From Cyclobacteriaceae bacterium (GTDB taxonomy: Bacteria; Bacteroidota; Bacteroidia; Cytophagales; Cyclobacteriaceae): DNA of 43,557 bases. Shown here one piece after another: positions 1 to 43,557 of this stretch. The DNA lies in contig JALSJF010000244.1 of assembly GCA_026989505.1 (NCBI GenBank), positions 1-43,557 on the forward strand. The letters run 5' to 3'. The notes under the pieces were generated by a model. That model was given only the letters and a program-made list of their open reading frames with translations, ran no database searches and was not told the DNA's origin. The translations under genes were made by a program, and so were the position numbers. Each line of letters opens with the position of its first letter. Positions within the stretch are counted from its first letter, which is position 1.

Positions 1-229
1 CCCGAAAAATTCATAAGAATTTTTCGCCCGCAGGGCTGATGAACTGCAAAATAGTGTAAAACAACATGTTATATACAAAATACAGGATGAGCCAAAGATT
101 AAGCATGACCCAAATTTGAGGGTAAAATATTTTGCACTCATCAGGGTTAACCCTGATGTAATTAACTGACAAACAATCGTTTGGCGGTTAATTTACGTCA
201 TTATTCACGATTTTCGTGAATAATCCGGG
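1..229 (+). repeat. MITE-like palindrome-ended intergenic repeat, copy 1
   Basis: This is a non-coding element of 229 bp or more whose left end coincides with the window edge. It starts with CCCGAAAAATTCA, part of a hairpin with perfect 10-bp arms CGAAAAATTC/GAATTTTTCG. It ends at 200-229 with a second hairpin, ATTATTCACGA-TTT-TCGTGAATAAT, followed by CCGGG. Read inwards, the two ends form imperfect terminal inverted repeats (CCCGAAAAATTCA and CCCGGATTATTCA). A perfect 20-bp palindrome lies inside at 139-158, centred on GGGTTAACCC. Related copies are at 19763-19955 (reverse orientation) and 25518-25770. No ORF of note was found, so it is either a non-autonomous transposon or a structured intergenic repeat. 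Bases 230-312 between it and the NifU-like gene hold nothing I recognise. Confidence 0.8.
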
Positions 230-312
230 TTAGGTTTACCACCCCGCTCCATGCCAAAATCACCAGGCAAAAGGCCCGTCTTAACAAGAGCTAACTTACC
301 CTACTGCGCGGG

Positions 313-909
313 CTACACATCCGTAGCCTCTACCGACCGGATTTCGGGGATAGCCCGTTTGAGCAGGCTCTCAATACCGGCTTTTAAGGTAATGGTACTT
401 GAAGGGCAGCCGCTGCACGAACCTTGCAACAACACTTTTACTACCCCATCTTTGTAGGAATCAAAGGTAATGGCCCCGCCATCCATTTCTACGGCCGGTT
501 TAATGTATTCATCCAGCACATCTTTTATTTTGCCGACAATTTCTCCCTCTTCACCGGAGGCTGGCGCTGCGGCCTCTGCCCGGTCTTGCTCCAGCAAAGG
601 CTCGTTTTGTTCCAGGTGATATTTAATATAATTGCTGACCAGCAGCCGGGCATCATCCCAGTCAACCAGGTCGTTTTTGGTTACGGTAATAAAATTATTC
701 ATGTAAAACACCCGCTCCACAAAGCTGAAGTTTTCAAACAGGTTAAACGCCAGCGGGGCCTGTTCGGCTGACTTGCGGTCGGGGAAATCATAACTTTTGC
801 CTTCCTCTACCAACATAAAGTTGGCCACAAATTTCATCGAGTTGGGGTTTGGGTTCGATTCGGTATAAATGGTTACTACCCTTTGCGGTGCCTTATCTTG
901 CGAAGCCAT
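313..909 (-). CDS. NifU-like Fe-S cluster scaffold (Nfu_N + NifU C-terminal domain)
   Basis: This 198-residue protein is probably a scaffold or carrier that passes Fe-S clusters to target apoproteins in the cytoplasm. Residues about 12-100 match the Nfu_N domain, which has the NPNSMKF signature near its start. An Ala/Glu-rich linker (about 108-122) leads to the NifU C-terminal domain with the cluster-binding CSGCPSS motif (C165, C168). The length fits Nfu proteins with an N-terminal Nfu_N domain. It is the last gene of the minus-strand run batD-aroC-symporter-symporter-nfu, 57 bases after the preceding stop, but it has its own -7 box (939-946). The ATG at 909 is the natural start because the domain begins about 10 residues later. 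Confidence 0.9.
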   Translation of the reverse strand: MASQDKAPQRVVTIYTESNPNPNSMKFVANFMLVEEGKSYDFPDRKSAEQAPLAFNLFENFSFVERVFYMNNFITVTKNDLVDWDDARLLVSNYIKYHLEQNEPLLEQDRAEAAAPASGEEGEIVGKIKDVLDEYIKPAVEMDGGAITFDSYKDGVVKVLLQGSCSGCPSSTITLKAGIESLLKRAIPEIRSVEATDV

Positions 910-938
910 AACGTATAATTAAGAATGTTTCTAAATAG

Positions 939-946
939 CAAAGGTA
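939..946 (-). promoter_or_regulatory. Bacteroidota -7 promoter box (TACCTTTG) for the NifU-like gene
   Basis: On the minus strand this reads TACCTTTG, an exact match to the Bacteroidota -7 consensus TAnnTTTG. It lies about 30 bases upstream of the NifU-like ATG, in the gap after the symporter stop. I see no clear TTG -33 element 19-21 bases further up, so the promoter call rests on the -7 box and its position alone. Confidence 0.45.
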
Positions 947-966
947 AACTATTTACGGCAATTCTG

Positions 967-2379
967 CTATGAATACTTGGGCAACTCCCCTTCCGATTTG
1001 GCGATGAGCGTAGAAACCGTGGCATCCCCGGTTACATTTACTACCGTGCGGCACATATCCAGTGGCCGGTCGATGGGGAAAATAATGGCTACCCAGGCGG
1101 GGTTAAGCCCTACCGATTGCAAGACGATGATCATCATAATCAGGCCGGCACTGGGCACCGCTGCCGCCCCGATGGAAGCCAGGGAAGCGGTAAACACAAT
1201 GGTGAGTTGTTGGCCGATGGTTAAATCTACCATATGCAGTTGGGCCATAAAAATCACCGCCACCGCCTGGTGCAAACTGGTGCCGTCCATATTTACCGTA
1301 GCGCCAATCGGCAGCACAAAGCTGGAAATACTCTTCGGCACGCCCATGTTATCTTCCACACACTCCATCGTCACCGGCAGGGTGGCGGCACTGGAGCTGG
1401 TGGAAAAGCCGAGAAACTGGGCCGGGCTCATATTTTTGAAAAACTCCCGGTATTTTAATTTGGGTACGAATAGCTTCAATATGCCCGGGTACATAATAAA
1501 AACCACAAAGGCCAGCCCCCCCAGCAAGGTAAGGGCATAAGACCCCAGGCCCTTGAATATTTCATACACCTCCGTAGGGGTATTGGCCATTTTGGCCACT
1601 ACCCCGGCCAGCAAGGCAAACACAAAGAAAGGGGCCGCTTTCATGACCAGGTCCACCATCTTTATGAAGATGGCATTTACCCCGTCAACAAAAGCGATTA
1701 TCGGGGCTGCCTTTTCCTTGGGGATTAAGACGATGGTGATGCCGAAAAAGATGGCAAAGAAAATTACCTGCAGCATCAGCCGGTTGTTGGAGATAGACAG
1801 CAGCACATTTTCGGGCACCATGTTCACAATAAACATCAACGGGCTGCTTTCTTTCTGCTCCCGGGCCGCCTCCATTTTTTCCTGAATATCCCGCTGCTGC
1901 TCTTCGCTAAGCTTGTTAGCCATTTGCGATTCGGTGAGGTATTGGGCATAGGCCGGATCATTCAAATACGATTTGCCGTCATGGGCCGGCCCCATATTAT
2001 TCTCCTGCAACCACATTTCAAACGACAAGCGGTTTTTTATCCGCTGCTCCTCATCCATATAGGTGCCAGGCTTAATAATATTAACAAACAGCAGGCCTAC
2101 GCCTACGGCCAGCACGGTGGTAACCATATAGGCCCCCAGGGTTTTGCCCCCCAGCCGGCCAAGTTTGGATACATCGCTGAGCCCGGCCACCCCACCAATA
2201 ATAGAGAACAATACCAGCGGCACGGCAATAAATTTAAGCAGGCGGATAAAAATAGTGCCGAAGGGGTCAATCCATTTGATGGTGAAATCATTCCACCCCA
2301 GCGAACTGGAGATAAAAGCCCAAACAACCCCCAGTACCAGGCCGATAAGGATTTTAATGTGAATAGGTAATTTTTTCAT
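967..2379 (-). CDS. Dicarboxylate/amino acid:cation symporter (DAACS/GltP family), first tandem copy
   Basis: This 470-residue inner-membrane secondary transporter takes up glutamate, aspartate or C4-dicarboxylates with a cation. Family hallmarks are visible: a serine-rich re-entrant loop (FSTSSSAATLP), the NMDGT sodium-site motif and a final substrate-binding helix (DMCRTVVNVTGD). It is longer than usual because of an extended hydrophilic stretch of about 75 residues after the third membrane segment (roughly residues 105-185), rich in Glu, Gln and Lys. It is a diverged paralogue of the neighbour at 2418-3731, 38 bases upstream in the same operon. The exact substrate cannot be read from the sequence. 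Confidence 0.93.
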   Translation of the reverse strand: MKKLPIHIKILIGLVLGVVWAFISSSLGWNDFTIKWIDPFGTIFIRLLKFIAVPLVLFSIIGGVAGLSDVSKLGRLGGKTLGAYMVTTVLAVGVGLLFVNIIKPGTYMDEEQRIKNRLSFEMWLQENNMGPAHDGKSYLNDPAYAQYLTESQMANKLSEEQQRDIQEKMEAAREQKESSPLMFIVNMVPENVLLSISNNRLMLQVIFFAIFFGITIVLIPKEKAAPIIAFVDGVNAIFIKMVDLVMKAAPFFVFALLAGVVAKMANTPTEVYEIFKGLGSYALTLLGGLAFVVFIMYPGILKLFVPKLKYREFFKNMSPAQFLGFSTSSSAATLPVTMECVEDNMGVPKSISSFVLPIGATVNMDGTSLHQAVAVIFMAQLHMVDLTIGQQLTIVFTASLASIGAAAVPSAGLIMMIIVLQSVGLNPAWVAIIFPIDRPLDMCRTVVNVTGDATVSTLIAKSEGELPKYS

Positions 2380-2417
2380 GCGTTATTTATTTGCGCGGCC
2401 CCGGCCGCCAACTGTTT

Positions 2418-3731
2418 TTATTCATTTACATGTTTTTTGGCAAACTCAACATCCAGTTCCCCTTCGGTAGAAGCCACCACCACCGATACCGAAGCATCCC
2501 CGGTGATATTCACCATGGTACGCACCATATCCAGGATTCTTTCGGGGGCCATAATCAGCGCAATGCCTGCGGCCGGGATACCGGCTGCTTCCAGCACGAT
2601 TACCAGCATTACCAGGCCTGCTCCCGGCACCCCGGCCGTACCCACCGCAGCCAGGGTGGCGGTAAGCACAATGGCCAACTGCGCGGCTATGGAAAGCTCC
2701 AGCCCCAGGGCCTGGGCAATAAAGATAGCCGACACCCCCTGGTATAAGCTGGTGCCGTTCATATTTATGGTAGCCCCGAGCGGCAGCACAAAACTGCTCA
2801 CCTCTTCCGATACCCCGAGGTGCTTCTCCACCCTGTCCATGGTCACCGGCAAGGTAGCGGTGCTGGAACTGGTGCTAAACCCCAGCAACATGGCCGGCCG
2901 GATGCCTTTGAAGAAATCGAGGTAGCTGATTTTGGAGAAGTAGCGAATCAGGATGGGGTAAATGGCAACCATCATGATAAATAAGCCCAGTACCACGGTA
3001 ATGGTGTACCAGAGTAAGGCATATAACAACTCCCAGGCCTTTTCGGGCTGGTCTCCGGCAATTTCCACAATCAAGGCGGCAATCAGGGCAAACACCCCGT
3101 AGGGCGCCAGCAGCATAATGTATTGCACTATTTTGATGACCACTTCATTCAGGCCGTTGAAGAAACTCAACACCGTGGTGCCTTTTTCTTTGGGTATTTG
3201 CAGCAGGGCCACCCCTACCAGCAAGGCAAAAAATACAATTTGCAACATGCGGCCGTTATTGGTTGCGGCCAGAAACACGTTGTCGGGCACCATCTCCACC
3301 AAAGGCTGCAGGGGGCCGCGGGTTTTTACCTCTGCGGCTACCGAAATCTTGCTTTCCGCAGTGGCATCATACAACGACATCAGGTTTTGCCGGGTTTCTT
3401 CAGGCAGCTTATGCCCGGGTTTTAACACCGCCACCAGCGACAGGCCGATGGCAATGGATATTACCGTGGTAATAATAAATATCCCCAGGGTTTTACCGCC
3501 CATGCGCGAGAGTTTGGAAATATCGCCAATATTGGCCACACCGATAATCAGCGAAGCCAGCACTAACGGCACCGCCACCATTTTCAGGGAACGGATAAAA
3601 ATAGTGCCGAAAGGTTTGATATAATCCAGGGTAAAGCCGCCAAGCCAGGGAAACTGAATAGCAATCATGCCAAAAATTAATCCCAGCGTCATGCCGATTA
3701 AAATCTTGGTGTGCAGGGCCATCTTTTTCAT
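2418..3731 (-). CDS. Dicarboxylate/amino acid:cation symporter (DAACS/GltP family), second tandem copy
   Basis: This 437-residue membrane transporter belongs to the same family as its neighbour. It keeps the serine-rich loop (FSTSSSTATLP) and the final helix DMVRTMVNITGD. The motif normally read as NMDGT is NMNGT here (residues 323-327). In structurally studied homologues that aspartate is a sodium ligand, so cation coupling may differ from the paralogue. The post-TM3 loop is shorter (about 45 residues). The gene starts 11 bases after the aroC stop and is probably co-transcribed with batD and aroC. The substrate is presumably an acidic amino acid or dicarboxylate. Confidence 0.93.
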   Translation of the reverse strand: MKKMALHTKILIGMTLGLIFGMIAIQFPWLGGFTLDYIKPFGTIFIRSLKMVAVPLVLASLIIGVANIGDISKLSRMGGKTLGIFIITTVISIAIGLSLVAVLKPGHKLPEETRQNLMSLYDATAESKISVAAEVKTRGPLQPLVEMVPDNVFLAATNNGRMLQIVFFALLVGVALLQIPKEKGTTVLSFFNGLNEVVIKIVQYIMLLAPYGVFALIAALIVEIAGDQPEKAWELLYALLWYTITVVLGLFIMMVAIYPILIRYFSKISYLDFFKGIRPAMLLGFSTSSSTATLPVTMDRVEKHLGVSEEVSSFVLPLGATINMNGTSLYQGVSAIFIAQALGLELSIAAQLAIVLTATLAAVGTAGVPGAGLVMLVIVLEAAGIPAAGIALIMAPERILDMVRTMVNITGDASVSVVVASTEGELDVEFAKKHVNE

Positions 3732-3741
3732 ATAAAAAATT

Positions 3742-4824
3742 TTATCCGCCCAAATTAGTTGATTGGTTGATCAATACAAAGTCGGCCATGACCAGGGCGG
3801 CCATCGCTTCCACAATCGGCACGGCCCGGGGCACTACACAGGGGTCGTGGCGCCCTTTGCCCTGCACGGTAACTTTGTTGCCGGCCTTATCAATACTGTC
3901 CTGGTCCTGCATGATGGTAGCCACGGGCTTAAAGGCTACCCGGTAATAAATATCCTGGCCATTGCTGATGCCCCCCTGCACGCCCCCAGAGTAGTTGGTT
4001 TTGGTTTTAACCCCGCTTTCTGTCTGCACAAAAATATCGTTATGTTGCGAACCCCGCAGCTTTACCCCGGCAAAGCCACTGCCGTAGTCAAAGCCTTTAA
4101 CGGCATTGATCGACAGCATGGCCATCCCCAGCCGGGCATGTAACTTATTAAACACCGGCTCGCCCAAACCTACCGGCACACCTGAGATCAGGCCCGTTAC
4201 CACTCCGCCAACGGTATCGCCTGCTTTTTTCACCTTTTTGATCAGGGCTGTCATTTCCCCGGCAGCTTCCGGGTCGGGGCAGCGCACATCGTTTTCGTTA
4301 AGGGCCGCCAGTTCCTGCGCGGAATAGGTGGCGGGCAGCACAATATCCCCCACCTGGCTTACATAGGCCTGCGACTGTATGCCCAGCCCGGCAATAACCT
4401 GTTTGGCAATAGCCCCGGCAGCCACCCACCCGGCTGTGATGCGGGCAGATGAGCGCCCCCCGCCACGGTAATCGCGGAGGCCGTATTTTTCCTGATAGGT
4501 ATAATCGGCATGCGAAGGACGGTATTTTTCGGCAATATGGCTATAATCCTGCGAACGGGCATCGCTGTTTTTGATTAAGATAGCGATGGGCGCCCCGGTA
4601 GTTTTGCCGGCAAAAACCCCGGACAAAATTTCAAAGGCATCGGCTTCTTTACGGGCTGTGGTCAGAGCCGATTGCCCGGGTTTCCTGCGGTTAAGATCGT
4701 GCTGAATCCTGGCCATATCGAGCGCCAGGCCGGACGGGCAGCCATCAACAACCACCCCCACACCCGGGCCGTGGGATTCCCCGAAAGAGGTGATACGAAA
4801 GAGGTTACCAAAAGTATTATGCAT
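3742..4824 (-). CDS. aroC: Chorismate synthase
   Basis: This 360-residue enzyme catalyses the last shikimate-pathway step, converting 5-enolpyruvylshikimate-3-phosphate to chorismate with reduced FMN, in the cytoplasm. The N-terminal [11 protein letters not shown] signature, the [13 protein letters not shown] segment and the [12 protein letters not shown] block are family signatures, and the length is typical. Within the last block the residue after SAR is Ile and a Trp follows, where many homologues have Glu-Thr and Arg; the published-style pattern tolerates variation there, so I read this as lineage divergence. The start ATG at 4824 abuts the batD stop codon with no gap, which suggests translational coupling. 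Confidence 0.97.
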
Positions 4825-6276
4825 TTATTTTTTAAAAATAACGTAGGCCGAGGCTGCCAAAATTAGCAAAATAAAGCCATTTGCCACTATTTTAATCTTG
4901 TCCCAATCATTCTGGCGCATCAGCGTGTTGTCCTCCACCTCAATCAGGTCATAAAAACTACCCAGGTCGTTGGCAATGATGGTCTCATTTTTCCGGCTCT
5001 CCCCGGTTACATTAATTACCACCTGCGCTTGCAGGGTATCGTAATCCTGCTTGCGGGTGTTAAAGAAAACCCACTGAAAATAATCGCCCAGATTATAGGT
5101 GCCCGGCTCATTCGGGATACCATAATAGCTAAACGACTTGGCCCCGGTAACCCGGTTATTACTCCTGCGGATGGACTGCTCGATATTGGGCTTGTAAAAC
5201 TCAATATCCGGTGATTTGGGAATCCTTGGCGGGGCGATGGCCGACACGTTACCTTCGCCATAGATGTTGAACGTATAGGCAAAGCTCTGGCCGGTACGCA
5301 AAGCGGTCTTATCAATGGTTTCTTTCAGCCGGAAGTGGCCTACGGCAACCTGGTCTTTAAGTGGGTGGGGCGGCAGGTCCTTTACCTTTACGGTTACCGG
5401 CCGCGAGTAAAAAGTTTTAAATCCTTCTTTTCGGTTCTGGCCAAAAAAGGAAGGGTTTTTGGCTACCTTGTATTTGATCATCTCCAGGCCAATCTGCGGA
5501 AAGACAATATCCTCGGTATTTAAAGGATAAAACTCCCCCTGATAAATTTTGTACTGGGTATATTGCTTGCCGTTGATCTCGATGGGCAGGCCGTTGATTT
5601 TTTCGATGTTAAAATTTTCTTCCCAGCAATTTTGCGGCTTTACTTTTTTCAGGATAACACTCAACTGGCGGCCCAGGTCGTAAAATTGCAGGGGGGCCCG
5701 GTTGGCTACGGCCACGTAAAACGCCAGGGTAGCGGTAAAGCCTTCCCCGATATACACTTCTTTCTTGTCGGTGGTCAGGGCCAGAAAAGCATCCTCTTTA
5801 ATATCCACAAACTCCTGGGGCTGGCCTCTGCGGCCAAAAAAATCTTCAAACGGGTCGCGCGTAAACGGGTCGGCCTGGCGCTGCTGTACGGGTGGCCCCA
5901 CCGTAAGGGTTTTACCTTGGGCATGCACCTTTTTACCATTTACGGTGATGGCAAAGTCCGGAATGACAACCTTACCCTGTTTTTCAGGCGTATAGGTCAT
6001 AATTATACTATGCGAAGAAGAAACCCGGCCATTGATAATTTGGGTGGAGCTTGAAGAAGAAGTGCCCCTTTTGCGTAAACCGGGGATTTCGGGGAAGCGG
6101 TCATACGATTTAATACTGCCATTGCTAACGATAATAGATATGGTAAAGTGCTGATTCTCAGCTATTTGGTCGGGCCCAAGCTTAATTTTAACCTCCTGGG
6201 CCTGCAACGTAACGCCCGCCAGCAACAGTAACACAACGAAAGGCAGCCCCAAAAATCTTCGCATCATCATAGCCAT
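4825..6276 (-). CDS. batD: BatD-like secreted/membrane protein (oxygen-tolerance family)
   Basis: This 483-residue envelope protein matches BatD. It has an N-terminal signal peptide (about residues 1-26, ending near LQAQ), a long beta-rich periplasmic region and a single C-terminal membrane anchor (about 462-480) with a short KK tail. Recognisable BatD features are the early 'NQHFTISIIVSNG' stretch and the RRGQPQEF-type region after a proline/glutamine-rich linker. BatD is normally part of batABCDE, where it works with MoxR ATPase and von Willebrand factor-domain proteins. Here none of those are adjacent and it heads an operon with aroC. The function is only known in general terms (envelope integrity and stress tolerance). 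Several Met codons lie in a row at the start, and 6276 is the most upstream. Confidence 0.85.
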   Translation of the reverse strand: MAMMMRRFLGLPFVVLLLLAGVTLQAQEVKIKLGPDQIAENQHFTISIIVSNGSIKSYDRFPEIPGLRKRGTSSSSSTQIINGRVSSSHSIIMTYTPEKQGKVVIPDFAITVNGKKVHAQGKTLTVGPPVQQRQADPFTRDPFEDFFGRRGQPQEFVDIKEDAFLALTTDKKEVYIGEGFTATLAFYVAVANRAPLQFYDLGRQLSVILKKVKPQNCWEENFNIEKINGLPIEINGKQYTQYKIYQGEFYPLNTEDIVFPQIGLEMIKYKVAKNPSFFGQNRKEGFKTFYSRPVTVKVKDLPPHPLKDQVAVGHFRLKETIDKTALRTGQSFAYTFNIYGEGNVSAIAPPRIPKSPDIEFYKPNIEQSIRRSNNRVTGAKSFSYYGIPNEPGTYNLGDYFQWVFFNTRKQDYDTLQAQVVINVTGESRKNETIIANDLGSFYDLIEVEDNTLMRQNDWDKIKIVANGFILLILAASAYVIFKK

Positions 6277-6403
6277 TTCTGCATTTAAACGCCAAATTAG
6301 ACAATTCTTGGAATTCTCAATTATTTATTTTATCTTTTCAGCATCTAATACGAAAGTTATCATGCTTTCGTTGAAAGGAAAACGTTCTGTTCACTTAACG
6401 TAA

Positions 6404-6595
6404 ATGCTTATGCTGGAATACGTGAAGACCATCTTAAAAAAGGTGAGTTTTGATCGCAAGCTCTTCGAGAAGGAGCTGAAAAAAGCAATTGCATCACTAA
6501 TTGCCAGGGAGGTTCAAAAACTCAAGGCGTGGTGCTATCGCAAGTTCGGACAGGTTTATGGGTCCATATTGAACCGCTGTTTTGCAACAGTGTAG
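6404..6595 (+). CDS. Small conserved basic protein of unknown function
   Basis: This 63-residue Lys/Arg-rich protein is followed 22 bases later by an intrinsic terminator, which supports it being a real transcription unit. It is largely amphipathic helix, with a central 'FDRKLFEKELKKAI' segment and a 'WCYRKFG' motif near the C-terminus. The opening (LEYVKTILKKVSFD) resembles short hypothetical proteins I recall from Cytophagales, but this is memory and not a search. A second ATG at 6410 (M-L-E-Y) may be the true start. Neighbours on both sides are on the opposite strand. The function is unknown. Confidence 0.65.
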   Translation: MLMLEYVKTILKKVSFDRKLFEKELKKAIASLIAREVQKLKAWCYRKFGQVYGSILNRCFATV

Positions 6596-6617
6596 TTTAA
6601 CAGTAATAATTTTAACG

Positions 6618-6647
6618 CCCGGTTATTAGGTTAGCCGGGTTTTTTTA
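6618..6647 (+). terminator. Intrinsic terminator after the small basic protein gene
   Basis: CCCGG and CCGGG arms (extendable to about 8 bp through a G-T wobble) enclose a short loop and are followed directly by seven T residues. It is 22 bases past the stop at 6595 and correctly oriented for that gene. Confidence 0.8.
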
Positions 6648-6689
6648 TGGGTAATACCTGGCACTATCTTACAAAAGCACAAATTGTTA

Positions 6690-7889
6690 CTACCCGTCAT
6701 TCCCGGCTGCGGCCTTTTTTTGCTTGCGCAGATAGAAGCCAACATAAATGGCCCCTCCCCCAAGGGCCAGCAGAAATAATATCAGCGAGCTAAACCCCCG
6801 GCCATAGAGGTCTTCCTTCATGTTAATAGCCATTTCTTCCGGGTCAGCGGGGTCTATTTTAAGCTCCACCTGGTCGCCCTGGTTATAATTATCGAACAGG
6901 GTGGAGGTTTCGTACTCCCCGGCAGTACCCTTATATTCATAGGCAATCACATAATGGTAGCCGGTGGTTTTGTTTTGTGAGGTTTCGCGCCTTTCCGACA
7001 ACACCGTGCCAACTACGGTATCCCCGGCCGCCAGCCTTTCGCCCCGCTGGTGTTGCCGGTAGCTTAGGTACATAAACCCGATCCCCACGAGAATGATGAC
7101 CGCCCCTACGCGAAAGGCCATGGCGGGGGTAACTGTTTTTATCTTTTGGGTTTTGGTGTCAACTTCGGTAAAACCATCGCCAAACTTCGCGCGGGCCATG
7201 GCGATGGCCTTTTCCCGGGCTTCCTCCTCATTCCCGCCTTGTTTATATGCTGTCTCTACTTCCTGTAGTTTTTTAAGGTTTTGCCCTAAGGGGTTAAATT
7301 TAATTCTCACCTTGCCTATATACCGGTACCCCAAAAAACTGAGGAGGGCCAATACCAGAAAAGGTATGTACATGGTGGCCGCCCCCCAAAGAGAGTCCTC
7401 GGTAGCCCACTCAGGTTGCTGCGGGTCAATGTACAGGTCAATGGTGCTATTCACCGCAAAGGCGGGTGAAAGCCGGGTATTATCCAGGGTATCGCGATAG
7501 TCGCTGCCGGCAAAACTATAAATCACGATGGGGGCATAATGGGTTTGCAGCTTGCCGTCATTATTGGTAGATTCCGTGGTATGGTAACCTACAACCATGC
7601 CTTTTATCAGCACATTGTCATGGTATTGCTTGTATAGCCCGTAGATACCCCAGGCCGCCAGAAAAAGGAAAAGCACCGACATACAGCCACAACCTTTTTT
7701 GGCTTTTTGCGCACAGCCCGGTGGCTGCGCTGGCGCTTTACTGTCTGTGGGTTGTTCAAGCTTCTGTATAAAAGCCAGCGCCTGCTCTTCGGTTAGGTTA
7801 TAGGCCGATTGCAGTAACGCTTTGGCCTCGTCATATTTCTTTTCGGCAACAAGCTGTTCTACCTGCTGCCTGGTTTCCGGAGTGCTCAT
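6690..7889 (-). CDS. DUF3592-type membrane protein with two DUF3592-like units
   Basis: This 399-residue protein has an unknown role. Residues 1-50 form a short helical, UBA-like region (VEQLVAEKKYDEAKALL...). A Cys-rich patch (about 60-70, GCAQKAKKGCGC) precedes the first membrane segment. Two similar units follow, each a membrane helix, a beta-rich extracytoplasmic domain and a second helix: about 73-190 and about 255-385. Both domains contain the DUF3592 hallmark of a 'VVGxxxx...YAPIVIYSF/YVIAYEYKG' strand and a 'VDLYIDPxxPE' or 'VELKIDPADPEE' turn, and the repetition points to internal duplication. A charged cytoplasmic stretch (about 200-245) sits between them. The protein ends in a Lys-rich tail. 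Confidence 0.75.
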   Translation of the reverse strand: MSTPETRQQVEQLVAEKKYDEAKALLQSAYNLTEEQALAFIQKLEQPTDSKAPAQPPGCAQKAKKGCGCMSVLFLFLAAWGIYGLYKQYHDNVLIKGMVVGYHTTESTNNDGKLQTHYAPIVIYSFAGSDYRDTLDNTRLSPAFAVNSTIDLYIDPQQPEWATEDSLWGAATMYIPFLVLALLSFLGYRYIGKVRIKFNPLGQNLKKLQEVETAYKQGGNEEEAREKAIAMARAKFGDGFTEVDTKTQKIKTVTPAMAFRVGAVIILVGIGFMYLSYRQHQRGERLAAGDTVVGTVLSERRETSQNKTTGYHYVIAYEYKGTAGEYETSTLFDNYNQGDQVELKIDPADPEEMAINMKEDLYGRGFSSLILFLLALGGGAIYVGFYLRKQKKAAAGNDG

Positions 7890-7987
7890 AGCATAACATT
7901 TAGGTTGTTGAATAGCTGTTTATTATGGAAAAGTAAGCAAATTCCGGCACTTTGTGTTCCGCTAGGGGCGGGAATGAAGACAGGCTT

Positions 7988-8926
7988 TTATTGTTTACGC
8001 ACGAAATCGACATTCCGCTTTAACCCGGCAAACTTGCTGCGTTTTACGGCCGAGCCGGCAAAAACTTTGGCAAAAGTTTCGGCCGTCATTTCTTCCCAAT
8101 CGGCCGGCCGCATGTTTTGCAGGTGTTCGTTAGGGGCAAAGGCCGGTTCATTATGTGGGCGTGAAAAACGGTTCCAGGGGCAAACATCCTGGCAGATATC
8201 GCAACCGAAAATCCAATTTGCCAAAGGTTCACCGGCCGGTATCGGTTCCTGGCTTTTTAATTCGATGGTATAATACGCTATACATTTGCTGCCATCTACC
8301 ACCCCCGGCTGCACAATGGCTGCCGTGGGGCAGGCATCGAGACAGCGCGTACAGGTACCGCAATGATCGGTTACCGGCTGGTCATAGGCCAGCTCAAGGT
8401 CAATAATCAGTTCAGCCAAGAAATAGAAGCTACCTTTTTTTGCCGTCAGCAGCAGGCCGTTCTTGCCCAGCCAGCCCACCCCGGCCCGCTGGGCCCATTG
8501 GCGCTCCATCACCGGGGCTGAATCAACAAACACCCGGCCGCCTATTTCGCCTATTTCTTCCCGGGCCTGGTCAAGAAACAGCCGCAGTTTCTCTTTGATC
8601 ACCTGGTGATAATCCTTGCCATAGGCATACTTGGCAAGTTTATAGCCATGCTGCGGGGCCAGGTCCTGTTGGGGGTAATAATTATACAATAAGCTTACCA
8701 CCGATTTTGCCCCCGGCACCAGCTTTTGCGGGTCGAGGCGCTTGTCGAAATGGTTGGCCATATAGCCCATCTGGCCATGATAATTATGCTTTAACCATTG
8801 CTCCAGGCGGGGGGCCTCATCTTCCAGAAATTCGGCTTTGGCAATACCGCAGGCGGCAAACCCCAGCCGGGCGGCTATTGCTTTGATTATGGCCGTATGG
8901 CGCTCGCAGGAATTCAAAAGCCGCAA
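7988..8926 (-). CDS. queG: Epoxyqueuosine reductase
   Basis: This cytoplasmic Fe-S, cobalamin-dependent enzyme converts epoxyqueuosine to queuosine in tRNA, the last step of queuosine synthesis. Visible hallmarks are the VDSAPVMERQWAQRAG block, the GVGWLGKNGLLL segment and two ferredoxin-like clusters (CGTCTRCLDACP and CDICQDVCPWNRF). No ATG lies near the 5' end of the conserved reading frame. The candidates are TTG codons at 8968, 8926 and 8917. I chose 8926 because it falls just after the ruvB stop (8931) and keeps a short tail before the conserved AAIRLGF-like opening. With this start the protein is 312 residues, normal for the family. It is probably translated from the ruvB message. Confidence 0.9.
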   Translation of the reverse strand: MRLLNSCERHTAIIKAIAARLGFAACGIAKAEFLEDEAPRLEQWLKHNYHGQMGYMANHFDKRLDPQKLVPGAKSVVSLLYNYYPQQDLAPQHGYKLAKYAYGKDYHQVIKEKLRLFLDQAREEIGEIGGRVFVDSAPVMERQWAQRAGVGWLGKNGLLLTAKKGSFYFLAELIIDLELAYDQPVTDHCGTCTRCLDACPTAAIVQPGVVDGSKCIAYYTIELKSQEPIPAGEPLANWIFGCDICQDVCPWNRFSRPHNEPAFAPNEHLQNMRPADWEEMTAETFAKVFAGSAVKRSKFAGLKRNVDFVRKQ

Positions 8927-8930
8927 TAAT

Positions 8931-9959
8931 TTACTTGAATAGATCGAGGTTTTGTGAGGGCGGCACAATGTTCAGGTGCTTATAGGCCAGCTCCGTGGCT
9001 TCGCGCCCGCGGGAGGTGCGCTTAAGGTACCCCTCCTGGATCAGGAATGGCTCATACACCTCCTCTATCGTTTCGGCTTCTTCGCCACAGGCCGTGGCAA
9101 TGGTGGTCAGCCCCACGGGCCCCCCTTTGAATTTTTCGATAATGGTACTGAGGATGCGGTTGTCCATTTCATCAAGCCCGTGCTGGTCAACATCCAGGGC
9201 TTTCAGGGCCATATCGGCAATAGCCCGGGTAATCCGGCCATCGCCTTTCACCTCGGCAAAGTCGCGGGTCCTGCGCAGCAGGTTATTGGCAATCCGGGGC
9301 GTACCGCGGCTGCGCCTGGCAATTTCATTGGCGGCATCCTCATCTATACCGGTATTGAGGATTTTAGCCGAACGGTGAATGATGGTGGCAATCAGCTCGG
9401 CATCATAATATTCAAGCCGCGCACTGATGCCAAACCGCGCCCGGAGCGGGGAGGTAAGCAGGCCGGCACGGGTAGTGGCCCCTACCAGGGTAAAGGGGGC
9501 CAGGCTCAGTTGCACACTGCGGGCGTTGGGGCCCGAATCCAGCATAATATCAATGCGGAAGTCCTCCATGGCCGAGTACAGGTATTCTTCTACTACCGGG
9601 TTTAGGCGGTGGATTTCATCAATAAACAGCACATCGTTTTCCTCCAGGTTGGTGAGCAGGCCGGCCAGGTCCCCGGGCTTGTCAAGTACCGGTCCCGAAG
9701 AAATTTTAATAGAGGAGTTAAGCTCATTGGCAATAATATACGACAACGTGGTTTTGCCCAAACCGGGCGGGCCGTGCAGCAGCACATGATCCAGCGATTC
9801 GCCCCGCTGTTTGGCCGCCTGCACAAAAACCTTAATGTTCTCCACCACCTTAAACTGACCGGTGAAGTCGGCAAAGTTGACCGGCCGCAACGCCCGTTCT
9901 ATCTCCTTCTCTTCGGGGGACAGCCCTTCCGGTTCGCCCCTAAGGTAATCTTCTCGCAT
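8931..9959 (-). CDS. ruvB: Holliday junction branch migration helicase RuvB
   Basis: This 342-residue AAA+ ATPase forms the hexameric motor that, with RuvA, drives Holliday junction branch migration during recombination repair. Walker A (GPPGLGKTT), Walker B (DEIHRL), the sensor GATTRAG and the arginine-finger region (SPLRARFG) are all present, and a winged-helix C-terminal domain (about 260-335) contains TSRGREAT. The frame is open to a TTG at 9971, but the ATG at 9959 gives the usual MREDYL-type start. It is followed immediately by queG. ruvA and ruvC are not in this window. Confidence 0.97.
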
Positions 9960-10069
9960 CTGCCACAACAATTTTTCACTAAAATAGGGATATGCCCGGT
10001 AATTCGCATGTTGATTTTACCGTTTATCCGGGGCAAGGCCCCAACAGTGTATTTGGTGGTGATTTTAGC

Positions 10070-10077
10070 TAACTTTG
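10070..10077 (+). promoter_or_regulatory. Possible -7 box (TAACTTTG) for apbE
   Basis: The sequence is an exact TAnnTTTG match in the divergent ruvB-apbE gap, 6 bases before the apbE ATG at 10083. No TTG lies at the right distance upstream. If it is used, the transcript would have almost no leader, or translation would start at the second ATG (10101). Confidence 0.35.
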
Positions 10078-10082
10078 TCCCG

Positions 10083-11126
10083 ATGAGTGTAGTTAAGGAA
10101 ATGTTCTCCCGCAAGCGGGTTTTACCGCTGCTGCTATTGCTGGTGCTGGTGCTGGTGTGGTATGTGCGCAGGCCTACCCCCATGATGAAGATCGAGGGGG
10201 TAACCTTCGGTACCATTGCCTATCATATTCAATACAAAGATGATCAGGAACGCAACTTTAAAGCGTCCATTGATTCGTTGCTGGTCGTCTTTAATAACGC
10301 CTTAAGCCATTATATTCCGGACTCCGAGCTTTCCCGGTTTAACCAGGCGGGCCGTTTTGTGCGTTATGAAAGCCCGTTTCTGTTGCCGGTGCTGGAAGAG
10401 AGCCAGCGCATCTTCACCTTGAGCCGGGGGGCGTATAACCCGGCCGTAATGCCCCTGGTAAATGCGTGGGGGTTTGGCCCCGGGGAAGAAATACGCCCCG
10501 ATTCGGCTTTTATTGACTCCCTGCGGGCTTTTACCGATTTCAGCCTGGTACACTTTGATAACCGGCAGGTGTGGAAAGACGACCCCCGTGTGCAACTCGA
10601 TTTCAGTGCCAGTGCCAAAGGCTATGGGGTAGATGTTATTGCCCACTTTCTGCTAAGCAAGGGCATTGGCGATTATTTTGTAGAGATTGGCGGGGAGGTA
10701 GCCTGTGCCGGGCTCAATGCCCACAATAAGCCCTGGCGTATAGGCATCATCGATCCTGCTTCCGACCTGCTCAACCAGGCATTTATTGCTACTGTGGATA
10801 TAACCGACATAGCCGTGGCCACCTCGGCCAATAATTTTAATTACCGGGTTATCAATGATGTCCGTTATTCGCATACTCTTGACCCGGCCACCGGCTACCC
10901 GGTTACCCGGTCGATTTTAAGCGCCTCCATCTTTGCCCCGGAATGTATGACGGCCGATGCCCTGGCCACCGCCTGCATGGTAATGGGGGTTGACAAAGCC
11001 AAAGCCATGCTGGCGCAAATGCCGGAGGTAGAAGCCTTGCTCATTTACAGCACGAAGGAGGGCGGCACTGCCACTTATATCACCGATGGCCTCAAGCCTT
11101 TGGTTACCTTTGTGAAACAAAACTAA
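10083..11126 (+). CDS. apbE: FAD:protein FMN transferase (ApbE family)
   Basis: This 347-residue enzyme attaches FMN covalently to a Ser/Thr of target flavoproteins, such as Na+-translocating NADH:quinone reductase or Rnf-type subunits, outside the cytoplasmic membrane. A single N-terminal membrane segment (about residues 11-28, Leu/Val-rich) anchors it. Family motifs are DFSASAKGYGVD, the VEIGGEVACAG loop and HTLDPATGYPV, which carry the Mg/FAD-binding residues. The open frame extends far upstream into the ruvB antisense strand. ATG 10083 is chosen because it directly precedes the anchor; ATG 10101 is an alternative. The ZIP gene starts 8 bases later, so the two are probably one operon. Confidence 0.93.
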   Translation: MSVVKEMFSRKRVLPLLLLLVLVLVWYVRRPTPMMKIEGVTFGTIAYHIQYKDDQERNFKASIDSLLVVFNNALSHYIPDSELSRFNQAGRFVRYESPFLLPVLEESQRIFTLSRGAYNPAVMPLVNAWGFGPGEEIRPDSAFIDSLRAFTDFSLVHFDNRQVWKDDPRVQLDFSASAKGYGVDVIAHFLLSKGIGDYFVEIGGEVACAGLNAHNKPWRIGIIDPASDLLNQAFIATVDITDIAVATSANNFNYRVINDVRYSHTLDPATGYPVTRSILSASIFAPECMTADALATACMVMGVDKAKAMLAQMPEVEALLIYSTKEGGTATYITDGLKPLVTFVKQN

Positions 11127-11134
11127 CCGGCCCA

Positions 11135-11863
11135 ATGTGGTTTACTATTGGTATTCTTGTTTTGTCGGCCCTGGCGGGGGGGCTGTTGGCTTTCTGTTTC
11201 CGGGAGTCAAAGAAACTTTCCTTTACCCGCATCCTCACTTTTGCCGGGGCCTATTTGTTTGCCATCACCCTTGTGCATGTTATTCCCGGGTTATTTGCCG
11301 AAACCACCGCCCCGCTGACTACCGGGGTTTTTGTCCTGGCGGGGTTTTACCTGCAACAACTGCTCGAATACCTTACCCAGGGGGTAGAGCATGGCCACCT
11401 GCACCAGCCGCAGGATGACCACCACCATAACCTGGGCATGGCCTTGTCGTTGCTGGTGGGGCTTACGGTCCACTCATTTTTAGAAGGCTCGTTGCTAGGC
11501 CACCCTGCCGAGGCGGCTGCGGCCGGTTCCCTGCCTTTGCTGCTGGGGATTGTGTTGCACAAACTGCCGGCCGCCTTTGCCATGATGACGGTGCTGCTCT
11601 GCCATTACAAAAAGCCGCAGTGGCCCCTGGTATTTTTAGTGGTTTTTGCCCTGGCATCTCCCCTGGGTGTGTACTTTTCGGCCACGGTAGCCCTAAGCCC
11701 CAAAGCCGCGGAAATTCTGTTTGCCCTGGTAAGCGGCAGCTTTCTGCATATTTCTACCACCATTGTTTTTGAGGGCAGCCCGCACCATAAATTTCAATTT
11801 GACCGAATCGGGATAAGCCTTTTGGGGGCGCTGGCAGCAATTTTGGTGCAGGTGTTGATTTGA
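11135..11863 (+). CDS. ZIP-family metal cation transporter
   Basis: This 242-residue integral membrane protein has about 7-8 hydrophobic segments and is likely to import zinc or a related divalent metal. The ZIP hallmarks are there: HSFLEGSLLG in the fourth helix and HKLPAAFAM in the fifth, which together form the metal site. A His-rich loop (HGHLHQPQDDHHHN, about residues 88-101) lies between the third and fourth helices, as is usual for metal-collecting loops. It follows apbE by 8 bases. Metal specificity cannot be read from the sequence. Confidence 0.9.
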   Translation: MWFTIGILVLSALAGGLLAFCFRESKKLSFTRILTFAGAYLFAITLVHVIPGLFAETTAPLTTGVFVLAGFYLQQLLEYLTQGVEHGHLHQPQDDHHHNLGMALSLLVGLTVHSFLEGSLLGHPAEAAAAGSLPLLLGIVLHKLPAAFAMMTVLLCHYKKPQWPLVFLVVFALASPLGVYFSATVALSPKAAEILFALVSGSFLHISTTIVFEGSPHHKFQFDRIGISLLGALAAILVQVLI

Positions 11864-11975
11864 AAGCAAACAAAGTATATTAGCCAATTATTTTGGTCGT
11901 CTGCAATACTATTTTGCCCTAGATATTATTATCTTGGCAAGCGTATCAGTAGTGTACCCTAAGTAAGCAGTCAAT

Positions 11976-13871
11976 ATGAGCATCAAAATTCAAACCCTGG
12001 CAGGCTATATCCATGAATACCAAAAGAGTGTTTTACAACCCGACCAGTTCTGGGCCCGGGTAGCCGAAAGCTTTCATTGGCATAAACCCTGGACCGAAGT
12101 AGTGCGCTGGAACTTCACCGAGCCCAGTGTAGAGTGGTTTGTTGATGGCAAACTGAACATCACCGAAAACATGCTTGACCGCTACCTCTACACCAAAGGG
12201 GGGCAAACGGCTATTATCTATGAACCCAATGACCCGGCCGAAAGCGCTATCTCCCTCACCTACCGGGAGCTCTATGAGCGGGTAAACGAATTTGCCAATG
12301 CCATGAAAGCCGAGGGTGTGACGAAAGGCGACCGGGTAATCATTTACATGCCCATGACCCCCGAAGCCGCCATTGCCATGATGGCCTGTGCCCGCATCGG
12401 GGCGGTGCACTCGGTGGTTTTTGCCGGCTTTTCGGCCAATGCCCTGGCCGACCGGATTATTGACTGTGAGGCCAAAATGGTGCTGACTGCCGATGAGAAC
12501 TTCCGTGGCGCCAAGGTGGTGCCGGTAAAAGCCGTAGTGGATGAAGCCCTGGAACGGTGCCCATCGGTAGAAAAAGTAATTGTTTTGCAGCGCAGTGGCG
12601 GGCCGGTTACTATGCAGGAAGGCCGCGACCTCTGGTGGCATGAGGCCATAGCCGGCCAGGATACCGAATGCCCGGCCACCGTAATGGATGCCGAAGATAT
12701 GCTGTTTATCCTCTACACTTCGGGCTCTACCGGCAAGCCCAAAGGGGTGGTGCATACTTGTGGTGGCTATATGGTCTATACCAAGTTTACTTTCGAGAAC
12801 GTCTTTCAGTATAAAGCCGGGGATATTTACTGGTGCACAGCCGATGTTGGCTGGATTACCGGCCACTCCTATATTGTTTACGGCCCCTTGCTGGCGGGGG
12901 CTACAACCCTGATGTTTGAAGGGGTGCCTACTTATCCCGATGCCGGCCGGTTCTGGGATATTGTTGATAAACATCAGGTAAACCAGTTTTATACCGCCCC
13001 TACCGCCATCCGGGCACTGCAAGCCTATGGTACCGAGCCGCTGGAAGGCAAAGACTTAAGTTCGCTGAAAGTCCTGGGCACCGTGGGCGAGCCCATTAAC
13101 GAAGAAGCCTGGCACTGGTACCACGACCACATCGGCAAAGGCCGGTGCCCGATTGTAGATACCTGGTGGCAAACCGAAACGGGGGGTATTATGATGTCGC
13201 CCATTGCCGGCATTATCCCCACCAAGCCGGCCTATGCTACCCTGCCATTGCCGGGCATCCAGCCGGTAATTGTGGACCATGAGGGTAACGAACTTACGGG
13301 GAATAGTGTGGAAGGTAATTTGTGTATCAAATTTCCCTGGCCGTCTATGATCAGGACCACCTATGGCGACCACGAACGTTGCCGGCAAACCTATTTCAGC
13401 CAGTTCCCCGGCATGTATTTCACCGGTGACGGAGTGAAACGCGATGAAGACGGCTATTACCGTATCCTCGGGCGGGTGGATGATGTAATTAATGTTTCGG
13501 GGCACCGCATGGGTACGGCCGAGGTAGAAAATGCCATTAATGAGCACCCTAAAGTAATCGAATCGGCTGTAGTGGGTTACCCGCATGATATTAAAGGGCA
13601 GGGAATTTATGCTTTCGTGATTGCCAATATGGAAGGCCGTACCGAAGAAAACCTGGAACAGGAAATCAGGACTACGGTAACCAATATTATTGGCCCGATT
13701 GCCAGGCCCGATAAAATTCAGCTCGTGCCCGGGCTGCCAAAAACCCGCTCCGGCAAGATCATGCGCAGGATCTTGCGCAAGATAAGTGAGGGCATTACCG
13801 ATGACTTTGGCGATACCTCTACGTTGCTTGACCCGGAAGTGGTGGCACAAATAATTGCCGGCAGAAAATAA
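11976..13871 (+). CDS. acs: Acetyl-CoA synthetase (acetate-CoA ligase)
   Basis: This 631-residue ANL-superfamily enzyme activates acetate to acetyl-CoA through acetyl-AMP in the cytoplasm. Visible motifs are the P-loop YTSGSTGKPKG, TWWQTETGG, GRVDDVINVSGHRMGTAE and the C-terminal KTRSGKIMRRILR. In that last motif Lys594 is the catalytic lysine that is reversibly acetylated in characterised homologues, so post-translational control is likely. Length is close to the usual 640-650. The gene has its own 112-base upstream region, AT-rich, in which I saw only near-matches to the -7 consensus. A 14-bp tandem repeat follows the stop. Confidence 0.97.
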   Translation: MSIKIQTLAGYIHEYQKSVLQPDQFWARVAESFHWHKPWTEVVRWNFTEPSVEWFVDGKLNITENMLDRYLYTKGGQTAIIYEPNDPAESAISLTYRELYERVNEFANAMKAEGVTKGDRVIIYMPMTPEAAIAMMACARIGAVHSVVFAGFSANALADRIIDCEAKMVLTADENFRGAKVVPVKAVVDEALERCPSVEKVIVLQRSGGPVTMQEGRDLWWHEAIAGQDTECPATVMDAEDMLFILYTSGSTGKPKGVVHTCGGYMVYTKFTFENVFQYKAGDIYWCTADVGWITGHSYIVYGPLLAGATTLMFEGVPTYPDAGRFWDIVDKHQVNQFYTAPTAIRALQAYGTEPLEGKDLSSLKVLGTVGEPINEEAWHWYHDHIGKGRCPIVDTWWQTETGGIMMSPIAGIIPTKPAYATLPLPGIQPVIVDHEGNELTGNSVEGNLCIKFPWPSMIRTTYGDHERCRQTYFSQFPGMYFTGDGVKRDEDGYYRILGRVDDVINVSGHRMGTAEVENAINEHPKVIESAVVGYPHDIKGQGIYAFVIANMEGRTEENLEQEIRTTVTNIIGPIARPDKIQLVPGLPKTRSGKIMRRILRKISEGITDDFGDTSTLLDPEVVAQIIAGRK

Positions 13872-13886
13872 GCCCGGCTTAAACCA

Positions 13887-13970
13887 ACGCGTAAATCTAA
13901 ACGTGTAAACCTAAACGCGTAAATCTAAATTCGTAAATCTAAATTCGTAAATCTAAACTCGTAAATTGCT
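13887..13970 (+). repeat. 14-bp tandem repeat, six units, abutting a start codon
   Basis: Six consecutive 14-bp units run without gap: ACGCGTAAATCTAA, ACGTGTAAACCTAA, ACGCGTAAATCTAA, ATTCGTAAATCTAA (twice) and a degenerate last unit ACTCGTAAATTGCT. The next base is the A of the ATG at 13971. The repeat fills nearly the whole gap between acs and the small gene and contains no obvious ribosome-binding site. TAA falls once or twice in every unit. Units share the core CGTAAATCTAA. There are no spacers, so it is not a CRISPR array. Confidence 0.95.
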
Positions 13971-14168
13971 ATGCCTTTCTACCGGGTTATCTACAATGGC
14001 TATGCAGTCAACAAGGCCCTTTACCGGGAGCAGGAGCTAACCCTGGAACTAAGGCACGATTGGGGCCGCAACGAGGAGGAAGCAGCCAGGGTAATGTACC
14101 TGGTTCACCAAAAACTGCGGGGGCATTTTTCACGGTACGACATCTTGTTGGTAGAAAAAATACGTTGA
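13971..14168 (+). CDS. Small hypothetical protein downstream of acs
   Basis: This 65-residue protein is not recognised. It is rich in charged and aromatic residues, with a predicted mix of a short N-terminal strand (FYRVIYNGYAVN) and a helix (EEEAARVMYLVHQKL). Its reading frame starts exactly after the 14-bp tandem repeat and ends 1 base before the convergent M48 protease stop. The tight packing and amphipathic pattern favour a real gene, but there is no homology evidence. The array could influence its expression by copy-number change. Confidence 0.55.
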   Translation: MPFYRVIYNGYAVNKALYREQELTLELRHDWGRNEEEAARVMYLVHQKLRGHFSRYDILLVEKIR

Positions 14169-14169
14169 C

Positions 14170-15612
14170 CTAATGGCGGTACTTTTCTTCAACCACTACT
14201 TTTACCCTTTGTCCGTCCGGCAGGTTGCCCTTTGCCTCCACATCATTCAGAATAGCCGTGAGGTTAAGGCGTAAAATATTTTGTGCCCTACCCGACAGGG
14301 CCGGCAGGGACTCAGTAGCTTTTGCCCTAACCACCCTGATTTTATACACCGGGATGCCGGCTATTTCTTCTGCCGATAAGGTATGCAAACTTTTGGCCGT
14401 GCGGTCAAATTCATCTGCTTCAGCCTCCGGGGTTAGGCCCAGCAGCCGGTAATACCCCCCCTTCATTCTAAACCAGATAATATCCAATGATGATTTGCCC
14501 TCCTGGCCATTAAGTAGATAAGCCAAATGATATCCCGGGATGCCATTAAGGGTATAGGCTCCGGCCAATGTAGGCTTTTGCCGGTTTTGCCGGTACCAGT
14601 TCTGCGCAAACTCATCCGCCACCTGTTTGGGCGGACGGTCTTCGTCCATCAGGTTAAGCAGGATGGCCGCCTTACCATCTTCGGGGGCCGCCCCCACAGT
14701 AGATGCCTCGTTGGCCGTTTGCCAGCCTTTGGGGAAAGACAGGCCAAATTTAAGCTCCGGGTGCAAAAACGTATTCTCCATAAATACCCCTTTATCGGGA
14801 TTATTGCCAAAAAGCAGGCCATCCAGTTCAGCCGGGAAGCGGTTGCTCACTTTGGCTGTTTCTGTCCAGGTGATTTTCGTCAGTTCCTTATTTATTTTCT
14901 CCACGCGGTTTGGGGTATAGGGGTGGTCGGCAAAATAGCTTCTGGTTTCGGCATGGCCGGTCAGGGCCTCCCCTGCCTTTGACAAGCGGGTTAATACCGG
15001 CCCCAATGCTTCGGGGTTGTAGCCGGCTTTGGCCGCCAGGGCAATGCCCAGCTTATCCGATTCTTTTTCATGTTTCCGGCTGTAACTCGACAAAAAAAGT
15101 TCGTTACCGGCCTTGATCGGGGCATTGAGCAGGTTGCCAAGGTTATCATTTACCAGCACGCCCACCAGGTTGCCCGGCAACTCCAGCAAGCGGGGCAAAA
15201 TACTTTTCCTGGCTTGCTTAATGGTGTGGCGCCTGTAAGCATGGATTATCTCATGCCCCATAATCGTGGCCAGTTCGTCTTCGGTATTGATTAAGGCCAG
15301 AAGCCCCCGGGTAACATAAACGTACCCGCCCGGCAGGGCAAAAGCATTGGGTGTTGCCTCATCCGCCACAAAAAATTTAAACGCAAAAGGATTGTCTTCC
15401 AGTTCGGCCACCAGACGGTTGCCTACCTTAGCTATATAGGCCGTTAACCCGGGATCATCATAAAGCCCCATTTGCACCGCAACAGCTTTGGCGCCCCGGC
15501 CCCCCAATTGCCTGTCTATCTCTACATCTTGTGCTGTTGCTATAGTAACCGGTAACATCAGCCATAGCAAGGCCAACGTTAAGTATTGTGTGCAGAATCC
15601 ATAATTTATCAT
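14170..15612 (-). CDS. Secreted M48-family zinc metalloprotease (BepA/YfgC-like)
   Basis: This 480-residue protein has a signal peptide (about 1-27, ending near ATA-QD), so it acts in the periplasm or outer membrane. The peptidase domain contains the HEIIH zinc motif (residues 120-124) and a downstream EKESDKLG segment that would supply the third ligand, as in M48 proteases such as BepA, which handle outer-membrane protein quality control. The C-terminal half (about 265-480) lacks recognisable TPR repeats and looks like a separate substrate-binding or lipoprotein-like domain. The ATG at 15612 is 22 bases from a well-formed promoter (15635-15665). Confidence 0.88.
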   Translation of the reverse strand: MINYGFCTQYLTLALLWLMLPVTIATAQDVEIDRQLGGRGAKAVAVQMGLYDDPGLTAYIAKVGNRLVAELEDNPFAFKFFVADEATPNAFALPGGYVYVTRGLLALINTEDELATIMGHEIIHAYRRHTIKQARKSILPRLLELPGNLVGVLVNDNLGNLLNAPIKAGNELFLSSYSRKHEKESDKLGIALAAKAGYNPEALGPVLTRLSKAGEALTGHAETRSYFADHPYTPNRVEKINKELTKITWTETAKVSNRFPAELDGLLFGNNPDKGVFMENTFLHPELKFGLSFPKGWQTANEASTVGAAPEDGKAAILLNLMDEDRPPKQVADEFAQNWYRQNRQKPTLAGAYTLNGIPGYHLAYLLNGQEGKSSLDIIWFRMKGGYYRLLGLTPEAEADEFDRTAKSLHTLSAEEIAGIPVYKIRVVRAKATESLPALSGRAQNILRLNLTAILNDVEAKGNLPDGQRVKVVVEEKYRH

Positions 15613-15634
15613 TTCCTCAAACGTTTAAATCAAC

Positions 15635-15665
15635 CAAAAATACAGGGAAACATCCCCCTATACAA
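15635..15665 (-). promoter_or_regulatory. Canonical Bacteroidota promoter for the M48 protease gene
   Basis: On the minus strand a TTG (15663-15665) is separated by exactly 20 bases from TATTTTTG (15635-15642), matching TTG-N19/21-TAnnTTTG. A start about 6 bases on would leave a leader of roughly 17 bases before the ATG at 15612. The -33 end overlaps the poly-T tail of the cold-shock gene terminator. Confidence 0.65.
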
Positions 15666-15696
15666 AAAAAGAGCCTGACACCCATGCCAAGCTCTT
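15664..15696 (-). terminator. Intrinsic terminator of the cold-shock gene
   Basis: On the minus strand AAGAGC and GCTCTT pair around a loop of about 16 bases and are followed by seven T residues. It lies 24 bases past the cold-shock stop codon. Confidence 0.75.
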
Positions 15697-15719
15697 AACT
15701 GAATAAAATAAAGTATATG

Positions 15720-15911
15720 TTAAACTACTTTTACATCTACTGCATTGAGTCCTTTTCTACCTTCTTTTAATTCAAATTCCACTTCGTCACCTTCTTTGAT
15801 TTCATCAATCAACCCGGAAACATGTACGAAGTACTCCTTTTCTGATTCCTCTTCAATGATAAACCCAAAACCTTTGGCATCATTGAAAAATTTTACGGTT
15901 CCTTTATTCAT
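15720..15911 (-). CDS. Cold-shock domain protein (CspA family)
   Basis: This 63-residue single cold-shock domain protein binds single-stranded RNA/DNA and acts as an RNA chaperone. Both nucleic-acid motifs are clear: RNP1 KGFGFI (residues 13-18) and RNP2 YFVHVS (about 27-32). It is acidic and has the usual short length. A TACCTTTG -7 box lies 23 bases upstream and a good terminator follows, so it is probably transcribed on its own. Without expression data the CspA name does not mean it is cold induced. Confidence 0.95.
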   Translation of the reverse strand: MNKGTVKFFNDAKGFGFIIEEESEKEYFVHVSGLIDEIKEGDEVEFELKEGRKGLNAVDVKVV

Positions 15912-15933
15912 GATATTATATTATGGTAATACC

Positions 15934-15941
15934 CAAAGGTA
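15934..15941 (-). promoter_or_regulatory. -7 promoter box (TACCTTTG) for the cold-shock gene
   Basis: This is an exact TAnnTTTG match on the minus strand, 23 bases before the cold-shock ATG. No TTG is present 19-21 bases further upstream. Confidence 0.45.
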
Positions 15942-15998
15942 ACATTTTTATTCTATCCGGGTGTTTTCCGTAAGTTTTTATTCAGGGAAACGGGAAGG

Positions 15999-16580
15999 CT
16001 AAGCCAGGTCGCGTTTATGATAGACGGCTGTTTTGGCGATAAAATCATGAAAGCCCTGCTTCTTTTCCCCAAGGATAAAAAGGAACCCGAGGTACACCAC
16101 CGAGCCCAGCATAAAGCCAATTTCATTCAATGAATCCATACCGGTAACCCCTGCCAAAAGCAAGACCCCAAAGAAAACATATTTAATCAGCGCCCGGGTA
16201 ATTAAGGCGTTGCGTGACGCCCGGGTACCGTTTTCGCTGCCATCCTGCAAGCCGAGTAGCATTTTGCCCAGGGTTAGGCCGGTAAAGGCTTCCAGCAAAA
16301 TAACCAGCAGCATTACCAGCAAAATACCATCTACCGTGGCCCCCAGGGTACCCCCAAAAACATTGGTATAAACATGGCCAACCGCCTCAGCCATGTCATC
16401 TTCAACCATATCCTGGGCAAATAAATTGGTAATTGACGGACTGGCCAACCGGTCAAGTACCCAACCGCCAATGCCGGCCACGGCCATGTCTATCAGATAA
16501 GCCGCCAACCTTTTGCCAAAACCCACGCGTGCCGGCCCGGGGCTTGTATTGCCGGCTGTTTTTGTTGCTGTTGTTTCCAT
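15999..16580 (-). CDS. RDD-family membrane protein
   Basis: This 193-residue protein has three or four hydrophobic segments (about 29-48, 84-104, 130-150 and 155-170). The RDD family is named for Arg-Asp-Asp residues; here the equivalent start reads GFGKRLAAYLIDMAVAG, in which Asp is preserved. It is a paralogue of the neighbour at 16746-17330, sharing the opening and the C-terminal GEKKQGFHDFIAKTAV segment. The function of most RDD proteins is not established; some act in ion or osmolyte exchange. Confidence 0.85.
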   Translation of the reverse strand: METTATKTAGNTSPGPARVGFGKRLAAYLIDMAVAGIGGWVLDRLASPSITNLFAQDMVEDDMAEAVGHVYTNVFGGTLGATVDGILLVMLLVILLEAFTGLTLGKMLLGLQDGSENGTRASRNALITRALIKYVFFGVLLLAGVTGMDSLNEIGFMLGSVVYLGFLFILGEKKQGFHDFIAKTAVYHKRDLA

Positions 16581-16678
16581 AACCTCGAGAGTTAACGGGG
16601 TTAAATTACAACATTTTTGGTTAAAACACGGTCTTTAAATGACGAAATTCAATTCACTGTACATCAACCAAAGGCAAT

Positions 16679-16728
16679 AAAAAAACTGCCTCTCTATAAG
16701 GTGGTTTAGCAAAACCAGAGCGGCAGTT
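16679..16728 (-). terminator. Intrinsic terminator of the upstream RDD gene
   Basis: On the minus strand AACTGCC and GGCAGTT arms flank an inner hairpin (GGTTT-TGCT-AAACC) and are followed by a run of seven Ts. It starts 18 bases after the stop at 16746, so the two RDD paralogues appear to be separate transcription units. Confidence 0.8.
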
Positions 16729-16745
16729 CTTGACGTAATTTACCC

Positions 16746-17330
16746 TTACTTTATATCGCTTTTATTAAAGACGGCTGTTTTGGCAATTAAGTCGTGGAAG
16801 CCTTGTTTCTTATCCCCAAGGACAAAGAAAAAGCCAATGAAAACGATAAACCCAAGCAGGTTACCTATTGAGCCCAGCATTGCCACTCCGGTAATACCGG
16901 CCAAAACCGTCATTACTGTAGCTATATATTTGATTAAGGCACGGGTAAGCAGGGTGCCGGTGCTGGCGGCTGAGCCATCTTCATTGCCATTTTTAATACC
17001 AAGAATCATTTTGCCAATGGTTTGGCCGGTGAAGGCTTCCAGCAACATGATAATCAGAAAAATCAGGAGCATTCCGGCAATGGTACCGGCCATTCCGGCC
17101 ATCATTCCGGCCAAAGCCCCACCGGCCATTTCTGCCCCTTCCATTTCGCTACCCATCTCACCACTACCCATAATTATAGCAGCCAGACTGGCACCGGCAA
17201 ATATACCGATAACCCCACCGCCAATACCGGCCGCAACCATATCTAACAGATATGCGCCAAGCCTTTTGCCAAAACCAATTCGTGCCGGAGGAGCACCGGT
17301 TTCCTGAGACATAGATTCATTCGTTTCCAT
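16746..17330 (-). CDS. RDD-family membrane protein with Gly/Met-rich region
   Basis: This 194-residue paralogue of the RDD protein downstream has the same start motif (GFGKRLGAYLLDMVAAG) and the same C-terminal block (GDKKQGFHDLIAKTAV). Between the first and second hydrophobic segments (about 50-85) it carries a Gly/Ala/Met-rich stretch with ten or so methionines (such as MGSGEMGSEMEGAEMAGG). The paralogue has no such bias. Methionine clusters can bind copper(I) or simply pack helices; the sequence cannot decide. It ends at its own terminator (16679-16728). Confidence 0.85.
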   Translation of the reverse strand: METNESMSQETGAPPARIGFGKRLGAYLLDMVAAGIGGGVIGIFAGASLAAIIMGSGEMGSEMEGAEMAGGALAGMMAGMAGTIAGMLLIFLIIMLLEAFTGQTIGKMILGIKNGNEDGSAASTGTLLTRALIKYIATVMTVLAGITGVAMLGSIGNLLGFIVFIGFFFVLGDKKQGFHDLIAKTAVFNKSDIK

Positions 17331-17400
17331 AATAAGTTGGTTAGGTTGAACATTTTTTACATTGAAATATAGAACTTTTTACGTTAACCCACAAACCAAC

Positions 17401-18927
17401 TTATACGGGGTGGTTCACCATTTCCAGGATATCATTGAGGTATTCGCGGTTATTGCTCAGCCGGGGCACTTTATTTTGTCCGCCCAGTTTGCCACGCTTT
17501 TTCATCCACCGGTAAAAAGTGCCCCGGGGCACGGCATGAATGACCGGGGCTACCAGCGCCAGGTCGTTTTGCCGCTTGGCCGCGTAGTCGGAGTTAATCT
17601 CCTGCAACCGCTTGTCCAACAAACGGGCAAATTCGGCCAGGTCTTGCGGGGGGCGGGCAAATTCTATAACCCATTCGTGGCCGCCCTGCCGGTGTTGCTG
17701 CAAATAAACCGGCCCGGCCGTAAAATTCTCAATGATGGCGTTGGTTTGCCCGCAAGCATAGGTGATGGCCGTTTCGGCATTTTCCACGATCACCTCCTCA
17801 CCAAAGGCGTTGATAAAATGTTTGGTGCGGCCGCTGATTTTTATGCGATAGGGCGATAAGGAGGTAAAGCGTATCGTATCGCCAATTTTGTAACGCCATA
17901 AGCCCGAATTGGTGGAGATCACCATAGCGTAATTCTTGCCAACTTCTACTTCTGCCAAGGGTATAACTTTGGGTTCTTCCTTATCCAGCCCGGTAAACGG
18001 CATAAACTCATAATAGATACCGTAATCAAGCATCAGTAACATTTCATCGTGGGTGGAGGTGTCCTGAATGCCAAAAAAACCTTCGGAGGCATTATAGGTC
18101 TCCATATACTGCATGCGCGGGGAGGAAATAATCGACTCAAACAGTTTACGGTAGGGCCCAAAGGCCACCGCCCCGTGAAAAAACACTTCCAGTTCCGGCC
18201 AGACTTCACTCACATCGTTTACCCCTTTCAGTTCCATCACCCGTTGCAGCACCAGCAGTGTCCAGGTAGGCACCCCGGCCATGGTGCTCACGTTTTCCTG
18301 CACCACTTCCCGGGCCATGCGCTCGAGCTTTTCATCCCAGTTGTCGAGCAGGGCCACTTCTTCGCTGGGGGTGCGTACAAACTTGGCCCACAAGGGCATG
18401 TTTTTCATGATGACAGCCGACACATCGCCATAGCTGGAGCCTCCGGACGGGTCAAACTGGTTGATCTGGTGGCTGCCGCCTATCGACAGCCCCTTGCCCA
18501 CAAACATGCGGCTGTCGGGGCGGTTGTTGAGGTACAAGGCAATTAAATCCTTGCCGCCTTTCATGTGGCAGTCCTCCAGCGCTTCGGGCGATACCGGAAT
18601 AAACTTGCTCCGGGCATTGGTAGTGCCCGAAGATTTGGCAAACCATTTAATATCTGCAGGCCAGAGGATATTTTGTTCGCCCCGCATCATACGCTCAATG
18701 TAGGGGAAGAGTTCTTCATAGTTGCGCACCGGCACCCGGCCGGCAAATTCTGCCGGTGACGTTATGCCGGAAAACCCATACGTTTTACCAAATTCGGTGT
18801 TTTTGGCCGTGTCCAGCAAATACGTAAACACATCCTGCTGTACCTCCAACGGATATTTTATAAACAACTCTATCTGGTGGATTCGTTTCTTCATCACCCA
18901 GGTAAGAATCGAATTGAAAATATCCAT
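17401..18927 (-). CDS. GH3 auxin-responsive promoter family protein (acyl-amido/adenylate-forming enzyme)
   Basis: This 508-residue member of the GH3 family belongs to the adenylate-forming ANL superfamily. Plant GH3 enzymes link amino acids to jasmonate or auxin. Bacterial members are common in Bacteroidota, but their substrates are largely unknown. Diagnostic stretches are the ATP-binding loop KSSGTTNARSKFIP (about 112-125), YNASEGFFGIQ (about 281-291) and the C-terminal SGRTKHFINAFGEEV. The length is normal for the family. It is 68 bases after lptB on the same strand and has no obvious promoter of its own, so co-transcription is possible. Confidence 0.88.
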   Translation of the reverse strand: MDIFNSILTWVMKKRIHQIELFIKYPLEVQQDVFTYLLDTAKNTEFGKTYGFSGITSPAEFAGRVPVRNYEELFPYIERMMRGEQNILWPADIKWFAKSSGTTNARSKFIPVSPEALEDCHMKGGKDLIALYLNNRPDSRMFVGKGLSIGGSHQINQFDPSGGSSYGDVSAVIMKNMPLWAKFVRTPSEEVALLDNWDEKLERMAREVVQENVSTMAGVPTWTLLVLQRVMELKGVNDVSEVWPELEVFFHGAVAFGPYRKLFESIISSPRMQYMETYNASEGFFGIQDTSTHDEMLLMLDYGIYYEFMPFTGLDKEEPKVIPLAEVEVGKNYAMVISTNSGLWRYKIGDTIRFTSLSPYRIKISGRTKHFINAFGEEVIVENAETAITYACGQTNAIIENFTAGPVYLQQHRQGGHEWVIEFARPPQDLAEFARLLDKRLQEINSDYAAKRQNDLALVAPVIHAVPRGTFYRWMKKRGKLGGQNKVPRLSNNREYLNDILEMVNHPV

Positions 18928-18995
18928 GCTGTTCTTTTGGTTGGTTTTTTTCTTAAAAATTAACGTATTCCGCTGAATAAGGGTAAGCTTTTGGG

Positions 18996-19727
18996 CTATA
19001 TTTTTCGTTTTAACTCAAAATGCTGGCCCAGGTAAACCTTGCGCACCTGCGGGTCGGCTGCCAGCTCTTCGGCACTGCCTTCTTTCAGCAAACGGCCTTC
19101 AAACATCAGGTAGGCCCGGTCGGTGATAGACAAGGTTTCGGTTACATTGTGGTCGGTGATAAGGATGCCGATGTTTTTGTTTTTCAGTTGCGCCACAATC
19201 GACTGGATTTCTTCCACGGCTATGGGGTCCACCCCGGCAAAGGGCTCATCCAGCAGCACAAACTTGGGGTCAACCGCCAGGGCGCGGGCAATTTCGGTAC
19301 GCCTGCGCTCCCCGCCCGAAAGCACGATGCCCATATTTTTGCGCACATGGGTAAGGCTAAACTCTTCCAGCAGGCTTTCCATCTTTTCTTTTTGGGCGGC
19401 TTTGCTCAGGTTGCTCATCTCCAGTACCGCCATCAGGTTTTCTTCTACGGTGAGCTTACGGAACACCGAAGCCTCCTGGGCCAGGTAGCCGATGCCGAGC
19501 TTGGCCCGTTTATACATGGGCAGGGGGGTGATATTTTCACCGTCCAGAAAAATCTCCCCGTCATTGGGCTTGATCAGGCCAACGATCATGTAAAAGGTCG
19601 TGGTTTTGCCGGCCCCGTTAGGCCCCAGCAAGCCCACGATTTCGCCCTGCTCTACCTTAACGCTGACGTCATTGACAACTTTGCGCTTCTTATATTTTTT
19701 AACCAGATGGTCTGCCCGTAATATCAT
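18996..19727 (-). CDS. lptB: LPS export ABC transporter ATP-binding protein LptB
   Basis: This 243-residue cytoplasmic ATPase powers LptFG extraction of lipopolysaccharide from the inner membrane. Walker [10 protein letters not shown], the signature [15 protein letters not shown], Walker [13 protein letters not shown] and the H-loop ITDHNV are all present, and the LptB-type short length and the FAGVDP after Walker B fit. The open frame reaches a GTG at 19733, but ATG 19727 gives the family start [13 protein letters not shown] palindrome-ended repeat (19763-19955) occupies almost the entire region between this gene and recJ upstream, so it lies in the lptB promoter region. Confidence 0.95.
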
Positions 19728-19762
19728 GCTCACGTTATTTCTGCAAACTTAAGCCCTCTTAA

Positions 19763-19955
19763 CCCGAATTATTCACGATTTTCGTGAATAATGACGTAAA
19801 TTAGGGTTAACCCCGCTGAGGGCAAAACTTTTCAGCCCAAATCCGGGCCATGCTTAAATTTTGACTTACGTTATATTTTGTGTTTAACATAGTGTATTAC
19901 CGTATTTTACCGTTCATCGGCCCTGCGGGCGAAAAACTCCTATGAATTTTTCGGG
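19763..19955 (-). repeat. MITE-like palindrome-ended intergenic repeat, copy 2 (reverse orientation)
   Basis: Read on the minus strand this 193-bp copy opens with CCCGAAAAATTCATAGG and ends with a perfect 11-bp-arm hairpin (ATTATTCACGA/TCGTGAATAAT) followed by TCGGG. It matches copies 1 and 3 through the internal landmarks GCAGGGCCGATGAAC, AAACACAAAATA and GGGGTTAACC, but is shorter. Its outer end starts inside the last codons of recJ, supplying TAG as the recJ stop. Its other end is 36 bases from the lptB start. Confidence 0.85.
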
Positions 19956-21640
19956 TGAATATCTTTAATGTGTAACTGAATGGTTTTTTGGTTACGGAAA
20001 TCATTTTCCTCCAGGGTATAAACCATATCAAAATAACCGCCCCCGGCCACCTGTTGATAGGCTTCCGGCATGTTAAAACCAATGGCTGCAAGAACCACGC
20101 CATCTTCATCCACTACATCCATCTTCAGGTGCAAATCCTTGAGCAGCCGGGGTTGCCCCACGGCTCGTAGCCTGCGCGTAACAAATACCGGCTTCATATT
20201 GCCCGGGCCAAAAGGCTCCATCTGGTCAATAATTTTGATAAAGTTGGCTGAAATTACCCCCAATTCCAGTTCTTCGTCTATGCGGATGGCCGGGCTTAGC
20301 TGCTCTTCGGTAATACTTGCGGCCACCACTTCTTCAAACCGCTGTTTAAAGGCCGCGATGTTTTCGGTTTTCAGGGTGAGGCCGGCTGCATACTTGTGGC
20401 CTCCGAACTGCTCCAGCAGTTCGCCACAGGCCCCGATGGCTGCGTGGATATCGAAACCGCTGACCGAACGTGCCGAGCCGGTAGCCTGGCCATTTGATTG
20501 GGTAAGGATGATCGTGGGCCGGTGAAAATGCTCTAAGCATTTTGAGGCCACAATACCGATTACCCCTTTATGCCAGTGTGGCCGATATAAAACCGTTGTC
20601 TTTTTCCCTTCCCCTTCCGCATCAATCATAGCCAGGGCTTCCTCAACAATTTCCTGTTCGGTTTCTTTCCGGTACTCATTTTTACTATTTACCTGGCTGG
20701 CAAGGATGGCTGCCTCCCCTTCATCATGGCTCAGCAATAATTCTACGGCCCCGTTGGCATGCTCCATCCGTCCGGCCGCATTGATGCGCGGGGCAATGCC
20801 AAATACCACCCGGGTTACGGTCAGCGGGCTTTTCAGCGCCCCCACCTTAATCAGCGCGGCCAGCCCGGGCCGGGGTTCCTGCGCCAGGCGCCTGAGGCCA
20901 AAATGGCACAGCACCCGGTTCTCTCCGGTAATCGGCACAATATCGGCCGCAATACTAACGGCCACCAAATCCAGCAATGGCCACAAGTCTGCTTCTTCCC
21001 ATGAGTTAACTTTAGTCAGGCCCTGCAGTAATTTAAACCCAACCCCACAGCCCGACAGCTCTTTATACGGATAATGGCAATCGCTGCGTTTGGGGTCTAA
21101 AACAGCCATAGCCGGGGGCAGCGATTCCCCGGGGGTATGATGATCGCAGATAATAAAATCGATACCCTTTTCTTTGGCCATGGCTACTTTATCGTGCGCC
21201 CTGATGCCACAATCAAGGCTGATAATCAAGTTGACTCCATGATCAATAGCCCAGCGGACACCTTGTTCGGAAACCCCATAGCCTTCGCCCTCACGGTCGG
21301 GGACATAATAATCAACCGTAGCCGTATGCTGGCGCAAAAAGGTTACCATCATTGCCACCGAGGTGGTGCCATCCACATCGTAGTCGCCATAAATAAGGAT
21401 GCTTTCCTTCTTTTCAATGGCTGTGGCCAGCCGCCTTACCGCCAAGGCCATATCCTGCATAAGAAAGGGGTCGTGCAAATGGGAGAGCGACAGACGGAAA
21501 AATTTTTTGGCCTGCTCATAGTCCGTTATCCCCCGTTGCACCAATAATGAGGCCAGGGCCGGATTGATGTTAATCGCCTGCGCCAGCTTCTCCACCTCCG
21601 CAGCCGGAGGAATATCCTTGACCAGCCATTTTTTCTGCAT
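19940..21640 (-). CDS. recJ: Single-stranded-DNA-specific exonuclease RecJ
   Basis: This 566-residue DHH-family 5'-3' exonuclease is used in recombination and mismatch/base-excision repair in the cytoplasm. The metal-binding motifs are visible: GDYDVDGTTS (about residues 81-90), SLDCGI, ICDHHTPGES and GRMEHANGA, followed by the DHHA1 domain (about 340-450, with GIVASK and ATGSARS). The C-terminal residues PKNS and the TAG stop are encoded by the end of a dispersed repeat, so the tail has been overwritten by an insertion. The length remains normal. A strong GC hairpin (21662-21680) sits in the leader. Confidence 0.96.
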   Translation of the reverse strand: MQKKWLVKDIPPAAEVEKLAQAININPALASLLVQRGITDYEQAKKFFRLSLSHLHDPFLMQDMALAVRRLATAIEKKESILIYGDYDVDGTTSVAMMVTFLRQHTATVDYYVPDREGEGYGVSEQGVRWAIDHGVNLIISLDCGIRAHDKVAMAKEKGIDFIICDHHTPGESLPPAMAVLDPKRSDCHYPYKELSGCGVGFKLLQGLTKVNSWEEADLWPLLDLVAVSIAADIVPITGENRVLCHFGLRRLAQEPRPGLAALIKVGALKSPLTVTRVVFGIAPRINAAGRMEHANGAVELLLSHDEGEAAILASQVNSKNEYRKETEQEIVEEALAMIDAEGEGKKTTVLYRPHWHKGVIGIVASKCLEHFHRPTIILTQSNGQATGSARSVSGFDIHAAIGACGELLEQFGGHKYAAGLTLKTENIAAFKQRFEEVVAASITEEQLSPAIRIDEELELGVISANFIKIIDQMEPFGPGNMKPVFVTRRLRAVGQPRLLKDLHLKMDVVDEDGVVLAAIGFNMPEAYQQVAGGGYFDMVYTLEENDFRNQKTIQLHIKDIHPKNS

Positions 21641-21661
21641 CTTGTTGGGTTAACTATTGAA

Positions 21662-21680
21662 GCCCGGGGGCACCCCGGGC
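21662..21680 (-). promoter_or_regulatory. GC-rich hairpin in the recJ leader region
   Basis: Perfect 8-bp arms GCCCGGGG and CCCCGGGC enclose a 3-base loop, 22 bases upstream of the recJ ATG on the minus strand. No T-run follows, so it is not a standard terminator. If transcribed it would be a very stable structure close to the recJ start and might hinder ribosome loading. Confidence 0.45.
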
Positions 21681-21772
21681 CAATAAAAATACCACCTAAA
21701 TAATTTATTGGCAATATTACGCTTTCGCGCCTTATTTTAGTGGCCATTTACGACTGATTTACTTTGTTTGTC

Positions 21773-24709
21773 ATGAAGAATACGTTTTCCGGATTAAAAA
21801 CAGCCGCCATGTTACTGGCGCTTGGTTTTTTCGCCCAGCTGGCGAGTGCCCAAACCGCGGCTACCCCGGCTGCTAAACGTAACGAAAGTTACCGGCAACG
21901 GACCAACAACCATCGGCACTCCCTGGCGGCAGGGGTAAGCATGACCAATATCGGGCCTACGGTAATGAGCGGGCGGGTGGTTGACCTGGCCGTTAACGAG
22001 GCCGCCCCGCAAAATTATTATGTGGCCTATGCTTCCGGGGGCTTGTGGGTGACGCATAATTTTGGCAGCACCTTTGAGCCGCTGTTTGATTACGAAGCGG
22101 TGATGACCATTGGCGATATTGCTGTTGACTGGCAAAACAAGATTATCTGGCTGGGCAGTGGCGAGAACAACTCCAGCCGGTCTTCGTATGCCGGCAACGG
22201 TATGTACAAAAGTACCGATGGCGGCAAAACCTGGCAGCACCTGGGCCTGGATGAAACCCATCACATTGGCCGCGTGGTACTGCACCCGGCCAACCCCGAG
22301 GTAGTTTGGGTGGCCGCCCTGGGGCATCTTTATTCGGCCAACCCCGAGCGCGGGGTGTATAAAACCACCGATGGCGGCAAAACCTGGCAGCAAACCCTGT
22401 TTGTTAGTGCCACTGCCGGGGCGGTTGACCTGGTTATCGACCCGCAGGACCCCGATATCCTTTATGCCGCCACCTGGGAAAGAGAGCGCCAGGCATGGAA
22501 CTTTAAAGGCAGTGGCCCGGGCTCGGGCATATATAAATCAACCGATGGCGGGGAAACCTGGCAACGGCTTACCGATGGCAGCAACGGCTTCCCGCATGAT
22601 GCCGGCACAGGGCGTATCGGGCTGGCTATCTCGCACCAGAACAGCCATAAAATATTCGCCCTCCTCGATAACCAAAACCGCAGGGATGCCGAAGAAGAAA
22701 ACTATGTGGTAACCAAAGAAATTTTAAAATCGATTGACAACGCGGCCTTTCTGAGAATTACCGACAAGGACCTGAACGACTTCCTCGACCGGCATAATTT
22801 TCCCGACAAATACAATGCTGTTGATATCAAAAAAGATGTCTGGTCCGGTAAAATAAAACCTGTTGACCTGGTAACCTACCTCGAAGATGCCAACGCCATG
22901 CTTTTTGATACCCCGGTAAAAGGGGCCGAAGTGTATGTGTCGGAAGACGGGGGTAAGACCTGGGCCAAAACGCACGAAGGCTATATTGATGACCTGTATT
23001 ATTCGTATGGTTATTATTTTGGCAATATCCGTGTGGCCCCGTATGATGATTCGCGCCTCTATATCCTTGGCGTACCCATCCTGAAGTCCACCAATGGCGG
23101 CAAAACCTGGGAAAGCATTAACGGAGACAACGTGCATGCCGACCACCACGCCCTGTGGGTAAGCAACACCACCCCGGGGCTGCTGATCAACGGCAACGAT
23201 GGCGGGGTAAACACCTCGTTTGATGACGGGGCCTCGTGGACCAAACAAAACACCCTGGCCGTAGGGCAGTTTTATTCGGTAAATGTTGACCATGCCCAAA
23301 ACTATAATGTTTATGGCGGCCTGCAGGACAACGGGGTCTGGACCGGGCCCCACACCTACACCTACAGCACCCGCTGGCAAGCGCGGGGCAAATATCCCTA
23401 CCAGGGCATTTACGGGGGGGATGGCATGCAGGTGGTCGTAGATACCCGGGATAACAACACGGTTTACACCGGCTTGCAGTTTGGCAACTATGCCCGGGTA
23501 AACAAGGCTACCGGGGAAACCAAAGCCATTAAACCCCGGCATGAGCTGGGTGAGCGGCCATTGCGTTTCAATTGGCAAAGCCCCATCCACCTGTCGGTGC
23601 ATAACCAGGATGTGGTATATTTTGGCTCCAACAAATTTCACCGCTCCCTCAACCAGGGCAATGACTGGGACTTAACCTCCGAAGACTTGACCAAAGGCGG
23701 CAAAAAGGGAAATGTGCCGTATGGCACCTTAACCACTATAGATGAGTCGCCCTTACAGTTCGGGCTGATATATATTGGTACCGATGACGGCCGGGTGCAG
23801 GTAAGCAAAGATGGCGGCTATACCTGGCAGGATATTTCGGCCGGGCTGCCGGCCGACCAGTGGGTAAGCCGGGTAGAGGCTTCGAATTTTGCCAGAAACC
23901 GCCTGTACGTAGCCCTCAACGGCTATCGCTGGGACAAGTTTGACGCCATGGTTTACCGTTCGGATGACGGGGGCAAGACCTGGCAAAGAATAGGCCGGGA
24001 CCTGCCAATGGAGCCGGTAAATGTAATCAAAGAAGACCCGGTAAACGAAAACCTGCTTTATGTGGGAACGGATCACGGCCTCTATATTTCGCTTGACCGG
24101 GGGGAAAGCTTTATGGTGATGGACAAAAAGCTGCCCCATGCCCCTGTGCACGACCTGGTCATCCAGCCGCAAGCCGGGGACCTGGTCATTGGCACCCATG
24201 GGCGGTCGTTGTACCGTGCCAGTGTAAAAGAGCTGCAGCAACTGACGAAAAAGTTGCTGGCCAAACCTATCCACATCTTTAGCTTCAACAGCCCTGCCTA
24301 CAGTAAACGCTGGGGCAATACGCGTTACAGCAAATGGTATGGTTACCTTGAGCCGGCCCTGTCGGTACCTGTTTATGTGCAAAATGGCGGCATCGGCAAG
24401 CTAAACATCTATACCCAAAGCGGCACCCTGGTGTACAGCACAGACATCAACCCGGATAAGGGCCTCAATTATATTTCGTATGACCTCACCCTGGATGCAG
24501 ATAAGCTGGCCGCCTTTAAAAAAGAAGTGAAGAAGGCCAAAAAGGATAACGATAACATGTTAACCAAACGCGATAACGATAATTTTTACCTGATTCCCGG
24601 AGACTACACGCTGGAAGTGATTGTACAAGACCAGCGGGCGGAACGTAAGTTTAACGTTAAGGAAGGCCGCCAGCGCCCGGGGCGAAAACCGCAGAAAAAA
24701 ATACCGTAA
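21773..24709 (+). CDS. Secreted BNR/sortilin (VPS10)-like beta-propeller protein
   Basis: This 978-residue protein has a signal peptide (about 1-27, ending SAQ). It carries many BNR/Asp-box repeats of the type STDGGKTW (for example around residues 142, 196, 258, 386, 437, 675 and 736), which build a beta-propeller like that in sialidases, sortilins and photosystem assembly factors. Bacteroidota homologues are often annotated as glycosyl hydrolase or WD40/YVTN/BNR-like protein. I see no catalytic motif that fixes a reaction, so I call it a secreted propeller protein of unknown substrate. The frame also opens with TTG at 21764; ATG 21773 leads directly into the signal peptide. The C-terminal part (about 860-980) is a separate beta-rich domain with a basic tail. 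Confidence 0.85.
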   Translation: MKNTFSGLKTAAMLLALGFFAQLASAQTAATPAAKRNESYRQRTNNHRHSLAAGVSMTNIGPTVMSGRVVDLAVNEAAPQNYYVAYASGGLWVTHNFGSTFEPLFDYEAVMTIGDIAVDWQNKIIWLGSGENNSSRSSYAGNGMYKSTDGGKTWQHLGLDETHHIGRVVLHPANPEVVWVAALGHLYSANPERGVYKTTDGGKTWQQTLFVSATAGAVDLVIDPQDPDILYAATWERERQAWNFKGSGPGSGIYKSTDGGETWQRLTDGSNGFPHDAGTGRIGLAISHQNSHKIFALLDNQNRRDAEEENYVVTKEILKSIDNAAFLRITDKDLNDFLDRHNFPDKYNAVDIKKDVWSGKIKPVDLVTYLEDANAMLFDTPVKGAEVYVSEDGGKTWAKTHEGYIDDLYYSYGYYFGNIRVAPYDDSRLYILGVPILKSTNGGKTWESINGDNVHADHHALWVSNTTPGLLINGNDGGVNTSFDDGASWTKQNTLAVGQFYSVNVDHAQNYNVYGGLQDNGVWTGPHTYTYSTRWQARGKYPYQGIYGGDGMQVVVDTRDNNTVYTGLQFGNYARVNKATGETKAIKPRHELGERPLRFNWQSPIHLSVHNQDVVYFGSNKFHRSLNQGNDWDLTSEDLTKGGKKGNVPYGTLTTIDESPLQFGLIYIGTDDGRVQVSKDGGYTWQDISAGLPADQWVSRVEASNFARNRLYVALNGYRWDKFDAMVYRSDDGGKTWQRIGRDLPMEPVNVIKEDPVNENLLYVGTDHGLYISLDRGESFMVMDKKLPHAPVHDLVIQPQAGDLVIGTHGRSLYRASVKELQQLTKKLLAKPIHIFSFNSPAYSKRWGNTRYSKWYGYLEPALSVPVYVQNGGIGKLNIYTQSGTLVYSTDINPDKGLNYISYDLTLDADKLAAFKKEVKKAKKDNDNMLTKRDNDNFYLIPGDYTLEVIVQDQRAERKFNVKEGRQRPGRKPQKKIP

Positions 24710-24804
24710 CCACAAAATATAGTTTGGCTGAGTTAACCCCCGGTACTGTTTCGGGGTCCAAATGGCTGCAGGTTGTCCGGCAGTCATTTTTTTGTGGTTT
24801 CATT

Positions 24805-24842
24805 TTATTATTCCGGTATTCCATGGAATACTGGAATAATAA
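24805..24842. repeat. 38-bp near-perfect palindrome between the propeller gene and the DinB-fold gene
   Basis: The sequence reads the same on both strands over 38 bp with one mismatched pair (GGTATT versus ATACTGG side); the centre is TTCCATGGAA. It is in the 235-base gap between the propeller stop (24709) and the DinB-fold start (24945). A CCCCGG/CGGGG hairpin at about 24736-24757 lies before it. It could be a bidirectional terminator stem or a dimeric regulator site; no T-run immediately follows. Confidence 0.7.
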
Positions 24843-24891
24843 GATTGTCAGGAAGTTATGAAAACACCCTTCCTATAACCCTGCGGATTTT

Positions 24892-24921
24892 TTGCGGATC
24901 AGCCATAAAGTGGTAACATTG
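24892..24921 (+). promoter_or_regulatory. Likely Bacteroidota promoter for the DinB-fold gene
   Basis: A TTG (24892-24894) is followed after 19 bases by TAACATTG (24914-24921), which differs from TAnnTTTG at one position. The predicted start would be about 18 bases upstream of the ATG at 24945. Spacing and location fit, but the -7 box is imperfect. Confidence 0.5.
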
Positions 24922-24944
24922 GTGTTCCGCTAAAATCAATTCCT

Positions 24945-25517
24945 ATGAAAATCCTTACTTCTTTTGCCGCCAGAATTACCTTTATTGCCCTGGCCGTATT
25001 GGTTATCAGTGCTTTTACTATTGCCCATTCAACCGTTGATAACCCAGCCGACAGCAAAGCCATGATGATTGCCGACTGGCAGTGGGCCAAAGGCTATACG
25101 TTAGCCTATATTGAATCGATGCCCGAAGCCGGCATCAACGTTAAACCCACCGACAGCGTGCGTAGCTTTGCTGAGCAAATGCTGCACCTGACCAGCGCCA
25201 ACGTAGGCTTTACCGCCCAGGTTACGGGGTTGCCCCCTACCCTTGCGGACGTGCGCGGCCTGGAAAAAAACGCAACGTATAAAAACAAAGCCGCCCTGGC
25301 CGCGGTAGTAGGCCAGGGGTATGATTATGTAATTGCCTCCCTGGAAGCAACCCCGGCCGCAAAATTCAACGAAGAAATAACCCTCTTCGGCCAGTATAAA
25401 ATGACTGGTGCCGAGGCTATGCATAAAGCCTTTATTCACCAGAACCACCACCGCGGGCAATGTGCCGTGTATATCCGCCTGGCAGGGGGCGTACCGGCCC
25501 CGATGAAGCTGCTTTAA
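24945..25517 (+). CDS. DinB-fold protein with N-terminal signal/anchor
   Basis: This 190-residue protein has an N-terminal hydrophobic segment (about 8-27) suggesting export, followed by a four-helix bundle of the DinB/YfiT superfamily. The helix carrying HLTSANVGF (about residues 82-90) and the C-terminal HQNHHRGQCAVYIRLAG match the usual metal-binding histidine pattern of the family, in which three His coordinate a divalent metal. Most family members are thiol- or metal-dependent enzymes of unknown substrate. The TAA stop is the last base before the CCCGAAAA end of repeat copy 3, and TTAACCCG is part of the extended repeat end, so the element probably supplied the stop. Confidence 0.8.
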   Translation: MKILTSFAARITFIALAVLVISAFTIAHSTVDNPADSKAMMIADWQWAKGYTLAYIESMPEAGINVKPTDSVRSFAEQMLHLTSANVGFTAQVTGLPPTLADVRGLEKNATYKNKAALAAVVGQGYDYVIASLEATPAAKFNEEITLFGQYKMTGAEAMHKAFIHQNHHRGQCAVYIRLAGGVPAPMKLL

Positions 25518-25770
25518 CCCGAAAAATTCACAAGAATTTTTCGCCCACAGGGCCGATGAACTGCAAAATACTGTAATACAATATGTTAAACACAAAATAC
25601 AACATAAACCCAAATTTAAGCATAACCCAAATTTGGGGCTATTGCATTTTGCATTCATCGGGGTTAACCTCCGCTGAGCCGGAGTCTAAGGACCTGATGT
25701 AATTAACAGGAAAACAGTCGTTTGGCAGTTAATTTACATCATTATTCACGATTTTCGCGAAAAATCCGGG
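25518..25770 (+). repeat. MITE-like palindrome-ended intergenic repeat, copy 3
   Basis: This 253-bp copy begins with CCCGAAAAATTCACAAG and ends with a decayed version of the terminal hairpin (ATTATTCACGA-TTT-TCGCGAAAAAT) followed by CCGGG. It shares GCAAAATACTGTAATACAA and other stretches with copies 1 and 2. Inside, the GGGTTAACC palindrome of copy 1 is split by an insertion at about 25670-25692 that can fold as CTCCG/CGGAG. Its right end provides the stop codon and last residues of the minus-strand gene at 25742-26317, and its left end touches the DinB-fold stop. Confidence 0.85.
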
Positions 25771-26317
25771 CCAGGGGGGCCGTATGGGCTATGTCCCAGC
25801 TTTTACCATTGTGTTTTAACAGGCAAATTTCGTTAGCCGGAAACGTGCCGGTAAACCTCCGGGACGCAAAGGTTGCCCAGGCTGCGGCAAACACCGGCTT
25901 TTTTAAGTCGCGAAAAGCAATAGTCATGTGCGGCCGGAAAGGCCGGCTATCCTGTTTAGGATAGATATGCCAACGGCTGCGGGCATTTTTCTGCACCGCT
26001 TGTTGCAAAGCCCGTAAAGGTTCGCTCTCTTCTACCTGTACGTATATTACCCGGGGCGGGAAGGCGCCAAAGCCCTGTAAGCTAACATCAAAAACAGCAA
26101 TTTCTGCTGCTAACGTAGTTAATGAAGAAGCTAACCGGGCTTCTTTTTCCTGCGGCCATTGAAACGGCATGTGCAGGGTAATATGCGGTGGCGAGCGCAA
26201 GGCCGCCTTTGAGGCAAACCGTGTACACACCTCCTTCTTCAGGTCAAGCACCCGGGAGTAAACCGGCTCCCCGGGAACCAGGGCTACAAAATATAGTTTT
26301 ACATTATCTTTTTTCAT
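25742..26317 (-). CDS. thpR: RNA 2',3'-cyclic phosphodiesterase / 2'-5' RNA ligase family protein
   Basis: This 191-residue 2H-phosphoesterase family protein carries the two diagnostic HxTx motifs: HITL (in SPPHITLHMPF, about 43-53) and HMTI (in RPHMTIAFRDL, about 128-138). Such enzymes hydrolyse 2',3'-cyclic phosphate ends of RNA and show reversible 2'-5' ligation in vitro. The name thpR is the common one for the family; identity as the true orthologue is uncertain. The last residues (RIFRENRE) and the TAA stop lie within the right end of repeat copy 3. The conserved fold is complete before that, so the tail is likely non-essential. Confidence 0.85.
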   Translation of the reverse strand: MKKDNVKLYFVALVPGEPVYSRVLDLKKEVCTRFASKAALRSPPHITLHMPFQWPQEKEARLASSLTTLAAEIAVFDVSLQGFGAFPPRVIYVQVEESEPLRALQQAVQKNARSRWHIYPKQDSRPFRPHMTIAFRDLKKPVFAAAWATFASRRFTGTFPANEICLLKHNGKSWDIAHTAPLARIFRENRE

Positions 26318-26400
26318 CGCGGGCCAGGTTGACTTGCTTCTTTGGTACTAGCGCAAGGGTGTTTCCGGCTGCGGCCAGACAACTAAACATCCGGGTTGAT

Positions 26401-26793
26401 TCATTGGCCCGGGCGCTGCCGGTGGTCAACGATATCCATCCCAAACGGCACCAGCCCGATATAGGCCAGTTTCAGGTGTTGGGCGGCAAACGGGATACCG
26501 ACAATGGTAACAGCAAACAACAAGGCCAGCACCAGGTGGGTAACCGCTATCTCAATGCCCGCTACCAGCAGCCAGATGATATTCATGATGACGTGCAGGC
26601 AACCACCCGCCCGCTGGGTTTGTACCGCCTCGCGGCCAAAAGGGAACAGGGCCAGGTTAGCCATTTTCAGGGTTTGCAGGCCAAACGGGATGCCGACAAG
26701 GGTCACCATCAGCAACAGGCTGCCGATCAGGTAAAAGAGGAAGACGAAAAAGCCTCCCAGGATAATCCAGAGCACATTGCCCAGTGTATTCAT
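26401..26793 (-). CDS. YccF-domain inner membrane protein
   Basis: This 130-residue protein is built from two similar units, each with two membrane helices and the motif LVGIPFG / IVGIPFA followed by HLKLA or LKMANLALFPFG, which is the YccF domain (DUF307) signature. The function of this family is not known. It overlaps the PorT-type gene upstream by ATGA (26790-26793), a sign of translational coupling. The RNA ligase-like gene follows after 83 bases. Confidence 0.88.
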   Translation of the reverse strand: MNTLGNVLWIILGGFFVFLFYLIGSLLLMVTLVGIPFGLQTLKMANLALFPFGREAVQTQRAGGCLHVIMNIIWLLVAGIEIAVTHLVLALLFAVTIVGIPFAAQHLKLAYIGLVPFGMDIVDHRQRPGQ

Positions 26794-27368
26794 TCGTTAA
26801 GTTCTTTTATCTTAAAGCCAACGTATAATTGCAGCACCAGGTTTCTGAACACCACCGTATTGCCCACCGAAGCCCCTGAGGTATTCAAAAACCCCAGGGC
26901 AAACCGCAGGCCCATGATGCCGCCTGAAGCGGTTTCATAGCCCAACCCTGCAATCCCTGAAAAATCCCACCTTCTCACGGTGGCTGTTTTGTCCTCTTTA
27001 AACCCGGTCTCCAGGTAATTCGCTTGCAGTAAATAGGCCAGTTGCGGCCCCACCTCAAGGTAGCTGCTACGGCCAAAATAAAGCTTCATCAGCAGGGGCA
27101 TGCTAAGGTAATGGTATGCCAGGCGGCCGTTGGCGCTGTTGTTTACCCTGGCCCCCTGCAACGAATACTGCAAACCTATCTGCCAGCCATATTGGCTTTC
27201 GATATGTTGGGCATAGTAAGTAGCCAGGTGATAGCCCAGGCGGGGTTTGTTAATGCTGCCGGAGCCCAGGGTGGCCACATTCAGGCCGGCTTTCACCCCC
27301 CAGATATCCTGTGTTTTAGCTCCGCAGGCCGGCAACACCAGAAAAAAAACAATGATGAGCAAGCGCAT
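26790..27368 (-). CDS. PorT-type outer-membrane beta-barrel protein
   Basis: This 192-residue protein has a signal peptide (about 1-18) and a series of amphipathic beta strands. Its opening GVKAGLNVATLG is characteristic of the PorT/OmpA-like 'outer membrane protein beta-barrel' family in Bacteroidota, and alternating Tyr/Trp-rich strands end with an aromatic C-terminal region. A Cys at residue 15 occurs near the signal end without a convincing lipobox. It is an outer-membrane protein of unknown ligand. It precedes the YccF gene in one transcript (four-base overlap). Confidence 0.82.
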   Translation of the reverse strand: MRLLIIVFFLVLPACGAKTQDIWGVKAGLNVATLGSGSINKPRLGYHLATYYAQHIESQYGWQIGLQYSLQGARVNNSANGRLAYHYLSMPLLMKLYFGRSSYLEVGPQLAYLLQANYLETGFKEDKTATVRRWDFSGIAGLGYETASGGIMGLRFALGFLNTSGASVGNTVVFRNLVLQLYVGFKIKELNE

Positions 27369-27431
27369 GCCTAAAAATACAATTTACCCCGGCTATTCCT
27401 CAACCTCCGGACAAAATAATTGGCGGGAAAT

Positions 27432-27469
27432 AAAAAAAGCGCTGCCCCGGCAAATGCGGAAACAGCGCT
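27432..27469 (-). terminator. Intrinsic terminator of the rplU-rpmA operon
   Basis: On the minus strand AGCGCTG and CAGCGCT enclose an 18-base loop and are followed by seven Ts. It lies 25 bases past the rpmA stop. Confidence 0.85.
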
Positions 27470-27494
27470 CGCTGAAAATGTTATTTTAAGAAGT

Positions 27495-27758
27495 TTACTT
27501 AGCGGCAGGTTGCTCAACAGATACGTACGACCTGTTCTTCCTGCCCTTCTTAAACGCCACCACACCATCGGTCAAGGCAAACAAGGTATGGTCTTTGCCC
27601 ATGCCAACATTTTTGCCCGGATGATGTGCCGTACCACGTTGACGAACAATGATATTACCGGCAATTACTGCCTGTCCGCCATATATTTTAACACCCAGTC
27701 GTTTACTATGCGACTCTCTGCCGTTTTTAGAACTACCCGCTCCTTTCTTATGCGCCAT
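27495..27758 (-). CDS. rpmA: 50S ribosomal protein L27
   Basis: This 87-residue protein contacts the peptidyl-transferase centre. The N-terminal [16 protein letters not shown] and the [23 protein letters not shown] block are family signatures, and no N-terminal extension needing cleavage is present. It follows rplU by 8 bases, the standard L21-L27 operon order, and is followed by a strong terminator. Confidence 0.99.
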
Positions 27759-27766
27759 AATCTAAA

Positions 27767-28078
27767 TTATTTACCGATTTTTTCAATAAGTACTTTGGTG
27801 TAATCCTGCCGGTGGCCGTTGCGCACCTTGTACCCTTTTCTTCTTTTCTTTTTAAAGACGATCACCTTGTCGCCTTTCACATGCTCCAGGATTTTACCTG
27901 AAACCTTTACCCCTTTAAGCACTGGGGTGCCTACATCGACCTTGCCATCGTTGTCAACCAACAATACCTTGTCGAACTCTACGGAAGCGCCTTCATCGCC
28001 CTGCATTTTTGGTGCATAAACGTATTGGTCTTGCGTTACTTTGAACTGCTTTCCGGATATGTCAACTATTGCGTACAT
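27767..28078 (-). CDS. rplU: 50S ribosomal protein L21
   Basis: This 103-residue protein binds 23S rRNA in the large subunit. The start MYAIVDISGKQFKV, the motif GTPVLKGVKVSGKILEHVKGDKVIVFKKKRRKGY and the basic C-terminus are typical. The frame is open upstream to 28129, but ATG 28078 gives the conserved start. A textbook promoter lies about 40 bases upstream (28118-28148). Confidence 0.99.
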   Translation of the reverse strand: MYAIVDISGKQFKVTQDQYVYAPKMQGDEGASVEFDKVLLVDNDGKVDVGTPVLKGVKVSGKILEHVKGDKVIVFKKKRRKGYKVRNGHRQDYTKVLIEKIGK

Positions 28079-28117
28079 GAAATAAAATATATTTATCCAG
28101 TTTTTGAAATTGGAGTG

Positions 28118-28148
28118 CAAATGTAGCACTTATTTTAGCATTTGCCAA
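28118..28148 (-). promoter_or_regulatory. Canonical Bacteroidota promoter of rplU-rpmA
   Basis: On the minus strand TTG (28146-28148) and TACATTTG (28118-28125) are separated by exactly 20 bases, an exact match to TTG-N19/21-TAnnTTTG. The predicted start gives a leader of about 34 bases before ATG 28078. This is the clearest promoter in the window. Confidence 0.8.
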
Positions 28149-28550
28149 CAATACAGGGGGGCTAAAATTTTACGGCTACCCCCGCGGTGTTAAAACCGTA
28201 TCCCGGCCGGAAATTATTTGGCGGAAAACATATTCCCATTTAAGGGCATACATAATAAACCTAAGATTTGATGATGTGCATTTACCTTCTTATAAATCAA
28301 TGTCTTAAGAAGCGTTTTGTGTTTCTTGAAGGGCCAGCCAGGCCACTAAAAAATATGCTTTGCCGGGCTTGACTTTTAAGATTTCTTTGTTCTTTTTTGT
28401 AAGCGGTACCCTTACCAATCCCCTTATTCGATCGGCCTGTTTTCGATCTTGGTTGTTCCCTCGGCAAACGTTGAAAGCGGGCAAAATATGCACTAGCCTA
28501 TATTGGTATGCCAAGGGGGAGTTTGTACTTAACCTATAAAAAACTTGAAT
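28149..28550. other. Gene-free region between the rplU promoter and nrdB
   Basis: This stretch of about 400 bases carries no gene I can support. A reading frame on the minus strand continues from inside nrdB to 28305 with a hydrophilic ending (LTKKNKEILKVKPG), but it lacks a start of its own and any recognisable similarity. I saw no riboswitch, tRNA or convincing NrdR box (16-bp dyad) upstream of nrdB. Part of it must hold the nrdB promoter, but no TAnnTTTG exact match was found near the ATG. Confidence 0.5.
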
Positions 28551-29546
28551 ATGGCAAGTCAGAACAGTTTGCGTCCGGAAGAACCCATCCTTAAAGAGAA
28601 CAAGGACAGGTTTGTCCTGTTTCCCATTCAGCATGATGATATCTGGGAATATTATAAAATGGCCGAAGCCAGCTTTTGGACGGCCGAGGAAATAGACCTG
28701 GGCCAGGACCTGAAAGACTGGGAGAACCTGAACGATGGTGAGCGCCACTTTATCAGCCATGTGCTGGCTTTCTTTGCCGCCAGCGATGGTATTGTTAACG
28801 AAAACCTGGCCGAAAATTTTGTGGCCGAGGTACAATATACCGAGGCCAAGTTTTTCTATGGTTTTCAGATTGCCATTGAAAACATTCATTCCGAAACCTA
28901 CTCTTTGTTAATTGATACCTATATCAAAGACCCCAAAGAAAAAGACCGCCTGTTTAATGCCATTGACACCATGCCCTTTGTGCAGAAGAAGGCCGAATGG
29001 GCCCTGCGGTGGATTGACGAAGGCAGTTTTGCCGAGCGCTTAGTGGCTTTTGCGGCTGTTGAAGGTATTTTCTTTTCCGGGAGTTTTTGTTCTATCTTCT
29101 GGCTGAAGAAAAGGGGCCTGATGCCGGGGCTTAGTTTTTCCAATGAGCTTATCTCCCGCGATGAAGGCTTGCACTGCGATTTTGCCTGCTTGCTGTACAA
29201 CAACCACCTGGTAAACAAACTCGACCCCCGGCAGGTAACCGGTATCATTACCGATGCCGTAGAAATTGAAAAAGAGTTTGTTACCGATGCCCTGCCGGTA
29301 AAACTTATTGGCATGAATGCCGAACTAATGTGCCAGTATATTGAGTTTGTGGCCGACAGGCTGCTGATGGAACTTGGTTGCGACAAAGTGTATAATGCCG
29401 GCAACCCGTTTGATTTTATGGAGCTGATCTCGCTGCAAGGGAAAACCAATTTCTTTGAAAAGCGGGTGGGCGAGTATAAAAAAGCGGGGGTTAGCGCCAA
29501 TACCGAAGATGAAGCCCCGAAATTCAGTTTAGACGAAGACTTTTAA
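28551..29546 (+). CDS. nrdB: Ribonucleoside-diphosphate reductase beta subunit (class I)
   Basis: This 331-residue di-iron subunit generates the radical needed by NrdA to reduce ribonucleotides. The metal and radical residues are in place: Asp49 in EIDLGQD, Glu110 and His113 followed by the radical Tyr117 in ENIHSETY. The Tyr indicates a tyrosyl-radical (class Ia/Ib-type) enzyme. The frame is open to a TTG at 28545; ATG 28551 is chosen. nrdA follows after 23 bases in the order nrdB-nrdA. Confidence 0.97.
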
Positions 29547-29569
29547 CCGAATAACCAACCTGAAAAACT

Positions 29570-31936
29570 ATGCTAGTTGTTAAGCGAGACGGAAGACGGG
29601 AATCCGTAAAATTTGAAAAAATAACCGCCCGGATTGAAAAACTCTGTTATGGGTTAGACACCAATTATGTCAACACTATCGACATCGCCAAAAAGGTGAT
29701 CAACGGTATTTACGATGGCGTTACTACCGTGGAACTGGATAACCTGGCTGCTGAAACTGCGGCCTCGCTCACCACCTCCCACCCCGATTATGCCAAGCTG
29801 GCCGCCCGCATAGCCATCTCCAACCTGCATAAAACCACCAGCAAGTCGTTTTCCAACACCATGAAAAGGCTTTATACCTATATCGATCCCAAAACCGGGG
29901 AAAACGCTGCGCTGATTTCCAAAGAAGCCTATGGGGTGATTAAGAAAAATGCGGCTTTACTCGACTCCTCTATTATCTACGACCGGGATTTCAGCTACGA
30001 CTACTTTGGCTTCCGTACCCTGGAGCGCTCTTACCTGATGAAGCTTGACGGCAAGGTGGTTGAGCGCCCCCAGCACATGCTCATGCGCGTAGCCGTGGGT
30101 ATCCACATGGAAGATATTGACTCGGTCATTGAAACCTACAACCTGCTGTCGGAAAAGTGGTTTACCCATGCCACGCCAACCCTGTTTAATGCCGCCACCC
30201 CCAAGCCACAAATGTCGTCTTGCTTTTTACTCACCATGAAAGACGACAGCATTGACGGCATTTACGACACCCTGAAACAAACGGCCAGGATTTCCCAATC
30301 GGCCGGGGGCATTGGCCTGAGCATTCATAATGTTCGGGCTACGGGCTCTTATATCAAAGGCACCAACGGGGTCTCCAACGGCATTGTGCCCATGTTACGC
30401 AACTTTGATATGACCGCCCGCTACGTTGACCAGGGCGGGGGCAAGCGGAAAGGCAGTTTTGCCATTTATTTAGAACCCTGGCATGCCGATGTCTTTGCTT
30501 TCTTGGATTTGAAGAAAAACCACGGTAAAGAAGAGCTGCGTGCCCGCGACCTGTTTTATGCCCTGTGGATTCCCGACCTGTTTATGAAACGGGTAGAGAA
30601 TAATGAGGAGTGGTCGTTATTCTGCCCTAACGAAGCGCCCGGCCTGGCCGATTGCTATGGGGAGGAGTTTGAAAGGCTCTATGAAAAATATGAACGGGAA
30701 GGCAAGTACCGCCAGCAGGTAAAAGCCCAGGATTTATGGTTTGAGATTCTGGAGGCCCAAATGGAGACCGGCACCCCGTATATGTTATATAAAGATGCCG
30801 CCAATAAAAAATCCAATCAGAAGAACCTCGGCACTATTAAATCCAGCAACTTATGTACCGAAATCATTGAGTACACCTCGCCCGATGAGGTGGCGGTATG
30901 CAACCTGGCCTCTATTGCCCTGCCCAAATTTGTGAAAAACGGCAGTTTTGACCACCAAAAACTTTATGAGGTTACCTATACGGCCACCAAAAACCTGAAC
31001 AAGGTGATCGACCGCAACTTTTATCCGGTACCTGAAGCCGAGTACTCCAATAAAAGGCACCGCCCTATCGGTTTGGGTATCCAAGGGCTGGCCGATACCT
31101 TTTTGCTCCTGCGGATGCCCTTTGAGTCGGCTGAAGCCCGGGGGTTAAACAAAGATATTTTTGAAACCATGTACTTTGCCGCCATGACGGCCTCTAAAGA
31201 CCTGGCCAAAGCAGAGGGCCCGTATGAAACCTTTAAAGGCTCACCCGTATCCAAAGGTATCTTCCAGTTTGATATGTGGGGGGTAACGCCCGATTCGGGC
31301 CGCTGGGACTGGACCGCCCTGAAGAAGGAAGTGAAAAAACATGGGGTACGCAACTCGTTGCTGATGGCCCCGATGCCAACGGCCTCCACTTCGCAGATTT
31401 TAGGCAATAACGAAACCTTTGAGCCTTACACCACCAATATTTATAACCGCAGGGTGCTGTCGGGCGAGTTTATTGTGGTAAACAAGCACCTGTTGAAAGA
31501 CCTGATTGCGCTGGGCTTATGGAATGACACGATGAAAAACAAGCTTATCCAGGCCAATGGCTCCGTGCAGGACATCCCTGAAATCCCGCAAAATATCAAA
31601 GACCTGTATAAAACCGTATGGGAGATTTCACAAAAAGCCATCATTGACATGGCGGCCGACCGGGGCGCGTATGTGTGCCAGTCGCAAAGTATGAATATCC
31701 ACATCCAGAACCCTAATTTCGGCAAGCTTACCTCAATGCATTTTTATGCCTGGAAGGCCGGCTTAAAAACAGGCATGTACTATCTGCGCTCAAAAGCAGC
31801 CACTGAGGCCATTAAGTTTACGGTAACCAAAGAGCATCAGCAAGAGCCGGATGCCGAAGCCCTTAAAGCCCAAAACAAGGCTGATATGAGTTGCTCGCTG
31901 GATAACCCGGATGATTGCATTGCTTGTGGGAGCTAG
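29570..31936 (+). CDS. nrdA: Ribonucleoside-diphosphate reductase alpha subunit (class I)
   Basis: This 788-residue catalytic subunit reduces NDPs to dNDPs. An N-terminal ATP-cone (about residues 1-90, starting [17 protein letters not shown]) indicates dATP feedback control. Visible catalytic elements include NLCTEIIEY with a Cys, CNLASIALP, the [17 protein letters not shown] motif and the C-terminal redox pair in DCIACGS (CxxC). It is translated from the same operon as nrdB. Length and C-terminal CxxC fit a thioredoxin/glutaredoxin-recycled enzyme. Downstream lies an array of hairpin-forming repeats. Confidence 0.97.
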
Positions 31937-31952
31937 GGCCTTTATTGGCGGT

Positions 31953-32124
31953 GGAGCGAAACGCTTTCCAACCCGTACCCTGCCTGCCTTTTTGGCGGGA
32001 AGGGTCCCCCCCAAAAGGTACAGCAGTGGTTCGCCTTGGGGGATCCTTCAGTCAGGCCTTGGGGCCTTCCTTCTGGATGACGGTTCATAATGGAGTGAAG
32101 GGCTCCCAACCCGTACCCTGCCCG
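31953..32124. repeat. Diverged direct repeats with hairpins downstream of nrdA
   Basis: Two related blocks of about 35 bp (31953-31986 and 32090-32124) share the 16-mer CAACCCGTACCCTGCC, each preceded by a short GGAG...GAA stretch and followed by an inverted repeat (such as CCTGCC/GGCAGG). Between them is a segment with GGCCTTGGGGCC and CCTTCTGGATGACG, of the kind that recurs in intergenic regions of this phylum. A further hairpin (TCAGCG...CGCTGA around a GTCCA/TGGAC inner stem) lies at about 32160-32200. I found no gene. It may help terminate nrdA transcription. Confidence 0.6.
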
Positions 32125-32202
32125 TCCTGGCAGGCGGGCGTCATGCAGAGCTTAACCCCTCAGCGCCAAGTCCACTGGACGGAGAACGCTGAGGGAGTGG
32201 GG

Positions 32203-33267
32203 TTACTGGGCGCGGGAGGCTTCTTTTGCGGGGCCAAAACGGTAGCCGATAAACAGCCCCATTTTACCATAGCCAACCCGGATTACACGTTTTTGGGAAA
32301 GCCGGGAGGTATAGGTATCGGCAATGAAATTAATGCCGGCATAGAATTTCCGGCCGTTATAGCCCAGGGCATTCATCGTATTTAGCTTAAACCGGATATT
32401 GGGTTGGATTAAGGCCCTGTCTTCTGCCAAAAAATCACCTGAATTAAGGTTCAGGCCGGGAATAAGGCTGACCGTAAGAAAAAAATGACCTTTGACGACA
32501 AGGGTGTACATATAACCAAAATTAAACGACAAGTTAAGCACCGTCACATCTTGCAACCACAAGGAGCGGTCAAAGTAAGGCTGGTATTCCGAAGGTACCA
32601 TGGCAGAGTCAGCCACCATGGTGAGTAAAGAAAAGCTGGCCCCGGCAATAACACTACCGGCACTTCGTTTCTGGATTTCGTTGAAGACAAACGGGGCTTT
32701 AAGTGAAAATTTGGTGTAGTTAAAGGCATACATATACTGTAAGCCAAAGTTTATCATCCGCAGGTCTTCGCGGATTTTATAATCGTTAAAATTAGCCGGG
32801 GCAAACCCCTGGGTTTTATACATCTCATACCCCCGGTAATATTGCAAAATAGCGGTAATAAATTGCCGGCTGCTATACAACCGGCTTTGGAAATCCAGTG
32901 AGCGCTGATCTTTAAAGCCGGACAAATCCCGCAGGCCAAAACTAAGGGTAAAATCCATGGCAAACCATTTGTACGACACCCCGGCACCAATATTGATATT
33001 CTTGAATGGCGCATAGCGCAGGCTGCTGTTTTGCCCCCTGTCTATCAGGCGGAAATAATTAAACTTGTTTGCCAGTACCAGGCGTACAGCAACCTCATCG
33101 CTATAATTGGCGATGTAATTTGGGTCATGGTTGCGATACAGGAGAAAGTTGCCAAGTTTGTCAATTACTTGTTTAATGGTATCTAAATTCTGTGCCTGCA
33201 CTTTTGAAAAGCCGAAAACAATAAACATCAGGCTGACAATCACTATTGATTTACTTTTTATTTGCAT
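32203..33267 (-). CDS. DUF4421-domain outer-membrane-type protein
   Basis: This 354-residue protein has a signal peptide (about 1-25, ending VQAQ) and then a long run of alternating amphipathic beta strands, a pattern expected of a beta-barrel. The early sequence (LYRNHDPNYIANYSDEVAVRL, shortened here) resembles the DUF4421 family of Bacteroidota. No catalytic motif is visible. Its last codons lie inside the repeat-rich region downstream of nrdA, and it is convergent with nrdA. The function is unknown. Confidence 0.75.
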   Translation of the reverse strand: MQIKSKSIVIVSLMFIVFGFSKVQAQNLDTIKQVIDKLGNFLLYRNHDPNYIANYSDEVAVRLVLANKFNYFRLIDRGQNSSLRYAPFKNINIGAGVSYKWFAMDFTLSFGLRDLSGFKDQRSLDFQSRLYSSRQFITAILQYYRGYEMYKTQGFAPANFNDYKIREDLRMINFGLQYMYAFNYTKFSLKAPFVFNEIQKRSAGSVIAGASFSLLTMVADSAMVPSEYQPYFDRSLWLQDVTVLNLSFNFGYMYTLVVKGHFFLTVSLIPGLNLNSGDFLAEDRALIQPNIRFKLNTMNALGYNGRKFYAGINFIADTYTSRLSQKRVIRVGYGKMGLFIGYRFGPAKEASRAQ

Positions 33268-33321
33268 AGGCTACCCCATTTAACCCGGTATAAAAATAGG
33301 TTAAAATTTTCATCCCGGCAG

Positions 33322-34227
33322 CTAAAAGCACGAGGTCAGATACGTGTTGTCCCCCTGGGTAATAAACTTAATGGCATGCCTGATGATACCTACTTTGATT
33401 TGCCGGTATTTTCCGATTACTTCACCATCCAACTGCAATAGCCGGGGTTGGTCAAACTCAAGCACTGCCTGCCGGGTAACAATCACCTTGCCCGATTCGT
33501 GATCGAGGAACTTCTCATCAAACCGGGCCAGGCCGGCTTTGATGAGCGAGGCGCCATCAATACGGGTTACCAGGACAATTTCAAACTTGCCATCCATGGG
33601 GTTGCTGAACCGGTTAAGGGGCACCCCGGTGCCAAATTTACGGGCATTACAAATGGCCGCCATATACACACATTCCTCTGTTTCTTTGCCATTGGCTGTT
33701 ACCCTGGTGGTAAAGGGGGTGAGTTGTTTTAGTTCTTCGAGAAAATACCTGGCATAGGTAACCATGCCGCGGTTTTTATCCTTTGAATAGGCATCAACTA
33801 TCCGGGCATTAATGCCTACATCGCCAATATGCAGGGCATAAAACTCATTGTTCACTTTGAGCAAGTCGAGGCCGGCAATTTTCTCCGACATAATTATATC
33901 TTTTAACGCCTCCAGCGGCTCGGGGTTCACGCTAAGTTCGGTAGCCATGCCATTGGCCGAGCCCAGGGGAATAATGCCCATCGGGTAATCTGTACCCAGC
34001 AAGGCAATGCCGGTGAACAGGGTAGTGCCGTCACCGCCTACCGAAACCACCTTGTCGGGGTTTATTTCCGGCAACAAACGCTGCAGTTTTTCCTTATCGT
34101 TTTTACCTGTGGTTTTAAAAATATGGTAGGCTAAATTGTACTTTTCACACAAAGCAATTGCTTTCGCCATAAAGGGCTTCTTATTTACACCCCCGCTAAT
34201 CGGGTTTACCACAAACAGTAACTTCAT
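33322..34227 (-). CDS. Diacylglycerol kinase family lipid kinase (YegS/DagK-like)
   Basis: This 301-residue DAGK-catalytic-domain protein probably phosphorylates diacylglycerol or a similar lipid with ATP. Visible motifs are the N-terminal VNPISGG, the nucleotide-binding loop VVSVGGDGTTLF (about 57-68), PLGSANGMA (about 83-91) and the later DGKFEIVLV. The length is typical for bacterial DagK/YegS. It lies 3 bases downstream of the App1-type phosphatidate phosphatase gene, an enzyme with the opposite activity on phosphatidate/diacylglycerol. Confidence 0.92.
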   Translation of the reverse strand: MKLLFVVNPISGGVNKKPFMAKAIALCEKYNLAYHIFKTTGKNDKEKLQRLLPEINPDKVVSVGGDGTTLFTGIALLGTDYPMGIIPLGSANGMATELSVNPEPLEALKDIIMSEKIAGLDLLKVNNEFYALHIGDVGINARIVDAYSKDKNRGMVTYARYFLEELKQLTPFTTRVTANGKETEECVYMAAICNARKFGTGVPLNRFSNPMDGKFEIVLVTRIDGASLIKAGLARFDEKFLDHESGKVIVTRQAVLEFDQPRLLQLDGEVIGKYRQIKVGIIRHAIKFITQGDNTYLTSCF

Positions 34228-34230
34228 CGT

Positions 34231-35163
34231 TTAAAGGGCATAGTTTTCTATCGTCATTATTTCCTTTTCTACGTTATCGGTATCAGCAAAATAAACGACC
34301 GGAACCGGCAATTCCTGCAGCCGGTTTAAATGGCCCTTTTTCTTTGCCGATAAATTTTTAAAGGTACGTCTAATATAAATCTTTTTTATGCGATCAGGGT
34401 ATTGCCGGGCAATTTCGGTATAGATAGCCATATCGCGCTGGGTGTCATCGCCAAGCAAAATAAAGTTTTTGTCCGGGGTGTTGTCGAGCACTTTCTTGAT
34501 CCGCTGGTCTTTATAGTTTCTGCCCTTCTTTGGTTTTAGTAGTTGCCCTAAACGCAAATAGGAAGTAAGGAAAAGGTGCCCGGGCGGTAACGCATGATGC
34601 TGGATGATGGCCGTGAGCACACCAAATAAATTGCTTTCGCTTTTAGAAACATAAAAGATGCGCCCCTGCTGCCGGTGAACAGCCGCCAGCAAACTGCCGG
34701 TAAAGCTTACCGGCTGGCGTTTGTGGGGCGACACAAAGAACAGGGCACGCAGCCTTTTTAAGAAATTGGCCGTGTAAGAAACCAAAATGGTGTCGTCAAT
34801 ATCTGAAATCACCGCCAGGGGGAACGGGGAATCCGGCTGGTAAACCGGGTACGACTGGCATACCGGCAAGGGGGCCTCCTTACCGGCCAGATATACCTTT
34901 AACGCCTTGCTTACCGGTTGGTCTGTTTCCAGCCAAAAGCCTCCGGCCTTATCGGTTTGGGTGAGTAGTTTTTGCCCTCCGCTCTCAATAATAATATTTT
35001 GCCGGCCATAAGGCTGGCGAAAATAGGTTTTTAAGGTTGAAAGGAAGACCCGCCACAGGGGGGCGCTGGCCCTGATCACCGGGCAATTGCGATGCAAGAC
35101 CACCCCACTAATTAGCGTATGTTCATGAAATTCAACTACCGATAGTTGCCATAATACAGCCAT
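34231..35163 (-). CDS. App1-type phosphatidate phosphatase domain protein (DUF2183)
   Basis: This protein of about 310 residues contains the catalytic DIDDTI (DxDxT) motif (at about residues 122-127 of the ATG-start form) typical of HAD-like App1/DUF2183 phosphatases. The rest of the domain is present: GRIFYVSKSESNLFGVL, LLGDDTQRDMAIY and KIYIRR. In yeast App1 removes phosphate from phosphatidate. The N-terminal half is a beta-rich region of unknown role. The frame is also open to a TTG at 35214, so the start is unsure. It is directly followed by the DAG kinase gene. Confidence 0.82.
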   Translation of the reverse strand: MAVLWQLSVVEFHEHTLISGVVLHRNCPVIRASAPLWRVFLSTLKTYFRQPYGRQNIIIESGGQKLLTQTDKAGGFWLETDQPVSKALKVYLAGKEAPLPVCQSYPVYQPDSPFPLAVISDIDDTILVSYTANFLKRLRALFFVSPHKRQPVSFTGSLLAAVHRQQGRIFYVSKSESNLFGVLTAIIQHHALPPGHLFLTSYLRLGQLLKPKKGRNYKDQRIKKVLDNTPDKNFILLGDDTQRDMAIYTEIARQYPDRIKKIYIRRTFKNLSAKKKGHLNRLQELPVPVVYFADTDNVEKEIMTIENYAL

Positions 35164-35292
35164 CTGTGTCCGGTTATCTTGCTGGTTAGACTTGCGTAAA
35201 GTTAACCAATGCAACGGCTCTTTCGTGACTAAACCGGGTTAATGTTGAGAAGATGTTTACCATAGCCAGCAGCCACTTCTATACGGTTTCGG

Positions 35293-36138
35293 TTAGAAAT
35301 GAAAACCGACCCCGAGGCTCGGGCCGGAGAGGTGGGTTCGTAACGTTAACTGGTGGGATAGGAAAGAGCCCTTGTGCCTGATTTCAATAGCAAACCATCC
35401 CCCACGAACAGAAATCAGTTTGCTGGCGCGGTAATAAACGGTAAGCTGGTTGGCAAAAGAAATGCGGTTGCTAAAATTGAGGCCCCCTGCATCGCTGGCA
35501 AACAAAAACTGCCAGTGTTTCAGGTCGAGCTGAAACTGCAAGCCAACCAGGGGGTCGGCCCATACGGGGCTTATGCTAAGGCTGATATTCGCATTGTCCA
35601 ACGAAGATTTTACTTTCAGAAAGTAAAGCCTGGTGCCAAGGTAACCGTAAAGCTGTACCCGGGACTTACCGGAAGCGGCCACTTTTTCAAGCAACCGGTA
35701 ACCCAGGTAAGCCCTCGCCAAACTTATGTTGAAAGAAGACTCAACCAGGCTGCGGTTATTGTACCGGTATTTAACGGAGGAGCCTATGGAACCCCCTATG
35801 GCATCAACCTGGGCAAAAAAACGTTTATGCTGATACGATACCCGCGAAATAAAGAAGAACCGCAAGCGGGTATCGTTGCTAAACAGCCTCGAAAAAATAT
35901 TTCCCGTATCCTCCTCAGGCAGTTGGGTAGGGTCATCAGGAATAACCGGCAACACCCCGTCTTCCCCTTCCAAAGAAACGTCCCCGTACGAAAAAGCTCC
36001 CTTAAACCCGGGTACCCAAACCGGGATTTCCACCGTCCAGTGTTGTTGGTCAACCAGAAAGCTTTTTTCTTTTTTTCGTTTTTGGGCAAAGGAAGAGATG
36101 GATGCCAGGAATAAAAACAGCAGTACCACCCCCCTCAT
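35293..36138 (-). CDS. Envelope beta-rich protein of unknown function
   Basis: This 281-residue protein has a signal peptide (about 1-19, ending SSFAQ) and many amphipathic strands with Tyr/Phe alternation, ending GVGFHF with a terminal Phe as in outer-membrane proteins. I do not recognise the family. An acidic, Pro-rich segment (about 55-75, with DDPTQLPEEDTG) follows the first strand. The frame opens at 36189, but the ATG at 36138 directly precedes the signal peptide and sits just after an exact TACCTTTG box, so that start is favoured. Confidence 0.7.
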   Translation of the reverse strand: MRGVVLLFLFLASISSFAQKRKKEKSFLVDQQHWTVEIPVWVPGFKGAFSYGDVSLEGEDGVLPVIPDDPTQLPEEDTGNIFSRLFSNDTRLRFFFISRVSYQHKRFFAQVDAIGGSIGSSVKYRYNNRSLVESSFNISLARAYLGYRLLEKVAASGKSRVQLYGYLGTRLYFLKVKSSLDNANISLSISPVWADPLVGLQFQLDLKHWQFLFASDAGGLNFSNRISFANQLTVYYRASKLISVRGGWFAIEIRHKGSFLSHQLTLRTHLSGPSLGVGFHF

Positions 36139-36142
36139 GGGG

Positions 36143-36150
36143 CAAAGGTA
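36143..36150 (-). promoter_or_regulatory. -7 box (TACCTTTG) just upstream of the envelope protein gene
   Basis: This is an exact TAnnTTTG match on the minus strand, 5 bases before ATG 36138. Such very short leaders are common in this phylum. No TTG occurs 19-21 bases upstream, so the match is only supported by position. Confidence 0.4.
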
Positions 36151-36288
36151 GTGAATAGCGCGCAAGTATAGGCCTTTCGTTATACTCAAATAAACCCCAG
36201 GCAGAAAACCTCCGCTATCTTCTGCCCCGGCTTTACAGTGCCGCTAATGGCATGGCTATTGGTGGTGCAGATGAAGTAATGAGGGGAA

Positions 36289-36332
36289 TTAACCTGAAAA
36301 ACTCATCAGGATTTTTCGCCCGGGGGGCTGAT
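36289..36332 (+). repeat. Remnant of the palindrome-ended repeat family (left end only)
   Basis: The sequence TTAACCTGAAAAACTC...GGATTTTTCGCCCG...GGGCTGAT matches the left end of copies 1-3 through most of about 43 bases, with several substitutions. No matching right end follows. The adjoining G/C-rich stretch (36319-36360) can form short hairpins. It sits between the envelope gene and the nap promoter. The 355-base gap 36139-36493 holds this remnant and the regulatory elements listed next. Confidence 0.6.
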
Positions 36333-36385
36333 AACCCCGAGGGCTTCCCCCCGGAAACACCAGGGCCAGATGATATTTTCGGGCG

Positions 36386-36431
36386 AATATTTTACAGAAA
36401 AATGATATGCATCATTTTTCTGTAAAATATT
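36386..36431. promoter_or_regulatory. 46-bp perfect inverted repeat with FNR-like core (nap promoter)
   Basis: Arms of 21 bases (36386-36406 and 36411-36431) are perfectly complementary around the 4-base spacer ATGC. The core ATGAT-ATGC-ATCAT (36402-36415) differs from the FNR box TTGAT-N4-ATCAA only at the outermost base of each half. It is followed 21 bases after the core by CTTTTCTTGC (36437-36446), a possible -7 region. Together they place the dyad at about -41.5 from a start near 36450, the class II activator position. A related core stands in front of the porin gene. Confidence 0.6.
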
Positions 36432-36448
36432 TTAAGCTTTTCTTGCAA

Positions 36449-36464
36449 TGTGACATAAATCACA
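36449..36464. promoter_or_regulatory. CRP/HcpR-like site TGTGA-CATAAA-TCACA upstream of napD
   Basis: This is a perfect 5-bp dyad with a 6-base spacer, identical to the CRP consensus and close to the TTGTGA-N6-TCACAA type described for HcpR regulators of nitrosative stress. It lies 30 bases before the napD ATG and at or just after the inferred start of transcription, where binding would more naturally repress. The exact regulator cannot be known from this window, which contains no CRP/FNR gene. Confidence 0.65.
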
Positions 36465-36493
36465 TTTTAAAACAGGAGCGCAAATTACCGGAT

Positions 36494-36763
36494 ATGCCGA
36501 TCAAAAGCTATGTAGTATTTCCTCAAAAAGGAAAGAAAGGGACATTAACAAACATCTTGCGAAGCCTTGAAAACTGCGAGGTAGTAGTTTCTTCAAATAA
36601 GGATGTATTGGTTTTGGTTACCGACACAAAATCCGGCCAGCAAGAAGAAAAACTTAAAACGGTATTGGCAAACATAGAAGAGATTGAGCATTTAAACCTG
36701 GTTTCCGGGTTTAGCGAGAGTTGTCTGCAAGAAAACGAAAAATCACCCCAAAACAATGAATAG
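36494..36763 (+). CDS. napD: NapD-type chaperone for periplasmic nitrate reductase
   Basis: This 89-residue cytoplasmic protein resembles NapD, the chaperone that binds the Tat signal of NapA and holds it back until the cofactor is inserted. Its opening SYVVFPQKGKKGTLTNIL, the central ENCEVVVSSNKDVLVLV and the EEIEHLNLVSG segment match the small ferredoxin-like NapD fold, although the similarity is loose. It overlaps napA by 8 bases. The frame stays open upstream through the dyad region, but ATG 36494 is the only start that yields the conserved beginning. An AGGAG sits at 36474-36478, 15 bases upstream, longer than the usual spacing. Confidence 0.8.
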   Translation: MPIKSYVVFPQKGKKGTLTNILRSLENCEVVVSSNKDVLVLVTDTKSGQQEEKLKTVLANIEEIEHLNLVSGFSESCLQENEKSPQNNE

Positions 36764-39074
36764 ACGAGTATTTCTTAAAAAAGCTGCTGCCGCCTCGGCC
36801 ATGGCCGCTGCCGCCACAATGCTACCGGGTATCCTGTTCGCTGCCGATCAAACCAAGGATAACCTTCCCGGGGGTATCAAATGGACGAAAGCCCCTTGCC
36901 GGTTCTGCGGGGTAGGGTGTGGCGTGCTGATAGGAACAAAAGAAGGCAAAACAGTGGCGGTTAAGGGCGACCCCAACAGCCCTGTTAACCAAGGTCTCCT
37001 TTGTGTAAAGGGGTACCACCAGATTATGTGTACTTCGGCTGCCGACAGGCTTACGAAACCTTTAATAAAGAAAAACGGCCAATACGTAGAGGCCACAATG
37101 GACGAAGCCCTTGACCTGGTGGCCGCCAAGATGACCGAAACAATTGAAAAATACGGCAAAGATGCTGTGGCCATGTACACTTCGGGGCAATCGACTATTC
37201 CCGAGGGCTATGTTGCGGCTAAGTTTATGAAAGGGGCTATCGGCACAAATAATCTGGACTGTAATGCCAGGTTATGCATGGCAAGTGCCGTAGCTGGTTT
37301 TTTGACCACTTTTGGGGCAGATGAGCCCATGGGCTGCTATGAAGATATCGACTATGCCGATGTATTTGTATTATGGGGCAACAATATGGCCGAAATGCAC
37401 CCCGTATTATTTTCCCGGCTTCTTGATAACCGCCTAAAACGTAAAAATGTAAAGATAATAGACCTGGCCACCCGCACAACCCGCACCAGTAAGGCTGCGG
37501 ATAAATCTATTTTATTTAAACCTCAAACCGATTTAGCCATTGCCAATGCCATTTGCTATGAAATAATAAACAATGGCTGGGTAAACCACAGTTTTGTAGA
37601 ACAGCATATTGTTTTCAAGAAGGGGAAAACCACTATTGGTTATGGTTTGGAAGACAAATTTAAATTTAAAGATGAAGCCGAAGCTATTGATTTTAACCAA
37701 TACAAAACCTTTTTAGCAGACTATCGGCCGGATAAAGTAGAAGCCCTTACGGGGGTGTCGGCCAAAGACATAAAATATCTTGCCGCGTTATACGGAGACC
37801 CCGGATTAAAAGTGGTTTCCTATTGGTGCATGGGCATGAACCAACACACGCGTGGCACCTGGATGAACAACCTGGTGTATAATATACACTTATTGACAGG
37901 CAAGATTTCCCAGCCGGGCAATGGCCCGTTTTCACTGACCGGTCAGCCCAGTGCCTGTGGCACAGCCCGGGAGGTAGGCACGTTTACCCATAAGCTGCCC
38001 AAGGGGGTGGTTACCAACGAAAAACACCGCAGGTTGGCCGCCAAAATCTGGCAAGTACCGTATGAACGGATCCCGGCAAAACCAACCTATCATGCTACGG
38101 AAATGTTTAGGGCAATTGACAGGGGCGACATTAAATTTCTTTGGACCCAGGTAACCAACCCGTTGGTATCGTTACCCAAAACCAGCCGCTACCGCCCCGG
38201 GATGAAAAAAAACGACTGCTTTGTTGTGGTCTCTGATGTGTTCCCAACGCCTACCAGTGATGTTGCCGATGTAATTCTGCCGGCTGCCTGGCATGTGGAA
38301 AAAAGCGGCATGTACGGAAACTCTGAACGCAGGACCCAATACTGGGATAAAATGGTGGAGCCGCCAGGAGAAGCAACCCCCGATGCCTGGATGACGATTG
38401 AAGTAGCCAGGCGAATGGGCTTTGGCGATTTGTTTCCGTACAGTAAGGAAAACCACCATGAAGAAATATATAATGAGTACCGCCAGTTTCATGTTGGCAA
38501 AAAACACAATATGGCCCCGGTTGAGGTACTTAAGAAGCAGAGCGGGGCTATCTGGCCTTACATTGAGGAAACAGGGAAATCTACCCAATGGCGTTTTAAC
38601 GCAAAATATGATCCGGCCTGCGACCAGGAAAAAGACTTTGACTTTTATGGCCGGCCTGACGGCAAAGCTGTAATATGGCAGCGCCCTTATGAACCTGCTC
38701 CGGAGGTGCCGGATAACGAATACCCTTTTTGGTTAAATACCGGCCGGGTTATCGAACACTGGCATACGGGTTCAATGACCCGCAGGATTCCGGTACTGCA
38801 CCGGGCCGTACCTAATGCCTATGTAGAGCTTCACCCTGACGATGCCAAACGGCTGGGTATTCAAAACAAACAACTTGTCAAAGTAGTATCACGAAGGGGC
38901 TCTACCGTTTTGCCGGCATCAATAAACGAACGGGGCCTGCCTGCCAAAGGCCAGGTTTTTGTGCCGTTTTTCGATGAAAGCATGCTGATTAATGATGTTA
39001 CCCTGGATGCTTTCTGCCCGATATCAAAAGAGCCTGATTACAAAAAATGTGCCGTTAGAATTGAACGGGTATAA
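36756..39074 (+). CDS. napA: Periplasmic nitrate reductase catalytic subunit
   Basis: This 772-residue molybdenum bis-MGD enzyme reduces nitrate to nitrite in the periplasm. It has a Tat signal (NRRVFLKK, then Ala-rich, cleaved around LFA-AD), the 4Fe-4S ligands C48, C51, C55 and C83 (CRFCGVGCGV...LLCVKG), and NARLCMASAVAG in which C174 is the expected Mo ligand. Shared NapA stretches include the FGADEPMGCYEDID and LWGNNMAEMHPV segments and HTRGTWMNN. The length is that of a NapA monomer. napB follows with a one-base overlap (TAATG), so the two are translationally coupled. Confidence 0.97.
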   Translation: MNRRVFLKKAAAASAMAAAATMLPGILFAADQTKDNLPGGIKWTKAPCRFCGVGCGVLIGTKEGKTVAVKGDPNSPVNQGLLCVKGYHQIMCTSAADRLTKPLIKKNGQYVEATMDEALDLVAAKMTETIEKYGKDAVAMYTSGQSTIPEGYVAAKFMKGAIGTNNLDCNARLCMASAVAGFLTTFGADEPMGCYEDIDYADVFVLWGNNMAEMHPVLFSRLLDNRLKRKNVKIIDLATRTTRTSKAADKSILFKPQTDLAIANAICYEIINNGWVNHSFVEQHIVFKKGKTTIGYGLEDKFKFKDEAEAIDFNQYKTFLADYRPDKVEALTGVSAKDIKYLAALYGDPGLKVVSYWCMGMNQHTRGTWMNNLVYNIHLLTGKISQPGNGPFSLTGQPSACGTAREVGTFTHKLPKGVVTNEKHRRLAAKIWQVPYERIPAKPTYHATEMFRAIDRGDIKFLWTQVTNPLVSLPKTSRYRPGMKKNDCFVVVSDVFPTPTSDVADVILPAAWHVEKSGMYGNSERRTQYWDKMVEPPGEATPDAWMTIEVARRMGFGDLFPYSKENHHEEIYNEYRQFHVGKKHNMAPVEVLKKQSGAIWPYIEETGKSTQWRFNAKYDPACDQEKDFDFYGRPDGKAVIWQRPYEPAPEVPDNEYPFWLNTGRVIEHWHTGSMTRRIPVLHRAVPNAYVELHPDDAKRLGIQNKQLVKVVSRRGSTVLPASINERGLPAKGQVFVPFFDESMLINDVTLDAFCPISKEPDYKKCAVRIERV

Positions 39075-39754
39075 TGATGAAAACGAGTTATGTCATCATC
39101 GGTTTTTGGCTGGTACTTTTTATTGCGGCCAGCATAATTGTAAGTACCAGCTTGTTTGAGGAGCAGCTTGTGGCCCGGGCTGAAACCCTGGCCTCACCGG
39201 GGGCCAACACCTTGCCGGTTGAAGAAGGGGTTTTTAAACTTGCCGGCCGGGCTGATGAATTAAGGGCCTTGTTTTACCGTGGGGTTGGCTCAAAAAAGGG
39301 CCTTGGCCCGTATTACAGCAGAAGGGCTTTCCCTGGCGCCCCCCCTGTTATTCCCCACCCTGCAGACGAACATCAGGATATTGGCGGTAAGGCTTGCTTA
39401 CAATGTCACCAGAATGGGGGCTATGTTGATCAGTATCAGGCTTTTGCCCCTGTTTCCCCTCATCCGGAGTTACTGAATTGCAAGCAGTGCCATGTGCCTG
39501 TTGTAACAACAGGCAGTTTTATCGCCAGTAGCTGGCGCAAGCCAGCGCCCCCGGAAACCGGGCAGCAAGAACTACCGGGCAGCCCCCCGGTTATACCCCA
39601 TGCCCTGGAAATGCGTAACAACTGCCTTTCCTGCCATGGCACCCCGGCAGCCCCGCGGGAAATCAGGGTGTCGCACCCAGACCGTGTTAACTGTCGCCAA
39701 TGCCATGCCCTAAATGATAATACAATGAACGCCCCTGAAATATGGACAAGATAA
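39074..39754 (+). CDS. napB: NapB-type nitrate reductase cytochrome with duplicated diheme module
   Basis: This 226-residue protein begins with one hydrophobic segment (about 5-28), a signal anchor or signal peptide. Four c-type heme sites are seen: CLQCH 108-112, CKQCH 136-140, CLSCH 184-188 and CRQCH 207-211. The block 'PPVIPH ... CxxCH ... HP ... CxxCH' occurs twice (PPVIPH at 90-95 and 171-176). Ordinary NapB has one such diheme unit and hands electrons to NapA. Here the unit seems to be tandemly duplicated, giving a tetraheme protein. Naming follows NapB because of the PPVIPH motif and its position next to napA. Confidence 0.85.
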   Translation: MMKTSYVIIGFWLVLFIAASIIVSTSLFEEQLVARAETLASPGANTLPVEEGVFKLAGRADELRALFYRGVGSKKGLGPYYSRRAFPGAPPVIPHPADEHQDIGGKACLQCHQNGGYVDQYQAFAPVSPHPELLNCKQCHVPVVTTGSFIASSWRKPAPPETGQQELPGSPPVIPHALEMRNNCLSCHGTPAAPREIRVSHPDRVNCRQCHALNDNTMNAPEIWTR

Positions 39755-40467
39755 AAAACAGTTTACACCACCGCGCCTTCACCTTCTCAGGTAGCAGGAA
39801 AAGGGGCTACCCGGCACTACCAATACGTATTGCCAGGGGGCCTAACCATTTTTGTGGGTGGTTTTTTTTATTGTTCCTGGCTTCCTGTTCCACACCCCTG
39901 CATAAGGATGACGGCCCGATGGCAAAAATAAGGCAACAGGGTGCCAATACCGTTGAATACGAAAGGATTAGCTCAGACCCATTCACCCTTACCCTTGAAA
40001 AGGTAGCGGTAACCAATGCAGAAAACGATACGCTCTTTTTTATTCCGGACAGAACCGGCCAATTAGTTGCCTTCCCCTGTAACAAGTGCCATACGAAAGC
40101 GCTAAGCCGTATGGTTACACGTGATCCCCTGGCCAAAAAGGCCCATTGGGATATCCGCCTGAACCATGTTACCGGAGAGGAACTGGCATGTACAACCTGT
40201 CATAGCCGGGATAATGTTGAGTACCTGACGTTAATTAATAATAAACAGATAGATTATAATAAAAGCCAACAAGTTTGCGCCCAATGCCACGCTACACAAA
40301 ACAAAGATTGGCTGGGAGGTGCCCACGGGAAAACCCTTGGTGGGTGGGCCCCGCCCCGGGTATCCGCTACTTGTGTTAATTGCCATAACCCACACACCCC
40401 GGCACTTGAAGCACGCTGGCCAGCACGGTTAAACACTGTAAAAATCCAAGAACTTGACCCTAAGTAG
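39742..40467 (+). CDS. Tetraheme c-type cytochrome lipoprotein
   Basis: This 241-residue protein has four CXXCH heme sites: CNKCH 113-117, CTTCH 150-154, CAQCH 179-183 and CVNCH 211-215. A lipobox (LASC, C49) ends a hydrophobic segment (about 38-48), so it is probably a lipoprotein facing the periplasm. The first 35 residues are unusually basic and poorly conserved-looking; a shorter translation start inside them is possible but no other ATG fits. It overlaps napB by 13 bases. Tetraheme cytochromes occur in some nap clusters (NapM in Desulfovibrio), so it likely carries electrons between the quinol oxidase and NapB/NapA. Confidence 0.83.
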   Translation: MDKIKNSLHHRAFTFSGSRKRGYPALPIRIARGPNHFCGWFFLLFLASCSTPLHKDDGPMAKIRQQGANTVEYERISSDPFTLTLEKVAVTNAENDTLFFIPDRTGQLVAFPCNKCHTKALSRMVTRDPLAKKAHWDIRLNHVTGEELACTTCHSRDNVEYLTLINNKQIDYNKSQQVCAQCHATQNKDWLGGAHGKTLGGWAPPRVSATCVNCHNPHTPALEARWPARLNTVKIQELDPK

Positions 40468-40472
40468 CCGCT

Positions 40473-41507
40473 ATGTTTTTTAACAGAAAAAAGAAACAAA
40501 ACAAGAAAAAAATATCGCCTGCCCCGCTTGCCGGCAGCGCTAAAAGCAATAGTTGCCAGCAGCCGGGTGACGGTTTTGATCAGGTAATTAATAAGCCTTT
40601 GAACAGAAGGTCTGCAGTAAAGGGGTTAACAGCCGGGCTATTAACAGGGGCGGGGCTGCTAAACTCAGCCTGCAGCTTAACCTCCGGTGAAGCCGGCAAA
40701 GGGTTAGCCTCCCTGAAATGGGAAGAGTACTTTAAAGGAAACTACCAATTGATGACCCCTGAAGAAAAAGAGGCTACGGTAAAGCGCCTGGAGAAGATGT
40801 ACGAGCTGGCAAATGGTGGAAAAATAAAAATATCGGCCAAAGGGGCTGTTAAAGATGTACTTTACGGCTATGCTTTCAATATTTCAAAATGCAGGGGGTA
40901 TATGGACTGCATAAATGCTTGCATTGAAGAAAACAACCAGGACCGTAACTCACAAATGCAATACATACGTATCCATGAGTTTAAGAAAGGGCAAATGAAT
41001 TTTGAGCTGGCCGATGATAATTTTTATCACCAGGTGCCGGCAGCCGGACATTTTTATCTCGGTACGCAGTGCTTTCATTGTGAGAACCCTCCTTGTGTTA
41101 ATGTGTGCCCGGTGAAGGCCACCTGGAAAGAGAAAGATGGCATAGTGGTTATAGACTATGACTGGTGCATCGGTTGCAGATATTGCCAGGCAGCCTGCCC
41201 TTATGATGGCAGGCGCTTTAATTGGTCGGCCCCGCATGTGCCGGAAAATGAACTTACTAAAGACCAGCATTATTTAGGCAACAGGTTGCGGAAAAAGGGG
41301 GTGATGGAAAAGTGCACATTTTGCATACAGCGGTCAAGAAACGGGGCAAACCCAGCCTGTGTAGAGGCCTGCCCTACAGGGGCCAGAATATTTGGCAACC
41401 TGCTCGACCCTAACAGCACCATACGCTGGGTGCTGGAGAACAAGAAAGTTTTCAGGTTAAAAGAAGACTTAGGCACAGAGCCTAAATTTTGGTATTTCAT
41501 GGATTAG
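40473..41507 (+). CDS. Four-cluster ferredoxin-type iron-sulfur subunit (NrfC/PsrB/ActB-like)
   Basis: This 344-residue protein carries the Cys groups of a four-cluster DMSO-reductase-type electron-transfer subunit: C140/146/150, C200/203/208/212, C232/235/238/242 and C281/284/296/300. The first group should read CxxCxxCxxxC but has Tyr at 143 (CRGYMDC), so one cluster lacks a Cys ligand and may be [3Fe-4S]. An internal twin-Arg motif (NRRSAVKGL, 44-52) is followed by a hydrophobic stretch and a possible lipobox at C67, indicating Tat export as a lipoprotein. The first 40 residues are Lys-rich. It starts 6 bases after the cytochrome gene. Confidence 0.9.
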   Translation: MFFNRKKKQNKKKISPAPLAGSAKSNSCQQPGDGFDQVINKPLNRRSAVKGLTAGLLTGAGLLNSACSLTSGEAGKGLASLKWEEYFKGNYQLMTPEEKEATVKRLEKMYELANGGKIKISAKGAVKDVLYGYAFNISKCRGYMDCINACIEENNQDRNSQMQYIRIHEFKKGQMNFELADDNFYHQVPAAGHFYLGTQCFHCENPPCVNVCPVKATWKEKDGIVVIDYDWCIGCRYCQAACPYDGRRFNWSAPHVPENELTKDQHYLGNRLRKKGVMEKCTFCIQRSRNGANPACVEACPTGARIFGNLLDPNSTIRWVLENKKVFRLKEDLGTEPKFWYFMD

Positions 41508-41529
41508 CCATAATGAAACACAGAAAAAA

Positions 41530-42744
41530 ATGAAGGTAGTATTTAGTATGATTGCCGATGGTTTTAAAGAAGCCACCAAAGGCACCATCGCTTACCATGT
41601 ATGGATGGCTGTCCTGACCCTGTTAATGTTGCTTGGCGCGTATGCCTACTACCAGCAAATCACCCATGGCCTGGTGGTAACCGGCATGACCGACCGGGTA
41701 AGCTGGGGGCTGTATATTTCTAATTTCACTTTTTTGGTAGGCGTAGCGGCAGCAGCCGTGATGCTGGTCTTGCCTACCTATATATTAAAGGATATTGACT
41801 TCTCCCAGGCGGTACTCATTGGCGAAGGCCTGGCCGTATCAGCCCTGGTTATGTGCCTGGCTTTTGTAACCGTTGACATGGGCGGGCCTGCCCGCCTGTG
41901 GCATATTATTCCCGGAATTGGCAGTTTAAACTGGCCAAACTCAATGCTCGCCTGGGATGTTATTGTTCTTAATGGCTATTTGTTTATAAACCTGACGATT
42001 CCTTTTTACCTCTTATACCATCATTACCAGGGCAAAAAGCCAAATAAGTCTGTTTACTTGCCGGGGGTACTAATTTCGGTGTTTTGGGCTGTTGGCATTC
42101 ATCTGGTAACCGCCTTTTTATATGCCGGCTTGCCGGCACGCCCTTTCTGGAATAGCGCTTTGCTGGGGCCCAGGTTTCTTGCCTCAGCCTTTGCTGCCGG
42201 GCCGGCACTAATCATTCTGGTGCTGGCTGTTATCCGCAGGTTTATGGGGTATAACATTGCCAATAAAACGATTGATAAAATAGCCATGGTAGTAACAGTG
42301 GCAGCCCAGATAAACCTGATTATGTTAGGCTCAGAACTTTTTAAAGAGTTTTATAGCCTCACCCACCATAGTAATAGCGCGCTTTATATGTTCTTCGGGA
42401 TTAACGGGAAAAATGCCCTTGTGCCCTGGATTTGGACCTCCATTAGCTTAAACTTTCTGGCTACCGTTACCCTGACCTTTAACCGGTTTAGAAGAAACCA
42501 CACTATTTTATATGGGGCATGTGTAATCTTATTTATTGCTATTTGGATTGACAAAGGGATGGGGTTGATTATCCCGGGTTTTATTCCGGGCCCCTGGGGC
42601 AATATTGTAGAGTATTTTCCTACCTGGGTTGAGATAGGGGTTACCCTGGGTATATGGGCCTTAGGGGCATTTGTTTTTTCCATCCTGGTTAAAATTGCCG
42701 TGCCCATAGCGTTGGGAAAATTACGCTATCAAAGCCATCGGTAA
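41530..42744 (+). CDS. NrfD/PsrC-type polytopic quinol-oxidising membrane subunit
   Basis: This 404-residue integral membrane protein has about 10 transmembrane helices and is the NrfD-family partner of the preceding ferredoxin subunit. The stretch TVDMGGPARLWHIIPG with NWPNSMLAWDVIVLNGYLF is typical of the NrfD/ActC/DsrP/QrcD group, which exchange electrons with menaquinol near the periplasmic side. It replaces NapC or NapGH as the quinol entry point in this operon. It begins 22 bases after the iron-sulfur gene, and the locus ends here, before the porin promoter. Confidence 0.9.
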   Translation: MKVVFSMIADGFKEATKGTIAYHVWMAVLTLLMLLGAYAYYQQITHGLVVTGMTDRVSWGLYISNFTFLVGVAAAAVMLVLPTYILKDIDFSQAVLIGEGLAVSALVMCLAFVTVDMGGPARLWHIIPGIGSLNWPNSMLAWDVIVLNGYLFINLTIPFYLLYHHYQGKKPNKSVYLPGVLISVFWAVGIHLVTAFLYAGLPARPFWNSALLGPRFLASAFAAGPALIILVLAVIRRFMGYNIANKTIDKIAMVVTVAAQINLIMLGSELFKEFYSLTHHSNSALYMFFGINGKNALVPWIWTSISLNFLATVTLTFNRFRRNHTILYGACVILFIAIWIDKGMGLIIPGFIPGPWGNIVEYFPTWVEIGVTLGIWALGAFVFSILVKIAVPIALGKLRYQSHR

Positions 42745-42863
42745 CGCCCTTCTTGCCGCGGCCGGTAACCGGGCTTGGTGTTGTCACAAAACGGGTAGTA
42801 TATTTGTTTCCTGCCGGCAAAGGTTGCCGCTTTCTTCATTACCAATAAAATTTAAGAATTTAA

Positions 42864-42877
42864 ATGACGGATATCAT
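42864..42877. promoter_or_regulatory. FNR-like dyad ATGAC-GGAT-ATCAT upstream of the porin gene
   Basis: This is the counterpart of the nap dyad core: ATGAC-N4-ATCAT, one base off a perfect palindrome, with A/T symmetry extending two bases further on each side. It is followed after the same distance (26 bases from the start of ATCAT) by CTTTTTTTGC (42899-42908), versus CTTTTCTTGC in front of napD. A GGATAT/ATATCC inverted repeat ending in the T-run could alternatively serve as a terminator for the nap operon. Confidence 0.5.
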
Positions 42878-42911
42878 TTTTTATCGGACATGCATATCCT
42901 TTTTTTGCTTC

Positions 42912-42927
42912 TGTAATCTTAATCACA
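42912..42927. promoter_or_regulatory. CRP/HcpR-like site TGTAA-TCTTAA-TCACA upstream of the porin gene
   Basis: This matches the CRP-type dyad at 9 of 10 half-site bases and shares the octamer AATCACAT with the napD site. It begins 49 bases (centre to centre) after the FNR-like dyad, versus 48 in the nap promoter, and 23 bases before the ATG at 42951. Confidence 0.5.
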
Positions 42928-42950
42928 TAACAGTATCTCTTTAAGCAGCT

Positions 42951-43557
42951 ATGAAGAACCTACTCCTGACAATTATTTTACTGGCAAGTGTACTAAATGC
43001 AACAGCGCAATTCAACTTAGGGGCAGAAATACGCCCCCGTGCTGAATTTCGCAATGGTTTTAAATCTCCTTCTGAAAAAAATGTCCCCCCGGCATTTTTT
43101 ATCGAGCAGCGTTCCCGTTTATATTTTAATTATGCCACAGAAAAGCTGATTCTGAAAATAACTTTTCAGGATGTAAGGATTTGGGGCAGTGTTGATCAAA
43201 TATATAAAGCTGACCCTAACATGCAGAATGTTTATGAAGCCTGGGGACAATTTAATTTTAATGCCAATTTTGGGGTCCGGGCCGGCAGGATGGAGCTCGA
43301 CTATGATGGGGCCCGGTTTTTAGGAAACCTGGATTGGGCCGCCCAGGCAAGAAGCCATGACGCCCTCCTGTTCCTGTGGCGCAACAACAACGGGCTGAAG
43401 CTCGATGTGGGGCTGGCCTATAACCAAAACTGGCGTCCTGAACCCTCATGGCTAAGCCAGAATTTCTATGACCACTCGGTTACCAATAATTATAAAACCA
43501 TGCAATTTGCCCGGTTTGAAAAAAAATCAGCTACCGGGAACCTGGTGGCCTTAGTCC
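42951..43557 (+). CDS. Alginate-export-family-like outer-membrane porin (5' part, runs off window)
   Basis: The first 202 codons are open to the window end with no stop. A signal peptide (about 1-20, ending NATAQ) precedes beta strands with a porin-like alternation, and the opening FNLGAEIRPRAEFRNGF resembles the alginate_exp porin family common in Bacteroidota. The shared promoter pattern with the nap operon suggests a role in passage of nitrate, nitrite or a linked substrate through the outer membrane, but this is inference. The substrate cannot be read from the sequence. Confidence 0.75.
   Translation, partial: MKNLLLTIILLASVLNATAQFNLGAEIRPRAEFRNGFKSPSEKNVPPAFFIEQRSRLYFNYATEKLILKITFQDVRIWGSVDQIYKADPNMQNVYEAWGQFNFNANFGVRAGRMELDYDGARFLGNLDWAAQARSHDALLFLWRNNNGLKLDVGLAYNQNWRPEPSWLSQNFYDHSVTNNYKTMQFARFEKKSATGNLVALV

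Follow-up and report, generated by a model that had tools for sequence, protein, structure and literature searches.

A promoter array shared by the nap operon and a neighbouring porin gene in a Cyclobacteriaceae bacterium combines an FNR-type site with a CRP-type operator that looks sulfide-linked

The DNA considered here is the entire contig JALSJF010000244.1 of a Cyclobacteriaceae bacterium (assembly GCA_026989505.1; positions 1 to 43,557, 43,557 nt, hereafter the window), and pattern searches were extended to the draft genome of 3.51 Mb from which it comes (G000). The window carries a nap operon for periplasmic nitrate reductase followed by a porin gene, and both are preceded by the same succession of an FNR-like dyad, a -7 element and a CRP-like dyad (Table 1). 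The porin regularly accompanies nap (30 of the nap loci examined contain a homologue, which in many cases immediately precedes napD), and this explains why the two would share their control.

Table 1. Genes and promoter features of the nap and porin region, in window positions.
Feature	Position	Strand	Remarks
Perfect 21-bp inverted repeat, 4-bp loop	36386..36431 (arms 36386-36406/36411-36431)		core is the nap FNR-like dyad
FNR-like dyad, nap: ATGAT-N4-ATCAT	36402..36415	+	centre 37 bp before G of -7 element (class II position)
-7 element, nap: TANNTTTGY-like, TTTTCTTGC	36438..36446	+	predicted start ~36450
CRP-like dyad, nap: TGTGAC-N4-ATCACA	36449..36464	+	over predicted start; predicted repressor operator
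napD	36494..36763	+	weak NapD match, under Pfam cut-off
napA, periplasmic nitrate reductase catalytic subunit	36756..39074	+	above NCBIfam cut-offs
Remaining nap operon: NapB-like cytochrome, multihaem cytochrome, 4Fe-4S protein, NrfD-like membrane protein	39074..42744	+	
FNR-like dyad, porin: ATGAC-N4-ATCAT	42864..42877	+	
-7 element, porin: TTTTTTTGC	42900..42908	+	predicted start ~42912
CRP-like dyad, porin: TGTAAT-N4-ATCACA	42912..42927	+	over predicted start; predicted repressor operator
Porin gene, Alginate_exp family	42951..43557	+	truncated at contig end

An earlier note on the window had described this common design, and all six elements are found where it placed them (its boxes spanning 36437-36446 and 42899-42908), with 26 bases from the start of ATCAT to the C of the box at both promoters and with the dyad centres 48 (nap) and 49 (porin) bases apart. 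Exact matches to either dyad pattern occur in the window only at the two arrays. When the whole of G000 was scanned for the two dyads with 20-50 bases between them, only nap and porin matched, the reversed-pattern control gave 0 matches, and no third gene with the full array was found, so that the design is common to these two places and does not recur before many unrelated genes. With a gap of 33-36 bases, 391 genomes of the order yielded nap and porin plus just three scattered others. One-mismatch CRP-like matches, taken singly, are equally common in shuffles of the window, and it is thus the spacing and the conservation of the array, rather than any single site, that beat chance. A promoter elsewhere in G000, at C234:8918 (L188, ~8918-8970), has a -7 box and a start-site CRP-like dyad without an FNR dyad: there TACTTTTGC, followed directly by TGTAATTCAGATCACA, precedes a gene for a TlpA/thioredoxin-like lipoprotein.

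The array is real and conserved. It precedes napD in two relatives, G056 (same genus, WFNR01000016.1) and G014 (JALSJD010000119.1), and also the divergently transcribed porin gene of G056, which gives five promoters for comparison with the two of G000 included. In all five the G of TTGC falls exactly 31 bases after the FNR dyad (counted from RTCA), an identity of offset that arose in 0 of 200,000 shuffles of the spacers, although the sequences are related and this is hence no true probability. The letters T24, T29, T30, G31 and C32 are invariant, accounting for five of the seven specified letters of TANNTTTGY, the Bacteroidota -7 consensus as quoted in PMC12632263; the box of the earlier note is therefore the -7 element, as it had supposed. 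G014 has one additional dyad, TGTAATTTTTATCACA, a short way upstream of its nap FNR dyad (L062, ~942-957).

The position of the FNR-like dyad near -41.5, also proposed in the earlier note, is supported by spacing well beyond these relatives. Among 58 nap loci, mostly from Flavobacteriia, nearly every base at +28 to +30 after the dyad is a T (100% at +29), and the last letter of TTTG falls at +31 or +30. When ATGAY-N4-RTCAT followed by TANNTTTG was sought in 99 Cyclobacteriaceae genomes, the distance peaked at +31, with 48 among the 150 matches listed against approximately 3 per offset. The resulting distance of 37 bp from the dyad centre to the G of TTTG is class II geometry, and since the spacing is general across genomes, class II activation of the nap and porin promoters by an FNR-type protein is a well supported prediction. 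A candidate for this protein in G000 is the FNR-like L001, whose recognition helix carries E-x-x-S-R as in FNR and in which three of the four FNR cluster cysteines have counterparts (C20, C23 and C122, but not C29). The L001 gene's own promoter has a class II site, with TAACTTTA ending at +31. The FNR candidates differ between genomes, being of the L001 type in G000 and of the L145 type in G056. Class II FNR promoters of E. coli, with their site near -41.5, are alike in having an FNR-type dyad at one fixed distance that overlaps the upstream promoter element, and in their weak core promoter. They differ in the dyad itself (TTGAT-N4-ATCAA, vs. ATGAY-N4-RTCAT here), in the core promoter, which is here of the Bacteroidota -33/-7 type, and in the fixed distance, which here is the 37 bp from dyad centre to the G of TTTG.

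The nap FNR-like dyad of G000 also forms the core of a perfect inverted repeat (Table 1) that is absent from the napD promoters of G056 and G014. Its right arm is like the relatives' sequence and its left arm is not, as after a template-switch copy. A terminator is not favoured as an explanation of this palindrome, given its AT-rich stem and its place between divergent genes.

The second dyad leads to a different set of genes. G000 as a whole contains few exact TGTRA-N6-TCACA dyads, and one of them, on contig C259, leads into an operon that encodes a sulfide:quinone-reductase (SQR)-like flavoprotein together with L003, a CRP-like protein. Similar dyads, in some cases with a mismatch at the final base, precede an SQR/trx pair or the L003 gene in G000, G056, G014 and G135. 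They also stand in front of trx, rhodanese and SulP genes, where TTTG follows at a distance of exactly 29 bases. Over 60 genomes, TTTG lies at +29 from TGTGAY-N4-RTCAC in 27 matches and at +30 in another 13, compared with 2.9 per offset, which corresponds to 37-38 bp from the centre to the G, the same distance as for the FNR sites. The genes behind those sites that could be read encode thioredoxins, metallo-beta-lactamase-rhodanese fusions, rhodaneses, YgaP-like membrane proteins, TauE- and YeeE-like transporters and SulP (these last three named from sequence by eye), along with a few others; persulfide-dioxygenase-like genes are among them. Homologues of L003 or of its paralogue L005 occur in 56 of the 60 genomes and adjoin such sites in several, and G000, G056 and G014 each encode an orthologous L003-type regulator. 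The recognition helix of L003 has the equivalents of R180, E181 and R185 (R-E-x-x-S-R), residues that correlate with G3 and A6 of the site (PMC1274295). All of L001, L003 and L005 score far below the NCBIfam CRP cut-off. In the L003-like proteins C77 and C83 are conserved, and mostly C84 too (L253-L282, L285-L287); these cysteines of the cNMP-binding domain make the SQR-linked CRP-like regulators, of which most Cyclobacteriaceae genomes encode one, candidate persulfide sensors.

The nap and porin dyads fit the operator TGTRAY-N4-RTCAC of this proposed sulfide-linked CRP-type regulon of Cyclobacteriaceae, the porin dyads with a degenerate TGTAA half (TGTAAT in G000, TGTAAC in G056). Since they share their motif with the sulfide-gene sites, which often adjoin L003- or L005-like regulators, the second dyad of nap and porin looks like an operator of that group. 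The name "CRP-like" given to it in the earlier note is apt for the sequence and for nothing beyond it, and the alternative name "HcpR-like" is not supported, as the Bacteroides-type HcpR2 motif differs and TGTGAY-N4-RTCAC goes with sulfide and persulfide genes. The known sulfide and persulfide regulators CstR, SqrR/BigR, FisR and CsoR control SQR, persulfide dioxygenase, rhodanese and TauE-type genes and sense via cysteines (PMC8148161). The regulator proposed here would resemble them in controlling genes such as SQR and rhodanese, whereas none of them belongs to the CRP/FNR family and, unlike them, it would also have sites on nitrate-reductase and porin promoters. No CRP-family regulator of SQR or sulfide genes in Bacteroidota was found in the literature searched, which is no proof of absence.

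At nap and porin the operator is placed differently than at the sulfide genes. It does not lie at -41.5, with TTTG at +29 or +30; it follows the -7 box on its 3' side and covers the predicted start of both promoters, as the earlier note had it, and we therefore propose that it acts there with the opposite sign. TTTG at +29 after the second dyad is absent from all four sites inspected (nap in three genomes and the porin of the window), and napD of G056 begins 14 nt after the dyad; for these two reasons the second dyad was rejected as a class II activator site of a further downstream promoter. Repression seems the simplest reading, given a dyad that sits on the predicted start rather than at -41.5 and the nearness of napD in G056. 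A family-wide design is a different matter, since start-site placement of the second motif is only weakly enriched (26 of 101 matches at gaps of 0-4, p ~0.02, from a hand-copied list), and so the case for the arrangement is its conservation among close relatives at nap and porin.

Several other accounts of the second dyad were considered, all of them less likely than a sulfide-linked L003-type repressor. The operator might be read by an L005-type paralogue or by some other protein of the CRP family that answers to a different signal, which would leave the layout of activator and start-site operator as it is: L005 has the same R-E-x-x-S-R helix as L003, and genes of the L005 type are neighbours of class II TGTGA sites in both G059 and G004. 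In G000, however, it is around L003 that the SQR operon and the sulfur genes with sites are grouped, and no dyad precedes the L005 gene, and we regard this assignment as unlikely. It is rather more doubtful that one FNR-type protein binds both dyads, activating from the upper and limiting itself by repression from the lower. TGTGAC-N4-ATCACA does contain the FNR core TGAY-N4-RTCA, and the lower nap dyads of both G000 and G056 conform to this core, but in the porin dyads one half no longer has it, whereas the outer TGT/ACA letters are retained, and it is those letters that fit a separate sulfide-gene operator.

Control of nap by a nitric-oxide sensor of the HcpR type would make sense, and HcpR regulons are alike in belonging to the CRP/FNR family and in counting nitrogen-oxide genes among their targets. 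The Desulfovibrio HcpR consensus, wTGTGAnnnnnnTCACAw (PMC1274295), resembles the lower dyad, and in some Flavobacteriia nap promoters TGTAAC-N4-GTTACA overlaps the -7 box and fits HcpR2. We nevertheless rejected HcpR as the reader here and think it very unlikely, since Bacteroides-type HcpR2 sites are GTAAC-N4-GTTAC (Rodionov et al., 2005, PMC1274295), a form tied to a substituted E181 (PMC1274295), and neither TGTGAC-N4-ATCACA nor TGTAAT-N4-ATCACA fits it; the TGTGAY motif belongs here with sulfide and persulfide genes. The Flavobacteriia dyads are found in Lutibacter-like loci on the -7 TTTG upstream of napD (L118, L121, L124, L130 and L136, also L113 and L111) and represent a second layer of another kind at this point of the promoter. 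The least credible reading is that the CRP-like dyad is incidental and that the FNR dyad and the -7 box alone matter. Most other nap promoters do have an FNR dyad and no second one, and the abundance of one-mismatch matches in shuffles points the same way; the second dyad is nevertheless kept at nap in three genomes and at porin in two, with a spacing constant to within one base, and exact matches are few in G000.

We thus prefer, at somewhat better than even confidence, a two-input switch at nap and porin in which activation by an FNR-type protein is vetoed by a sulfide-linked CRP-type factor of the L003 type. An FNR-type regulator would bind ATGAY-N4-RTCAT centred 37 bp before the G of TANNTTTGY (about -41.5) and would activate transcription from the weak -7 box, presumably at low oxygen. 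The L003-type protein, SQR-linked and cysteine-containing, would bind TGTRAY-N4-RTCACA; from -41.5 before the sulfide and persulfide detoxification genes it would activate them, and from the same operator covering about +1 to +15 at nap and porin it would block initiation, so that nitrate reductase and porin would be switched off during sulfide stress. This suggests that sulfide may shut down nitrate respiration. More tentatively, and at somewhat less than even confidence, a CRP-family persulfide sensor widespread in Cyclobacteriaceae may be at work, activating sulfide detoxification from -41.5 and vetoing nitrate respiration from the same operator placed over the start. If this is true, sulfide would be tied directly, at the level of transcription, to the nitrogen cycle.
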